Source of the DNA: Actinomycetes bacterium
Lineage (GTDB): Bacteria > Actinomycetota > Acidimicrobiia > Acidimicrobiales > Palsa-688
Assembly (NCBI GenBank): GCA_021809105.1
Contig: JAKBAM010000017.1
Location: 1-52,968 of the forward strand
Length of the DNA stretch: 52,968 nt
Reading direction: 5' to 3'
The translations under genes were made by a program, and so were the position numbers. Below the pieces are notes generated by a model. The model ran no database searches. It worked only from the letters and a program-made list of their open reading frames with translations, and was not told the origin of the DNA. Shown here piece after piece: positions 1 through 52,968 of this stretch; the first letter of the stretch is position 1; every line of letters starts with the position of its first letter.

Positions 1-2
1 GC

Positions 3-1388
3 ACCGCCTCGACCGGCCTGCTCTCCGGCCACACCACCCTCCCGGGTGGTTTCGCCACCGGCCTGGGCTTGATGTTGTTCCTCGGCGCCGCCGGCAAGTC
101 GGCGCAGATCCCGCTGTACATGTGGCTGCCCGACGCCATGGAGGGCCCGACGCCGGTGTCGGCGCTCATCCATGCGGCCACCATGGTGACTGCCGGCGTC
201 TACCTGGTGGCCCGCTCGGCGCCGATCCTGCACTTCAGCCCCAGCTCGCAGTGGGTCATCGCCTGCATCGGCGCGGCGACGATGTTCTTCGCCGCCACCA
301 TCGCCTGCGCCCAGAACGACATCAAGCGGGTGCTGGCCTACTCGACGCTCTCGCAGCTCGGCTACATGTTCATGGCCGAGGGGTCGGGTGACTACACCTC
401 CGGCCTCTACCACATGATCAACCACGCCTTCTTCAAGGCGCTGCTGTTCCTCGGGGCCGGATCGGTGATCCACGCCCTCGGCGACGAGCAGGACATGAAG
501 AAGATGGGCAACCTCCGCAGGTACCTGCCGATCACGTTCCCCACCTTCATCATCGGGTACCTGGCCCTGTCCGGAATCCCCCCCTTCGACGGTTTCTGGT
601 CCAAGGACGACATCTTGGTGGCCGCCTACCACAAGAGCTTCTTCCTGTGGCTGGCTGGTGCGGTCACCGCCGGCCTGACGGCGTACTACATGAGCCGGCA
701 GGTGTCCCTGGTGTGGTTCGGCCGGGCCCGCTGGTCCACGGCGCAGCCGGTCGGCGCCACGGTCGGCGGCGCCACCGAGGAAGGCGGCTCCGGCACGAAG
801 GAAGCGGCCCACGCCCCCCACGAGGGCTTGCACAAGGAGCACGGGGGCGAGCCGCACGAATCCCCGCCGGTCATGACGTTGCCGCTCATCATTCTCGCCG
901 TCCTCTCGACCATCGGCTGGCTGATCAACGCCAACTTCGGAGGCTTCGACCACCTCACCAGGTTCCTGGCGCCCGTCTTCCCCTCCACCATCGCCCCGGC
1001 CATCCACGTGGCCACCAACACCAAGTGGGTGCTCGGCATCATCACCACCGTCCTGGCCTTCATTGGTCTCTTCGCCGGCCTCCGAACGTGGCGCAAGGTC
1101 GAAGTGCCCGCGCTAGAGCCGGCGTTCCTGGCGCATGGCTGGTATCTCGACGAGGCACTCGCCGCCACGGTCTCCGGCCCGCTAGAGGCCGGTGCCGACG
1201 CCATGGCCTACAAGCTCGACGCCAAGGGCGTAGACGGGGCGGTCAACGGGCTCGCCGGTACGATCGCCGCCACAGGGCGTCAGCTGCGCCGCGTCCAGTC
1301 AGGTTACGTGCGCAACTACGCCCTGGGCCTGGCCGGCGGACTGGCGATCCTGCTCGCCTACGTGGCCGCCCGCGCAGGCGGGGCGTGA
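3..1388 (+). CDS. nuoL: NADH-quinone oxidoreductase subunit L, 5'-truncated by the window edge
   Basis: This is the C-terminal part (461 residues) of the large antiporter-like membrane subunit of complex I, which couples quinone reduction to proton pumping. The frame is open from base 3, so the start lies outside the window. Family signatures are KSAQIPLYMWLPDAMEGPTP, HAATMVTAGVYL and the lysine-containing helix NDIKRVLAYSTLSQLGYM. The stretch MINHAFFKALLFLGAGSVIH follows, then a His/Glu-rich hydrophilic loop around residues 255-290, and the long C-terminal region ending in a final TM helix. The stop TGA overlaps the GTG start of nuoM (GTGA), which indicates translational coupling. All visible key residues look intact. 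Confidence 0.97.
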   Translation, partial: TASTGLLSGHTTLPGGFATGLGLMLFLGAAGKSAQIPLYMWLPDAMEGPTPVSALIHAATMVTAGVYLVARSAPILHFSPSSQWVIACIGAATMFFAATIACAQNDIKRVLAYSTLSQLGYMFMAEGSGDYTSGLYHMINHAFFKALLFLGAGSVIHALGDEQDMKKMGNLRRYLPITFPTFIIGYLALSGIPPFDGFWSKDDILVAAYHKSFFLWLAGAVTAGLTAYYMSRQVSLVWFGRARWSTAQPVGATVGGATEEGGSGTKEAAHAPHEGLHKEHGGEPHESPPVMTLPLIILAVLSTIGWLINANFGGFDHLTRFLAPVFPSTIAPAIHVATNTKWVLGIITTVLAFIGLFAGLRTWRKVEVPALEPAFLAHGWYLDEALAATVSGPLEAGADAMAYKLDAKGVDGAVNGLAGTIAATGRQLRRVQSGYVRNYALGLAGGLAILLAYVAARAGGA

Positions 1389-3013
1389 GCGCCGTGACCT
1401 TCCCGATCCTCACTGTCGCCATCTTCCTCCCGCTGGTCGGCGCCGGTGTCGTGGCGCTCATTCCGCAAGGTCGGGCTTCGCTGGTCCGCCCGGTCGGCCT
1501 GCTCTTCACCGTGGCTGAGCTCGCAGTGGCCGGCACCATCGTCGCCGAGTTCAAGGCCAACGACGCCGGCTTCCAGTTCATCAGCCAGCACGCCTGGCTC
1601 GGGCAGTTCGGGATCGGCTGGAAGGTCGGTGTCGACGGCATCTCCCTGTTCCTTGTCGCCATCACCGCGGTCCTGTTCCCCGTGGCCATGTTCGGGCCGA
1701 AGGTCGTCGGTGACGCCAAATCCTTCTTTGCCTGGATGCTGCTGCTGGAGGCCGCCCTCGTTGGCACCTTCTTGGCCATGGACCTCTTCCTCTTCTTCGT
1801 GCTGTTCGAGGTGACGCTGGTCCCCGGCTACTTCCTCATAGCGGGATGGGGTGGCCTGCGGCGCAACTACGCGGCGATGAAGTTCTTCATCTACACCTTC
1901 GCCGGTTCGGCCTTCCTCTTCGTCGGGATCCTGGCCTTGGTGTTCCTCGTCGCCCCGCTCAACGGCGGGCGCGAGACCTTCGACCTGATCACCCTGGCCC
2001 GCTACGCCAGTCACCTGCCGACCAGCGACCAGGAGCTGATCTTCGCCGCGATGGCTGTGGCGTTCGCAGTGAAGATGCCCGTCGTGCCGTTCCACACCTG
2101 GATGCCCGACGCCTACACCGAGGCCCCAACCGCGGGCTCGATGATCCTGGCCGGCCTCCTGTTCAAGCTCGGGACCTACGGAATCTTGCGCTTCGGTGTC
2201 TTCCTGCTGCCGAAGGCGGCTATCGACCTGGCGCCGGTGCTGCTCACCCTCGGGGCGGTCGGGATCGTGTACGGGGCCGTCGTCGCCGCGGTCCAAAAGG
2301 ACCTCAAGCGCCTGATCGCCTACGGGTCGGTCGCCGACGTCGGGTTCATCGTCCTAGGTGCTTTTGCTTTCACCAACCAGGGCATCTCCGGCAGCGTCTT
2401 CGAGATGGTCAACCACGGGCTCACCACCGGTGCGCTGTTCTTCCTCGTCGGCATGATCCTGGAGCGGCGCGGCACACTCAGGATCTCCGACCTCGGCGGC
2501 CTGCAGAAGTCGGCGCCCGTGCTGGCCGGAGTGTTCATAGTGGTGGTCATGGCCGCGGTGGGCCTGCCGGGACTCAACGGGTTCGTCGGGGAGTTCCTGG
2601 TCCTGGTCGGCACGTTCATAACCCACCGGTGGTGGGCGGTGGTGGGCACCAGCGGCGTCATCCTGTCCGCCATCTACCTGCTGTGGGCCTACCAACGGGT
2701 GTTCCAAGGCCGGCCCAGTGGTGACAACGAGAGCGTCGTAGACATGACCTGGCGGGAGAAGGCGGCCATGGCGCCCCTCCTCGCCGGCATCGTCTTCCTG
2801 GGTATCTACCCCAAGCCCCTGCTCGACCGGGTCACCCCGGCGGTCAGCCACCTCATCGAGCACGTCCACTACGCCGACCCCGGCTTCCACATCCCGGCCA
2901 AGGGCCGCACCAAGATCGTCTACGCGGTGCCGGCCACCCAGAACGTGGATGGCGGGGCGCAAGCGCCCACGGGCATCCAGGCCGCGGCGAATAATTCCGG
3001 AGGCAACCCGTGA
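1385..3013 (+). CDS. nuoM: NADH-quinone oxidoreductase subunit M
   Basis: This is a proton-pumping antiporter-like subunit of complex I, 542 aa, a normal length for NuoM. The GTG start at 1385 overlaps the nuoL stop and gives an N-terminus that enters directly into the first membrane helix (FPILTVAIFLPLVGAGVVAL). Diagnostic segments are LFFVLFEVTLVPGYFLI (conserved Glu), MPVVPFHTWMPDAYTEAPT, QKDLKRLIAYGSVADVGF with the channel lysine, MVNHGLTTGALFFLVGM and GLPGLNGFVGEFLVL. It is followed without a gap by nuoN (GTGA overlap), the usual L-M-N order at the end of a nuo operon. Nothing looks degenerate. Confidence 0.97.
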   Translation: MSAVTFPILTVAIFLPLVGAGVVALIPQGRASLVRPVGLLFTVAELAVAGTIVAEFKANDAGFQFISQHAWLGQFGIGWKVGVDGISLFLVAITAVLFPVAMFGPKVVGDAKSFFAWMLLLEAALVGTFLAMDLFLFFVLFEVTLVPGYFLIAGWGGLRRNYAAMKFFIYTFAGSAFLFVGILALVFLVAPLNGGRETFDLITLARYASHLPTSDQELIFAAMAVAFAVKMPVVPFHTWMPDAYTEAPTAGSMILAGLLFKLGTYGILRFGVFLLPKAAIDLAPVLLTLGAVGIVYGAVVAAVQKDLKRLIAYGSVADVGFIVLGAFAFTNQGISGSVFEMVNHGLTTGALFFLVGMILERRGTLRISDLGGLQKSAPVLAGVFIVVVMAAVGLPGLNGFVGEFLVLVGTFITHRWWAVVGTSGVILSAIYLLWAYQRVFQGRPSGDNESVVDMTWREKAAMAPLLAGIVFLGIYPKPLLDRVTPAVSHLIEHVHYADPGFHIPAKGRTKIVYAVPATQNVDGGAQAPTGIQAAANNSGGNP

Positions 3014-4695
3014 GCGGGATGTTGTTGGCGCAGTCGTCCGGCTGCCAGGTAACCCCGGGCAAGGTCACGGGCTTGTGCCAGGCCTTCAACTCCCTGCACA
3101 TCCCCGTGGAGTACCGCACGATCCTGCCCCTGCTGGTCCTGTCGATCGGTTCGCTGGTGCTGCTGCTCGTCTCGGCGGTGATGCCCAAACAGTCCAGGCC
3201 CGGCCTCTACCCCCTGCTGACCGCCGTGATCTCCGCCCTGGCCGCCGGTGCCTCGGTGTTCCAGTGGGTGGACATCGGCAATCACGGCGCCAGTGAGGCC
3301 ATCGGCAACCAGATCCTCTACGACCGCTTCAGCGTGCTGTTCATGCTGCTGATCAGCGTCGCCACCCTCTTCGGGGCGCTGCTCTCCGACAGCTACCTGC
3401 AAAGAGAGGGCCTCGACGGCGTGGAGGCATACGTGCTCATGCTGCTGGCATCCACCGGCGCCATGCTCATGGCCGCGTCGGCCGGGACGATCATCCTGTT
3501 CCTCGGCCTCGAGATCATGTCGATCGCCCTGTATGTGATGACCGCCTACCATCGCCGGCGAGCGGCATCGGGTGAGGGCGGCCTCAAGTACTTCATTCTC
3601 GGCTCGTTCTCCTCCGCCATCTTCCTCTACGGCGCCGCCCTCGCCTACGGCGCCACCGGCACCACACAGTTCGACGAGATGGGCGTGTTCCTGGCCCGCA
3701 ACACGCTGCCCAACGACGGGGTGCTCCTAGGGGGGATGGCCCTGCTCATCGTCGGTCTCGGCTTCAAGGTGGCGGCCGTGCCGTTCCACTTCTGGAGCCC
3801 CGACGTCTACGACGCCGCCCCCACCCCCTTCACCGGTTACATGGCAGCGGTGGCCAAGGCGGCAGGCTTCGCCGGCCTCTTCCGGGTCCTACTGGAGGGC
3901 TTCGCCACCCAGCAGGCCAACTGGCGCCCAGCCATCTGGCTGATCGCCGTGCTCACACTGCTGGTCGGGTCGGTCATGGCCATCGTGCAGCGCGACCTGA
4001 AGCGGATGATGGCCTACTCCTCGATCAGCCAGGCCGGCTACGTCCTCATCGGCTTGCAGGCGGCCAGCAGCCAGGGCACCGCTGCCGCCCTCTTCTACCT
4101 GCTCACCTACACGTTCATCGTCGCGGGGACTTTCGCGGTGATCGGGTTGGTGCAGGGCGAAGGGGAAGCCCGCAACGACCTCGGCGCGGTCCGCGGGCTG
4201 GCGAAGCGCCGCCCGGGCCTGGCGCTGGTGATGCTGGTGTTCCTCCTGGCGCAGGCCGGGGTGCCGTTCACCAGCGGCTTCCTGGCCAAGTTCTACGTCA
4301 TCACCGCTGCGGTCAACCGAGGCCAGTATGCCCTGGCGGTGATCGGGATGCTGGCGGCAGCGATCGCCGCCTTCTTCTACCTGCGCGTCGGCCTGCTGAT
4401 GTACTCCTCGCCCGAGGTGGACGCCGAAGGCGAACCTACCGACGGGGCCACCCTCGCGGGTCTCCAGCCCATCCCCGGGTTCGACACGCCCGCGCTCTCC
4501 GCCGGCCCGGGCGCCGTGGCGGCGGCCGGCTCGGCGGGATCGGCCCCCGTCGCCCTCCTCCCGCCACCGGTCGGGAAGATCCGTATCCCCTTCACCGTCG
4601 GCGTCACGCTGGCGGTGTGCGTGGCCTTCACGATCTTCGCCGGGGTGTCCTCCCCGGTGCTCGACTTCGCCAAGCAAGCCACGACCCTCTTCTGA
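3010..4695 (+). CDS. nuoN: NADH-quinone oxidoreductase subunit N
   Basis: This is the third antiporter-like membrane subunit of complex I, 561 aa, with about 14 predicted TM helices. The GTG start overlaps the nuoM stop by four bases. Recognisable blocks are FLGLEIMSIALYVMTAYHRR, KYFILGSFSSAIFLYGAAL, AAVPFHFWSPDVYDAAPTP, QRDLKRMMAYSSISQAGYVL and GVPFTSGFLAKFYVI. Unusual for the family is a roughly 65-residue Ala/Pro/Gly-rich cytoplasmic loop (about residues 465-525) before the last helix. It is probably the last gene of the operon, because the next gene is convergent and starts its stop codon only 22 bases away. Confidence 0.96.
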   Translation: MSGMLLAQSSGCQVTPGKVTGLCQAFNSLHIPVEYRTILPLLVLSIGSLVLLLVSAVMPKQSRPGLYPLLTAVISALAAGASVFQWVDIGNHGASEAIGNQILYDRFSVLFMLLISVATLFGALLSDSYLQREGLDGVEAYVLMLLASTGAMLMAASAGTIILFLGLEIMSIALYVMTAYHRRRAASGEGGLKYFILGSFSSAIFLYGAALAYGATGTTQFDEMGVFLARNTLPNDGVLLGGMALLIVGLGFKVAAVPFHFWSPDVYDAAPTPFTGYMAAVAKAAGFAGLFRVLLEGFATQQANWRPAIWLIAVLTLLVGSVMAIVQRDLKRMMAYSSISQAGYVLIGLQAASSQGTAAALFYLLTYTFIVAGTFAVIGLVQGEGEARNDLGAVRGLAKRRPGLALVMLVFLLAQAGVPFTSGFLAKFYVITAAVNRGQYALAVIGMLAAAIAAFFYLRVGLLMYSSPEVDAEGEPTDGATLAGLQPIPGFDTPALSAGPGAVAAAGSAGSAPVALLPPPVGKIRIPFTVGVTLAVCVAFTIFAGVSSPVLDFAKQATTLF

Positions 4696-4717
4696 CTCCC
4701 GAGGCGAGCGGGACCTG

Positions 4718-6772
4718 TCAGCCGCCGCCGAGGCGCCGCAGGGCCAGGATGGCGAGGTCGTCGCTCAAGCTCCCGGCAAAGTCCAGGACGGCTGCCTCAA
4801 TGACTCGAGCGACCTCCGCGGCAGTCAGTCCGGCGGACTGGCGCAGGACGTCTCGTAGGCGGTCGTCCCCGAAGAGCTCGGACCCGGACCGGGCTTCGGT
4901 GACTCCGTCGCTGTAGAACAGCAACAGGTCGCCGTCACCCAGGGTGACGGTGACGGTAGGGCCTCCCCAGTCCTCGAAGGGCCCCAGGAGGGCCCCGCCG
5001 ATCCCGACGGCTTCGATCCCGCCGCCGGCGGAGAGAACCAGGGGAGGGGGGTGGCCGCCGACCGCCAGGCGCACCATGCCCGACGTCGGGTCGATCGTGG
5101 CGTAGGCGGCAGTGCAGAACTGGTCAGGGTGCTGGCGGTGGATCGCCTCGTTGAGGGTGCGGAGCACCGCAGCGGGGTCACGGCTGCGCATCGCCGCCGC
5201 CCTGACTGTGTAGCGGGTCAGCGCGGTGACGACCGCCGCCTCGCTGCCCTTGCCGCACACGTCCCCGAGCACGACCCCCCACCTCCCGTCGCTGACCTCG
5301 AAGGCGTCGTAGAAGTCGCCACCGACCTCGTAACCGTCACCGAGCGCGCGGAACGTGGCCGCCAGCTCGTAGCCGCCGATCCGCGGCAGCTCGGGGGGGA
5401 GCAGGCTGGTCTGCAGGGTGCGGGCGATGTGGGCGAGGCGCTCACGCCCCGCGGCGAGCTCTTCGGCAGCTCTCCGCCGGTCGGTGATGTCGCGCACATA
5501 GCCGTTGAAAAGCGGAGGCTCGCTGCCCTCGACCCGGGTGATCGCCAGCTCCACCGGGAACTCGGTGCCGTCGGCGCGAAGGGCCTGGACCTCTATGCGC
5601 CGCCCGATGACCGGACCCTCGCCAGTCTCCAGATAGGTCGAGAGACCCTGGGCGTGCCGCTCGCGCATGCCGTAGGGGATGACCACCTCGGCCAGTGGCC
5701 GGCCGAGAGCGTCGTGGCGCCCGACGCCGAAGGTCGTCTCGGCCGCCCGGTTGAACTCGATGATCAAACCTCCGGCGTCCATCCCGATGATGCAGTCGAG
5801 CGCCCCCTCCACCACAGATTCCTTGCGGGCCTCCCGCAACCTCGCTGCCGCCTCCGACGCCTGCAGCTCCCCCAGCTGCCGGTGAGCCTCCGCCACCTCC
5901 TTGTCGAGGCGCAGCAGCTCTTGGTCGATGACCCTGGCCCGAGCATCGAGCAGCTGCTCGTAGGTCGCATTCATCGTCTCGAGCCTGGAGATATCGGAGG
6001 CCGGCGAGCCTCCAGCGACCTGAGGTCGCTCCGAATCCACCGCCCCACCGGCGAAGACCGGCTGATCGGCGTGGGTCAGCAAGGCCACTTTCACACTCAA
6101 AGCCATGGCCGTGAAGGCGTCGAGGGCCGATGCCGGGATGGGTGTGGACGAGAAGAGCAGCAGCGCGAAAAGGTGCCCATCTGCGAGAGCGCCACCGAGC
6201 CCGACGACGGAACGCACGCCGTAAGGGATCACGAATGCCTCCTGGTCAGGGACGTAGGGGCTGTCGCGTGCTTCGGGAACATGGAAGATGTCCAGGGCGC
6301 GCCGGGTGTCCTCGACGATCACGACCCGGTCGGGGGCCACCAGACGGTGCGGATCGACGCCGAGCTGGTCGACGAGGCGGGCGACCATCGGCAAGCGCTT
6401 CAAAGCCTCCATGCTCGGCAGTGGGATGGCCTTGTGGCCTATGGACGCTCGCCGATCGTTCCAGCGGGCCTCCTCGCCGGCCGTCGCCAGCAAGGTCAGA
6501 CAGATGACGTCGGCGCGCGCCCGGGCGTCGGTGCCCACCGCCAGGGCGAAGTCCTTGAGCTCGGGCTCGAGGTCACCCCAACGGGAGGTCACGTAGAAGC
6601 GGACCAGTGGCAGGACCGGCATGCCCGTCGCCTTGTCGACGAACCAGTCGCGCACCTCGTGGACGACCGCGGCGGCTACCTCCTCGAGGCTCGACGCGCC
6701 GGCGCCGGCGCGCAGCAGCGACGACGCACACTGCAGCACCTCGTTCGATGGGAACGTCGCCGGCGTTGCCAC
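4718..6772 (-). CDS. PAS and SpoIIE-type (PP2C) serine phosphatase, probable anti-anti-sigma regulator
   Basis: This 684-aa soluble protein is likely a sensory phosphatase of the RsbU/SpoIIE class, which dephosphorylates anti-sigma antagonists. The N-terminal 260 residues resemble a divergent GAF-like sensor (not certain). A coiled coil follows (about 270-315, LLRLDKEVAEAHRQLGELQA). A PAS domain spans about 318-430 (IIGMDAGGLIIEFNRAAETT; VRDITDRRRAAEELAA). The PP2C domain is about 450-680, with metal-site segments GDFYDAF, VLGDVCGKGSEAAVVTALTR, AVGGHPPPLVLS and LLFYSDGVTEAR, all with their acidic residues. No anti-sigma factor or STAS gene lies next to it. It stands alone and is convergent with nuoN. 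The partner is unknown. Confidence 0.88.
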   Translation of the reverse strand: MATPATFPSNEVLQCASSLLRAGAGASSLEEVAAAVVHEVRDWFVDKATGMPVLPLVRFYVTSRWGDLEPELKDFALAVGTDARARADVICLTLLATAGEEARWNDRRASIGHKAIPLPSMEALKRLPMVARLVDQLGVDPHRLVAPDRVVIVEDTRRALDIFHVPEARDSPYVPDQEAFVIPYGVRSVVGLGGALADGHLFALLLFSSTPIPASALDAFTAMALSVKVALLTHADQPVFAGGAVDSERPQVAGGSPASDISRLETMNATYEQLLDARARVIDQELLRLDKEVAEAHRQLGELQASEAAARLREARKESVVEGALDCIIGMDAGGLIIEFNRAAETTFGVGRHDALGRPLAEVVIPYGMRERHAQGLSTYLETGEGPVIGRRIEVQALRADGTEFPVELAITRVEGSEPPLFNGYVRDITDRRRAAEELAAGRERLAHIARTLQTSLLPPELPRIGGYELAATFRALGDGYEVGGDFYDAFEVSDGRWGVVLGDVCGKGSEAAVVTALTRYTVRAAAMRSRDPAAVLRTLNEAIHRQHPDQFCTAAYATIDPTSGMVRLAVGGHPPPLVLSAGGGIEAVGIGGALLGPFEDWGGPTVTVTLGDGDLLLFYSDGVTEARSGSELFGDDRLRDVLRQSAGLTAAEVARVIEAAVLDFAGSLSDDLAILALRRLGGG

Positions 6773-6806
6773 GACCGGAGCCTAGTGGTGGTCGCCAAGT
6801 ACTCCG

Positions 6807-8276
6807 TCAGCGGCAGCCCCCCAGGTGGCGGCAGAGCGAACCGAGCAGTGCACCAGCGCCACGAGAGGAGCCGGCCGTGCCGTAAACCGCGAAGTCCGGC
6901 CGCACCAGCACGACCGAGGCGCCGAGCTCATCGAACCAGCTCGGGTAGGGCGAAGAGGCAGCCGAGCAGTCGACGGTCAGGCCGCGCAGCCCGGCGAACC
7001 AGCCGGCAACCTCGGGTGAGAGGCCCGCGGCGGGGTCGGCGTCGCGACCGTAGAGGACCCATCCCCGGCCGGCCAAGGAGTCAAAGCGCCCAGTGCGGCC
7101 GCCGGCGCTGATCTGGCCCTGCACCGACAGGGAGCCCGCCGCTCGGTCGCCGGCGAGCAACAGCCCCGGACCGAGCGGAGGGAGTGCAGGCGGGCCGACA
7201 GGACCTGACAGCTCGGCGGAGGCGATCATGGCGCGGTCCCTGACTGCTGCCTCCTCAGGATCGTCGATGCAGATGATCCGGCCCAGCTCGACAGAGAAAT
7301 CGATCTCTATGCGGGTCTGGGCAGCTCTCTCGCTCTCGTAGGTGGCGAGGAGGGCGGCGGGGGCCACGCCGCCCAGGACATGGTCGAGCTTCCAGGCCAG
7401 GTTGGATGCGTCCCGTAGGCCCGCGCAGAGCCCTTGCCCGGCAAAAGGGGGCATCTGGTGGGCGGCGTCGCCCGCCAAGAGGATGCGTCCCTTTGCCCAC
7501 TGCCGGGCCATCCTCGCTTCGAAGCGGTAGAGGGCGTGGCGCTCCAGCGTGGCGTTGGTGGGAGTGAGTCCCCACGACGCCAGGAGCCGCCACGACGTCG
7601 CTTCTGCGGCCAGCTCTCCGGCGTCCTCGCCGGGCAGGCGCATGAACTCGAACCGTCGCCGCCCCGGGCCGCCTGAGACGGCCGTCGTCGGGCGCGACGG
7701 GTCGCACACCTGGAGGTTGCAGGGATACCAACGACGCCCGGTGTGCTCGACGACGTCGACTATGAGCCAGTCGAAGGAGTAGCCGGCGTCGTCGCACTCG
7801 ATCCCGAGTAGCGCCCGCACGGTGCTGCGCGCCCCGTCGCAGCCCACCACCCAACCGTCGCCGAGCTCGGCGAGCGTCGTCACGTCCTGGCCTCGGCGTA
7901 CCTCCACCGACGGCAGGTCATCGAGGCGCCGGGCCAAGGCCGCCTCCAGGTCCGGCTGGGAGAACATCAGCGACTCCGGCCACCCGGAGCGCCCGAGCGT
8001 GCCTTCCGGTTGCAGGCGGAGCAGGACCTGCCCGGCCGCGTTGCGCCACTCGTAGGCGTCCATGGCCTCTGTCGAGGGCGCCAGCTCCTCCATCACCCCG
8101 GCCGCGTCGAGAATGCGCGCCGCCTGGTGGTCGAGGTGCACGGCCCGGGGCTGGCCCGGGACCGAGGCCCGCTTCTCCAGCACGAGGACTCGCCGACCCA
8201 TTGCCCCGAGCAGCGCGGCCAGGGTCATGCCGACGGGCCCGGCGCCGACAATGGTGACCTCCGGCTCGGGGTTCAC
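6807..8276 (-). CDS. FAD-dependent aromatic hydroxylase (MhpA/PheA-type monooxygenase)
   Basis: This 489-aa flavoprotein hydroxylates phenolic rings using NAD(P)H and O2. The N-terminal dinucleotide fold is VTIVGAGPVGMTLAALLGAMG followed by EKR. A second FAD motif is WVVGCDGARSTVRALLGI (DG motif), and the third is GRILLAGDAAHQMPPFAGQG (GD motif). The C-terminal thioredoxin-like tail (about 390-489) is typical of the 3-(3-hydroxyphenyl)propionate hydroxylase group. The GTG start at 8276 overlaps the stop of the upstream prenyltransferase (GTGA), so the two are co-translated. The divergent neighbours encode a methyltransferase and a type III polyketide synthase. By analogy with srsABC of Streptomyces the enzyme may hydroxylate an alkylresorcinol toward a quinone; that substrate is inference. 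Confidence 0.85.
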   Translation of the reverse strand: MNPEPEVTIVGAGPVGMTLAALLGAMGRRVLVLEKRASVPGQPRAVHLDHQAARILDAAGVMEELAPSTEAMDAYEWRNAAGQVLLRLQPEGTLGRSGWPESLMFSQPDLEAALARRLDDLPSVEVRRGQDVTTLAELGDGWVVGCDGARSTVRALLGIECDDAGYSFDWLIVDVVEHTGRRWYPCNLQVCDPSRPTTAVSGGPGRRRFEFMRLPGEDAGELAAEATSWRLLASWGLTPTNATLERHALYRFEARMARQWAKGRILLAGDAAHQMPPFAGQGLCAGLRDASNLAWKLDHVLGGVAPAALLATYESERAAQTRIEIDFSVELGRIICIDDPEEAAVRDRAMIASAELSGPVGPPALPPLGPGLLLAGDRAAGSLSVQGQISAGGRTGRFDSLAGRGWVLYGRDADPAAGLSPEVAGWFAGLRGLTVDCSAASSPYPSWFDELGASVVLVRPDFAVYGTAGSSRGAGALLGSLCRHLGGCR

Positions 8277-9106
8277 AGCTGGCGCCCGCGGCTCACCAAC
8301 ATGGCCACATCGACGAGTGCCACCACCAGCGACGCCCGGAACAGCAGATCTTCGCGGCCTCGCCGGTAGGCCACCAGGCCGGCGCCCACGACCGCCGCGG
8401 CAAGCGGCAGCCCGATCGATGTCCACCCCGGGTGCCCCGGACCGAAGGCCACGACCGCGGAAGCAGTCAGCAAAAGGGCCGTGGCGGCCGCCACGCTTCG
8501 GGTCCGACCCAGGCGGTGCGGCAACCCCCTTACTCCCGTCGCGGCGTCGGCCGCCAGGTCCGGCACCACGTTCGCCATGTGGGCGCCGACTCCGAGCAGA
8601 GCTGCAGCCACCACCAACCACCACGGGGGCGCCGGGTGACCCCGGCCACCCAGCGAGACGAACGACACCAGCAGGGCGAAGCTTGCGGCATAAGGAGCCC
8701 ACGACCAGACGGTGCTCTTCAGCCGAGCGTTGTACGCCCAAGCCAGGAGCACGGCCACGACGTGCGATGTGCCGGCCCTCCACCCCGACAGGAAGGACAG
8801 GGGGACGCACGCCAGCAGGGCGGTAGCGGCCGACACTCCTACCGTGGCGCGTCGGAGGTCGCTGCCCACCAGGGGCTTGTCGCCCCGTTGAGCAGTCCGG
8901 TCCCGTTCGGCGTCGAGCCAGTCGTTGTGCCACCCCACCGACAGCTGGCCGGCGAGGACCGCGGCGGCGACCGCCAGCATCCCTACCGCCGGGCGCCCTG
9001 ACGCCCCTGCGAGCGCTGTGGCACCAGCTGTCACCGCCACCGTCGGCTCCGGATGGCAAGCTCGCAACAGCGCCGCCCGGCCTCCTCCAGCATGTTCCGG
9101 CCCCAT
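8273..9106 (-). CDS. UbiA-family aromatic prenyltransferase
   Basis: This integral membrane prenyltransferase (about 277 aa, 8-9 TM helices) transfers an isoprenoid diphosphate to an aromatic or quinol acceptor. The first Mg-diphosphate motif is NDWLDAERDRTAQRGDKPL (NDxxDxxxD) and the second is NVVPDLAADAATG (DxxxD). Length and helix spacing fit UbiA/MenA relatives. The start is uncertain: ATG 9106 is used here. ATG 9118, or a TTG at 9067 just before the conserved-looking RACHPEPTVAVT segment and preceded by GGAGGAGG, are alternatives. It overlaps the hydroxylase downstream by GTGA. Only about 30-70 bases separate it from the divergent methyltransferase, so the shared promoter must be very compact or lie inside coding DNA. 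Confidence 0.83.
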   Translation of the reverse strand: MGPEHAGGGRAALLRACHPEPTVAVTAGATALAGASGRPAVGMLAVAAAVLAGQLSVGWHNDWLDAERDRTAQRGDKPLVGSDLRRATVGVSAATALLACVPLSFLSGWRAGTSHVVAVLLAWAYNARLKSTVWSWAPYAASFALLVSFVSLGGRGHPAPPWWLVVAAALLGVGAHMANVVPDLAADAATGVRGLPHRLGRTRSVAAATALLLTASAVVAFGPGHPGWTSIGLPLAAAVVGAGLVAYRRGREDLLFRASLVVALVDVAMLVSRGRQL

Positions 9107-9134
9107 GCCGGTCACCATAGGAGGACGACTGTGG

Positions 9135-9863
9135 TTGGGTGGCTGTGTGCCGCTGCCCACCCCGCGCGCCCGTAACGATCCCCGCCAGTACGACGACCTC
9201 GTCGACGCCTGGTGGGATCCCAGAGGCGCATTCGCCATGCTCCACTGGCTGGCCGAAGCGCGCGCGGCGCTCGTGCCTCCCGCGTCGCGACCCGCTGCTG
9301 TGCTCGTGGACCTCGGGTGCGGCGGCGGCCTCCTCGCGCCCCACCTGGAAGGCAAGGGGTACCACCACATCGGCGTCGACCTCACCCTCTCGGCGCTCGG
9401 GACCGCCCGAGAGCATGAGCTGGCAGTGCTGCGAGGGGACGTCACGGCTGTGCCCCTGCGGGATGCCAGCGCGGATGTGGTCTGCGCGGGTGAAATCCTC
9501 GAGCACGTCACCGACGCCGCCGCAGTCGCGGCCGAGGCCTGCCGACTGCTGCGTCCGGGTGGCACCCTCGTCGTGGATACCATCGCCGCCACCCGGCTCG
9601 CCACACTCGTGGCGGTGGAGCTGGGGGAGCGTGTCCCTGGCGCCGCTCCGGCGGGGATCCACGACCCGGGCCTCTTCGTGGACCGCCGGGCTCTGGTCGA
9701 TACCTGCGCCGCCCACGGGGTCGACCTCCGGCTCCGGGGCCTGCGCCCGAAGTGGCGGGAACTGGTCGGCTGGATGGCCGGGCGGCGGCCCACCGTCACC
9801 ATGGTGCCGGTGTGGACCACGGCAGTGCTGTTCCAAGGGTGGGGCACCAAGGCGGCCCCGTGA
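9135..9863 (+). CDS. UbiG-like SAM-dependent O-methyltransferase
   Basis: This is a class I methyltransferase of about 242 aa resembling 3-demethylubiquinone O-methyltransferase (UbiG). The N-terminal YDDLVDAWWDPRGAFAMLHW block is the UbiG-type lead. The SAM-binding loop is LVDLGCGGGLLAPHLEGKG, with VDLT as the acidic end of strand 2 and a later GEILEHVTD segment. The TTG at 9135 is preferred because AGGAGGA sits nine bases upstream; GTG 9147 is the alternative. The stop overlaps the type III PKS start (GTGA). The pair parallels srsA (PKS) and srsB (methyltransferase) of Streptomyces griseus phenolic-lipid biosynthesis, so it probably methylates a resorcinol or hydroquinone hydroxyl. Confidence 0.85.
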   Translation: MGGCVPLPTPRARNDPRQYDDLVDAWWDPRGAFAMLHWLAEARAALVPPASRPAAVLVDLGCGGGLLAPHLEGKGYHHIGVDLTLSALGTAREHELAVLRGDVTAVPLRDASADVVCAGEILEHVTDAAAVAAEACRLLRPGGTLVVDTIAATRLATLVAVELGERVPGAAPAGIHDPGLFVDRRALVDTCAAHGVDLRLRGLRPKWRELVGWMAGRRPTVTMVPVWTTAVLFQGWGTKAAP

Positions 9864-11029
9864 GCGCCACGACAGCTCTCGCCTGGAGCCCGGACCGCGA
9901 CGGCGAGAAGATCTCTCCAGGTCCGGCGGTGTTGACCGGTAGCGGGCAGGCCTTCCCCCCCGGCAAGAGCCAGCAGGAGTACTGGGACGGCTTCTACGGG
10001 CCCCACACCGGGCACAGCCGTTGGGCGCGGGCCGTCTTTCTCGACGCCGGCTGCAGCCGGCGCCACACCGCCGTCGACCCCACCGTCGAAGACATCTCAG
10101 CCTGGTCCACAGGCCAGCGGATGGCTCGCTACATGGAAGAGGCCCTTCCGCTCGCCACCCGTTCCGCAACCCGAGCTCTCGAGTCCTCCGGGCTGGCGGT
10201 CGGGGACCTCGGGCTGTTGGCAGTGGTGTCCTGCACCGGCTACGCGACCCCCGGCCTGGACATACGGCTGGCGGAAGCGTTGGGCGCCGACCCCTCCCTC
10301 CAGCGGCTGCTCATCGGCCACATGGGCTGTTATGCCGCATTGCCCGGGCTGGGAGCGGTCAGTGACGCCGTGGTCGCCCGCCGCCACCCGGGGCTGCTCG
10401 TGTGCGTCGAGGTCGCCAGCCTCCACGTCCAGCCGCCGCCTGGCGGCGGTGGGCCGCGGGGCGGCCGGGACTTGGAGCAGGTCGTGGCTCACGCCCTGTT
10501 CTCCGACGGAGCTGCGGCGGTGGTGGTCGAGCCGGGCTCCTCGCCTGCGCCGGCCCGGCTCGGACCAGCGCAGCCCGGGCTGGCATGCGCCGGACTGGCA
10601 GTCGTCGACGTCGCGGCTCGCACCGATGTCGGCACAGCCGACCACATGACGTGGGACATCACCGATCTGGGATTCCGCATGGGCCTGTCGCGGCGGGTGC
10701 CTGCGGTCCTGGCGCGCCACGTCGGGCCGCTTGTCGACGGGCTCCTCCAGGCCAACGGGCTCCGGCGCTGTGACATCGACGGCTGGGCGGTCCACCCGGG
10801 AGGGCCCCGTATCCTCGACGTCGTCGCCGACCGCCTGGGCCTACCCCCGAATGCCCTGGCGCTGTCACGCCAAGTGCTGGACCAGCACGGCAACTGCTCG
10901 TCGCCGACCGTGCTGCTGGTCCTCGAGCTCCTGCGGTCCTCGGCGCCGATCGCGGCGGGGCGCCATGTGGTGGCGTTGGCGTTTGGCCCGGGCCTCACCC
11001 TGTACGGGGTCCTGCTCCGAGCCGTGTGA
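9860..11029 (+). CDS. Type III polyketide synthase (chalcone/alkylresorcinol synthase family)
   Basis: This homodimeric 389-aa synthase condenses a starter acyl-CoA with malonyl-type extenders to make alkylpyrones or alkylresorcinols. The catalytic triad is complete: Cys157 in HMGCYAALPG, His312 in WAVHPGGPRILD and Asn345 in DQHGNCSSPTVL. The family's CTGYATPG segment is at 125-132. The GTG start overlaps the methyltransferase stop. The co-translated methyltransferase plus the divergent hydroxylase and UbiA protein define a phenolic-lipid or prenylated-quinone pathway. The starter and extender units cannot be read from the sequence. The next gene follows 95 bases downstream on the same strand, so read-through into the MauD-like operon is possible. 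Confidence 0.93.
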   Translation: MSATTALAWSPDRDGEKISPGPAVLTGSGQAFPPGKSQQEYWDGFYGPHTGHSRWARAVFLDAGCSRRHTAVDPTVEDISAWSTGQRMARYMEEALPLATRSATRALESSGLAVGDLGLLAVVSCTGYATPGLDIRLAEALGADPSLQRLLIGHMGCYAALPGLGAVSDAVVARRHPGLLVCVEVASLHVQPPPGGGGPRGGRDLEQVVAHALFSDGAAAVVVEPGSSPAPARLGPAQPGLACAGLAVVDVAARTDVGTADHMTWDITDLGFRMGLSRRVPAVLARHVGPLVDGLLQANGLRRCDIDGWAVHPGGPRILDVVADRLGLPPNALALSRQVLDQHGNCSSPTVLLVLELLRSSAPIAAGRHVVALAFGPGLTLYGVLLRAV

Positions 11030-11124
11030 CCGCCCATCGCAGGCGAGCTCCGCAGTACGCGCCGGGCGGCGCCCAGCCCGTTATGGTGGGTCGGCATCCG
11101 TCCGCCGAGCTGGAGGTGCGACAG

Positions 11125-11931
11125 GTGGTGGCAATCGATGTGGTGGTGCTGGTGGCCGTGGCCCTCCTGGGCTTCTTGGTCGTCGGGCTACTCCGCTCCA
11201 ATGCCGAGCTGACCCGAGCCCTGCACAGCCTGGGCGTCGATCTCGACCCCGACTCACCCACCGGCGCCGGCGCCGTGCCTGTGGCGATCCAGGCCCGCCC
11301 TACGCCTGCCCGCCCAGACGCGACGGCAGTCCCCGACCTAGCCGGAGTGAGCCCCTCCGGGGACGCAGTGGGGATCGCCGTGACCGGTGTTCGACACGAC
11401 ACGCTGGTGGCCTTCCTCACCTCGGGATGCTCCACCTGCCGAGCCATCTGGGGGGTGTTGGAGCAAGGGATACCCGAGGTGCCCGGCGGCGCCCGCCTCG
11501 TCGTGGTCACCCGCGGCAGCGAAGCGGAATCTCCCGCAGCCGTCGCCGGCCTGGCGGGACCCCACGTTCCCGTCGTGATGTCCACTGACGTGTGGACCGG
11601 ATACGACGTGCCCTACGCCCCGTACTTCGTCTACGTGTCCGGGCCCGCCGGGCGGGTGGTCGGCGAAGGGACCGCGGCCACGTGGGAAGCGATGTGCGCA
11701 ATGGTCGCCAACGCCGTCGCCGATGGCACCACCAACCCACTCGCCCCGCCCGACCCTCCGGCCCGGCCGAACATCGACCAACGGTGGTCCAAGGCGGGCG
11801 CCGACGCCGAGCGCGAACAGCGCATCGATCGGGAGCTGGCAGCGGCGGGGATCCTTCCCGGCGACCCCCGCCTCCGGCCCACCGCCATCACCCACCCGGG
11901 TCCGGTAGGGACCGGCGGTGCAGACCGGTGA
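11125..11931 (+). CDS. MauD/TlpA-like membrane-anchored thioredoxin-fold protein
   Basis: This thiol-disulfide oxidoreductase (268 aa) has a single N-terminal membrane anchor (residues 1-23, VAIDVVVLVAVALLGFLVVG) and an extracytoplasmic thioredoxin-like domain. The active-site motif is CSTC (102-105) within VAFLTSGCSTCRAIW, with a plausible cis-Pro loop in VPYAPYFVYV. The GTG at 11125 is chosen because GGAGGTG lies six bases upstream and the protein then begins at the anchor. An upstream in-frame GTG at 11026 overlaps the PKS stop but would add a non-hydrophobic leader. MauD-like proteins assist disulfide formation in methylamine dehydrogenase small subunits. A MauE-like gene and a light-chain-like gene downstream support that role. 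The C-terminal 60 residues are Pro-rich and of unknown use. Confidence 0.8.
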   Translation: MVAIDVVVLVAVALLGFLVVGLLRSNAELTRALHSLGVDLDPDSPTGAGAVPVAIQARPTPARPDATAVPDLAGVSPSGDAVGIAVTGVRHDTLVAFLTSGCSTCRAIWGVLEQGIPEVPGGARLVVVTRGSEAESPAAVAGLAGPHVPVVMSTDVWTGYDVPYAPYFVYVSGPAGRVVGEGTAATWEAMCAMVANAVADGTTNPLAPPDPPARPNIDQRWSKAGADAEREQRIDRELAAAGILPGDPRLRPTAITHPGPVGTGGADR

Positions 11932-12002
11932 GCGCGGCTTTCACGACCGTCGGCGTGAGCATCGCCGTGGTCGCCGGGTTGCGCTCCACCTGGTCACCCT
12001 GA
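11928..12002 (+). CDS. Possible 24-residue hydrophobic peptide
   Basis: A short reading frame starts at a GTG that overlaps the stop of the thioredoxin gene (GTGA) and stops nine bases before the ATG of the next membrane protein. The peptide, VSAAFTTVGVSIAVVAGLRS followed by TWSP, has a hydrophobic core of about 15 residues. It fills almost the whole gap in an operon that otherwise has none, which is the reason to list it. It could be a real small membrane peptide, or simply a coupling device that keeps ribosomes moving. I do not recognise a family. Confidence 0.3.
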   Translation: MSAAFTTVGVSIAVVAGLRSTWSP

Positions 12003-12011
12003 GGCGAGTCG

Positions 12012-12614
12012 ATGCTGACCAGCATCAGCCCGCTCGGTGAGCGGGCCCGGCACAACCGGTGGTCGATCACGGTGTCCTCCTATGTCGCGTCCTCGGTGGC
12101 CGCGGCAGCCGGCATCGGCTTGCTGCTGGGCCTGATCGGCTCGGTCGCCGGCGCCTCGCTGGCCGAGCGCGCCGTGATGCTGGCCGTCCTTGCGGTGGCT
12201 GCTGCGGCCGCCGACGGCCTCGGGGCCCAAGCGCCAGGGCCGCGCCGCCAGGTCGACGAGGACTGGCTCAACCGCTATCGGGGCTGGGCGTACGGAGCCG
12301 GCTTCGGCGCGCAGCTCGGAGCCGGCGTCGCCACCATCGTCACCACCGCCACTATCTGGCTGTACCTCGCCGCCGCCCTGGTGTCCGGCGCATGGTGGCT
12401 GGGCGCGGCGGTCGGTGCGGCCTTCGGGCTCGCCCGGTCGCTGCCCCTGATGGGGGCGGGGCGCGTCCGGTCGTTTTCGCAGCTACAGCAACGACACGCC
12501 ACCCTGGTGCGCGTGGCGCCTCTCGCCCGGCGCGTGACGACCTCCTTCGCAGCGGCCGCGGCCGTCACGCTGGTGGCCGTCGCGATCGCCGCCAGCACGG
12601 CCGGATCCTCATGA
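12012..12614 (+). CDS. Five-TM membrane protein of unknown function in the Mau-like operon
   Basis: This 200-aa integral membrane protein has about five predicted helices, near residues 18-45, 51-70, 94-116, 118-143 and 176-197. It contains the segment LNRYRGWAYGAGFGAQLGAG, whose Gly-rich helix is reminiscent of DsbD/CcdA-type electron carriers. I see no cysteine pair in the membrane region, so a redox role is not shown. ATG 12012 has GAGGCGAG upstream. The stop overlaps the ATG of the next gene (ATGA). Position between a MauD-like thioredoxin and a MauE-like protein suggests help in export, folding or electron transfer for the Cys-rich Tat protein at the operon's end. I do not recognise the family. 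Confidence 0.7.
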   Translation: MLTSISPLGERARHNRWSITVSSYVASSVAAAAGIGLLLGLIGSVAGASLAERAVMLAVLAVAAAAADGLGAQAPGPRRQVDEDWLNRYRGWAYGAGFGAQLGAGVATIVTTATIWLYLAAALVSGAWWLGAAVGAAFGLARSLPLMGAGRVRSFSQLQQRHATLVRVAPLARRVTTSFAAAAAVTLVAVAIAASTAGSS

Positions 12615-13075
12615 GGATCACGTCGCACGGCCTCTCCGTCAGCCCTCCGCCCGGATGGGACGCCGCGATATACCTCCGGCCCGCCGGACCGGGCGAGGTC
12701 ACCCGACCTGTCCTCCACGCCGCCACCGTGCCGCTGCCAACGGGACGAGGCGACTACGGCAGCGGCCTGGTCGAGACCCTATCCGCTACCGACGTCTTCG
12801 TCGCCCTCCTCGACTTCGGGCCCGAGGCCGCCGGCACTGCCCTCTTCGCACCCGACGCCATGCCCGGGTTGACCCCTGACATGTACCGACCCAAAGCCCT
12901 GCAGCGGATCATTGCAGGGCAAGCCGGTGTGCAACGGTTCTTCACGGCCAGCGGCAGAGGGTTCTGCCTGTACTCGGTAGTCGGCTCGTACGCAGCGCGC
13001 CAGGCCCTTTGCGCGCGAGCCAACCAGGTGCTCGGCTCGCTCCAGGTCGCGGCGGGCTCGGGGGGCGGCGGATGA
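12611..13075 (+). CDS. Small soluble protein of unknown function in the Mau-like operon
   Basis: A 154-aa protein without a signal peptide or membrane helices starts at an ATG overlapping the previous stop and ends in an ATGA junction with the next gene. It has an ordered, domain-like sequence. Blocks are SVSPPPGWDAAIYLR, RPVLHAATVPLPTGRGDYGS, VFVALLDFGPEAAGTALF and QAGVQRFFTASGRGFCLYSV, which read like a single compact alpha/beta domain. The sequence has the look of a conserved protein rather than a spurious frame, because it keeps typical coding composition and tight overlaps on both sides. No function can be assigned. A cytoplasmic accessory role for the exported partner is the best guess. 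Confidence 0.72.
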   Translation: MRITSHGLSVSPPPGWDAAIYLRPAGPGEVTRPVLHAATVPLPTGRGDYGSGLVETLSATDVFVALLDFGPEAAGTALFAPDAMPGLTPDMYRPKALQRIIAGQAGVQRFFTASGRGFCLYSVVGSYAARQALCARANQVLGSLQVAAGSGGGG

Positions 13076-13620
13076 GCGCCGGGGCGCCGGCGGTGGCGGG
13101 CCTCTTCGTCGCCGGGTCACTGCTGCTCGCCGGCGCCGGCATCTCCAAGGTGCGCCGGCCCTCCGACAGCGCCACTGCGCTGCGCGCTGCCGGCGTCCCA
13201 GCCACCGCCGGGCGGGTACGGGTAGGGGCGCTACTCGAGGTGGCCGTTGCCCTGGCCGCCCTGGTGGCGCCAGGTCCAATCCCGGCGCTGCTGGTGGCGG
13301 CGTCCTACGCCGGGTTCGCGGTGTTCGTGGCGATCGCCCTCCGCCGGCATCTTCCGCTGGCGTCATGCGGGTGCTTCGGGCGCCCCGACACCCCCCCGTC
13401 CTGGTCCCACGTCGTAGTAGACGTCGTAGCCGCGGGGGCGGCTCTCGGATGGGCGTTCAGCGCCTCGGCGTCGCTGCCCGCGACCCTCTTGCGTCAGTCG
13501 TGGCGGGCTGTCCCGCTGGGGTTGGGCGGGCTGGTCGTGTGCGGCCTGGCAGCCGCCATGCTCACCAGCCCGCTGGCTCTGGCTCGCCACCGGCAGCCAC
13601 GATCGGAGGACCGCCCGTGA
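13072..13620 (+). CDS. MauE/DoxX-like membrane redox protein
   Basis: This 182-aa, four-helix membrane protein is of the MauE type and is thought to act with MauD in disulfide formation of a secreted partner. Helices lie near 8-26, 50-68, 72-92 and 112-135, with another hydrophobic stretch near 148-170. The diagnostic loop LPLASCGCFGRPD carries Cys99 and Cys101, the CGCFG signature of the family. ATG 13072 overlaps the upstream stop. Its own stop overlaps the GTG of the Tat-exported MADH-light-chain-like gene, so the presumed chaperone and client are translationally coupled. No mauB heavy-chain gene is present nearby. Confidence 0.85.
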   Translation: MSAGAPAVAGLFVAGSLLLAGAGISKVRRPSDSATALRAAGVPATAGRVRVGALLEVAVALAALVAPGPIPALLVAASYAGFAVFVAIALRRHLPLASCGCFGRPDTPPSWSHVVVDVVAAGAALGWAFSASASLPATLLRQSWRAVPLGLGGLVVCGLAAAMLTSPLALARHRQPRSEDRP

Positions 13621-14993
13621 CTGTCGTCGAGCGCATGGGGGACTGGCTGGTCGGACGGACGTCGCGGCGCAGCTTCCTGGCCCGCAGCACCATGATCGCC
13701 ACCGCGGCGTCGATCGCCCCGGCAGACTTCTTGCTGCGCCCGGGCACCGCGTACGCCTTCGTGTGCCAATGCGCCAGCTCCAGCTGCTCGTGCAACCAGG
13801 CTTGCTGTGACGGCTACACCCAGTTCTGTTGCACCATCGACGGAGGCGTCAATGCCTGCCCGCCCGGGAGCTTCGCGGGCGGCTGGTGGAAAGCGGACGG
13901 ATCCGTCTACTGCGCTGGCGCTCGCTACTACATCGACTGCATGGGCGAGTGCCACGGATGCTCCTGCCCGGGCGGGTTCCCGTTCTGCGGCTGCGACGGC
14001 CTGACGTGCGAGTGCGCCAACGGCGACTGCAACAACCGCCACGTCGGTTGCACCGAGTTTCGCTACGGCCAGTGCAACACGCAGATTGCCTGCTCTGGCC
14101 GCATCCTGTGCCGCGTGGTCAGCTGCACCCCGCCATGGCTGCTGGACCCGAGCTGTTCTACGGTGTCGCAGGTCGACGAGTCGACGGCCAACCACTACGC
14201 GCCGTGCCAGGACGGCCCCACTTCCTTCGGGCCGCCTCCGGCCCCCGCACCCCCAGCGGTGGTGGGGATGGCCCCCACTGCGACGGGGAACGGCTACTGG
14301 ATCGTCGATGCCGCCGGCGTCGTGTCGACCTTCGGCGACGCCGCCAGCTTGGGCGACCTATCCGGGAAGGTCCTCAACAAGCCGATAGCAGGGATGGCCG
14401 CGACGCCGACTGGCCAGGGGTATTGGCTAGTGGCGGCCGACGGCGGCATCTTCGAGTTCGGGGACGCCACCTTCCAGGGCTCGACGGGAAACGTGCAGCT
14501 CAACCAGCCGATAGTCGGTCTGGCCGCGGACCCCGCCACCGGCGGCTACTGGCTGGTGGCCTCGGACGGTGGGATCTTCGACTTCGCCACGCCCTTCGAC
14601 GGATCGACCGGCAACGTCCGGCTCAACAGGCCGATCGTCGGCATGGCCGCCCGCCGCACCGGCGACGGCTACTGGCTGGTGGCTTCGGACGGTGGGATCT
14701 TCGAGTTCGGCGACGCGCCGTTCCTCGGCTCTACCGGCAACGTCGCGCTCAACCAGCCCGTGGTCGGGATGGCGGCCACCCCGACCGGCCAGGGCTACTG
14801 GCTGGTGGCTTCGGACGGTGGGATCTTCGAGTTCGGCGACGCGCCGTTCCTCGGCTCTACCGGCAACGTCGCGCTCAACCAGCCCGTGGTCGGGATGGCG
14901 GCCACCCCGACCGGCCAGGGCTACTGGCTGGTGGCCGCCGACGGCGGCATCTTCAACTTCGGGGACGCCTCGTTCCACGGGTCGCCGGCGTGA
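13617..14993 (+). CDS. Tat-exported Cys-rich protein: methylamine dehydrogenase light-chain-like domain fused to six 42-residue repeats
   Basis: This 458-aa protein has three parts. Residues 1-48 are a twin-arginine signal (TSRRSFLARS then a hydrophobic stretch). Residues 49-200 carry more than 20 cysteines and resemble the small subunit of methylamine dehydrogenase (MauA), with the shared block NACPPGSFAGGWW (78-91) and IACSGRILCRVVSC (157-170). After a Pro-rich linker, residues 217-458 are six repeats of the GYWLVASDGGIFEFGDA type, probably a beta-propeller-like surface. In a hand alignment the first cofactor tryptophan of MauA matches W90/W91, but the second is Ala158. An ordinary tryptophan tryptophylquinone therefore cannot form. 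MauD- and MauE-like genes precede it in overlap. Substrate and function are unknown. Confidence 0.78.
   Translation: MTVVERMGDWLVGRTSRRSFLARSTMIATAASIAPADFLLRPGTAYAFVCQCASSSCSCNQACCDGYTQFCCTIDGGVNACPPGSFAGGWWKADGSVYCAGARYYIDCMGECHGCSCPGGFPFCGCDGLTCECANGDCNNRHVGCTEFRYGQCNTQIACSGRILCRVVSCTPPWLLDPSCSTVSQVDESTANHYAPCQDGPTSFGPPPAPAPPAVVGMAPTATGNGYWIVDAAGVVSTFGDAASLGDLSGKVLNKPIAGMAATPTGQGYWLVAADGGIFEFGDATFQGSTGNVQLNQPIVGLAADPATGGYWLVASDGGIFDFATPFDGSTGNVRLNRPIVGMAARRTGDGYWLVASDGGIFEFGDAPFLGSTGNVALNQPVVGMAATPTGQGYWLVASDGGIFEFGDAPFLGSTGNVALNQPVVGMAATPTGQGYWLVAADGGIFNFGDASFHGSPA
14265..14990 (+). repeat. Six in-frame 126-bp repeats encoding GYWLVA-type units
   Basis: Six tandem units, five of them near 42 codons and the last shorter, make up the C-terminal half of the MauA-like fusion. 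Units four and five (14667-14792 and 14793-14918) are identical over all 126 bases. Neighbouring units differ at many positions. This shows a recent duplication or gene conversion inside the array. The same unit type is encoded in the NlpC/P60 gene at 44398-45657. Confidence 0.93.
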
Positions 14994-15133
14994 GGTCAGC
15001 GTCCTCACAATGATCGACCGAAACGGCAACACCACCGCCAGCTACACCTACGGCAATCCCGGTGGCGACCTCCCGGGCGGTGTCGTTACGGCGGTAACGA
15101 TCCGGTCCCCGGCCCGTGGGGGCGGCCAGCTAT

Positions 15134-16069
15134 TCAGGCCCCGTCCCCAACTGTGACCACACCGTCGATGGTTTCGGTGTAGGCCGTCATGGCCGAGGAG
15201 CAATGGCCGGCCACGCGAGCGGTGGTGTAGAGCGCCCGGAAGGTATACCGGCCGCTGCCGTCCAGGCTGGCCATGTCGCCGGTCGCGTCGATCACCTTGA
15301 ACGGTCCCGCCTGGGTAATGGTGCCCACGCAGGTGGCGGGGTCGAAGCCCACCGTGGGTCGCCCGGAGCTGTGGTCGATGCGGAAGGTGCCGTCGGCGAA
15401 CGTTGCGCTATCGATGGCCCGGCCCGGGTTCTCGGTGCCCCCGGCGTTGATGACGCCGGTGACGATGATGGTTCCGGGGCCGGAGGGCTTGGTGGACAGG
15501 ACGTGGAAGTGCTCGGTTCGAGCGGACATGGTGTGAGCGGACCCGGCTCGCCCAGCCCAATCGGTGATCCCGCCGACGAGGGCAGTGCTCATCGCCAGTG
15601 CGGCGAAACCGGCCGCCAGTACGGTGTGGGACGGGCGATGAAGCTTCACGCTGGCGAATGCGGAGCTGCCCTCGGCGCGCTGTTCGGTTGCCGTGCGGGC
15701 CAGGCCGGTGATGGCAACGGCCCCGACAGCAAGGTGGATCGCCACCAGGCCGGCGGCGGCGGCGGTGGTCGCAGCAAACGCCACGGGCAGCGCGAGCGAG
15801 ACGAGAAGGACAGCGAGGGCTAGGGCAACCCACGTGCGGCGGGGCCGGGACACCCTCGTCTCGAGCAGGGCGAGGACCCCCCAACCGAGGACGGTAGTCG
15901 TGGCTGCCGCACCGATGGCGGGGCCGAGGGCCACCGTCGTGGGGCTGGCGCCCGGCAAATGGACGCCGAGGTGCACACCGGCCACCTGGGTGACAACGGC
16001 CCAGGATGCGGCGGCGGTAGCGACGGTGGCGGCGACGGCGGCATGACGGTTGCGGCGGGTGATGGACAT
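15134..16069 (-). CDS. Membrane protein (DUF6069-like) fused to a second signal-like segment and secreted domain
   Basis: This 311-aa protein has a start supported by AGGAGGATCCC before ATG 16069. Residues 1-135 form four TM helices with the pattern VALGPAIGAAATTTVLGWGVLALLE, then RPRRTWVALALAVLLVSLALP, and a third and fourth helix. This looks like the small actinobacterial DUF6069 family. A second hydrophobic stretch at about 150-175 (SHTVLAAGFAALAMSTALVGG) resembles another export signal. It is followed by a roughly 120-residue hydrophilic beta-rich domain with two cysteines (ATCVGT and VAGHCSS). The architecture suggests two ancestral proteins joined end to end. It diverges from the two-component pair, and the two may share a regulatory region. 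Confidence 0.7.
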   Translation of the reverse strand: MSITRRNRHAAVAATVATAAASWAVVTQVAGVHLGVHLPGASPTTVALGPAIGAAATTTVLGWGVLALLETRVSRPRRTWVALALAVLLVSLALPVAFAATTAAAAGLVAIHLAVGAVAITGLARTATEQRAEGSSAFASVKLHRPSHTVLAAGFAALAMSTALVGGITDWAGRAGSAHTMSARTEHFHVLSTKPSGPGTIIVTGVINAGGTENPGRAIDSATFADGTFRIDHSSGRPTVGFDPATCVGTITQAGPFKVIDATGDMASLDGSGRYTFRALYTTARVAGHCSSAMTAYTETIDGVVTVGDGA

Positions 16070-16177
16070 GGGATCCTCCTGTGGTCCGGTCGGGAATCAA
16101 CTGGTCTCAGCTTCCGCCGGAGCGAACTCGTCGGGCATCGTCCCGGCAGAGGTGATCCGGCTGCGTCTTCGGGGGTA

Positions 16178-16220
16178 GAGGCGTAATCCCCGGGGAGTAG
16201 CGAAGCGCCTCCCCGGGGAG
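16178..16220. promoter_or_regulatory. Paired TCCCCGGGGA palindromes in a divergent intergenic region
   Basis: Perfect palindromes TCCCCGGGGA occur at 16187-16196 and 16210-16219 (the second extends to CTCCCCGGGGAG). Their centres are 23 bp apart, close to two helical turns. GAGGCG at 16178-16183 and CGCCTC at 16206-16211 form an overlapping inverted repeat. The site is 40 bases upstream of the histidine kinase start and about 110 bases upstream of the divergent membrane protein. It looks like an operator, perhaps for the linked response regulator; no consensus is known to me. Confidence 0.45.
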
Positions 16221-16258
16221 GACAGCCCTGGTATCCCCTGGGCCGTAGCCTCTGGGTG

Positions 16259-17458
16259 ATGCGTCCAGTGGTGGCTCGGCTCGTGAAGGCGCGGTGGGCC
16301 GAGCCCATCGGGGTCGCCCTCGTGGTCGCCCTCGTCGTAGCGGGATCTGTCGCCGAGGCCTTCCCCGCCCACAGGTACGCCGGCCTGCACCTGCAATCTC
16401 ATCCCGCGCCGGCTGCCTTCGTCCTGCTCGCCGTCCCCGCCGCACTCCTTCTGTGGCGGCGCCGCCATCCGGTGGGCGTCTACGTGACCGCGATCGCTGG
16501 TGTGGCCGGGTGGGCAGCCCTGGGACAGGTCTACGGCGCGGCTCTGGTGATGGTGCTCGTGGCGTTGTACTCGCTGGCCGTGGCCCGCTCCGGGCGGATC
16601 GTGCTGGTCGCGCTAGGAGGTGGCGGCGCGCTGACCATCTGGCTGTCCGGTGGCCTCCTCGGGCCGTGGGGCTGGTGGGGAGGACCGCAGCTAGACATGT
16701 GGGCGGAGATGGTGGCGGCTGGGGCCGTCGGGTCGTTCGTCGCGGCGCGACGGCACTGGAAGCTGAGCGAGCAGCTGCGCCAGGAGCAGCTCGCCCGGGC
16801 CAGAGCAGACGAGATCCGCCGGCAGGTCACGTCGGAGCGGCTGCGGATCACGAGGGAGCTCCACGATGTCGTCGCCCACTCGATGGCCATGATCAACGTG
16901 CAGGCAAGCGCCGCCGCCACCCTCGTCCATTCCGATCCTCTCCGGACAGCGGAGTCTCTCCAAGCCATCCGCCGTGCCAGCAAGGAAGGGCTGAGGGAGT
17001 TGCGCTCGATCCTCGACGTGCTCCGGCAGGTCGATCAAGACCAGCCGGCCGTGCCGCTCCCTGACCGGGAGGCTCTGCAGGCACTGGCCGAGGCGGCCGG
17101 GACAGCCGGGATCCGGACCAAGTTCCTTTGTGAGGTTGACCTGCGGGGGGAGGCACCCGAAACCGTCCTCGCCGCCTACAGGATCGTGCAGGAATCGCTG
17201 ACCAACGTGATCCGCCACGCCAGGGGCGCCACCGCTGAAGTCACTGTGTCTCAACGGAACGGACTCGTCGTCGTGGACGTGATCAACGATGACCAAGGCC
17301 GCGACGACCCATTTGTCGAGGGGACCGGCACCGGCCTGGTCGGTATGGAGGAACGGGCTCGGGCGCTCGGCGGGCACGTGCACGCAGGGCCCCTCTCCGG
17401 CGGCGGCTTCCGAGTCCACGCCGAGCTGCCCGCCGCTCCCCAGGCGCTCGGCTCGTGA
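16259..17458 (+). CDS. NarL/DesK-type sensor histidine kinase
   Basis: This is a two-component sensor kinase of 399 aa. Residues 1-165 contain about five to six TM helices and no large extracellular loop, so it probably senses a membrane or intramembrane signal. A short coiled linker (170-195) leads to the HisKA_3 dimerisation domain with the phospho-acceptor His in RITRELHDVVAHSMAMINVQ. The HATPase domain (about 300-390) has IVQESLTNVIRHARG (N box) and GTGTGLVGMEERARALGG (G box). ATG 16259 is chosen; the GTG immediately before it (16256) is equally possible. The response regulator starts inside its stop codon (GTGA overlap), so the pair is one unit. Confidence 0.93.
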   Translation: MRPVVARLVKARWAEPIGVALVVALVVAGSVAEAFPAHRYAGLHLQSHPAPAAFVLLAVPAALLLWRRRHPVGVYVTAIAGVAGWAALGQVYGAALVMVLVALYSLAVARSGRIVLVALGGGGALTIWLSGGLLGPWGWWGGPQLDMWAEMVAAGAVGSFVAARRHWKLSEQLRQEQLARARADEIRRQVTSERLRITRELHDVVAHSMAMINVQASAAATLVHSDPLRTAESLQAIRRASKEGLRELRSILDVLRQVDQDQPAVPLPDREALQALAEAAGTAGIRTKFLCEVDLRGEAPETVLAAYRIVQESLTNVIRHARGATAEVTVSQRNGLVVVDVINDDQGRDDPFVEGTGTGLVGMEERARALGGHVHAGPLSGGGFRVHAELPAAPQALGS

Positions 17459-18120
17459 TCCGCGTCATCCTCGCCGACGACCAGGCCCTGGTCCGCGCCG
17501 GCTTCAGCGTCCTGCTCGCCAGGGCGGACGACATCGAAGTCGTCGGCGAGGCCGGCGACGGCCAGGCGGCCATCGACCTGGCTCGAACCGTCGGGGCCGA
17601 CGTCGTGCTCATGGACATCCGCATGCCCGGCGTCGACGGGCTGGAGGCCACCCGGCGGATTGCCGCCGCCCCCGACCTGTCGCGCCTCCGGGTCCTCATC
17701 CTCACCACCTTCGAAGCCGACGAGTACGTGTTCGAGGCATTACGGGCAGGGGCAAGCGGGTTCTTAGTGAAAGACACCGAACCTGACAGCCTCATCGACG
17801 CAGTCCGGGTGGTCGCCCGGGGCGACGCCCTCCTGTCGCCGAGCGTCACCCGCCGCCTGATCGCCAGCATCGCCGGCCGGGGTGCCGGGCGACCGCTGGA
17901 CGCGGCCCCGCTATCGGTCCTCACCGACCGCGAGCGCGAGGTACTGGCCCTGGTCGCCACCGGGATGACCAACGAGGAGATCGGCGCTGCGCTCTACATG
18001 AGCCCGCTGACGGCCAAGACACACGTGAGCCGGTCCATGGCGAAGCTCAACGCCCGGGACCGGACCCAGCTCGTCGTGATCGCCTACGAGACAGGCCTGG
18101 TCACCCCCGGGCACAGATGA
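17455..18120 (+). CDS. NarL/LuxR-family response regulator
   Basis: This 221-aa DNA-binding response regulator is paired with the upstream kinase. The receiver domain (1-120) has the acidic pocket ILADDQ, phospho-acceptor Asp54 in VLMDIRMPG, the switch Thr in LILTTFEADEY and Lys in FLVKDTEPDSL. The C-terminal LuxR-type HTH runs from about 155 (LTDREREVLALVATGMTNEEI through SPLTAKTHVSRSMAKL). All key residues are present. The GTG start overlaps the kinase stop. Targets are unknown; the divergent membrane protein and the paired palindromes upstream are candidates. The urease cluster begins 111 bases downstream on the same strand. Confidence 0.95.
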   Translation: MIRVILADDQALVRAGFSVLLARADDIEVVGEAGDGQAAIDLARTVGADVVLMDIRMPGVDGLEATRRIAAAPDLSRLRVLILTTFEADEYVFEALRAGASGFLVKDTEPDSLIDAVRVVARGDALLSPSVTRRLIASIAGRGAGRPLDAAPLSVLTDREREVLALVATGMTNEEIGAALYMSPLTAKTHVSRSMAKLNARDRTQLVVIAYETGLVTPGHR

Positions 18121-18231
18121 GATCGAGGGCGCGGTGGGTGCTGCGTATCGAGCCGGCACGCCCTGCTCTGTTCACATAGCCGTCATCTCCCGGACACGGT
18201 TTCGGGCGCTCTAGTCGGGCACGCTCGGTGT

Positions 18232-18534
18232 GTGCAGCTGAGCCCCCATGAGTGCGACAAGCTCTTGTTGTCGGTGGCGGCGATGGTGGCGAGGGATCGC
18301 CGGGAGCGAGGGTTGCGGCTCAATCACCCTGAGTCGGTGGCGATCATTTCGAGCTTTGTCATGGAGGGTGCCCGGGACGGTCGCAGCGTGGCGTCGCTGA
18401 TGGCCGATGCCCGCGAGGTCCTCGGCCGCGGTGATGTCATGGACGGGGTGGCGGAGATGTTGAGCGAGGTGCAGGTGGAGGCCACGTTCCCTGACGGGAC
18501 GAAGCTGGTCACCGTGCACGGGCCGATCGCGTGA
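18232..18534 (+). CDS. ureA: Urease gamma subunit
   Basis: This 100-aa small structural subunit of urease (urea to ammonia and carbamate) has the standard length. It contains the family blocks [40 protein letters not shown] and [18 protein letters not shown] start at 18232 gives the expected N-terminus. The stop overlaps the GTG of ureB. It heads a tight ureABCFGD operon. No ureE or nickel transporter gene is visible in the window. Confidence 0.97.
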
Positions 18535-18855
18535 CGCCGGGCGAGGTGATTGTCGGGGAGGGTGCGGTTGAGATCAACGCCGGACGGCCGGTCACGACGG
18601 TGACGGTGGTCAACATCGGGGATCGCCCGGTGCAGGTCGGGTCGCATTTCCATTTCGCCGAGGCCAACCCGGCTTTGGAGCTCGACCGGACTGCGGCCAG
18701 GGGGCAGCGTCTTGCAGTGGCGGCGGGTACCAGTGTCCGCTTCGAGCCGGGCATCGAGCGGCAGGTCGACTTGGTGCCTTTCGGCGGTGATCGTTATGTC
18801 GCCGGTTTCCGGGGGGAGGTGGCCGGCCTGCTGGAATCGCGTCCCGGCGCCGTCG

Positions 18856-18872
<17 letters not shown>
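18531..18872 (+). CDS. ureB: Urease beta subunit
   Basis: This 113-aa structural subunit forms the collar of the urease trimer with UreA and UreC. It starts with the GTG overlapping the ureA stop. Diagnostic segments are [39 protein letters not shown] and [20 protein letters not shown]. The C-terminus runs over the start of ureC, a longer overlap than the other junctions. The end is Gly/Val-rich and slightly longer than in many relatives. Confidence 0.97.
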
Positions 18873-20585
<1,713 letters not shown>

Positions 20586-20586
<1 letters not shown>

Positions 20587-21269
20587 TGGCAACCGGCGCC
20601 GCTTTCCTGCTCCTGGCTGATCCGCGCTTGCCGACGGGCGGCCATGCCCATTCCGGGGGCATGGAGGAAGCGGTGGCCTGCCGGGCGGTGAGCGGCGTCA
20701 CTGACATCGAGGCGTGGCTGAGGGGACGGCTCCACACCGCCGGAGCTGTGGACGCGGCGTTCGCCGGGGCTGCTCACGCTAAGGCCGGTGAGAATGACAG
20801 CTGGCCGAGGTTCGACGCCGAGTGGTCTGCCAGGAACGTGTCGCCCGCGGTCCGCGCGGCCAGCCGGATCCAGGGCCGCGGGTTGCTGAGGGCGGCCCGA
20901 GCCTGCTGGCCCGATCCTCGTGTCGACGCCGTATCCGCCGCCCTGCCCGGTGGCGCTCCCTGGGCGGTAGCGCTCGGTGTGGTCGGCGCCGTCGTAGGCT
21001 GCGAGACCCTCGAGGTTACGGCCGCGGCGGCGCTCGGGTCGGTGACCGGGCCGGCATGGGCGGCCGCCCGCCTGCTCGGCAGCGACCCTTTTGCGATCTC
21101 CGCCATCCTTGCGGGTCTCTCCGCCGAGGTCGATCGAGTGGCGGCAGCGGCTTGCGCCTTCGCGCTGCGGGGGCAGCTCCTCGCCGACCTCCCTGCACTG
21201 TCCGCTCCGATGCTCGATCTCGGCGCCGAGCATCACGCAGCCTGGGAGGTGCGTCTCTTTGCGTCCTGA
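20586..21269 (+). CDS. ureF: Urease accessory protein UreF
   Basis: This all-helical accessory protein of 227 aa works with UreD and UreG to deliver nickel to apo-urease. Family features are the N-terminal [22 protein letters not shown] block and [13 protein letters not shown]. The tail [21 protein letters not shown] is typical of actinobacterial UreF. The ATG shares bases with the ureC stop (TGATG). Sequence similarity in UreF is generally low, but order and length leave little doubt. Confidence 0.95.
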
Positions 21270-21951
21270 ACCTGCCGTCCATCCACATCTTCACCCGGGC
21301 TCGCCAGCCGCCCCCCGGCTGACGCTTCCTGTGGTCGGGCGTCCGGTGCGGGTGGGTGTCGGCGGCCCGGTGGGCAGCGGCAAGACGGCGCTCCTGGCCG
21401 CCCTGTGCCGGGCTCTGGCCCCCCGCCTGTCGGTGGCTGCGGTGACCAACGACATCTACACCGCCGAGGACGCCGCCATCCTTCGCCGCGCCGCGGTGCT
21501 CCCAGATGATCGCATCATGGCGGTGCAGACCGGCTGCTGCCCCCACACGGCCATCCGCGACGACATCACCGCCAACCTCGACGCTTTGGAGTTGCTCGAG
21601 GCGCGCCACCCGGACCTCTCCCTCATCCTGCTCGAGTCAGGCGGGGACAACCTGACCGCCACTTTCAGCTACGGCCTGGTCGACCGGCAGATCTTCGTAA
21701 TCGACGTTGCCGGCGGGGACAAAGTGCCCCGCAAGGGGGGCCCGGGTATCACCAGCTCCGACCTCCTCGTGATCAACAAGACCGACCTGGCGCCGCTCGT
21801 CGGCGCCGACCTCGACGTGATGGCCAGGGACGCCCGCACGGCGCGAGGGGACCGCCCGGTGGTATTCACCAGCCTCACCGAGGATCCGACTGCAACGCCG
21901 GTGGTCGCTTGGCTGGCGGCGGAGGCGGCGTGCACGCTTGCGCCCGGCTGA
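21259..21951 (+). CDS. ureG: Urease accessory GTPase UreG
   Basis: This SIMIBI-class GTPase (230 aa) hydrolyses GTP to drive nickel insertion into urease. It shows the P-loop [12 protein letters not shown], the metal-binding CPHTAIRDD (Cys-Pro-His), [14 protein letters not shown] and the base-recognition motif NKTDLA. The TTG at 21259 is chosen because GGGAGGT lies eight bases upstream and it includes the His-rich leader HPHLHPG. Such a leader is a common nickel-binding feature of UreG. A later GTG at 21331 would remove it. The gene overlaps the end of ureF by 11 bases. The His-rich tail may compensate for the absence of ureE. Confidence 0.96.
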
Positions 21952-22658
21952 GTGTCGTGGCCGACCCCGCGGGCGGTGCGCACCGGATCGTGCGGATGGA
22001 ACATGCGGCTCCTGTCGGGTGGCGCCCGACGCCAGAGGCAGTCCACATGGTCGCCACCGCCGCCTCACCGGTCGGCACCGATGCCGTGCGATTGGAGATC
22101 CTGGTCGGGGAGGGTGCGAGGCTGGCCGTGCGCTCGATGGCGGCGGGGATCGCATGGTCGGGCACCGGCAGCCGCCAGCACGTGGTGGCCGATGTCGGAA
22201 CTGGCGCGACGCTCGACTGGGCACCCGAACCGCTCATCGTCACCGGGAGGTGCAATCACCGGGTGGATGCTTCGATCACCGTGGCTCCAGGCGCAACGCT
22301 TTGGTGGACTGAGCGGATCGTGCTCGGGCGTCACGGCGAGATGCCCGGGTCACTCTCCACGCGCCTGACCGTCGACGTAGGCGATCAGCCCCTTCTGCGT
22401 CATCGCCTCGACATCGGAGCGCGGGCGCCGGCTTGGTCCGGGCCCGCCGTCCTCCGCGGGGCCCGGGCCGTCGGGCTCCTGCTGGCGGTCGGCCCCGAGC
22501 CGGCCGGGGTCCGCCAGCGCGGCGCGGGCTGGGCGGCGATGCCACTCGACGGGCCCGCAAGCCTGGGCATGGCCGTGGCCGGGAATGCCACCGAGATGGA
22601 GCGCGCCATGGAATCCATGCGCTCAGTGCTCGCGCCCCGCTCAGCGGTGGCTCACTAG
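21930..22658 (+). CDS. ureD: Urease accessory protein UreD
   Basis: This scaffold protein (about 242 aa) binds apo-urease with UreF and UreG. It is recognisable by [40 protein letters not shown] and [13 protein letters not shown]. It is short and divergent, as is usual for actinobacterial UreD. The GTG 21930 follows GGAGG by four bases and overlaps the end of ureG; a GTG at 21957 is possible. Its stop TAG lies in the tetramer CTAG, which also supplies the stop of the convergent uricase gene. Confidence 0.92.
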
Positions 22659-23455
22659 GGGCGGCGCACCGTTACCTCAGTAATCCCAAGGGGGGCTCCG
22701 CTCACCTCGTAGGCGAGGGCGACCGCGGTGGTCGGCTGCGACTCGAAGTGAAGTGTGAGGGTGGCTAGCCCCGGAGTGGCCAGGAGGACCGAGGTAGCGG
22801 TTTCGGTGAGCAGTTGCTGCACGGCGTTGGAGGGCCGGTCTGCAAAGGTCGCGATGATGCGATCGACGATCTCGCCGGGCACGCCCGCGGCCGGCAGGTC
22901 CTCGAAGGCGTAGCTCCACTCGCCGCCGAGGGTCCCGCACAGCGGTCGGTCGGTTGCCTCGACCTGAATGGTGAGAGCGTCTCGGAGGAAGCCGGTGAAG
23001 GCGGACCCTCCCGTCGCCAGAACGCTGAGGCCCTGGAGGCCCCCGGTCCGCTCCGGCGAGCAATCCCGAGCTGAGCGTACCCGCGCCAGGCGCTGCCATG
23101 GAGATCGGACGTAGGTGCGCTGCCCGACCGCCACCCACGGCTGCAATGCCGCGGTCAATGTCACGGCCGACAGCGCAGGGTTGGCGCTGAGCAGGCTCGC
23201 AGACACCCGGTCGAGCACTGCCTCGATAGGCGCGTCGGGGTGGGAACCGGCCTCGGAGAGGACGTGGCGGCGGAAGGTGTCGCTCGGGAGCACGGCTCGG
23301 TTGTCGCCAAGGAGGAACGAGTCGAGGAACTGGCCCTCGACCTGGACGTCCACCACCGCGTCCCGTACCCGGCTGGCGCCGTGGTCACCATCCGGCCAAC
23401 TCAGGATCCTCACGCCGGCTTTCCCGTAGGTCGCCGTCGTGACCTCGACGTCCAT
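22655..23455 (-). CDS. Urate oxidase (uricase)
   Basis: This cofactor-free oxidase converts urate and O2 to 5-hydroxyisourate in purine breakdown. It has 266 aa, slightly shorter than the usual 290-300. Its two T-fold halves are visible. The first includes YGKAGVRILSW and VEGQFLDSFLLGDNRAVLPSDT, with the catalytic-type Lys/Thr pair. The second includes LSVLATGGSAFTGFLRDALT, DRPLCGTLGGEWSYAF and LLATPGLATLTLHFES. ATG 23455 gives a start just before the first conserved strand. It is divergent from the transporter-amidase operon across a 171-base region with three palindromes, and shares its stop tetramer with ureD. No hydroxyisourate hydrolase or OHCU decarboxylase gene is in the window. Confidence 0.9.
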   Translation of the reverse strand: MDVEVTTATYGKAGVRILSWPDGDHGASRVRDAVVDVQVEGQFLDSFLLGDNRAVLPSDTFRRHVLSEAGSHPDAPIEAVLDRVSASLLSANPALSAVTLTAALQPWVAVGQRTYVRSPWQRLARVRSARDCSPERTGGLQGLSVLATGGSAFTGFLRDALTIQVEATDRPLCGTLGGEWSYAFEDLPAAGVPGEIVDRIIATFADRPSNAVQQLLTETATSVLLATPGLATLTLHFESQPTTAVALAYEVSGAPLGITEVTVRRP

Positions 23456-23461
23456 GCCCGC

Positions 23462-23495
23462 TCCCACTCTGGTGCCCTCTCCCACTCTGGTGCCC
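23462..23495. repeat. Two copies of a 16-bp direct repeat next to the uricase start
   Basis: TCCCACTCTGGTGCCC occurs at 23462-23477 and again, unchanged, at 23480-23495. The two copies are 18 bp apart start to start, just upstream of the uricase ATG. They lie in the untranslated leader or promoter of uricase. Their role is unknown. Confidence 0.7.
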
Positions 23496-23502
23496 GGCCG
23501 AT

Positions 23503-23600
23503 CCGTCAGTTGCTGTGCACAGACCGTCAGCTGCTGTTCACAGCCCTGCAACTCCCAGACACATGCCGGAAACAAATCGCCTTTAATCTTTTGTCTACAA
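23503..23600. promoter_or_regulatory. Three TGT-N2-ACA operator-like palindromes between uricase and the importer operon
   Basis: Palindromes CTGTGCACAG (23513-23522), CTGTTCACAG (23534-23543) and TTGTCTACAA (23591-23600) share the core TGT-N2-ACA. The first two sit in longer 20-bp direct repeats (CCGTCAG... at 23503 and 23524) with a 21-bp spacing. The third lies 27 bases before the binding-protein ATG. A GntR regulator of the FCD class is encoded in the same operon, and such proteins often bind TGT-N-ACA-type sites. The region is AT-richer than its surroundings, with a TAATCT hexamer (23584-23589) that could serve as a -10. Confidence 0.6.
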
Positions 23601-23626
23601 GAACTAGGCTACATAAGGAGCGACGA

Positions 23627-24760
23627 ATGATCAATGACCCGAAAGCACCGGGCCCGGTCCTACGACCCCTTTCCCGCCGGCACTTCCTCGGACGCAGCGC
23701 CCAGGGTGTTGCCGCGCTCGGGTTGGCCGGGGGTGTATCCGCCATCCTCGCAGCATGCGGATCGTCCTCCACCGCAACGCCCGGCGCCACATCGGCGTCG
23801 GGGGCCCCCGCCGCCAGCGGAACCACTGCCGGCACCCTGACCGCCGCAGCGATCCAGTTCTGCTACCTGCTCAATGTGCAGTTCGCCGGAAGCTACTTCG
23901 CCATGACCAAGGGTTACTACAAGGCCGATGGCCTCGATGTCACCCTGCTTCCCGGCGGCCCGAGCCTGGCTCCGGAGCCGATCGTGGTCTCGGGCAAGGC
24001 GACCCTCGGTGTCACCCACACCGCCGAGGCGGTCAGCGCCATCATCAACGGAGCTGACCTGAAGATCATAGGGGCGACGTTCCAGAAGAACCCGACGTGC
24101 ATCGCCTCCCTCGCCTCCAAGCCGATCAAGGTGCCCACCGACATGTACGGCAAGAAGATCGGGATCAGTGACACCAACGCCCCGATCTGGAACTCGTTCA
24201 TCAAGGCCAACGGGCTCAACGTGTCCAAGATCAACGTGGTGACCGTTGGCTTCGATGTGACCTCGCTCGCATCGGGTGAGATCGATGGCCTCATGGCGTT
24301 CGCCCCCAACGAGCCGACGATCCTCAAGCTCAAGGGCGTCGACACGTACACGTTGCTGCTGAGCGACTTCAAGTACCCGCTGATGGAGGACCTCTACATC
24401 GCGAAGGGCTCGGACCTATCCGATCCAGCCAAGGTCAAGATCCTCGCAGGGCTCATGAAGGCTGAGTCCCTCGGATGGTCCGACGTCCTCAAGGACCCAT
24501 CCGGCGCAGCAACTCTGGCGGTCACCGACTTCGGCAAGACTCTCGGACTGGACCCAGCACAGCAGAACCTCGATGCCGCTGCGCAGAACGCCTTCGTGGC
24601 CGACGCCGACACCGCGGCCCACGGGCTGTTCTGGATGACCAACGCCAAGATCGCGGGCACGATCGCGTCGCTGGCATTGGGCGGCGTGACTGCAACTCCG
24701 TCGATGTTCACCAATGCTGTCCTCCAAGAGGTGTACAAGGGTGGGAGCGTGCCGGCGTGA
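23627..24760 (+). CDS. NMT1/THI5-like ABC substrate-binding lipoprotein
   Basis: This extracytoplasmic solute-binding protein, 377 aa, belongs to the family that includes SsuA/TauA and pyrimidine-binding ThiY. The N-terminus combines a twin-arginine motif (LSRRHFLGRS) and a lipobox (AILAACGSS), so it is probably a Tat-exported lipoprotein. The mature domain shows FAMTKGYYKADGLDVTLLPGG, VVSGKATLGVTHTAEAV and YGKKIGISDTNAPIWNSF. AAGGAG is six bases before ATG 23627. It is the first gene of an operon with ATPase, permease, amidase and ring-opening amidohydrolase. The cargo is therefore plausibly an N-heterocycle or ureide; this is inference. Confidence 0.93.
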   Translation: MINDPKAPGPVLRPLSRRHFLGRSAQGVAALGLAGGVSAILAACGSSSTATPGATSASGAPAASGTTAGTLTAAAIQFCYLLNVQFAGSYFAMTKGYYKADGLDVTLLPGGPSLAPEPIVVSGKATLGVTHTAEAVSAIINGADLKIIGATFQKNPTCIASLASKPIKVPTDMYGKKIGISDTNAPIWNSFIKANGLNVSKINVVTVGFDVTSLASGEIDGLMAFAPNEPTILKLKGVDTYTLLLSDFKYPLMEDLYIAKGSDLSDPAKVKILAGLMKAESLGWSDVLKDPSGAATLAVTDFGKTLGLDPAQQNLDAAAQNAFVADADTAAHGLFWMTNAKIAGTIASLALGGVTATPSMFTNAVLQEVYKGGSVPA

Positions 24761-25611
24761 TGGACATGATCGCCTCCGATCGGGCCGACCCCTCTGTCGG
24801 CGGCCCCCACGGCCCGAGCCCAGCGTTGGGTTTGCACCTGGACGCGGTCACCAAGACCTTCGGCCACAAGCGCCACCCCGTCGAGGCGCTCCAGTCGGTC
24901 TCCCTCGCCGCTCCTACCGGAAGCTTCACCGCCCTCCTCGGGCCTTCGGGCTGCGGCAAGTCGACGATCCTGCGGATGGTGGCGGCCCTCGAGCAGCCCA
25001 CGACTGGCGAGATCATGGTTGACGGCGCCCACCCCGTAGAGGTCCGCAAGCGCCATGAGCTCGGGGTGGCGTTCCAGGACCCGGCCCTGCTGCCGTGGCG
25101 GAGCGTCGAACACAACATCCGCATGCCCCTCGAGCTGGCCGGCCGCACGGGCGGCTCCGGGTCCATCGCCGAGCTGATCGAGCTGGTGGGGTTGACCGGC
25201 TTCGAGAAGGCCAAGCCGGGCCAGCTCTCAGGTGGGATGCGCCAGCGCGTCGCCATCGCCCGAGCGTTGGTGCTGCAACCCCGACTGCTGCTGCTCGACG
25301 AGCCCTTCGGTGCTTTGGACGAGATGATGCGCCAACGTCTCAACATCGAGCTGCAGCGGATCTGGATGGAGCGGGCCACCACCACCCTCCTCGTCACCCA
25401 CTCGATCCAGGAGGCGGCCTTCCTTGCAGATGCGGTCGTGGTGATGACCCCGCGCCCGGGTCGCATCGTGGAGCGCTACATGGTCCCTTTCGACCGCCCC
25501 CGCCGGCCCGAGCTGCTCTCGGACCCGAAGTTCCACGCCTGCTGCGACCACCTAAGCCAGGTTCTCTTCTCTGCCGGCGCAGTCGCCGACGCCGACCGGC
25601 CCTCGTCGTGA
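24760..25611 (+). CDS. ABC importer ATPase (SsuB/TauB type)
   Basis: This ATP-binding subunit, 283 aa, energises import of the ligand captured by the upstream lipoprotein. The Walker A is LLGPSGCGKSTILR, the Q-loop is FQDPALLPWRS, the signature is LSGGMRQRVAIARAL and the Walker B is LLLLDEPFGALDE. The H-loop His is in LLVTHSIQEAAFLAD. All are canonical. ATG 24760 shares its A with the upstream TGA. A GTG directly before it is an alternative. The stop overlaps the permease GTG. Confidence 0.95.
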   Translation: MDMIASDRADPSVGGPHGPSPALGLHLDAVTKTFGHKRHPVEALQSVSLAAPTGSFTALLGPSGCGKSTILRMVAALEQPTTGEIMVDGAHPVEVRKRHELGVAFQDPALLPWRSVEHNIRMPLELAGRTGGSGSIAELIELVGLTGFEKAKPGQLSGGMRQRVAIARALVLQPRLLLLDEPFGALDEMMRQRLNIELQRIWMERATTTLLVTHSIQEAAFLADAVVVMTPRPGRIVERYMVPFDRPRRPELLSDPKFHACCDHLSQVLFSAGAVADADRPSS

Positions 25612-27209
25612 CGGTCGCAGTGCGAGTCGGTGGACGCGGGACCACCCTCCCCGACAGCGCCCGCCGATTGCTACGGACCGTTACGGTGATCGTAGGGATC
25701 GTGGTGGTCTGGGAGCTACTCGCCACTACCGTGTTCGCGGGCCGGTTCGTGGTCCCGGCGCCGACCTCGGTGCTGACCACGGCGGCAAGGGACCACTTCT
25801 ACTACTCCGATGTCGTGGTCACCCTCGGGATCTCGTGGAAGGGATGGCTGATCGGGAATGGGGTGGCGCTGGTGCTCGCCGCCATATGCCTCATCCTGCC
25901 GGTGGCAGAAGGCGGCTTGATGACCTTGGGAGTGGCGACCTACTGCGTTCCGACGATCGCCGTGGGACCCCTGCTCGTGGTCCTCTACGGTTCCACGGGG
26001 GCGAAGATGCTCATGTCGGCCCTGTCGGTCTTCTTCGTGACGCTGGTTGCTGCGGTCGCCGGCCTGCGGGCGGCATCTCCGACGACGCTCGAGGCGGTCA
26101 CGGCGTTTGGCGGCAACCGATGGCAGCAGCTCGTCAAGGTCCGACTGCGCGCCAGCATCCCGATCCTGGCCTCCGGCCTTAGCATCTCGGCGCCCGCCGC
26201 CATCCTCGGCACCATGATCGGCGACTACCTCGGGGGGGCCAAAGGCCTCGGTGTCGTCATGCTCCAAGCGCAGCAGCAGCTCGCCGTCAGCCGCACGTGG
26301 GCGATCGCCTTGGTCAGCACAGGCGTGTGCGGGCTGGCGTTCGGTGTCACGGCGGCGGTCGCTCGCCGCCTGGGAGCTCACGTCGAGGCGCCGCTCGACC
26401 GCGGGACCACCCCGTCCCGGGACCACCGCCCCCGGCCCGTCGGCCTCGGCCTGGCGGTGGTCCGGATCCTGGCAGTGGTGGCCTTTGGGCTGTTGGTGTG
26501 GGAGCTGCTCGTACGATCGAGTGGGCTCTCCTCGTACTTCGTGAAGTCGCCGGTCGATGTGTGGCGCTACGCCGTGAGCGGACCGCTCGCCGGCAGCCAC
26601 CGCCACGCCCTGCTCCAAGGCCTCGCTCACACCGGGCGCGACGCCGGCGTGGGGTGGCTGGTAGGGACAGCCACCGCCGTGGTCGCCGCCTCGGCGCTGA
26701 CGTTGCTACCCGCAGTGGGAGCGGCGGTCATGCCGTTCGTCATCGTCATGCGATCGGTGCCGCTGATCGCCATGTGCCCGCTGATCGGGCTGGTTTTCGG
26801 GCGGGGCCTGCTCGGCGTGACGCTCATCGCCGCAATCGTGACCTTCGTTCCGTCGCTCGTCACCATCGTCGACGGGCTGCGGAGCGCCCCGGGTGCGGCG
26901 ATGGACGTCGTCGAATGCTTCGGCGGGGGCCGGTTGTCGGCGCTGGTCAAGGTTCGCCTCGCATTTTCCTCCCCGGCCCTTTTCGCGGCGGCCAAGATCT
27001 CCATGCCCGGCGCCGTCCTCGGCTCGGTCCTGGCCGAATGGCTGATAACCGGTCACGGGCTCGGCTATGCCATGGCCTACGACGTCATATCCAGCGACTA
27101 CGGCAACCTGTGGACTGCCATAGCCGTGCTGCTCGTGGTCTCCCTCGCCCTGTACTTCCTGGTCGGCGCCATCGAGAATGCGGTCCGCTACAGGGTTTGG
27201 GGCGCGTGA
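25608..27209 (+). CDS. Fused double ABC permease
   Basis: This 533-aa protein consists of two complete SsuC/TauC-like permease domains in one chain, joined near residue 265 by a hydrophilic linker (PSRDHRPRPVG). Each half has about six TM helices and its own ATPase-contacting EAA loop. These are EAVTAFGGNRWQQLVKVRLRAS in the first half, ending in the domain's own conserved tail (GTMIGDYLGGAKGLG), and VVECFGGGRLSALVKVRL in the second, followed by SVLAEWLITGHGLG. Relatives usually encode a single 250-280-aa permease that homodimerises. The halves differ, so the membrane pore should be a built-in heterodimer. The GTG start overlaps the ATPase stop and its stop overlaps the amidase GTG. Confidence 0.93.
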   Translation: MTVAVRVGGRGTTLPDSARRLLRTVTVIVGIVVVWELLATTVFAGRFVVPAPTSVLTTAARDHFYYSDVVVTLGISWKGWLIGNGVALVLAAICLILPVAEGGLMTLGVATYCVPTIAVGPLLVVLYGSTGAKMLMSALSVFFVTLVAAVAGLRAASPTTLEAVTAFGGNRWQQLVKVRLRASIPILASGLSISAPAAILGTMIGDYLGGAKGLGVVMLQAQQQLAVSRTWAIALVSTGVCGLAFGVTAAVARRLGAHVEAPLDRGTTPSRDHRPRPVGLGLAVVRILAVVAFGLLVWELLVRSSGLSSYFVKSPVDVWRYAVSGPLAGSHRHALLQGLAHTGRDAGVGWLVGTATAVVAASALTLLPAVGAAVMPFVIVMRSVPLIAMCPLIGLVFGRGLLGVTLIAAIVTFVPSLVTIVDGLRSAPGAAMDVVECFGGGRLSALVKVRLAFSSPALFAAAKISMPGAVLGSVLAEWLITGHGLGYAMAYDVISSDYGNLWTAIAVLLVVSLALYFLVGAIENAVRYRVWGA

Positions 27210-28696
27210 CGAAAGCCTCGGCCGGACTGCGGGCCGTTGCCACCCTGCCGCCCCCCCGCGAGCCGGTCGGTTGGCCCGCGTGGCGACTACGAGAGGAGGT
27301 CGCCTCGGGGCGCCTGGGTGTTGTGGACGTGGTCCAGGCCCACCTGGATCGCCTCGACGAGGTGCAGCCGTGGCTCAACGCCGTCGTAGCGGTCCGGCGC
27401 GGCGCAGCGCTCGCGGACGCCGAGGCCATCCAATCCCGGCTGGACGCCGGGCAGGCGGCCGGTCCGCTGTGCGGCGTGCCGTTCACCGCCAAGGACGTGG
27501 TTGCCACCGCCGGGGTGCCGACCTGCTGCGGCAGTGCGGCTTTCGGCGGTAACGTACCAGAGGTCGATGCCGTGGCGGTCGGACGCCTCCGCGCCGCCGG
27601 CGCGGTGCTGATCGCCAAGACGAACTGCCCCGAGCTCGCCTTCGGGGTGACCACCGACAACGAGACCTACGGTGCCACTCGGAGTCCTTGGGGGTTTCAC
27701 AGCCCTGGAGGCTCTTCCGGTGGGGAAGCGGCGCTCTTGGCGGCGGGCGCCTCCGCCCTCGGGGTCGGCACGGACTACGGGGGCTCGCTCCGCTGGCCGG
27801 CGCAGTGCTGCGGGGTCCTTGCGCTTCGACCCGGCGTCGGGGCCGTCGACGGGACGGGACAGCTTCCCGAGCGCGGCGGGCGGATGGACGGGCGTCCCGG
27901 TCCTGCGTACGGGTCCGACAGCGTCCAGCGCCACTTCCAGGTCATCGGACCGCTGGCACGCAGCGTCGCCGACCTGGCCACCGCGCTGGCGGTCATGCAG
28001 GGCGCCGACCCGGCAGCGGTCTCCTCCGCCTTCACTGGTTCCAACCCAATCCGGCCCGAACTCCTCGAGGGCGTGCGGATCGGGTGGGTGTCGCGGGAGG
28101 ACACCCAGGCCGTGGGTGCCGGCGTGAGCAGCGTGCTCCGGGCCGTCGTCTCCGGGATGTCGGTGGCCGGAGTCGCGACCGAACCGGTCGAAGGACTGCT
28201 CGACGGCCTCCACGGGATCTTCAACGCTCTGCGTGCTACCGATCCGATGAACGATCTCCGCGCGGCGATCGGCCTGCGCTCGGGCTGCCTGGGGGCTGCG
28301 GCGCGTGCAGTCCTCGACACAGCTCCGCAATCGTCCGCAGATCCGGCGCCGCTGTGGGCCTCGCTCCGACGACGGCGCGACGAGGTGATGGCGCAGCTCG
28401 CGGTGACACCGGTGGTGCTGTTCCCCGTGTCCCCCGCCCCGGCTTGCGACCTCGAAGGGTCCGGTGATGTTGACGGTCAGCACGTCGAGGGCTTCGCGCT
28501 GATGGCTCAGTGCCGTGCGGTCAGCGCGTTGGGGGTGCCCGCCTTGAGCATCCCGGTCGGCTCGGATCGCCACGGCCTTCCGGTAGCGATCCAGGTGCTC
28601 GCCTCGCCAGGCGGCGAGCAGCTGCTCCTCCTGGTCGGCCGGATGCTCGAGCGATTGTATGGGGGACGGCAAGAGCCTCCGTGGCTGGACCGATGA
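27206..28696 (+). CDS. Amidase-signature hydrolase (AtzE/AtzF/ureidomalonase-like candidate)
   Basis: This 496-aa Ser-cisSer-Lys amidase hydrolyses a C-N amide bond. The triad is complete: Lys96 in VPFTAKDVV, the cis-Ser in HSPGGSSGGEA (170-171) and nucleophile Ser194 in GTDYGGSLRWPA. It lacks the extra C-terminal domain of AtzF allophanate hydrolase and is close in length to AtzE. It sits between an importer and a cyanuric acid amidohydrolase/barbiturase homologue. It may therefore act on the ring-opened product, either ureidomalonate (releasing urea for the nearby urease) or carboxybiuret. No small AtzG-like partner is visible. Substrate is inferred from context only. Confidence 0.87.
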   Translation: MTKASAGLRAVATLPPPREPVGWPAWRLREEVASGRLGVVDVVQAHLDRLDEVQPWLNAVVAVRRGAALADAEAIQSRLDAGQAAGPLCGVPFTAKDVVATAGVPTCCGSAAFGGNVPEVDAVAVGRLRAAGAVLIAKTNCPELAFGVTTDNETYGATRSPWGFHSPGGSSGGEAALLAAGASALGVGTDYGGSLRWPAQCCGVLALRPGVGAVDGTGQLPERGGRMDGRPGPAYGSDSVQRHFQVIGPLARSVADLATALAVMQGADPAAVSSAFTGSNPIRPELLEGVRIGWVSREDTQAVGAGVSSVLRAVVSGMSVAGVATEPVEGLLDGLHGIFNALRATDPMNDLRAAIGLRSGCLGAAARAVLDTAPQSSADPAPLWASLRRRRDEVMAQLAVTPVVLFPVSPAPACDLEGSGDVDGQHVEGFALMAQCRAVSALGVPALSIPVGSDRHGLPVAIQVLASPGGEQLLLLVGRMLERLYGGRQEPPWLDR

Positions 28697-28735
28697 TCCA
28701 CTCCAGATGCTTCGATACGAGGGAGAGAGCGAACG

Positions 28736-29872
28736 ATGGCATATCTGAAAGCGGCGATGCACGTGGTGCCGATGCTGGCGCCGAGCGATACCGCGTCGTT
28801 GCGGGAGCTGCTGGCATCGGGGTCGGTCGACCCTGCCACAGTGGTCGCCCTCATCGCGAAGTCCGAAGGCTCCGGCCTCCACAACGACTTCGGCCGGGTG
28901 TTCGCTGATGTCTCGCTGCGGACTGCCCTCGCAGAGGCGAGGGGGTGCACGCCCGATGACATAGGGGAGGAGGTGACGGTGGCGGTCTCGGGGGGCGCCC
29001 CCGGGGTGATATCCCCCCACGTCACCGTCATCACCCAGGAGGAGGTGGAGACCCTGCCCCCCGGGCTCCCCGGTGTGGGTCTGGTGGTCGGCCGGTCGCA
29101 CACGAGTGAGATCCTGCCCGAGGACATCGGGCGCGGAGCACAGGTGGACAAGGTGGCCGAGGCGGTCCGAGCTGCTATGGCCGACGCACGCGTGACCGAT
29201 CCCGGCGACGTGCACATGGTCCTGGTCAAAGGGCCCGCGCTGTCGACCCGGGCCGTCGCCGATGCGGCCGCCCGGGGCCAATCGGTGGTCACCCAAGACT
29301 TCGGCATCGGGCCCATGGGCTCCATGTGCTGGTCCAACGACGCAGCCGCGCTCGGCGTCGGCGTGGCCCTCGGCGAGATCGACGCCACCAAGGTGACCGA
29401 CGACCGGATCCGTCACGACTGGACCCTTTACTCCGCTGTGGCCGCCACGTCATCGGGCGGCGAGAAGCGAGTTGGAGATGTGCTGTTGCTGGCCAACAGT
29501 CCCGACTCGGCCAGCGAGCTGCGGGTCGGCCATGGGATCACCTCCGACCTGGCTGACACCGGTGGGGTCAAGGCCGCTCTTCGCGGCAGCGGGCTCGACT
29601 TCGACTGCTGCCCGAGCGAGGAGGACCGCCGCCGGGTGGTGCAGGTGTTCGCCAAGTTCGTGTTGCCCGGCACCGACGTGCTCCGCGGCCGGCACATCAC
29701 CGTCCTCGATGACCACGAGGCCCACCATGTGGCCAAGGCGGTCGGGGGCGCGCTGGTGGTGAGCGTGACGGGCGAACCGATGTCGTTCATCTCCGGTGGA
29801 GAGCGCAACTCCCACATGGGACCCCCCGGCGGCAACCCCGTCGCCGCCGTCGTGCGCCGGGTACAGCCATGA
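28736..29872 (+). CDS. Ring-opening amidohydrolase: cyanuric acid amidohydrolase/barbiturase family
   Basis: This 378-aa enzyme opens a cyclic imide or s-triazine ring. Its three-fold pseudo-repeat architecture shows in three Ser-Gly-Gly motifs: SGGAPGVISPH (Ser85), SSGGEKRVGD (239-240) and ISGGERNSHMGPPGGNP (Ser353). These pair with Lys42 (LIAKSEG), Lys165 (VLVKGPAL) and a likely third lysine near 307. Length is typical of the family. GAGGGAGAG precedes the ATG. The family is small and catabolic, with cyanuric acid and barbituric acid as the known substrates. Sequence alone does not separate the two. Urease and an amidase nearby favour barbiturate to ureidomalonate to urea plus malonate. The stop overlaps the GntR ATG. 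Confidence 0.9.
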   Translation: MAYLKAAMHVVPMLAPSDTASLRELLASGSVDPATVVALIAKSEGSGLHNDFGRVFADVSLRTALAEARGCTPDDIGEEVTVAVSGGAPGVISPHVTVITQEEVETLPPGLPGVGLVVGRSHTSEILPEDIGRGAQVDKVAEAVRAAMADARVTDPGDVHMVLVKGPALSTRAVADAAARGQSVVTQDFGIGPMGSMCWSNDAAALGVGVALGEIDATKVTDDRIRHDWTLYSAVAATSSGGEKRVGDVLLLANSPDSASELRVGHGITSDLADTGGVKAALRGSGLDFDCCPSEEDRRRVVQVFAKFVLPGTDVLRGRHITVLDDHEAHHVAKAVGGALVVSVTGEPMSFISGGERNSHMGPPGGNPVAAVVRRVQP

Positions 29873-30576
29873 GTGCCGGCGCAGGACCCCAGCGACACGA
29901 GCCGACCGTCAAGATCGAGCAGCCGAGCCTGGTGGACCTGGCCACCAGCAAGATCCGGGAGCTGTTGCTGGCAGGAGTCATCAAACCCGGTGAGCGGGTC
30001 GGGGAGGAGTGGCTGACCTCCCGACTTGGCATAAGCCGGCCGCCCCTGCGCGAGGCAATGCAAGTCCTGGTGCAGCAAGGGCTACTGGTGCGCCTGCCTC
30101 GCCGGGGAGTACGCGTGGTGTCTCTAAGCGAATCCGACATACTGGACATCTACTCATTGCGGTCCGTCCTCGACCAGTTCGCCCTGAAGCTCGGCGTGCC
30201 GGTCAAGGAACCCGCTGATCTCGAACCGCTGCGCCTTGCCCTGGTCGAGATGCGAGAGTCAGCGGAATCGGGAGACCATCCGCGCTACGTAGAGGCCAAC
30301 CGTCAGTACCACATCGGCCTCATCGCGCTGGGGGGTAACAGCCGGCTGCTGAGCACCTACGAGATGCTCATGAACCAGATGCAGCTCCTCATGAGCGTCA
30401 ACCTCTCCCGCGAGTCAGCCGCCGACCGGGAGATGGGAGTGCGCCGCCATGAGGAGCTGCTCGAGGCGATCGAGAGCGGAGACCTCGACCTCGCGCTCGG
30501 AGCCCTCGAAGCTCACGGGGAGCAGCGTTTCCTTCGAGGCGATATCGCCGACCTGGACCCGGGATCACTCATATGA
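29869..30576 (+). CDS. GntR-family regulator with FCD ligand domain
   Basis: This transcription factor has 235 aa. The N-terminal winged helix (about 18-88) has LATSKIRELLLAGVIKPGERV, LTSRLGISRPPLREAM and the wing LLVRLPRRGVRVVSLS. The C-terminal all-helical FCD domain (about 95-225) has IYSLRSVLDQFAL, NRQYHIGLIALGGN and HEELLEAIESGDLDLA. The Asp/His positions are those expected for metal-assisted ligand binding. It overlaps both neighbours (ATGA), so it is a member of the operon it probably controls. The TGT-N2-ACA palindromes ahead of the binding-protein gene are the likely operators. The inducer may be a pathway intermediate. Confidence 0.93.
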   Translation: MSAGAGPQRHEPTVKIEQPSLVDLATSKIRELLLAGVIKPGERVGEEWLTSRLGISRPPLREAMQVLVQQGLLVRLPRRGVRVVSLSESDILDIYSLRSVLDQFALKLGVPVKEPADLEPLRLALVEMRESAESGDHPRYVEANRQYHIGLIALGGNSRLLSTYEMLMNQMQLLMSVNLSRESAADREMGVRRHEELLEAIESGDLDLALGALEAHGEQRFLRGDIADLDPGSLI

Positions 30577-31778
30577 GCCGCTCGGAGGCGCCCCGCCGAC
30601 CGGGTCGCTCTCTGCTGCAACTGCCCGGCCCGACCAACGTGCCCGACGAGGTCCTGCGGGCGATCGCCGCTCCGACCATCGACCACCGGGGCAAGGCCTT
30701 CGCCGGCATCGCCACGAGCGTTCTGGCCGATGTCAAACCCTTGTTCGGCACGACCGGACCCATCGCCCTCTACCCGGGGTCCGGCACCGGCGGTTGGGAG
30801 GCGGCTCTCGTCAACACCCTCTGCCCAGGCGACCGCGTCGTGGTCTGCGAGAACGGGTACTTCGCCGCGGGCTGGGCCCGGCTTGCAGGCAAGCTTGGGC
30901 TCGACGTGGGAATCCTCGCCGGGGAGTGGAACCGACCGCCGGACCCCGAGAGGTTAGGGGAGATCCTGCGAGCCGACGCCGCGCACCAAATTGCTGCCGT
31001 CCTGGCGGTTCACAACGAGACTTCGACAGGCATCGTTGCGGACATCGCGGCCATCCGCCGCGCCATCGACTCGGCTTCACATCCGGCGCTGCTCCTGGTG
31101 GACGCCGTGTCCTCGCTCGGAGCCATGCCGGTCAACCACGACGGGTGGTCCGCCGACGTAACGGTGACCGCCTCCCAAAAGGGGCTAATGCTCCCCCCGG
31201 GCCTGGTGCTCCTGGCAGTATCTGACAAGGCACGTGCTGCGAAGCGGACCTCTTCGCTGGCGGTTGGCTACTGGGACTGGGAGCCGATGCTCGCCGCCAC
31301 CGGGACCGGCTCGTTCCCCTACACCCCAGCCACCAACCTAGTCGTGGGCCTGCGGGCAGCAATGGACCGGATCCTCGAAGAGGGAGTCGACGAGGTTTTT
31401 GCCCGCCACCGGCGGCTGGCTGCCGCGGTGCGCAGCGCAGTCGAGGGCTGGGGCCTGGCTCTCCTGTGCGTCGACCCGAGCGCGTACAGCGACTCGGTCA
31501 CTGCGGTCGTGCTGCCCGAAGGGGCAACAGACGCCAAGGTCAAGGCGGCGCTGCTCGAGCGGTGGGCTGTCACCATCGGAGGAGGGCTCGGTCGCCTGGC
31601 GGGTGGTTGCCTGCGCATCGGCCACCTCGGCGACGTCGACGAGCTCATGATCATCTCCGCCCTGGCCGCGATGGAGATGGAGCTGCCCTGGCAGTCCATT
31701 CCGGTCCGCCCTGGTGGGGTTCAGGCGGCGATGCAGGTCCTCGGGGCGGCTCCGATCGACTCCGCACTGCCGGCGTAA
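30573..31778 (+). CDS. Class V PLP aminotransferase (serine/ureidoglycine-glyoxylate aminotransferase type)
   Basis: This 401-aa pyridoxal-phosphate enzyme uses glyoxylate or a related keto acid. The family signature LPGPTNVPDEVLRAIAAPTI with DHRG, the PLP contacts YPGSGTGGWEAAL and VHNETSTG, Asp177 in LLVDAVSSLG and Schiff-base Lys203 in TASQKGLMLPPG are present. Such enzymes include serine-glyoxylate aminotransferase and PucG, which converts ureidoglycine plus glyoxylate to oxalurate and glycine in purine degradation. It is the last gene of the importer/amidase operon, with uricase nearby. A PucG-like role is therefore attractive, but not proven by residues I can see. Confidence 0.88.
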   Translation: MSRSEAPRRPGRSLLQLPGPTNVPDEVLRAIAAPTIDHRGKAFAGIATSVLADVKPLFGTTGPIALYPGSGTGGWEAALVNTLCPGDRVVVCENGYFAAGWARLAGKLGLDVGILAGEWNRPPDPERLGEILRADAAHQIAAVLAVHNETSTGIVADIAAIRRAIDSASHPALLLVDAVSSLGAMPVNHDGWSADVTVTASQKGLMLPPGLVLLAVSDKARAAKRTSSLAVGYWDWEPMLAATGTGSFPYTPATNLVVGLRAAMDRILEEGVDEVFARHRRLAAAVRSAVEGWGLALLCVDPSAYSDSVTAVVLPEGATDAKVKAALLERWAVTIGGGLGRLAGGCLRIGHLGDVDELMIISALAAMEMELPWQSIPVRPGGVQAAMQVLGAAPIDSALPA

Positions 31779-31879
31779 GACTGGCCGACTTCTCGGTTGC
31801 TCTTGTGAGGCCGGAGGGCAAGCACCCGATCGCGCCGCCGGAAGTCCCGACAAGTCGGCGGGGTGCGCCCTGCCCCCGA

Positions 31880-32848
31880 TCAGAACGGCAGGCGGCGGCG
31901 GAGCAACTGCGGCAGCGCAGCCCGACCCTCGACGGGTCGGAAGTCACTGGCGACTGCCGTCAGGTGGGCGTGCTCGTCGTCGGAGAGGTCCAGGTCGGCC
32001 GCCTCGGCGTTGCGTTCCAACTGCTCGACGCTGCTGGCTCCCGGGATTGCCACGACATTGGGATGTCGTATGACCCAGGCTACGGCCACCTGCGCCGGGG
32101 TGGCCTGATGACTGACGGCCACCTCCCGGAGAGCGTCCAGGAGAGGGGTGGCACGGGTCAGGTTCTCCGGCAGGAACAGCGGGTTCATGGTCCGCACGCC
32201 GCCGGTGGGCGCGTGGGTGTGGTCGTATCGAGCCGACAGCAAGCCTTGGCCGAGGGGGCTGTAGGCGATCACCAGCCGGTCATGATCCGACGCCCATGGA
32301 ATGAGGTCTTCGAGGGGTCGCCGGTCGACGAGGCTGAAGCGGACCTGATTGGACAGCACCGGGCTCCCGAGGGCTGACTCGGCTGACTGCCAGCGCGCCA
32401 GCGAGAAGTTGCTCACGCCCACGTGGCGCACCCTGCCATCCGCCAAGAGGGGGCGCATCCCGTCCATCTGGGTGCGGATGGGGACCACCGGGTTGGGCTG
32501 GTGGATCTGGTAGAGGTCGACGCTGTCGACCCCCAGCCGGCGGGCGCTGCCCCTCTCCCGCCATGCGACGACGGGGCCCACCGGCGCCACCGGGAACAGC
32601 TTGGTGGCGATGAAAGCCTCGTCGCGGCGGCCGGCGATGGCCTGTCCGACTATGCGCTCTGATGCTCCGAGCCCATAGACCTCTGCAGTGTCGACCAGGT
32701 TGATGCCGAGGTCCAGCGCTCGGCCGATGATCCGGCCTGCCTCGCCTTTGGCGTAGCTCTCGCCGTAACCCCACTCGCGGGATCCGAACTGCCACGTGCC
32801 CACACCGATCACGGAGAGCCGTGCCCCGCCAGCCTCGAGGTATCTCAT
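31880..32848 (-). CDS. Aldo/keto reductase
   Basis: This NADPH-dependent (beta/alpha)8 oxidoreductase has 322 aa from ATG 32848. The catalytic tetrad is visible: Asp and Tyr in NLVDTAEVYGLG, Lys in FIATKLF and His in LYQIHQPNP. The cofactor region includes VIAYSPLGQGLLS and IPGASSVEQLERNAEA. It is close to the YghZ/voltage-gated potassium channel beta-like group of general carbonyl reductases. It is convergent with the aminotransferase (101 bases between stops) and divergent from the GH43-like gene. The substrate cannot be told. The start codon marks the beginning of the family's conserved first strand. Confidence 0.93.
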   Translation of the reverse strand: MRYLEAGGARLSVIGVGTWQFGSREWGYGESYAKGEAGRIIGRALDLGINLVDTAEVYGLGASERIVGQAIAGRRDEAFIATKLFPVAPVGPVVAWRERGSARRLGVDSVDLYQIHQPNPVVPIRTQMDGMRPLLADGRVRHVGVSNFSLARWQSAESALGSPVLSNQVRFSLVDRRPLEDLIPWASDHDRLVIAYSPLGQGLLSARYDHTHAPTGGVRTMNPLFLPENLTRATPLLDALREVAVSHQATPAQVAVAWVIRHPNVVAIPGASSVEQLERNAEAADLDLSDDEHAHLTAVASDFRPVEGRAALPQLLRRRLPF

Positions 32849-32884
32849 GGTGGCTGAGCTTAGGCACGACGATCGGCAGTGGAT

Positions 32885-32988
32885 GGCACGGATCGGGTGG
32901 CACGGATCGGGTGGCACGGGTCGGGTGGCACCGGTCGGGTGGCACGGGTCGGGTGGCACGGGTACGACGCACGGCTACGACGCACGGC
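32885..32988. repeat. 14-bp tandem repeat (five copies) followed by a 13-bp repeat (two copies)
   Basis: GGCACGGRTCGGGT is repeated at 32885, 32899, 32913, 32927 and 32941 with at most one or two changes per unit, then decays. TACGACGCACGGC follows twice (32963-32975 and 32976-32988). The array lies in the 309-base gap between the divergent aldo/keto reductase and GH43-like genes, 37 bases upstream of the former's ATG. It looks like a minisatellite that grew by slippage. Confidence 0.92.
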
Positions 32989-33012
32989 TGAACGAAGCCC
33001 GAGACCCCCGAA

Positions 33013-33064
33013 CCTTCCGACATCAATAACCCGTGCTCTGGTGCGGGTTATTGATGTCGGAAGG
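33013..33064. repeat. Perfect 20-bp inverted repeat with a 12-base loop
   Basis: CCTTCCGACATCAATAACCC (33013-33032) is matched exactly by its reverse complement at 33045-33064. The loop GTGCTCTGGTGC could extend the RNA stem by four more pairs with two G-U wobbles, leaving a TCTG tetraloop. It lies between two divergent genes, so it terminates neither of them. No poly-T tract follows. Candidates are a REP-like or MITE remnant, a phage or integron-like recombination site, or a regulatory hairpin. With the tandem repeat next to it, it accounts for most of the 309-base gene-free gap. Confidence 0.9.
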
Positions 33065-33157
33065 AATGTCTGTCGGTGCATGCACCCTGCACCCACCTGA
33101 AGGACACGGCGCGAGGGCGCGACCGTTGCCCGCCGGTAGCCCGTTACGCTCCTGGGG

Positions 33158-34339
33158 GTGACCATCGCCTCCCGGAGCCGGGCGGCCGAGGATGCCGAGG
33201 GCGAGCGTGGCGCCAACCCTGCCGGAACACTCGGTGGGACCATTCGCAGCCGGTCCCGCCGGGGGCTGTGGGGGGGCGCCTTCCTTTTGGTTGCCGTGAC
33301 CGTGGTGGCTCTCAGCTTGGCGACCACCTCTGGCCGGCGCTCGCCGACGGGCTCGCCGACAGCCGGCCTGCCCGCTGCCGGCCTGCCAACCCTCGGCGCC
33401 TCCCGCGCCGTCGAGGTCAACAACCCGGCCCTCAACGACGTCGGCGACCCGTACGTCCTCCCCGTCGCGGCGGGCGTGGACGGGATCTCGAAGCCCGGCT
33501 ACGCCCTCTACTGGACGACCGATTGGACCGCCAACGTGCCAACGGCTGTGTCGACCGACCTGATCCACTGGCGGCGGGTCCCCGATGCCCTCCCAACGCT
33601 GCCGTCCTGGGCCCTCGTGGTGCAGCCGCCGCACTCGTGGTCCGCGGCGGCCGGCGTTTCGACCATGACGTGGGGTCCCACTGTTCACCAGGTCGCCGGG
33701 GGGTTCGTCCTGTACTTCAGCACCGAGGATGCGGCCACGAGGCGGGAGTGCATCGGGGCGGCCTTCTCCGCCAGCCCCGTCGGCCCGTTCGCCGATAATT
33801 CCCGAGCCCCGCTGGTGTGCCAGGCCGCCCTTGGCGGCGACATCGACCCCAGCGTCGTGGTGCCCTCCCCGGGGCATCTCGCGCTCGTATGGAAGAACGA
33901 CGGCAACGCCAGCGGGGCGCCGGTCAGCATCTGGGAGCAGCCCCTCACCCCAGACGGTCGGGCCACCACCGGCGTAGCGGTGCGGCTCCTCGGCGCGAAC
34001 CAGGCGTGGGAGCATCACATCATCGAAGGGCCGTCGATGCTGGCCGACACCAAAGGTGGGTGGTGGTTGTTCTACTCCGGGGGGACCTGGCAATCCAACA
34101 CATATGACACCGGCGTGGCGTGGTGCGCCACAGTGTCAGGGCCGTGCCGGGAGCCGATGGCAAAGCCGCTGCTGGCCAGCGTGGCGACTGCGGTCTCCCC
34201 GGGCGGCCTCGACACCTTCGTGGATCATCAGGGCAGGTTGTGGGCCGCCTACTCGGCGTTCCCCAGCCCTCCGGCGGATGCTCGGGCGGCCATGGCTTCA
34301 CCCCGGGTGCTGGAGCTGGCCCGGGTCCTGTCCCACTGA
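33158..34339 (+). CDS. Membrane-anchored GH43-like beta-propeller glycosidase
   Basis: This 393-aa protein has a cytoplasmic Arg-rich N-terminus, a signal anchor at about 35-56 (LWGGAFLLVAVTVVALSLAT), a short Pro/Gly linker and an extracytoplasmic five-bladed-propeller domain of the GH43/arabinanase type. Likely catalytic acids are Asp in NDVGDPYVLP, Asp in GGDIDPSVVV and Glu in HIIEGPSMLADTKGGWWLFYSG. It would trim arabinose or xylose-containing polysaccharides outside the cell. The exact substrate is unknown. GTG 33158 is preceded by GGGG only, a weak ribosome site. Its last 42 bases overlap the end of the convergent lysyltransferase-fusion gene. Confidence 0.82.
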   Translation: MTIASRSRAAEDAEGERGANPAGTLGGTIRSRSRRGLWGGAFLLVAVTVVALSLATTSGRRSPTGSPTAGLPAAGLPTLGASRAVEVNNPALNDVGDPYVLPVAAGVDGISKPGYALYWTTDWTANVPTAVSTDLIHWRRVPDALPTLPSWALVVQPPHSWSAAAGVSTMTWGPTVHQVAGGFVLYFSTEDAATRRECIGAAFSASPVGPFADNSRAPLVCQAALGGDIDPSVVVPSPGHLALVWKNDGNASGAPVSIWEQPLTPDGRATTGVAVRLLGANQAWEHHIIEGPSMLADTKGGWWLFYSGGTWQSNTYDTGVAWCATVSGPCREPMAKPLLASVATAVSPGGLDTFVDHQGRLWAAYSAFPSPPADARAAMASPRVLELARVLSH

Positions 34340-37300
34340 CAGAGCCGGGCCAGGAGAGGTGTCGCAGGCGGGGGTGGCGACGCAGACGGCCTGGCGCTCA
34401 GCTGACGGCTGCAGCCACCTGCCGATCACCGGCAGCTCCCAGAACGACTCGGCTCTCGCCACGGCGATGGCGGTGGCCAGGGCGTTCTCGGGGGCGTCGT
34501 AAACGGCGTAGCGGGGCTGCCAGTCGGGATCGAACTTGGCGTTGAACTTCCACAACGACTCGATCTGCATCGAGTCGCCCATCCGCCGGAGCAACCACGC
34601 CTGGACCCGCTGCGATACTCCCTCACCCGCCTCACCGGCGAGCACCGCGCGCATCGTGGCGAAGTTGAGCCCGAGGCTGGAGCCTCCCTGGTCCTTGACG
34701 TACTTGATGGTCTCGACGACGGCGAAGTCGATGAGGCCGTTGGGGTGCTCGCCGTCGTCGCGCCGCATCAGGTCCAGGGAGTAACCGCCGATCCCCGGCG
34801 CCGGCACGTACTGGCAAAAGGCTACGGGAGGGCCGACTGCCGGGCCCCCGTCGGCCGGGGGTGCGGAGTCGGTGTGTGAGGTCGATGGAGGAGGAGCATG
34901 CACGACGGCCAGGAGGAGGCCGTCGTCAGCCGGGTCGAACACCCGCCCCAGGGTCATGGAGAAGCCGCGTTCCACGTCGCCGCGGCGGCTCTTTGTCATG
35001 ACCTCCTCGAGCGCGGCCCGCAGGCCTGGCTCCAACTTCGAGGGGTCGTGGAAACTGATCGTGTAGCCGTACTTGGCCACCCGGTTGACCGCCTGGCGCA
35101 GCCCCTTGAACCGGCCGCCCTCCAGCGTGAAGCGCTCGGTTCGCACAACCCCCTCGTCGCCGACGTAGAGGTCGTGCATCCCAGTGGCCCGGTAGATCGG
35201 GAGCCATTCCTCGCCGGCGCCCAGCCCACCGAGGGCCCAGCCGTTCTCGTCGACGAAGGCCCGGAACGCCCGCCAGGCCTCCTCTCGCTCAGCGACGGGG
35301 CCGATCGGGTCGGGGGAGACCAGGCAGACGGTCCCATAGACGGCGTAGGCGACGACGGTATCGCCCCAGAAGAAGAATTGCTTGTCCGGTCGCAGGGCGA
35401 AGTAGTCGAGGGTCCCCGATCCGTGGCGTCCCACGATGGCCCGGGCCCGGTCGAGGCCGCCCACGGACTCGGCCGGTGGAACACGCCGGCGATGCGCGAC
35501 CACCGGGCGGAACAGCAGAGCCAGCGCGGCCAGTGCCAGCCCGATCGACGCGGTGACCATGGCGGGACTGAAGAATCGGTCGATGGCGTGCGGCAACGTG
35601 ACGTGGCGGACGCCGACCATGCGCTCCAAGGAGGCCTGGAGTGCTCGGCCCCACGACAGCCGATCGATTTCCTGGTGGTCCCGCGCGGCGGTGACCCAGG
35701 TCCCCAGCTCCAGCCCGAGCGTGCCGGCTACGACGACCAGAATGGCCACCACGAGCAACGTCCCGTACCCCCGCCGCAACGGAGGGACGTCGGTGGCGGC
35801 CTCGAACTCCCTGCGCTTGACCCATAGGTAGACGGCCACGGCGAGGGCGGCGACCGCCTCCTCGACGTCGACACCCTTGACGAGGTGGAGCACGGCAGCG
35901 GCCAGGAGGAGGACCTGGGTGACAGCCCAGGCCCGTCGCTGCCCCCGGCGGATGCCGCGGGCGAGTATGAGAAGGGCGACGCCGGCCAGGGCGTCGAGGG
36001 CGGCAGCGGTCTCGGGCACCGCCACCGGGAACATCCGCTGGAGGATCTGCAAGCGGTCGTGGACCGGGTCCGAAAGCGAAGAGACCAGAGTGGCAAAACC
36101 GGCGATGGCGACGATGGCCGCCGCAATGCGCCGTGCCCGCCGGCGCCCGGGCAGATCGGAGATGGGGGGCGGCCACGACTCTCCCCGGGGAAAGGTGGCG
36201 ACCACCTCCGGTCGCAGGTCCTTGGCGGCGACGGTGTCGGGGCCGCGGTCGGCCGCAAGCCTTTCGAGGAGGGCGGCGCCGGGGAGGTCGACCCGGCCGT
36301 GGATCAGCCGGACGTGCAGCTCGGCGCCTGCTTCGAGCTCGATCCAGGCGGCCTGGCGGTGAGCCAGGAAGACGGGGGGGAGGCCGAGCCCGGGGAAACG
36401 GGCCCCGACCTCGGAGACCACCTCGCTGACGCATCCGGCGTTGGCGTAGAAGCCGTCACCGAGGAGCGTCAGCTCGGGGCGGCAGGTGTGGCCAGTGACG
36501 AGCCCGGCGTGGCCTGAGCCGACTAGTTGGCGCGCAGCGGCCCGAGCCGCGTCGTTGGGATCACGGCCGCCTGCGCCGAGGGTGACCGCAGCGAGTCCTC
36601 TCCAAGCCCCCCGGATGGTGGCAGCGGCGAGGGTGGCAAGGAAAATCGCTTCGATGGCCACGGCGCCGACCTCGAGGCCGACCCGCCACCCGATGGCGTA
36701 ATGGGCCCGGCGCACGATCACCGCCGGAAGGCCCAGGACGAAGGCCGCGATGACGGGCACCACCAGCAGCCACGCGCGCTGGGCGAGCTGCCGGTAGGCC
36801 AATCTGGAGGCGACGAAGCGGGGAAAGGCTGCCGGGTCGTCGAGGCGATCGATGCCAGCCAGCCAGCGGGGGCCCTCGGAGCGGCTCCCGTCGCGATCGA
36901 GGATCGACGGGAGGATGTCAGCCCGGAGGTGTTGAGCGAGTGGGGTTTCCCCCGAGTTGCACGGGTCGGAGAAGGCCGCCAGGGGGTCCACCCGGTGGCC
37001 TGGCTCCACCCGAACCAAGCGGGCCCCGGCGCCGGTGCTGATCCGCAACTCGACGGCAAGGACCACCTCAGCGCCCATCGCTTGGCGGAGCACCTTCTGG
37101 GCCGGGGTGGACCACGCAAGGTGCGGATCGCGGTCGCCAGGTATCACCAGGAACTGGCGTCCGGGACCGGCAGCGAAGGCCTTGCAGGCTCCGACCAGGC
37201 GGGGGTTGGAGGCTAGGACGGCGGCGCCGTCGCCGACCGGCCCGCGCGCATTGTCGAACAGGTTGCCATTGATCACCAGAACGCCGGGTCCGGTCCAGGC

Positions 37301-37477
37301 CTCGATGGCCTGGACGACCTCGAGGACGGCGGCGGACAGCGCGGGGCTCGGGTCCCGGTCCAGGTGCAGGTCGGAGAGGACCAGGATCCGGCCACCGACG
37401 GGGACGTCGATCTCGGCGACGGGTGCGACGGCGATGGGGGGTGCCGGGGCGGGGGAAGGGGCGGCGGGATCGGTCAT
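34298..37477 (-). CDS. Fusion of a degenerate metallophosphatase domain, membrane domain and phosphatidylglycerol lysyltransferase (DUF2156) domain
   Basis: This 1059-aa protein has an N-terminal calcineurin-like phosphoesterase fold (about 28-420) interrupted by two TM helices near 235-300. A second membrane block of about six helices lies near 450-690, and a C-terminal LPG-synthase/MprF-type aminoacyltransferase domain near 700-1010 (TLDYFALRPDKQFFFWGDTVVAY; GFSMTLGRVFDPADDG; GLNFATMRAVL). Such transferases move an amino acid from tRNA to a lipid. In the phosphatase part SDLHLD is kept (Asp36, His38), but the GDxxD motif is GNLFD, GNHD is GDRD and GHxH is GHTC. Metal-dependent catalysis is thus doubtful. 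The domain pairing is unusual. Confidence 0.83.
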   Translation of the reverse strand: MTDPAAPSPAPAPPIAVAPVAEIDVPVGGRILVLSDLHLDRDPSPALSAAVLEVVQAIEAWTGPGVLVINGNLFDNARGPVGDGAAVLASNPRLVGACKAFAAGPGRQFLVIPGDRDPHLAWSTPAQKVLRQAMGAEVVLAVELRISTGAGARLVRVEPGHRVDPLAAFSDPCNSGETPLAQHLRADILPSILDRDGSRSEGPRWLAGIDRLDDPAAFPRFVASRLAYRQLAQRAWLLVVPVIAAFVLGLPAVIVRRAHYAIGWRVGLEVGAVAIEAIFLATLAAATIRGAWRGLAAVTLGAGGRDPNDAARAAARQLVGSGHAGLVTGHTCRPELTLLGDGFYANAGCVSEVVSEVGARFPGLGLPPVFLAHRQAAWIELEAGAELHVRLIHGRVDLPGAALLERLAADRGPDTVAAKDLRPEVVATFPRGESWPPPISDLPGRRRARRIAAAIVAIAGFATLVSSLSDPVHDRLQILQRMFPVAVPETAAALDALAGVALLILARGIRRGQRRAWAVTQVLLLAAAVLHLVKGVDVEEAVAALAVAVYLWVKRREFEAATDVPPLRRGYGTLLVVAILVVVAGTLGLELGTWVTAARDHQEIDRLSWGRALQASLERMVGVRHVTLPHAIDRFFSPAMVTASIGLALAALALLFRPVVAHRRRVPPAESVGGLDRARAIVGRHGSGTLDYFALRPDKQFFFWGDTVVAYAVYGTVCLVSPDPIGPVAEREEAWRAFRAFVDENGWALGGLGAGEEWLPIYRATGMHDLYVGDEGVVRTERFTLEGGRFKGLRQAVNRVAKYGYTISFHDPSKLEPGLRAALEEVMTKSRRGDVERGFSMTLGRVFDPADDGLLLAVVHAPPPSTSHTDSAPPADGGPAVGPPVAFCQYVPAPGIGGYSLDLMRRDDGEHPNGLIDFAVVETIKYVKDQGGSSLGLNFATMRAVLAGEAGEGVSQRVQAWLLRRMGDSMQIESLWKFNAKFDPDWQPRYAVYDAPENALATAIAVARAESFWELPVIGRWLQPSAERQAVCVATPACDTSPGPALSVGQDPGQLQHPG

Positions 37478-37559
37478 CGGGCGAAGTGCGGGCCGCCACC
37501 GGGTCCAGATGGTCCGTGTGTAGGCGGTCTCCTACGGTAGTGGCTGTCCGGACGAAGGG

Positions 37560-38411
37560 GTGTACGTGCTGGGAGGCGAGGAGGGCGAGCACCGGGTGCC
37601 GCCAGCGCTGGTCAGCCAGGCCAGGCGGATGGGGCCGCTGCCGTGGTCTGCCCTCGGGGCCGCCCCTGCGCGTGAGCAGAGTCCGGACCTTGGTGGCTGG
37701 CTGGCGAGAGCGTTGGACCGGATGTGGGTGGAGCTGGGGCGCCCCGACCCCCTGGTCGTGGTGGACGTCGGCGCCGCCGACGCCAGCCGAGCTGCGGGCG
37801 TACTGGAGGAGCGACCCGGCTGCGCGCCGGCGCTGCGCTGGCTGCTGGTGCAGGACCGACCGGATCGTCGGCTCTCGCCTGCGCCGGGTGGGTTGAGGAT
37901 GGAGGACCCGGCGCTGGTGCTCGGACCGGCCGTCCCCGGCGACGACCCGGACGGAGCTCCGGCCACGCCCCCGGGTATCGGGCCCTTGGCGGCGTCGCTG
38001 CGCGACTTGCCGAGCGGCTTGCCTGTCGCAGTGGTGCTGGCCATCGGGTGGCTGGGACGCCTACCCGCCGATCGCTTCGAGTGGCGAGACGGGCGGTGGT
38101 GGGAGATTCGCCTGAAGGCCGGGGCCACAGAAGACGTGCTGGTAGAGCTGACGGTCGAGGCCGGCGGAAGGGCCCCCGCAGGGACTGGAAGCATCGAGGG
38201 CGAGCGGCGCTGCGACCCCTCCCCGGCCCGCCGGTGGCTGGCGTCAGCCAGGCGGCTGGCTGCCGGCGGCCGGGTGCTGGCTATCGAGGCCCTTTCCCAG
38301 GACCTCTTGTCGCTGGACCAGGTGGGCCCCGCTCCCCGCCGGGTGGAAGCCCTCCCCCCCCTGCTCGCCGCCGAGTGGTCGATGCGGGGAGTAGAAAGGG
38401 ATCATGGCTGA
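37560..38411 (+). CDS. Uncharacterised protein, weakly MidA/SAM-methyltransferase-like
   Basis: This 283-aa soluble protein starts from a GTG at 37560, with GTG 37566 an alternative. A central [22 protein letters not shown] segment resembles the first strand and loop of Rossmann-type methyltransferases. The N-terminal layout ([23 protein letters not shown]) recalls actinobacterial MidA/NDUFAF7-like proteins, but the usual acidic glycine-rich loop is not kept. The tail [17 protein letters not shown] is Arg-rich. It overlaps the acetyl-CoA synthetase start by eight bases, so the two are probably co-transcribed. A complex I assembly role would suit the nearby nuo genes but is speculative. Confidence 0.6.
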
Positions 38412-40389
38412 CACAACCGGGGGAATCGAAGCCTTCTACCTGGAGAACCGTTCGTTCTCGCCGCCCGACTCGGTCAAGTCGGATGCGTGGATCACGGGTA
38501 GCGAGGAGTACGAGCAGGCCGAGCGGGACTGGCAGGGCTACTGGGCCCGCCAGGCCGGGGACCTCCTCGACTGGTCCAAGGAATGGGAGACCATCCTCGA
38601 GTGGGACCGACCTTTCGCCAAGTGGTTCGTGGGAGGCGAGCTCAATGTTTCGTTCAACTGCGTCGACCGCCACGTGGCGAGCGGCCTCGGGGGCCGGGTG
38701 GCCTACCACTGGGTGGGTGAGCCGGGCGACACGCGGACAATCACCTACGCCGACCTCCTGGCCGACGTCGAGCGATTCGCCAACGTGCTCAAGGGCTACG
38801 GGGTGGGCAAGGGCGACCGGGTTGCCATCTACATGCCGATGATCCCCGAGTTGCCCGTCGCGATGCTGGCCTGCACGCGAATAGGGGCAGTGCACTCGGT
38901 GGTATTCGGGGGTTTCTCCTCCGACGCCCTGCGAGACCGGATCAACGACGCAGAAGCCAAGGTGCTCGTAACCGCTGACGGCGGGTACCGCAAGGGCAAG
39001 GCCAACCTGCTCAAGCCCGCCGTCGACTTGGCCCTGGCGGCGTGCCCGTCCATCACCGATGTCGTGGTGGCCCGGCGGGTCGGCCACGCGCCATCCGGGT
39101 CGGAGGAGCGGACCGTGGACATGACCGACGGCCGGGACCATTGGTGGGATTCGGCGATGGAGTCGGTGGAGGCGTCTTGCCCGCCGGAGGCCATGGGTTC
39201 GGAAGATCTCCTCTACCTGCTGTACACGTCGGGGACCACTGCCAAGCCGAAAGGCATCATGCACACGACGGGCGGATACCTGACGCAGGTGGCGTTCACG
39301 CACAAGTACGTGTTCGACCTCCACGCCGAGCGCGACGTGTACTGGTGCGCGGCGGACATCGGTTGGGTCACCGGCCACAGCTACATCGTCTACGGGCCGC
39401 TGGCCAACGGCGCGACGTCGGTGCTCTACGAGGGCGCGCCGGACCATCCCGACAAGGACCGCTGGTGGCAGATCGTCGAGGACTACAAGGTCTCGATCCT
39501 CTACTGCGCTCCGACGGCCATCCGGGCGTGCATGAAGTGGGGCACCTCGTACCCCGAATCCCACGACCTGTCCTCCCTGCGCATACTCGGGTCGGTCGGC
39601 GAGCCGATCAACCCCGAGGCTTGGATCTGGTACCAGACCACCATCGGCGGCGGACGCTGCCCGGTCGTCGACACGTGGTGGCAGACCGAGACCGGGGCGA
39701 TAATGATCTCGCCCTTGCCGGGCGCCACGACGACCAAGCCGGGATCGGCGACATTCCCGCTTCCGGGGATCTCCGCGCAGGTCGTAGACGAGTCGGGGTC
39801 ACCCGTGTCGGTGGGGGGCGGCTACCTGACCATCGACCGGCCGTGGCCCTCGATGCTACGCGGGATCTACAAGGACCCCGAGCGCTACCAGGAGACCTAC
39901 TGGAGCCGCTTCGAAGGTCGCTACTTCGCAGGCGACGGGGCCAAGCTCGACGACGACGGCTACTTCTGGCTGCTCGGGCGCGTCGACGACGTCATGAACG
40001 TCTCCGGGCATCGAGTCTCCACCACCGAAGTCGAGTCGGCCCTCGTCGACCACCAGTCGGTGGCCGAGGCGGCCGTCGTCGGCGCCAGCGACCCGGTGAC
40101 CGGACAGGCGATCGTGGCCTTCGTCACCCTCAAGAGCGCGTTTACTCCCGACCAGGACCACGGCGAGGCGCTGCGGTCCTTCGTGGCCGATCGGATCGGC
40201 AAGTTCGGCCGACCGAAGACCATCATCTTCACCGACGACCTGCCAAAGACCCGTTCCGGCAAGATCATGCGCCGGCTGCTTCGCGACGTGGCGGAGGGCC
40301 GGGACCTGGGTGACACGACGACGCTGGCCGACCCGGGCGTGGTCGAAGAGATCCGCGCTCGAGCCAGCGTGTCGCCGACGGAGGAGTAG
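38404..40389 (+). CDS. acs: Acetyl-CoA synthetase (AMP-forming)
   Basis: This enzyme activates acetate to acetyl-CoA with ATP. It has 661 aa, the standard size. Visible motifs are [20 protein letters not shown] (A3 adenylation loop), [38 protein letters not shown] and [30 protein letters not shown]. The C-terminal lysine loop [14 protein letters not shown] is the site where Gcn5-type acetylation controls the enzyme in other bacteria. The tryptophan in DTWWQTETG that limits the acyl pocket is present, which favours acetate (with propionate) over longer acids. It overlaps the upstream unknown gene. It is followed by a convergent gene. Confidence 0.97.
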
Positions 40390-40413
40390 CGCTCCGCAAT
40401 CAGGCGGGTGGGC

Positions 40414-41691
40414 TCAGGGCAACAGGTGAGCGAGCTTCCAGTCGAATGTCGGCGGGGGCAGTGGGGGCACCACCAAGGCGACCGAGGCCGATGAGCCGGA
40501 ATCGGCACCGACCACCTGGTACGCGGGGTTTCTGCCTGCACTGCGCGACTTGGGGTTCGTGGGTGCGACGTGCAGAGCAACCGACTCCCCAGGAAGGCCG
40601 ACCAGCCGCAGCGGGGTGCCCGTCGCGACCGTCTCGTGGTGGTCGGCTCGGCTGACCGCCAGCACGATCTGCCCGGCGGGCAGTACCGTGCGCTCCTCGA
40701 TGTTGGCGAAGGCCGAGTTGGCGAGGACACGTGAGGCGGCAAGCGCAGCGGCGATGTAAGGCCCCCGCTGCTGGCCGAGCACGGCGCCGATGAAGGTGTA
40801 CGCATGCCCCGCCACGGTGCGGGTCACCGAGAACACGAGGCATCCACCCGCCGCGCCGGTGGAGCCGGTCTTCACGCCGGTGAAGCCGTCCGTCCCGGCC
40901 AGCGCGTTGTAGTTGGTTATGGGCCCGATTCCGGGGATGGACGCCGAGCGCTGCGCCACGATGGCCGCGAACACCGGGTCGGCGAGCGCCACCCGTGCCA
41001 GGCGCAGTTGGTCGGTCGGTGTGGACGCGCTGGCGGGGTCGAGCCCGCTCGGGTCGGCGTAGTGGGTGGCCTTCAACCCCATGGCAGACGCCGTAGCGTT
41101 CATCTTCGCAACGAACGCCGCGGTGCTGCCGGCGTCTTGGACTGCGAGCGCGTCCGCGATGTTGTCCGCTGATGCCAGCAACAGTGCCTGGAGGGCTTGG
41201 TATTCGGTGAGGACCGAGCCGGCGTGCACGGCCACCACGGACTGGCCGGCCGCGATGCGGGCCGGCAGGGTGGCGGCCTCGTCGGCGGTCACCGTGAGCG
41301 TCAGCCCCCCCTGTGGCGGTCCCGCCAGCACCAGCTGCAGGGGGTGGTCGCGCAGGACGAGGTAGGCGGTCATCACCTTCGTAACGCTGGCAATAGGTGC
41401 TGGTGTCGCCGGCCCGGAAGTCCCGAGGAGGGCCCCGTCGCCAGTGGCCAGCGCCGCCGCGCCCTCCGCCGGCCACGCCAGCTTGCTCAGGCTGCCGGGC
41501 AACGCCGTCGAAGAGGACACGAGGGAGCGGACCGTGAGGGGTGGTGCAGGCAGCGTCGCCAGCCTGGCCGCGGCAGCCGCGACGACCACCACCACGACCG
41601 ACAAAACCACGATCGCGGCCACCGCCAGCCGCCTGCGCCCCCGCGGGCGCTTGGCGTGGCGCGGGGCCGCTGGCTTGATCTGAGCGGTCAC
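40414..41691 (-). CDS. D-alanyl-D-alanine carboxypeptidase-like penicillin-binding protein
   Basis: This 425-aa peptidase-S11 protein trims or modifies peptidoglycan stems outside the cell. A basic N-terminus is followed by a TM anchor (about 21-43). The catalytic SxxK is SVTK (Ser102, Lys105) and KTG is at 274-276 (GVKTGSTGAAGG). The second motif reads SADN (174-177) where SxN is usual, so the Asn is displaced by one or replaced by Asp. The GTG 41691 overlaps GGAG in GGAGGTG and starts 26 bases after the stop of the upstream glycosidase gene; the start is not certain. The C-terminal 140 residues are a beta-rich domain. Confidence 0.88.
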   Translation of the reverse strand: MTAQIKPAAPRHAKRPRGRRRLAVAAIVVLSVVVVVVAAAAARLATLPAPPLTVRSLVSSSTALPGSLSKLAWPAEGAAALATGDGALLGTSGPATPAPIASVTKVMTAYLVLRDHPLQLVLAGPPQGGLTLTVTADEAATLPARIAAGQSVVAVHAGSVLTEYQALQALLLASADNIADALAVQDAGSTAAFVAKMNATASAMGLKATHYADPSGLDPASASTPTDQLRLARVALADPVFAAIVAQRSASIPGIGPITNYNALAGTDGFTGVKTGSTGAAGGCLVFSVTRTVAGHAYTFIGAVLGQQRGPYIAAALAASRVLANSAFANIEERTVLPAGQIVLAVSRADHHETVATGTPLRLVGLPGESVALHVAPTNPKSRSAGRNPAYQVVGADSGSSASVALVVPPLPPPTFDWKLAHLLP

Positions 41692-41717
41692 CTCCGCTCG
41701 GTGCGACCCGGCAACGC

Positions 41718-42965
41718 TCAGCTCGTCGAGACGCTGAAGAAGTCGCGGGACTCTTGGGTCGGACCGAGATACCGATCGGCTGAACGTTGCATCTGCGGGT
41801 ACAGCTTCGTCCCGGTCGTGAGGGCGGGGTTGGCGGCGTTGGTGTGGGAGAAGAAGTTGAAGGTCACCCACTCCGGGTTGATGTCGAGGGTCATTGCCCG
41901 CACCGCCCCTGCACGCTGCAGCGACTCGGCCAGGGTCTTGGCGGTGAGGGCGGGACCCGCCACGTAGACAAGAGCCCCGTCGGCAGTCACTCCGAGCCCG
42001 GAGCGGGCGACGACAGTGCTCGCCCCCAACGTGGCGCCCCACACCCTGGTGTCGTGGTACGTGGCGTCGGGAGCGACCTGGCCATTGTCAACCATGGGCA
42101 CGAGGTTCTGGAGCACGGCCTTCACCTGGGGGGTCATGGTGACCTCGGTGCCCCACGCTCCGATGTTGACACTGCCGTTGTTGTAGAGGACAACCGACGC
42201 GGCTCCGGGCTGCAGTGGGGCGGCGGTACGCCCGTTGAGATAGAAGCCCCCGTGGGCATCTTGCAGGCGGAAGCCGCCGTTGAAAGCCGCCACCGCCCGG
42301 GCGGCGGTGGAGCCCATGAGGTACGGCGGCTGCGGCCAGGTGCCGCCGGGCTCCTGCGCTCCGGGCTGCAACCGCACTCGCAAGGCGGTCGGGTCGATCC
42401 ACACCGCCGTGGTGATCTGGCTGGTGTAGATGGTGTCGGCTCTGTACTGGGCGACGTACATCGCCGGGTGCCCGCCGACGAGCGGCCCCGTGGGCTGCCA
42501 CTGGCCCTCACCGGGCAAGGCGGGGGACACGACGAGGGGGACGGGCGACGGAGGAGGTAGGTGCGTGGGAGCTGACTTGGTGACCGCAGGTGCGTTGCCC
42601 AGAGCCGGTATTGCATTGAGCGAGCGGGGTCGCCCGCCCTTGGCCGGCGCCTTGGCGTTGTAATACCACTGCTCCAGTGGACCGATGGCAAAGCCGGCGT
42701 TGTGGGCGCGGAGCCAGTCCGCCCATTTCGCCTGGAAGTTGGAATTGCCGGGGGTCCGAACTGCGCCTATGACCGAGACGGCTACCAGGAGGGCGAGCGT
42801 GGCCACGAGCGCTGCGACAGCCGTGAGGATCGGATGTCTCCGAGGAAACCTCCGCCTGCGCCTTGCGGGGCGCCGGCGGTGAGCTCGGCCACCGTCGCCA
42901 TGGCCTGCGGGAGTCGTGTTTTCGCGGTCCCAGTACGTCTCAGGCCACGCGTACCCGCGCCCCAT
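41718..42965 (-). CDS. Phosphodiester glycosidase (NAGPA/DUF2233-type) membrane protein
   Basis: This 415-aa protein has a basic cytoplasmic N-terminus, one TM helix at about 45-70 and an extracytoplasmic NAGPA-type domain (about 170-400). Family blocks are VAAFNGGFRLQDAHGGFYLNG, YNNGSVNIGAWGTEV, RSGLGVTADGALVYVAG and AMTLDINPEWVTFNFF, with the conserved Asn/Gly/Asp residues. Bacterial members are thought to cleave sugar phosphodiesters in exopolysaccharide or wall polymers. It is followed by the D,D-carboxypeptidase gene 26 bases on. Both are probably one cell-envelope transcript, divergent from the PAP2 gene. Confidence 0.87.
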   Translation of the reverse strand: MGRGYAWPETYWDRENTTPAGHGDGGRAHRRRPARRRRRFPRRHPILTAVAALVATLALLVAVSVIGAVRTPGNSNFQAKWADWLRAHNAGFAIGPLEQWYYNAKAPAKGGRPRSLNAIPALGNAPAVTKSAPTHLPPPSPVPLVVSPALPGEGQWQPTGPLVGGHPAMYVAQYRADTIYTSQITTAVWIDPTALRVRLQPGAQEPGGTWPQPPYLMGSTAARAVAAFNGGFRLQDAHGGFYLNGRTAAPLQPGAASVVLYNNGSVNIGAWGTEVTMTPQVKAVLQNLVPMVDNGQVAPDATYHDTRVWGATLGASTVVARSGLGVTADGALVYVAGPALTAKTLAESLQRAGAVRAMTLDINPEWVTFNFFSHTNAANPALTTGTKLYPQMQRSADRYLGPTQESRDFFSVSTS

Positions 42966-43135
42966 CAGGTGGTTCCGCCGCTCGGAAGGTTGTGCACCCC
43001 CCCATACTCCCCGCTCCAGCTGAAGAAATTCTAAAGCTCGCCGGGGGACCGGCACCGTCCCGGAGCTATTCTGGTCGCCCTCAGTGCAAGGCCGCTCGCT
43101 GTCCACGTCGGCGGACAAGATCCTGGAGGGTTTGC

Positions 43136-43888
43136 ATGCCGACACCACACAACCTGGTCGCGGGCTCCGCCACGGCGCGTGAAGCCGACGGGACCCGAGT
43201 CTGGTGGGGTCTGGAGGTGCTCATCGCCGCAGCGGCGGCGATCTTCGTCGTGGGCCTGGCTCTAGGGCTGATATTCGTCGGGCGCCACGGCGGCGGAGCG
43301 ATCCAGGGATGGGACAACCGGGTCCAGACCTGGCACCTGACCCACCGGTTCGGGTTGGTGGGCGCGGCAAAGGTCATCGCCTACGTCGGCGATGCGCCCA
43401 AGCTGGCCGTGGTGGCCATCGTGCTCAGCGCCGGCATGCTCGTGGTCTTCCGGTCGCTGCGGGGGCTGGTGCCGCTGGTGGCCTACCTGGGAGGGGAGTT
43501 CCAGGTCTATGTCATAAGGGCGATCATCCACCGGCCTCGCCCGGCGACGGCGATCTATCCGGCCCCGGGCGCCATCCCCGGCACTCACGAGACCAGCTAC
43601 TCCTACCCCTCCGGGCATGCAGTCGGGGTGACCTCGATCTTCTTCGCTCTAGCCGGGATAGCGGCGCTCACCCACCGGGTCTGGTGGCCCTGGCTGCTGG
43701 CACTCCTCGGCTCCGTCTTCGTCATCGAGACCCGGCTCCTGCTGGGTGTCCACTGGTTCAGCGACGTGACGTTCGGGTGGCTGCTCGGCGCGGCGTGGGG
43801 TGTCACGGTCGCGGTGGTCGCACTGAGGGTCGAGTGGACCGACATCCAGGCGTGGATGCCCCGGCGGTCCCGCCGCTCGCCCGGGTGA
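43136..43888 (+). CDS. PAP2-family membrane phosphatase
   Basis: This integral membrane acid phosphatase has 250 aa and six TM helices. It is typical of lipid phosphate or undecaprenyl-diphosphate phosphatases. The three catalytic motifs are present: IRAIIHRPRP (motif 1, with Arg at the usual Lys position), YPSGHAVG (motif 2) and TRLLLGVHWFSDV (motif 3, with catalytic His and Asp). TGGAGGG precedes ATG 43136 at the right distance. The 170-base gap to the divergent glycosidase should hold both promoters, but I see no clear hexamers. The stop overlaps the GTG of the next gene. Confidence 0.92.
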   Translation: MPTPHNLVAGSATAREADGTRVWWGLEVLIAAAAAIFVVGLALGLIFVGRHGGGAIQGWDNRVQTWHLTHRFGLVGAAKVIAYVGDAPKLAVVAIVLSAGMLVVFRSLRGLVPLVAYLGGEFQVYVIRAIIHRPRPATAIYPAPGAIPGTHETSYSYPSGHAVGVTSIFFALAGIAALTHRVWWPWLLALLGSVFVIETRLLLGVHWFSDVTFGWLLGAAWGVTVAVVALRVEWTDIQAWMPRRSRRSPG

Positions 43889-44385
43889 GTCGACCCGTCC
43901 CTACCCCCTGGGACAACCATCGTTGGCGTGACGGGCCGGTCCCAGCGGGGCCGGCCGTAGTCTTCGACCTCGACGGAGTGCTGTCGGACGCCGCCAGTCG
44001 CCAGCACTACCTCGAAGGACCTTGGCGGGACTGGGACGCCTTCTTCGAAGCGTGCGGGGACGACCCGATCATCGAGGAGGTAGCCCAGCTCCTAGGCCTG
44101 CTCGATCCGGTCCTGGTCGTCGTGCTCCTCACTGCCCGGCCGGCGCGTGTGGCGCCCCAGACCCTGGCGTGGCTTCACCGCTACAAGCTGCGGTGGGACC
44201 TGTTGGTCATGCGGGACTTCGGTGACTACGGCGCAGCCCGGGAGTTCAAGCGGCGTTCGGTCGACGAGCTCCGGGAGCTCGGTTTCGATCTCGTGCTCTC
44301 CTTCGAGGACGACCGGCGCAACGTGGCCATGTTCCGGGAGCAGGGCATCCCCTGCGTGTACATCCACTCCGGCTACTACGACTGA
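43885..44385 (+). CDS. HAD-superfamily polynucleotide kinase 3'-phosphatase-like protein
   Basis: This compact HAD phosphatase has 166 aa. Motif I is VVFDLDGVLSDAASR (nucleophile Asp and general acid Asp), motif II is VLLTARP, motif III Lys lies in REFKRRSVDEL and motif IV is LSFEDDRRNVAMFRE. The small size and the sequence around TARPARVAPQTLAWL resemble the PNKP/LNS2-type subfamily. It is co-translated with the PAP2 gene (GTGA). The substrate is unknown. It is convergent with the NlpC/P60 gene with only 12 bases between the stops. Confidence 0.87.
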   Translation: MSRPVPTPWDNHRWRDGPVPAGPAVVFDLDGVLSDAASRQHYLEGPWRDWDAFFEACGDDPIIEEVAQLLGLLDPVLVVVLLTARPARVAPQTLAWLHRYKLRWDLLVMRDFGDYGAAREFKRRSVDELRELGFDLVLSFEDDRRNVAMFREQGIPCVYIHSGYYD

Positions 44386-44397
44386 CAGGTAGAACGG

Positions 44398-45657
44398 CTA
44401 GGGGTGGGTTCCAAGGGCCATGAACCCGGTGCCGCCGATCCAGTCGGTGCTCACCACCTGCCCGGGATAAGGCGCGTTGACCATGTGGCCGCCCCCGAGG
44501 TACATCGCCACGTGCTCGATCGAGGTCGGATCGGCGGGGTTGGTCGCCCAGTAGACCAGGTCGCCGGCGACGAGGTCGTCCATGGCCACCTTCGCTCCGG
44601 CGATGTACTGGTCGGCGGCGACGCGCGGGATGGCAACCCCGGCTGCCCGCCACGCCTCCATCACCAGACCCGAGCAGTCGAACCCGCCGGCGCCCGTACC
44701 GCCCCACAGGTAGGGCGCGCCGAGCTGCGCCATGGCCCACTCGACCGCTGCGTCGCCCGGGCTCTGGACGGTGTGCATGATGGCCAGTACAGGCGGCGCC
44801 TGCCCGACGGCTGAGCCGAAGGGATGGATGTCGCCGTCGTGGGTGATCTCCCAGTAGCCCTGACCGTCTTGGGTGGGAACGATCGCCGATACGGTCTGAC
44901 CCAGGTTGGCGCCGCCGAGCGAGCCGTAGTATTGGGCGTCACCGAAGGGGAACACCCCGCCGTCCGCGCCGACCATCCAGTAACCCCCCTGGTCTGCGGT
45001 CGCAGTCATCGAGACGATCGGGCTGTTGAGCCTCACGTTGCCGGTCGACCCGAAGAAGTGCGCGTTCCCGAACGAAAAGACACCGCCGTCGCCGGCGAAA
45101 AGCCAGTAGCCCTGCCCGTCCGGGGTCGAGGACATCCCCACGATTGGCTGGTTGAGGTGGATGTTGCCGGTCGACCCGTAGAACTGGGCGTCCCCGAAAT
45201 CGAACACGCCGCCGTCGCCGGCAAAGAGCCAGTAGCCCTTGCCGTCGGGAGTGGCCGCCATGCCGATGATCGGCTGGTTGAGGTGGATGTTGCCGGTCGA
45301 CCCGTAGAACCGGGCGTCACCGAACTCGAAGATGCCGCCGTCGGCGGCTACGAGCCAGTAGCCCTTGGCGTCGGGCGTCAGCGTCACGCCTATCACCGGG
45401 GCGTTGAGGTGGATCCCGGCTAGTGAGCCGTAGTCGGTGGCACCCCCGAGGGGCCACACTGCTCCGGTCGGGCTGACTTCGTAGTAGGGAGTCGGGTTCT
45501 CGTAGGGAGAAGGAGCGGTCGGGGTGGGTGCCGAGGCGGCCGCGGCGTGGAGAGAGGCGGCAGCGGCGCCTGGGCGCGCCACCGCCATGCCGGCGAGGGT
45601 GGAGGTCGACGCCAAGGCTGCGATCGCCGCGATCGATCGTCGAAAGGAGGTCCGCAC
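44398..45657 (-). CDS. Secreted NlpC/P60 peptidase with GYWLVA-type repeats
   Basis: This 419-aa secreted peptidoglycan endopeptidase has a signal peptide at about 1-34 (GTG start 45657, basic FRR then Ala-rich core). About six 42-residue repeats follow (70-290), such as KGYWLFAGDGGVFDFGDAQFYG. The C-terminal NlpC/P60 domain (about 300-419) has nucleophile Cys in GGFDCSGLVMEAWR, His in IEHVAMYLGGGHMV and a third polar residue nearby. The repeats are the same family as in the Tat-exported MauA-like protein at 13617-14993, though the catalytic modules are unrelated. This suggests a shared wall- or glycan-binding element. Confidence 0.92.
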   Translation of the reverse strand: MRTSFRRSIAAIAALASTSTLAGMAVARPGAAAASLHAAAASAPTPTAPSPYENPTPYYEVSPTGAVWPLGGATDYGSLAGIHLNAPVIGVTLTPDAKGYWLVAADGGIFEFGDARFYGSTGNIHLNQPIIGMAATPDGKGYWLFAGDGGVFDFGDAQFYGSTGNIHLNQPIVGMSSTPDGQGYWLFAGDGGVFSFGNAHFFGSTGNVRLNSPIVSMTATADQGGYWMVGADGGVFPFGDAQYYGSLGGANLGQTVSAIVPTQDGQGYWEITHDGDIHPFGSAVGQAPPVLAIMHTVQSPGDAAVEWAMAQLGAPYLWGGTGAGGFDCSGLVMEAWRAAGVAIPRVAADQYIAGAKVAMDDLVAGDLVYWATNPADPTSIEHVAMYLGGGHMVNAPYPGQVVSTDWIGGTGFMALGTHP

Positions 45658-45696
45658 GGACGCTTGTATCGACGCCCGGATGGACCAGCTGAAAGC

Positions 45697-46185
45697 TCAG
45701 TCCCGGAAGTTCTCGAACTGCAGGGGCAACCCGAAGTCCTCTGCCTTCAGGCCGGCGATGACCTCCTGCAGGTCGTCGCGCTTCTTGCCGGTGATCCGGA
45801 CCTGGTCGCCCTGGGTCGAGGACTGGATGCCCTTCGGTCCTTTGTCCTTGACCCACTTGTTGATCGCTCTCGTGTTGTCGGCGCTGAGACCGGCCTTCAA
45901 CGTGACGACCTGGCGCGACGCGCCCTTCGAGGCCTCCTGGACCTTGCCGTACTCGAGCGCCTTGAGCGACACCTTGCGTTTGACGAGCTTCTCCTCGAGC
46001 AGCTGGGCCAGGGCTCGCAGCCGGTCCTCCGTCTCGGATTGGAGAGTGATCTCCAAGTCGGAGTGATCGATGCTCGAATCGGTGTTCTTGAAGTCGAAGC
46101 GGGTGGCCAGCTCCCTGCGGGCCTGGTCGACGGCGTTGCGGACCTCCGCCGGGTCGACCTTGGACACGATGTCGAAGGTGGGCAT
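45697..46185 (-). CDS. yajQ: YajQ-family nucleotide-binding protein
   Basis: This 162-aa protein of the UPF0234/YajQ family binds nucleotides (cyclic di-GMP in some species) and has a general, still loosely defined role. Start MPTFDIVSKVD, then LATRFDFKNTDSSI, RKVSLKALEYGKVQEASKG, VKDKGPKGIQSSTQGDQVRI and TGKKRDDLQEVI are family signatures over the full length. It is co-oriented with the NlpC/P60 gene 39 bases downstream and is divergent from the acyl-CoA synthetase with only 76 bases between starts. Confidence 0.97.
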   Translation of the reverse strand: MPTFDIVSKVDPAEVRNAVDQARRELATRFDFKNTDSSIDHSDLEITLQSETEDRLRALAQLLEEKLVKRKVSLKALEYGKVQEASKGASRQVVTLKAGLSADNTRAINKWVKDKGPKGIQSSTQGDQVRITGKKRDDLQEVIAGLKAEDFGLPLQFENFRD

Positions 46186-46261
46186 GCCACGCACGCTACT
46201 GCGGCGCGCCGCTCCCCTCATCGGCCGCTCGCCGGCGGGGCCGCGTCGCTACGGTGGGGCC

Positions 46262-47755
46262 GTGCTCCTCCAAGGCCTGAGCCCCGCCGGACCGGACCGT
46301 CCCGACGCCGTCGTGGTGGCAGGCCGGACCCTCTCGACGTCCGACCTGGTGGCGGCGGCCGGAACCCTCGCCTCGGAGCTTCAGGGTGCGCCGGCGGTGG
46401 CCGTGCAGGCCACGCCGACGCTGGAGACGGTCGTGTCGGTCGTCGCCGGCCTGGTCGCGGGAGTGCCGGTGGTGCCCCTGCCGGCGGACGCCGGGCCGCT
46501 CGAGGCCCATCACATCCTCAGCGACTCGGGGGCGGCGAAGGTCCTTGCCGCGCCGGGCGCGGAGATTTCCTGGGACGGTACCAAGCTGCCTGGCGGCGGC
46601 CGTCTGGAGGTCGAACCGGTCGACCTGCTGTCCCTCCTGCGATCTGATCGGTCCGCCGGCTCGGCCTCGTCGCCCCGACCGGGCGACGAGGTCGCCATGA
46701 TCCTTTACACGTCCGGCACGACCGGCCTCCCCAAGGGAGTGCCGATCCGGCGCGCCGCGCTCGCCGCCGGCATCGACGGCCTGGCCGACGCGTGGGGGTG
46801 GGGATCGGAGGACACAACCGTCCATGGACTACCCCTCTGGCACGTGCATGGCCTGGTGCTCGGCGTCCTCGGCCCGCTCCGCCTCGGTGGCCGGGTCCGC
46901 CACACCGGGAAGCCGTCTCCGGTGGCATACGCCGAGGCGGTGGGGGCAGTTGCCGGCGGCGGGGGCGCCGCGGTGGTGTTCGGGGTGCCGACCGTCTGGT
47001 CGCGCCTCGCCGCGGACCCTGCAGCGCTGTCGGGCCTCCGCTCCGCCCGGCTCCTGGTGTCGGGCAGCGCGGCCCTCCCGGCCCCGGTGTGGGAAGCGGT
47101 GGGAGCCGGCGCCGGGCAGGCCCCGATCGAGCGCTACGGCATGACCGAGACGTTGATCACCCTCAGCGCCCGAGTCGAGGGAGAGCGGCGTCCGGGCTGG
47201 GTCGGCGTCCCCCTCGCCGGTACGGAGACCCGCCTGGTAGACGACGGGCACCCGGTGGATCGCGACGGTGAGTCGGTCGGTGACCTGGAAGTACGCGGAC
47301 CGACGGTGATGCAGGGCTACCTGCACCGACCCGACGCCACTGCCGAGGTGTTCACCGCCGACGGTTGGATGCGAACAGGGGATGTGGCCTGCATCGACGC
47401 CGGGGGGTGGCACCGCGTGGTCGGCCGGCGCAGCACCGACCTGATCAAGACCGGCGGCTACCGGGTCGGCGCCGGCGAGGTCGAATCAGCCCTGCTCGGC
47501 CATCCGGGGGTCCTGGAGGCCGCAGTGATCGGCGAGCCCGACGCAGACATGGGCCAGATCATCGTGGCCTACGTCGTCGCCGAGGGAGTGACTGCACAGG
47601 AGCTGATCGACCACGTGGGATGCGGACTGTCGCACCACAAGCGTCCGCGCCGGGTGGAGCTGGTCGATTCCCTGCCCCGCAACTCCATGGGCAAGGTGCA
47701 AAAGGCCCTCCTGGCCGACCCGCCCCGACCTCCCTCAGACCCCGCGAACCACTGA
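46262..47755 (+). CDS. AMP-forming acyl-CoA synthetase, MatB (malonyl-CoA synthetase)-like
   Basis: This adenylate-forming enzyme has 497 aa from GTG 46262. It has MILYTSGTTGLPKGVPIRR (A3), GLPLWHVHGLVLGVLGPLRLGG, IERYGMTETLITLSARVEGE, TGDVACIDAGGWHRVVGRRS then TDLIKTGGYRVGAGEVE, and the C-terminal PRNSMGKVQKALL with the catalytic Lys. The short length and the PLWHVHGL and RYGMTET blocks resemble MatB, which activates malonate or methylmalonate. If so, it could use malonate from barbiturate breakdown or feed malonyl-CoA to the type III PKS. Both links are inference because the genes are 15-35 kb apart. Confidence 0.88.
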   Translation: MLLQGLSPAGPDRPDAVVVAGRTLSTSDLVAAAGTLASELQGAPAVAVQATPTLETVVSVVAGLVAGVPVVPLPADAGPLEAHHILSDSGAAKVLAAPGAEISWDGTKLPGGGRLEVEPVDLLSLLRSDRSAGSASSPRPGDEVAMILYTSGTTGLPKGVPIRRAALAAGIDGLADAWGWGSEDTTVHGLPLWHVHGLVLGVLGPLRLGGRVRHTGKPSPVAYAEAVGAVAGGGGAAVVFGVPTVWSRLAADPAALSGLRSARLLVSGSAALPAPVWEAVGAGAGQAPIERYGMTETLITLSARVEGERRPGWVGVPLAGTETRLVDDGHPVDRDGESVGDLEVRGPTVMQGYLHRPDATAEVFTADGWMRTGDVACIDAGGWHRVVGRRSTDLIKTGGYRVGAGEVESALLGHPGVLEAAVIGEPDADMGQIIVAYVVAEGVTAQELIDHVGCGLSHHKRPRRVELVDSLPRNSMGKVQKALLADPPRPPSDPANH

Positions 47756-47778
47756 CCCGCAACTGGAGAAGAGCGCCG

Positions 47779-48221
47779 ATGTCCAGCTCCGAGGACACCT
47801 CGCCACCCGGAACCGTCGACTGGACGAGGGTCCGGTTGGGCCCCGTCGGGGTTTGGTCGGGAGCTCTGGTGGCCGCGTCCGTCGGCGAGGAGCGCGGAGT
47901 GGTGTCCCGCATCGAGGCTCTCGGGTACGGCCCGCTCTGGCGGCACGGGCGCACATGGAGCGGTACCTCCAGCTCCCCAACTACGTCAACAACCTGCTCC
48001 ACCTCGGCTACGACGAAGACGACGTGGCGGGCGGCGGCAGCGACCGCCTGGTAGACGCCATCGTGGCCTGGGGCGACGAGGAGGCCATCGCCAGACGAGT
48101 GGTCCTGCTTCGCAATGGTGGCGCCGACCATGTCCTCCTCCAGCCCCTCGCTGCGGATCTGAGCGGCGTGCTGGCCCAGCTCGAGGCACTGGCTCCGGCG
48201 GTGCTGCCTCCAAGCGGCTAA
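47779..48221 (+). pseudogene. Decayed LLM-class F420-dependent oxidoreductase (TIGR03620-like) with internal deletion and frameshift
   Basis: Two ends of one enzyme are joined. Bases 47779-47940 encode the N-terminus (WTRVRLGPVGVWSGAL through RIEALGYGPLW), preceded by a good GGAGAAG site. From about 47952 a different frame encodes the usual C-terminal end (RAHMERYLQLPNYVNNLLHL, GGGSDRLVDAIVAWGDEEAI, GADHVLLQPLAADL). The middle of roughly 180-190 residues, including the flavin pocket, is missing, and the join shifts frame. LLM relatives are about 280-300 aa. The loss looks like a simple deletion. The product cannot be active. The 3' end lies 15 bases before tRNA-Tyr. Confidence 0.8.
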
Positions 48222-48236
48222 CCTCGACGGCTCCAA

Positions 48237-48321
<85 letters not shown>

Positions 48322-48379
48322 CGACGGTGACCAGCGGCTACGCGTGAGCGGGGCCGCTGGTCACGAGCCGCCGGCGGCA

Positions 48380-49636
48380 TCAGACGCTCTTGTAGACTTG
48401 GCCGTCCTTCATCACGAAGCTGACCGATTCGGTCACCGTGATGTCCTCGGTCGGGTCGCCCGGCACCGCGATGATGTCAGCTAGAAGCCCGGGTGCCAGC
48501 CGCCCCCGGTCCGTCACCTGAAGCAGTTCGGCACTCGTCACCGTCGCGGCGCGCAAGGCCTGGGCCGCAGTCATCCCGCGCCGGACCATGGCTGCCAGCT
48601 CCTTGGCGTTCTCACCGTGAGGGATGCCCGGGGCGTCGGTGCCGCACGCGATCTTGACGCCGGCCTTAGCGGCCTTGCCGAGCATGGCTTTGGCCGCCGG
48701 AAAGACGACGGCGGCCTTGTCCCGGATGTTGGGCGGCGCCTTGGTGACGTCCAGGCGGTCGGCGAGAAACGTGGTGGTCACCAGGAACGTGCCGTGGTCC
48801 ACCATCATCTGGATCGCCTCGTCGCTGGCCAGGAAGCCGTGCTCGATGCAGTCGACGCCAGCGCGAATGCACGCCCGGATCCCCTGGTCGCCGATGCCGT
48901 GGGCGGCGACACTTATCCCGGCCCGGTGGGCCTCGTCGACGATGGCCGCGAGCTCCTCGTCGGAGTACTGCTGGGCGCCCGGCGCGGTGCTGTGCGACAT
49001 CACGCCCCCCGTAGCCGAGATCTTGATCTGCTTCGCTCCGTGCTTGATCTGGTAGCGCACGGCCTGGCGGACCTGGGACACGCCATTGGCGATGCCCTCC
49101 TCGACGCTCAGCGGCATGATGCCCGGGGCAAGGTTCTGGAACATGGTCGCATCGAGATGACCACCGGTCGGGGTGATCGCGTGACCAGCCGAGATGATGC
49201 GCGGCCCCTCGATCCACCCCTTCTCGATGGCGGTCGTGAGGGCCACGTCGAGCAGGTAGCCACCGGTCTTCACCATCAGGCCCAGGTTCCTAACGGTGGT
49301 AAAGCCGGCCTGGAGGGTCAACTTGCAGTATCCAACGCCCATCAGCGTGCGCAGGGCGGGATCCATCTTGACGCCGTGCATCGGATCCCACGTGTCGTCG
49401 CGGTTGCCGATCAGCATGTTGAGCTCCATGTCCATGAGGCCAGGCAGCAAGGTGACATCCCCGAGCGAGATCTCCGCCGCCCCGGCGGGGAGGTGGTCAG
49501 GGTTGAGCGACTCGATGAGGTTGTCGCGAACGACGAGAACTGCGGGCGAGCGGACCTCGCAGGAACCCGCGGTGATATCGAGCCAGCGGTCAGCTCGGAT
49601 GACGGTCACTGCCGGGTCAGCCTGTCCTGGTGCCAT
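48380..49636 (-). CDS. Amidohydrolase-superfamily protein lacking the HxH metal motif
   Basis: This 418-aa protein of the imidazolonepropionase/Xaa-Pro-dipeptidase-like amidohydrolase group has an N- and C-terminal beta-sandwich around a TIM barrel. Kept metal or catalytic residues are Lys205 (KQIKISATGG), His246 (VAAHGIGDQG), His266 (DCIEHGFLA) and Asp334 (ACGTDAPGIP). The strand-1 motif that is normally DxHxH reads LMDMELNML (Glu71, Asn73), so the HxH pair is gone. Otherwise the fold looks complete with no frameshift, which argues for a divergent subfamily rather than decay. ATG 49636 is the start. It forms a group with the cupin and hydrolases downstream. Confidence 0.85.
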   Translation of the reverse strand: MAPGQADPAVTVIRADRWLDITAGSCEVRSPAVLVVRDNLIESLNPDHLPAGAAEISLGDVTLLPGLMDMELNMLIGNRDDTWDPMHGVKMDPALRTLMGVGYCKLTLQAGFTTVRNLGLMVKTGGYLLDVALTTAIEKGWIEGPRIISAGHAITPTGGHLDATMFQNLAPGIMPLSVEEGIANGVSQVRQAVRYQIKHGAKQIKISATGGVMSHSTAPGAQQYSDEELAAIVDEAHRAGISVAAHGIGDQGIRACIRAGVDCIEHGFLASDEAIQMMVDHGTFLVTTTFLADRLDVTKAPPNIRDKAAVVFPAAKAMLGKAAKAGVKIACGTDAPGIPHGENAKELAAMVRRGMTAAQALRAATVTSAELLQVTDRGRLAPGLLADIIAVPGDPTEDITVTESVSFVMKDGQVYKSV

Positions 49637-49754
49637 TCGGATCTCCGATCATCGGGTTTGCGGCTCGGCACTCGGATGGTGCCGAGGGAGACCGCCGACC
49701 TTAGGACTCAGCCCGCCGTCGGTCCCACACCCGGGGGACCGTGGCGGGGGCCAG

Positions 49755-50315
49755 TCAGGATCCGACTGCCGATCGCATCTCGACCCACCGGTCGCCGTGC
49801 TCCTCGGCAACCACGGCCATGCGCCGCCATCGCTCGAGCTGGCCGCCGGTGAACTTGATGTCGAACGAGGTCTGAGCCCGGAACTCGAGGACCACGGCGC
49901 CCTCGGGGCCGGCCTCGTAGGCGTAGGGGGCGTCGGACGGCACGAAGAATCCGTCGCCGGCATCCAGCTGCTGCGACCCCATGGTGATCGACCCCTCGAC
50001 TATGTAATAGAGGCAGTCGCCACTGTGAGTGTGTCGAGGCAGGACGTAATGAGGTGCCAACCAAGCACGCACCAGGCTGGAACCGTCGTGGCCCTCCCCT
50101 CGGAACACGAGGGTGTCGGCGATCCCCAGGGCGACCGTGGGCGATCTGGGACCGTCGTCGGCTAGCGCCTTCATGTCTCCGGGGTCGAAGACGGGCGCGG
50201 CCATCGCGCCGGAGTCTGCCAGAGGCACAGCATCCCTCCCGTGGAACAACTTGATACCTCGCCTCGAGGGGCGCTTCTCGGGAGCAACTTCGGTGTCCGA
50301 TCCCTCGTTCGCCAT
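49755..50315 (-). CDS. Cupin-domain protein
   Basis: This small cupin_2-type beta-barrel protein has 186 aa. The metal-binding motif 1 is LPRHTHSGDCLYYIVEGSI (His, His and Glu in expected places) and motif 2 is LDAGDGFFVPSDAPYAYEAG, in which the usual His is absent. The start at ATG 50315 is supported by GAGGAGG in the leader. It could be a dioxygenase, an isomerase or a sensor. The substrate is not shown. It diverges from the alpha/beta-hydrolase gene with 104 bases between starts, which suggests a common promoter region. Confidence 0.86.
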   Translation of the reverse strand: MANEGSDTEVAPEKRPSRRGIKLFHGRDAVPLADSGAMAAPVFDPGDMKALADDGPRSPTVALGIADTLVFRGEGHDGSSLVRAWLAPHYVLPRHTHSGDCLYYIVEGSITMGSQQLDAGDGFFVPSDAPYAYEAGPEGAVVLEFRAQTSFDIKFTGGQLERWRRMAVVAEEHGDRWVEMRSAVGS

Positions 50316-50419
50316 CACATGCCTCCTCGTCGATACCGATATCGGGTTCGACGCTAGCGCCGCGTGCGGCGGCAAGGTACGGTCACCCCCCGACAGGACG
50401 AGCGTGGACGAGGAGATCA

Positions 50420-51301
50420 GTGGCCGAGGGAGAGATCGAGATCAACGGGGGGGTCGTCGTCTACGAGTTCGTCGGGCCCGACGACGGAGATGTCGTGGTG
50501 CTCACCCCAGGGGGCCGCTTCAGCAAGGACTTCGGAGGCGTGCACGAGCTCGCTCACGCCTTGGCCGATGGCGGAAAGCGCGTGCTGCTGTGGGACCGCC
50601 CCAACTGCGGACGCTCCGACATCCAGCTCTACGGGCGGTCCGAGTCCCACATGCGGGCCGAGACCCTCGGCCTCATGGTGAAGAAGCTCGGGCTGTCGGG
50701 CGTGGTCGCAGCCGGCGGATCCGGCGGGGCACGCGACACGATCCTCTTCACCATCATGTGGCCCGAGCTGGTCCGGAAGCTGATCGTGTGGACGGTCGTC
50801 GGGGGCACCTACAGCAGCATGTCGCTGGCCGGCGTCTACGTTCTGGACGAGCTGCGCACGGTCCGGCGCTTCGGCATCGAGGGCATCCTCGAGATGGAGG
50901 GACGTGCCGGGAGCTGGCCGGACCTCGTCGCCGCCAACCCGCGCAACAAGGAACGGCTGCTCGCCACCGGGAGCGAGGAGTTCGAGCGGGTGATGACCCG
51001 GTGGCTCGAGGCGTACATCCCCAAGCCCAACGAGGCGATTCCTGGCGTCAGCGACTGGGAGTTCGAGCAGATCAAGGTGCCGGCGCTCATCGTGCGCGGC
51101 GGGGAGAAGGACTTCGACCACCCGAAGCGGACGTCGATGGAGATCCACAGCCTGATCGCCGGATCCCGGCTCGTGGAGCCCCCATGGCCCGAGGACGCCT
51201 GGGAGCGCGGCTCGGAGGCCAGGGCGGCGGGCACGGGCGACCTGTTCGGATTCTGGGTCCAGGGAGCAACGACTTTCCTCGACTTCATCAACGAACCGTA
51301 A
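50420..51301 (+). CDS. Alpha/beta-hydrolase with no clear catalytic histidine
   Basis: This 293-aa protein has the fold signature VVVLTPGGRFSKDFGGVHELA (oxyanion loop), LLWDRPNCGRSD and the nucleophile elbow AAGGSGGARDTIL (Ser101). An acid follows in LIVRGGEKDFDHP (Asp231 or Asp233). The usual final histidine, about 28 residues later, falls in EPPWPEDAW, which has none. The meta-cleavage-product hydrolase type is the nearest look-alike. GAGGAG precedes GTG 50420. It is followed eight bases later by amidohydrolase_2, so the two probably act in one pathway, possibly ring-cleavage product processing. Confidence 0.85.
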   Translation: MAEGEIEINGGVVVYEFVGPDDGDVVVLTPGGRFSKDFGGVHELAHALADGGKRVLLWDRPNCGRSDIQLYGRSESHMRAETLGLMVKKLGLSGVVAAGGSGGARDTILFTIMWPELVRKLIVWTVVGGTYSSMSLAGVYVLDELRTVRRFGIEGILEMEGRAGSWPDLVAANPRNKERLLATGSEEFERVMTRWLEAYIPKPNEAIPGVSDWEFEQIKVPALIVRGGEKDFDHPKRTSMEIHSLIAGSRLVEPPWPEDAWERGSEARAAGTGDLFGFWVQGATTFLDFINEP

Positions 51302-51309
51302 GGTAGGCC

Positions 51310-52479
51310 ATGGCTTCGTCGCTGGCTCAGCTGTTCGTCGTGGATGCCGACTCGCATTGGTCCGAGCCGGGGGACCTATTCACCCGGTTGGCGCCGCCGC
51401 ACCTGAAGGACCGCGTTCCGCACCACGAGGTCATAGACGGGACGCGGATGTGGGTGATGGACGGGGAGCCGATCGGCCGGGCCACCGCCGGCGCGGTGAT
51501 CGGCGCCGATGGCAACAAAGCCAAGGCGGCGGAGTCGCTGCAGATATGGAACGTCGAGGAAGCGCATGCCGGTGCATCCGATCCCAAGGCGCGCATCGGG
51601 GTCCTGGACGAGTTCGACATCGACGCGCAGGTCATCTTCCCGAGCACGATCGGCCTCGGCGGCCAGGGCCTCAGCCGGGGCAACGATCACACGGTGCGGG
51701 AGGCTTCCATCGCCATCTACAACGACGGAATGGCCGAGATCCAGGAGCAGTCGGGCCGCCGCCTGCTCCCGATGCCCATTATGCCGGCGTGGGACATCGC
51801 GCTCTGCGTCATCGAGGCCAAGCGGGTGGCGGCCATGGGGGCTCGGGGCGTGAACATGACCTCCGATCCCCAGGATCTCGGCGCGCCCGACCTCGCCAAC
51901 CCGGCGTGGGACCCGTTCTGGGCGGTCTGCGCCGAGCTGCAGCTCCCGGTGCACTTCCACATAGGCGCCAGCATCACCGGGATGACGTTCTACGGCCAGT
52001 ACTTCTGGCCGTCCCAGGCCGAGGGCACCAAGCTGGCCATCGGCGGATCGATGCTGTTCATCGGCAACGCCCGGGTCGTCACCAACTTGATCCTGGCCGG
52101 CATCTTCGACCGGCACCCCGACCTCGAGTGCGTGTCGGTCGAGAGTGGCATCGGCTGGATCCCGTTCATCCTCGAGACCCTCGACTACGAGATGTTCGAG
52201 AATGCCCCCGACGAGCTGGCGAAGCTGAAGAAGGCACCCTCAGAGTACTTCCGGAGCAACCTCTTCGCCACGTTCTGGTTCGAGAACAACCGCAACCGGC
52301 TGCCGGATCTGATCGAAGCCGTCGGGGAGGACCGCATCTTGTTCGAGACCGACTACCCCCACCCCACCTGCCTCTACCCGAACCCGCTCGAGTCCGTCGA
52401 GGCCAAGATGGCCGCGCTCAGTACTCAGGCGCGCGCGAAGATCATGGGCGAGAACGCCAAGCGGCTGTACCGCCTCTAG
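51310..52479 (+). CDS. Amidohydrolase_2-family metal-dependent hydrolase/decarboxylase
   Basis: This 389-aa (beta/alpha)8 protein belongs to the family that includes ACMSD, gamma-resorcylate decarboxylase and 5-carboxyvanillate decarboxylase. The N-terminal VVDADSHWSEP carries the DxDxH-type metal ligands with the second His replaced by Glu-Pro context, as is common here. VHFHIG supplies a barrel His, VSVESGIGW a conserved segment and RILFETDYPHPTCLYPNP the Asp and His of the last strands. ATG 51310 follows AGGTAGG. It sits directly behind the alpha/beta-hydrolase. Its TAG stop lies in a CTAG tetramer. Confidence 0.9.
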   Translation: MASSLAQLFVVDADSHWSEPGDLFTRLAPPHLKDRVPHHEVIDGTRMWVMDGEPIGRATAGAVIGADGNKAKAAESLQIWNVEEAHAGASDPKARIGVLDEFDIDAQVIFPSTIGLGGQGLSRGNDHTVREASIAIYNDGMAEIQEQSGRRLLPMPIMPAWDIALCVIEAKRVAAMGARGVNMTSDPQDLGAPDLANPAWDPFWAVCAELQLPVHFHIGASITGMTFYGQYFWPSQAEGTKLAIGGSMLFIGNARVVTNLILAGIFDRHPDLECVSVESGIGWIPFILETLDYEMFENAPDELAKLKKAPSEYFRSNLFATFWFENNRNRLPDLIEAVGEDRILFETDYPHPTCLYPNPLESVEAKMAALSTQARAKIMGENAKRLYRL

Positions 52480-52968
52480 CGAAGAGCCAGGCCGCCGGCC
52501 GCGGCCATAACGGCCAACCCGAGCACCGCCCACGTCACCTGGTCCCCCGATGTGCCCACGGTGCAGCATCCGGAGCCAGCCGGTGGAGACACTGAGGGCG
52601 TCTGCCACTCGCCGCTGCGAGACGATCAGCGCAGCGACCAGCACCGCGCCAGCGGCCTCGGCCACGTCGATCATCACGGTTGACGCCGAGATGGCAGGCA
52701 CTCCCGGCATCCGGCCCAGGCCAGCGGGAAGCCCGTAGACCGCGGTGTGGTAGCCCTGCCGGTCAGAGAACGACGCAGCTGCGCTGGCTGCGTGATCAGC
52801 AAACGAAACCGCCGGCGCCGGCTCCGCCGGCGGCCTCGATCAGAGCTCCGGTGGGGGATGCGACCTTGTGGCTGCCGGCTGCGCCGGTAGGTTTGTCGAC
52901 TTGAGTCGTGCTAGTGAGGGCCAAGTCTCGTCTCGCTACCCGGTGGGAGACGCGCGCCGCAGGGCGCT
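52476..52968 (-). pseudogene. Possible frameshifted minus-strand gene entering from the right edge
   Basis: Coding-like peptide runs on in three different minus-strand frames. From the right edge to 52796 a frame encodes a tail with KPTGAAGSHKVASPTGALIE and ends at a TGA. From about 52800 to 52620 another frame reads GYHTAVYGLPAGLGRMPGVP then a hydrophobic helix AAGAVLVAALIVSQR. From about 52620 to 52476 a third frame reads CCTVGTSGDQVTWAVLGLAV and LALR, then stops in the CTAG shared with the plus-strand gene. This could be a decayed gene, or one real gene damaged by sequence errors, or chance. No family is recognised. Nothing else is seen in this 490-base stretch. Confidence 0.3.

Follow-up and report, generated by a model that had tools for sequence, protein, structure and literature searches.

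A five-gene operon with Mau-type proteins

The locus raises the question which protein is served by Mau-type maturation proteins in a genome where no chain of methylamine dehydrogenase (MADH) is found. In the window, i.e. the whole stretch of 52,968 nucleotides that was analysed, five genes form an operon (11128..14993, + strand). Its four junctions are all 4-base overlaps (11928-11931, 12611-12614, 13072-13075 and 13617-13620) if the 24-codon ORF and the 5-TM ORF behind the first gene are read as one. Genes were called with a simple gene caller written for the analysis. The first-pass annotation had placed the genes correctly, but counted six: its "small peptide" (24 codons) and its separate "5-TM protein" lie in one frame across the TGA at 12000-12002. 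MauF homology spans both ORFs, the former being the N-terminus of a MauF-like protein and the latter joined to it through a predicted selenocysteine codon. The features are:

11128..11931, +, MauD-like membrane-anchored thioredoxin, CSTC motif (translation, gene call, family HMM, hhalign)
11928..12614, +, MauF with predicted selenocysteine (Sec-MauF), possibly a DsbD/CcdA-like membrane protein (single frame through TGA, MauF homology on both sides)
12000..12002, +, TGA, predicted selenocysteine codon at the position of the invariant MauF Cys
12011..12026, +, SECIS-like hairpin 1, GAUGCU-NNNN-AGCAUC, 8 nt 3' of the UGA
12030..12044, +, second hairpin, CCGCUC-GGU-GAGCGG, paired mainly in TGA-type sequences
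12611..13075, +, conserved 154-aa protein, fold not recognised (homologues, hydropathy)
13072..13620, +, MauE, CGC motif (PF07291 match)
13617..14993, +, client protein with a Tat-type signal, a domain of 26 Cys and a beta-propeller of six repeats
13755..14225, +, Cys-rich domain of the client (26 Cys), its fold weakly similar to the MADH light chain
13884-13889, +, invariant Trp-Trp of the client
14253..14990, +, propeller of the client as modelled, made of six repeats of 42 aa

The MauD-like thioredoxin and the MauE-like protein were already recognised in the first pass. The MauD-like protein has a single hydrophobic segment at its N-terminus and starts at GTG 11128 (the gene caller picked the upstream ATG 11083). 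Its family HMM matches Paracoccus MauD with 35.9 bits in a set of 18 proteins (hhalign 96.1%), and both Cys of the CxxC motif are present in 49 of 51 members. MauE matches PF07291 (E 6e-13, 49.6 bits, cut-off 27) and its family HMM finds Paracoccus MauE with 40.0 bits (set of 18 proteins); C94, C96 and H108 are conserved in 49/49 members, with Gly between the Cys in 47 of them. For the 154-aa protein 405 homologues were found, with no Pfam domain among the 120 listed, and hydropathy finds no hydrophobic segment in it.

Genes upstream of the operon (chalcone-synthase-type, methyltransferase, UbiA and FAD monooxygenase) were considered as parts of the system and dropped, because strong relatives turned up in one sister locus (L094) only. 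In 25 of 81 loci the core has SLH-like/FG-GAP-like proteins nearby, recognised by eye in a single-linkage cluster; they were not counted as part of it, and hint at a surface function.

Distribution of the gene set

With 4 kb or more available on each side of the client, 45 loci could be compared: all of them encode proteins of the MauD, MauE and 154-aa families, and 34 a MauF-like protein, leaving 11 without MauF beside the client. Of 296 genomes of the class, 63 have the client, 65 the 154-aa protein and 62 both. This recurrence of the gene set exceeds chance. Among 396 genomes of the phylum the client occurs in 22 from outside the window's class, and 19 of 20 client loci examined there have a TGA-type MauF. 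The first-pass view of a conserved unit reusing Mau maturation proteins beside a Cys-rich, predicted-exported client is supported, while MauF, its predicted selenocysteine and the fused client modules had been missed.

An in-frame UGA in the MauF-like gene

In a sister, Acidiferrimicrobium sp. IK, the Cys domain of the client is 93% identical and the MauF-like gene has the same TGA; across the predicted selenocysteine its peptide would read STWSP-U-GESMLTSISPLGER. The family HMM matches Paracoccus MauF with 66.0 bits in a set of 18 proteins (hhalign 97.3%), and in an alignment of 36 sequences the coding sequence is conserved on both sides of the UGA, which is aligned to Cys of the homologues. 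When all loci were scanned (some records overlapping), the codon at this site was TGA in 92 cases, TGC in 13, TGT in 11 and TAA or TAG in none; the scan accepted only Cys or stop at the site, and the compared sequences are related so that these counts are not independent. In total 80 loci do not overlap: 53 with TGA, six with Cys, none with TAA/TAG, two undetermined and 19 without MauF. A MauF-like gene of Thermomicrobium roseum, whose cluster includes a PF02975 light chain, also has TGA at the same site.

The nucleotides following the codon differ between the two types. All six pairs of hairpin 1 can form in 75 of 84 TGA-type sequences versus 1/21 of the Cys-type, the synonymous-codon control giving a mean of 9 and a maximum of 18 of 84. 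RNAalifold, applied to the TGA set, yields a consensus with five of these six pairs; for the Cys set it yields no structure. The second hairpin is paired in 63/84 versus 0/21 (control mean 4.8, maximum 10), and one of its pairs changes from C-G to U-A in seven sequences. Ser codon 7 is AGC in 84/84 TGA-type versus 3/21 Cys-type sequences, AGC making up 25.6% of Ser codons. By these sequence comparisons the hairpin is conserved beyond what the peptide demands; a search of Rfam gave no match to a SECIS family.

We searched the window's genome for the decoding genes tRNA-Sec, SelA and SelB, and found tRNA-Sec (67.1 bits, cut-off 47), SelA (399 bits, cut-off 268) and, adjoining SelA, SelB with 242.4 bits, just 0.15 above its cut-off of 242.25. 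Genomes with a TGA-type MauF have tRNA-Sec in 30 of 34 cases versus 8 of 25 others (p 1.7e-5). Some loci among the others are truncated at contig ends; we placed the tRNA-Sec threshold (E<=5e-11) at a gap in the list, and genome lists and E-values were transferred by hand. The four TGA-type genomes without a clear tRNA-Sec are all assembled in 180 to 500 contigs. Among the 11 well-flanked loci without MauF at least four belong to genomes with tRNA-Sec; therefore MauF is either dispensable there or located elsewhere. The MauF-like protein of the window is thus predicted to carry selenocysteine at the UGA.

A search of NCBIfam gave no MauF family, and none of its families matches more than one of the 36 MauF members (best E 0.06). 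Both matches of a PDB profile search with MauF are glyceraldehyde-3-phosphate dehydrogenase (E 0.3), with no CcdA chain found. PF13386 (DsbD_2) gives weak matches to 12 of the 36 at E<=5, the best being 5.9e-6, though neither to the window's nor to the Paracoccus MauF, and PF02683 weakly matches two. MauF may be a distant membrane-protein relative of DsbD/CcdA that has one redox residue, here predicted to be selenocysteine.

The Cys-rich client and its relation to the MADH light chain

The client comprises 458 aa with 26 Cys. The first-pass annotation described it as a Tat-exported, MauA-like Cys-rich protein; the Cys-rich character stands, the Tat signal is near threshold (TIGR01409, 16.4 bits, cut-off 16.7), and of the likeness to MauA a weak fold-level resemblance remains with no match in sequence. 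The six C-terminal 42-aa repeats had been overlooked. They are modelled as a beta-propeller (residues 213-458) with a pLDDT mostly of 95-98; the same repeat type is seen at 45037-45433 in the window, within an NlpC/P60 protein. The Cys domain reached a pLDDT of about 30 when AF2 was given 108 sequences and 89.3 with 79 diverse domains.

Searches of Pfam, NCBIfam and PDB sequences with the client or its Cys domain gave no light-chain match, and PF02975 matches neither the window's client nor any of 44 client domains. In hhalign no more than 12 columns (1.9%) could be aligned between 79 client domains and seven MADH light chains, and for this reason no sequence homology to MauA is claimed; against single proteins the client family gave 59% and 29% for T. 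roseum and 46% for Paracoccus MauA, there in the signal region only. The fold comparison with the MADH light chain, proposed in the first pass, gave a divided result: six structure matches are light chains of TTQ enzymes, but Foldseek alone listed none among its 41 matches with the Cys domain at E<=10 (best E 4.9, another protein).

We matched the columns of the MADH residues Trp57, Asp76 and Trp108 by our own alignment. A Trp pair is aligned to Trp57, the first TTQ site being Trp in all 42 of the 44 client domains that have letters there, and an Asp in 44/44 is aligned to Asp76. At the second TTQ site (Trp108) 42 domains have Gln and two Asn, and therefore the client would not form canonical TTQ. 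The first-pass annotation had asked for both cofactor tryptophans as the mark of an ordinary light chain; the second is absent in 44/44 domains. The MADH light chain is the probable ancestor of the Cys-rich domain. The domain's conserved Trp pair, Arg-Tyr-x-x-Asp and FRYGQC motif suggest a putative binding or redox site, where the invariance of FRYGQC is inflated in domain set A4, chosen by patterns including this motif, and set A3 is free of this bias.

As claimed in the first pass, neither mauB nor mauG was found, and the operon has no amicyanin. The window's genome (92.3% complete) has no match to PF02975, PF06433 (heavy chain) or PF03150 (MauG). PF06433 scored 701.7 bits on the Paracoccus plasmid as positive control, the PF03150 search matches 2 of 14 named genomes, and PF02975 matched 0 of 14 control genomes, which include no positive control for it. 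Across 396 phylum genomes PF02975 gave no match over the cut-off and one weak match below it.

Pfam modules in 64 clients are LGFP (16), CWB2 (4), SLH (1) and two ricin-lectin models (one each); in most of the 64, Pfam recognises no wall-binding domain. Many clients have a C-terminus other than a propeller, and forms of 175 and 191 aa have no second domain. Export and retention at the cell surface are predicted for the client. The Mau machinery stands beside a family of predicted surface proteins with 853 relatives found, none annotated among those seen.

Proposed function and alternative explanations

We consider it likely (probability about 0.8) that MauD, MauE and Sec-MauF form a thiol-disulfide machine which matures one 26-Cys client, predicted to be exported and surface-held. 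MauD (CSTC) would receive electrons that Sec-MauF moves through the membrane, and would rearrange the client's disulfides after Tat export; MauE (CGC) would be a membrane protein acting as oxidant or as partner. The exchangeable modules at the C-terminus (propeller, LGFP, CWB2, SLH, lectin) might bind wall or glycan. It is a rather doubtful extension that the relay builds a light-chain-like surface domain in which Trp pair and Asp form a new Trp-derived cofactor, without MauG or a second Trp.

If the TGA simply ended translation, a short leader peptide would be followed by a separate 5-TM gene re-initiating at ATG 12012. An ATG indeed lies three codons after the TGA in the window, and 79% of the genes called in these loci end with TGA. 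However, this explanation is hard to reconcile with the MauF homology on both sides, with Cys at the site in 24 loci, with 92 TGA against no TAA/TAG, with a hairpin that accompanies TGA, with the association with tRNA-Sec, and with a MauF frame that begins in the 4-base overlap with the MauD gene; we regard it as very improbable.

Unlikely, if less so, is an active quinoprotein dehydrogenase, i.e. a single-chain MADH relative with its propeller in cis and its cofactor on the conserved Trp. The residues aligned by us to Trp57 (42/42 with letters) and Asp76 (44/44), the six matched light chains of TTQ enzymes and the propeller fused to the window's client would fit such an enzyme, but Gln or Asn in the Trp108 column of 44/44 domains, the lack of a MauG match and the clients without propeller or second domain do not, and no cytochrome c or cupredoxin was seen by eye in the 25 largest neighbour clusters. 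For Streptomyces, PMC7794033 reports clusters that encode MauE, and in one case MauD, together with precursors of at least eight Cys, and by analogy the client could be a Cys-rich RiPP-like precursor with MauD and MauE as tailoring enzymes. Yet with 458 aa, a Tat-type signal and a conserved domain that is modelled with confidence, the client is no small precursor, which makes this idea highly implausible.

Comparison with known systems

The mau cluster of Paracoccus denitrificans (annotated as mauR, mauFBEDA, amicyanin, mauJ, mauG and napGH-type genes) shares with the window MauF, MauE, MauD and an exported Cys-rich protein, which in Paracoccus has a twin-Arg signal. Unlike Paracoccus, the window has a MauF that is UGA-coded at its Cys, an additional 154-aa protein, no match to mauB or mauG in the genome, no amicyanin in the operon, and a client outside PF02975 without Trp108.

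DsbD/CcdA thiol transporters resemble MauF through the weak PF13386 and PF02683 matches mentioned above and through an SPC-type motif which we take to be common to both. DsbD has two redox residues; MauF has only one. We know of no proof of a biochemical role for MauF; if the selenocysteine is real, MauF would gain a candidate role as selenol-based membrane redox carrier.

In bacterial selenoproteins a redox Cys is replaced by UGA-coded selenocysteine with a hairpin downstream, and MauF shares both the UGA at the redox Cys site and the downstream hairpin. The top-20 table (Table 3) of a survey of bacterial selenoproteins (Peng et al. 2016, PMC5029168) lists no MauF or methylamine-related family, and the word "methylamine" is absent from the portion of its text drawn on here. 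Among CC-licensed PMC papers we found none on a selenocysteine MauF or on the client family. If true, MauF would be a new selenoprotein family, present in more than one lineage as judged from phylum genomes outside the class, and standard reading would cut its genes at the UGA, as happened in the first pass.

The Streptomyces clusters with MauE/MauD and Cys-rich precursors, interpreted as RiPP candidates (PMC7794033), show these proteins in actinobacteria without MADH, as here; unlike here, no MauF and no selenium is mentioned in the portion of that paper drawn on. In the plasmid cluster of T. roseum (NC_011961, L175; plasmid only) the light chain belongs to PF02975 (36.2 bits, cut-off 25), with Trp at the second site by eye, and separate large proteins without PF06433 match were taken for propellers by eye. 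In spite of these differences it has MauE, MauD and a TGA-type MauF-like gene in common with the window, together with small Cys-rich light-chain-like proteins.

The operon and its in-frame TGA

The Mau-like operon comprises five genes. From first to last they encode a MauD-like thioredoxin, a MauF-like membrane protein, a 154-aa protein, MauE and a Cys-rich protein predicted to be exported, here called the client. The first-pass annotation had claimed six genes, a count which does not hold, as its small peptide and its 5-TM protein lie in one frame through a TGA codon:

11128-14993, +, operon of five genes
11928-12002, +, small peptide of the first-pass annotation, in frame with the 5-TM protein
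12000-12002, +, in-frame TGA codon between the two parts
12012-12614, +, 5-TM protein of the first-pass annotation, in frame with the small peptide

The 4-base overlaps it had described are found at all operon junctions once both parts are counted as one gene.

Searched against 18 proteins of the Paracoccus and Thermomicrobium roseum clusters, a profile of the 5-TM family gave 66.0 bits with Paracoccus MauF, 43.5 bits with a 197-aa protein of T. roseum and at most 4.4 bits with the remaining proteins; hhalign of the family with MauF gave 97.3%. The Paracoccus site reads GGLLSTWSP-C-GYSSIS and that of the window AGLRSTWSP-TGA-GESMLTSIS, and WSP-C/U-G is unvarying in an alignment of 36 MauF proteins. 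A codon scan of all loci, which admitted only Cys or a stop at this site, found TGA 92 times, TGC 13 times, TGT 11 times and neither TAA nor TAG; these totals include records of the genome_contigs collection partly duplicating contigs of the whole-genome set. The 80 non-overlapping whole-genome loci divide into 53 with TGA, six with Cys (among them L034, L043 and L062), 19 without a MauF hit and two without a codon call (L080, L203). Because TGA accounts for 79% of the stops in called genes, the absence of TAA and TAG alone is not decisive. The Cys alternatives and a hairpin following the codon are what decides for the predicted selenocysteine reading. Both MauF forms occur in the genome of the window, where the set is present twice and the other copy, on contig C37 (L034), carries TGC. 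In this copy the Cys-type MauF lies downstream of the client.

Hairpins and decoding genes

The motif GAUGCU-NNNN-AGCAUC begins 8 nt 3' of the UGA. Serine codon 7 is AGC in 84 of 84 distinct TGA-type sequences vs 3 of 21 Cys-type sequences, the AGC share of Ser codons being 25.6%. All six pairs of the first stem are intact in 75/84 TGA-type vs 1/21 Cys-type sequences; when synonymous codons were redrawn 200 times, the stem was intact on average in 9 of the 84 sequences and never in more than 18. A second stem is intact in 63/84 vs 0/21 (synonymous control: mean 4.8, maximum 10), with one C-G pair replaced by U-A in seven sequences. RNAalifold recovered five first-stem pairs from 82 TGA-type sequences, whereas the 21 Cys-type sequences yielded no structure. 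Taken by itself, the sequence of the window folds with a modest z-score (-1.7 to -2.6), and a search of Rfam gave no SECIS match.

The genome of the window encodes tRNA-Sec (67.1 bits, cut-off 47) and, adjoining on contig C101, SelA (399 bits against a cut-off of 268) and SelB (242.4 against 242.25 bits). tRNA-Sec exceeds the cut-off in 216 of 296 genomes of the class Acidimicrobiia. With an E cut set in this analysis it is present in 30/34 genomes with TGA-type MauF vs 8/25 comparison genomes, which have a Cys-type or no MauF at the fetched client locus (Fisher p 1.7e-5).

Co-occurrence of the set

The first-pass annotation had proposed co-occurrence as a check, and the set does recur: the client domain is found in 63/296 class genomes, the 154-aa protein in 65/296, and both together in 62. 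Of 80 examined loci, 45 extend 4 kb or more to both sides of the client; MauD-like, MauE and 154-aa proteins are each present in 45/45 of them, and a MauF-like protein in 34/45. From the genome_contigs collection, 80 of 253 confirmed stretches were fetched. In the phylum Actinomycetota 30/396 genomes have the client, 22 of them outside the class; 20 of these 22 loci were fetched. In 16 of the 20 the genes are arranged as MauE-MauD-MauF-154-client, although in one case two additional called genes interrupt the series.

The client and its surroundings

In the client (P0005) a Tat-type signal scores slightly below threshold; the protein also has a domain containing 26 Cys, and its six repeats of 42 residues form a propeller in the AF2 model. 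A search found 853 relatives, 120 of them listed. The Cys domain is constant and the downstream part varies. Some tails carry propeller repeats, and 7 of 120 relatives listed have tectonin-type domains (PF19193, precomputed). A scan of 64 full-length clients found LGFP repeats in 16, CWB2 in four, and SLH, ricin-type lectin, FG-GAP-like and DUF4214 domains in one each; forms of 191 and 175 aa have nothing after the Cys domain. An NlpC/P60 peptidase of the window (44398-45657, -) shares the 42-aa repeats, which suggests that the repeat targets the cell wall and that the propeller is a cell-wall or glycan module.

SLH-like surface proteins, recognized by eye from the motif AGIT-GC, adjoin the client locus in L044, L058-L060, L084, L088-L090, L092 and L208-L213; SLH-like and FG-GAP-like proteins form one single-linkage cluster across 25/81 loci. 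Just upstream of the operon, 6807-11029 encodes an FAD monooxygenase and a UbiA prenyltransferase (-) as well as a methyltransferase and a chalcone-synthase-type protein (+), likely a small secondary-metabolite cluster; among the loci compared, these genes have strong relatives solely in the sister locus L094. Genes for urease gamma and alpha subunits lie at 18232-20586.

Proposed function and comparison with known systems

Both CxxC cysteines are kept in 49/51 MauD-like proteins and the Cys pair of MauE in 49/49, and MauF has a single invariant Cys/Sec in the 36 aligned proteins. PF13386 (DsbD-type) matches 12 of these 36 at E<=5 (best 5.9e-6), with no match to the window's own MauF. MauF may be a single-residue relative of DsbD/CcdA which would pass electrons across the membrane to MauD; MauD would then correct disulfides of the exported 26-Cys client, and MauE might complete the relay. 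A passage of PMC7794033 credits van der Palen 1997 with the involvement of MauE and MauD in MADH maturation and with a speculated disulfide role for MauE.

A literature search of CC-licensed PMC papers found no paper on a selenocysteine MauF and none on the client family, and no such family is among the top 20 in Table 3 of Peng et al. 2016 (PMC5029168), whose full list has about 90 families. On a Thermomicrobium roseum plasmid (L175, 717-9349), light-chain-like proteins lie beside large putative propeller proteins and no mauG is among the 12 annotated features shown. MauD is present there, MauE is fused to a large N-terminal part, and a MauF-like gene has a TGA at 8744-8746.
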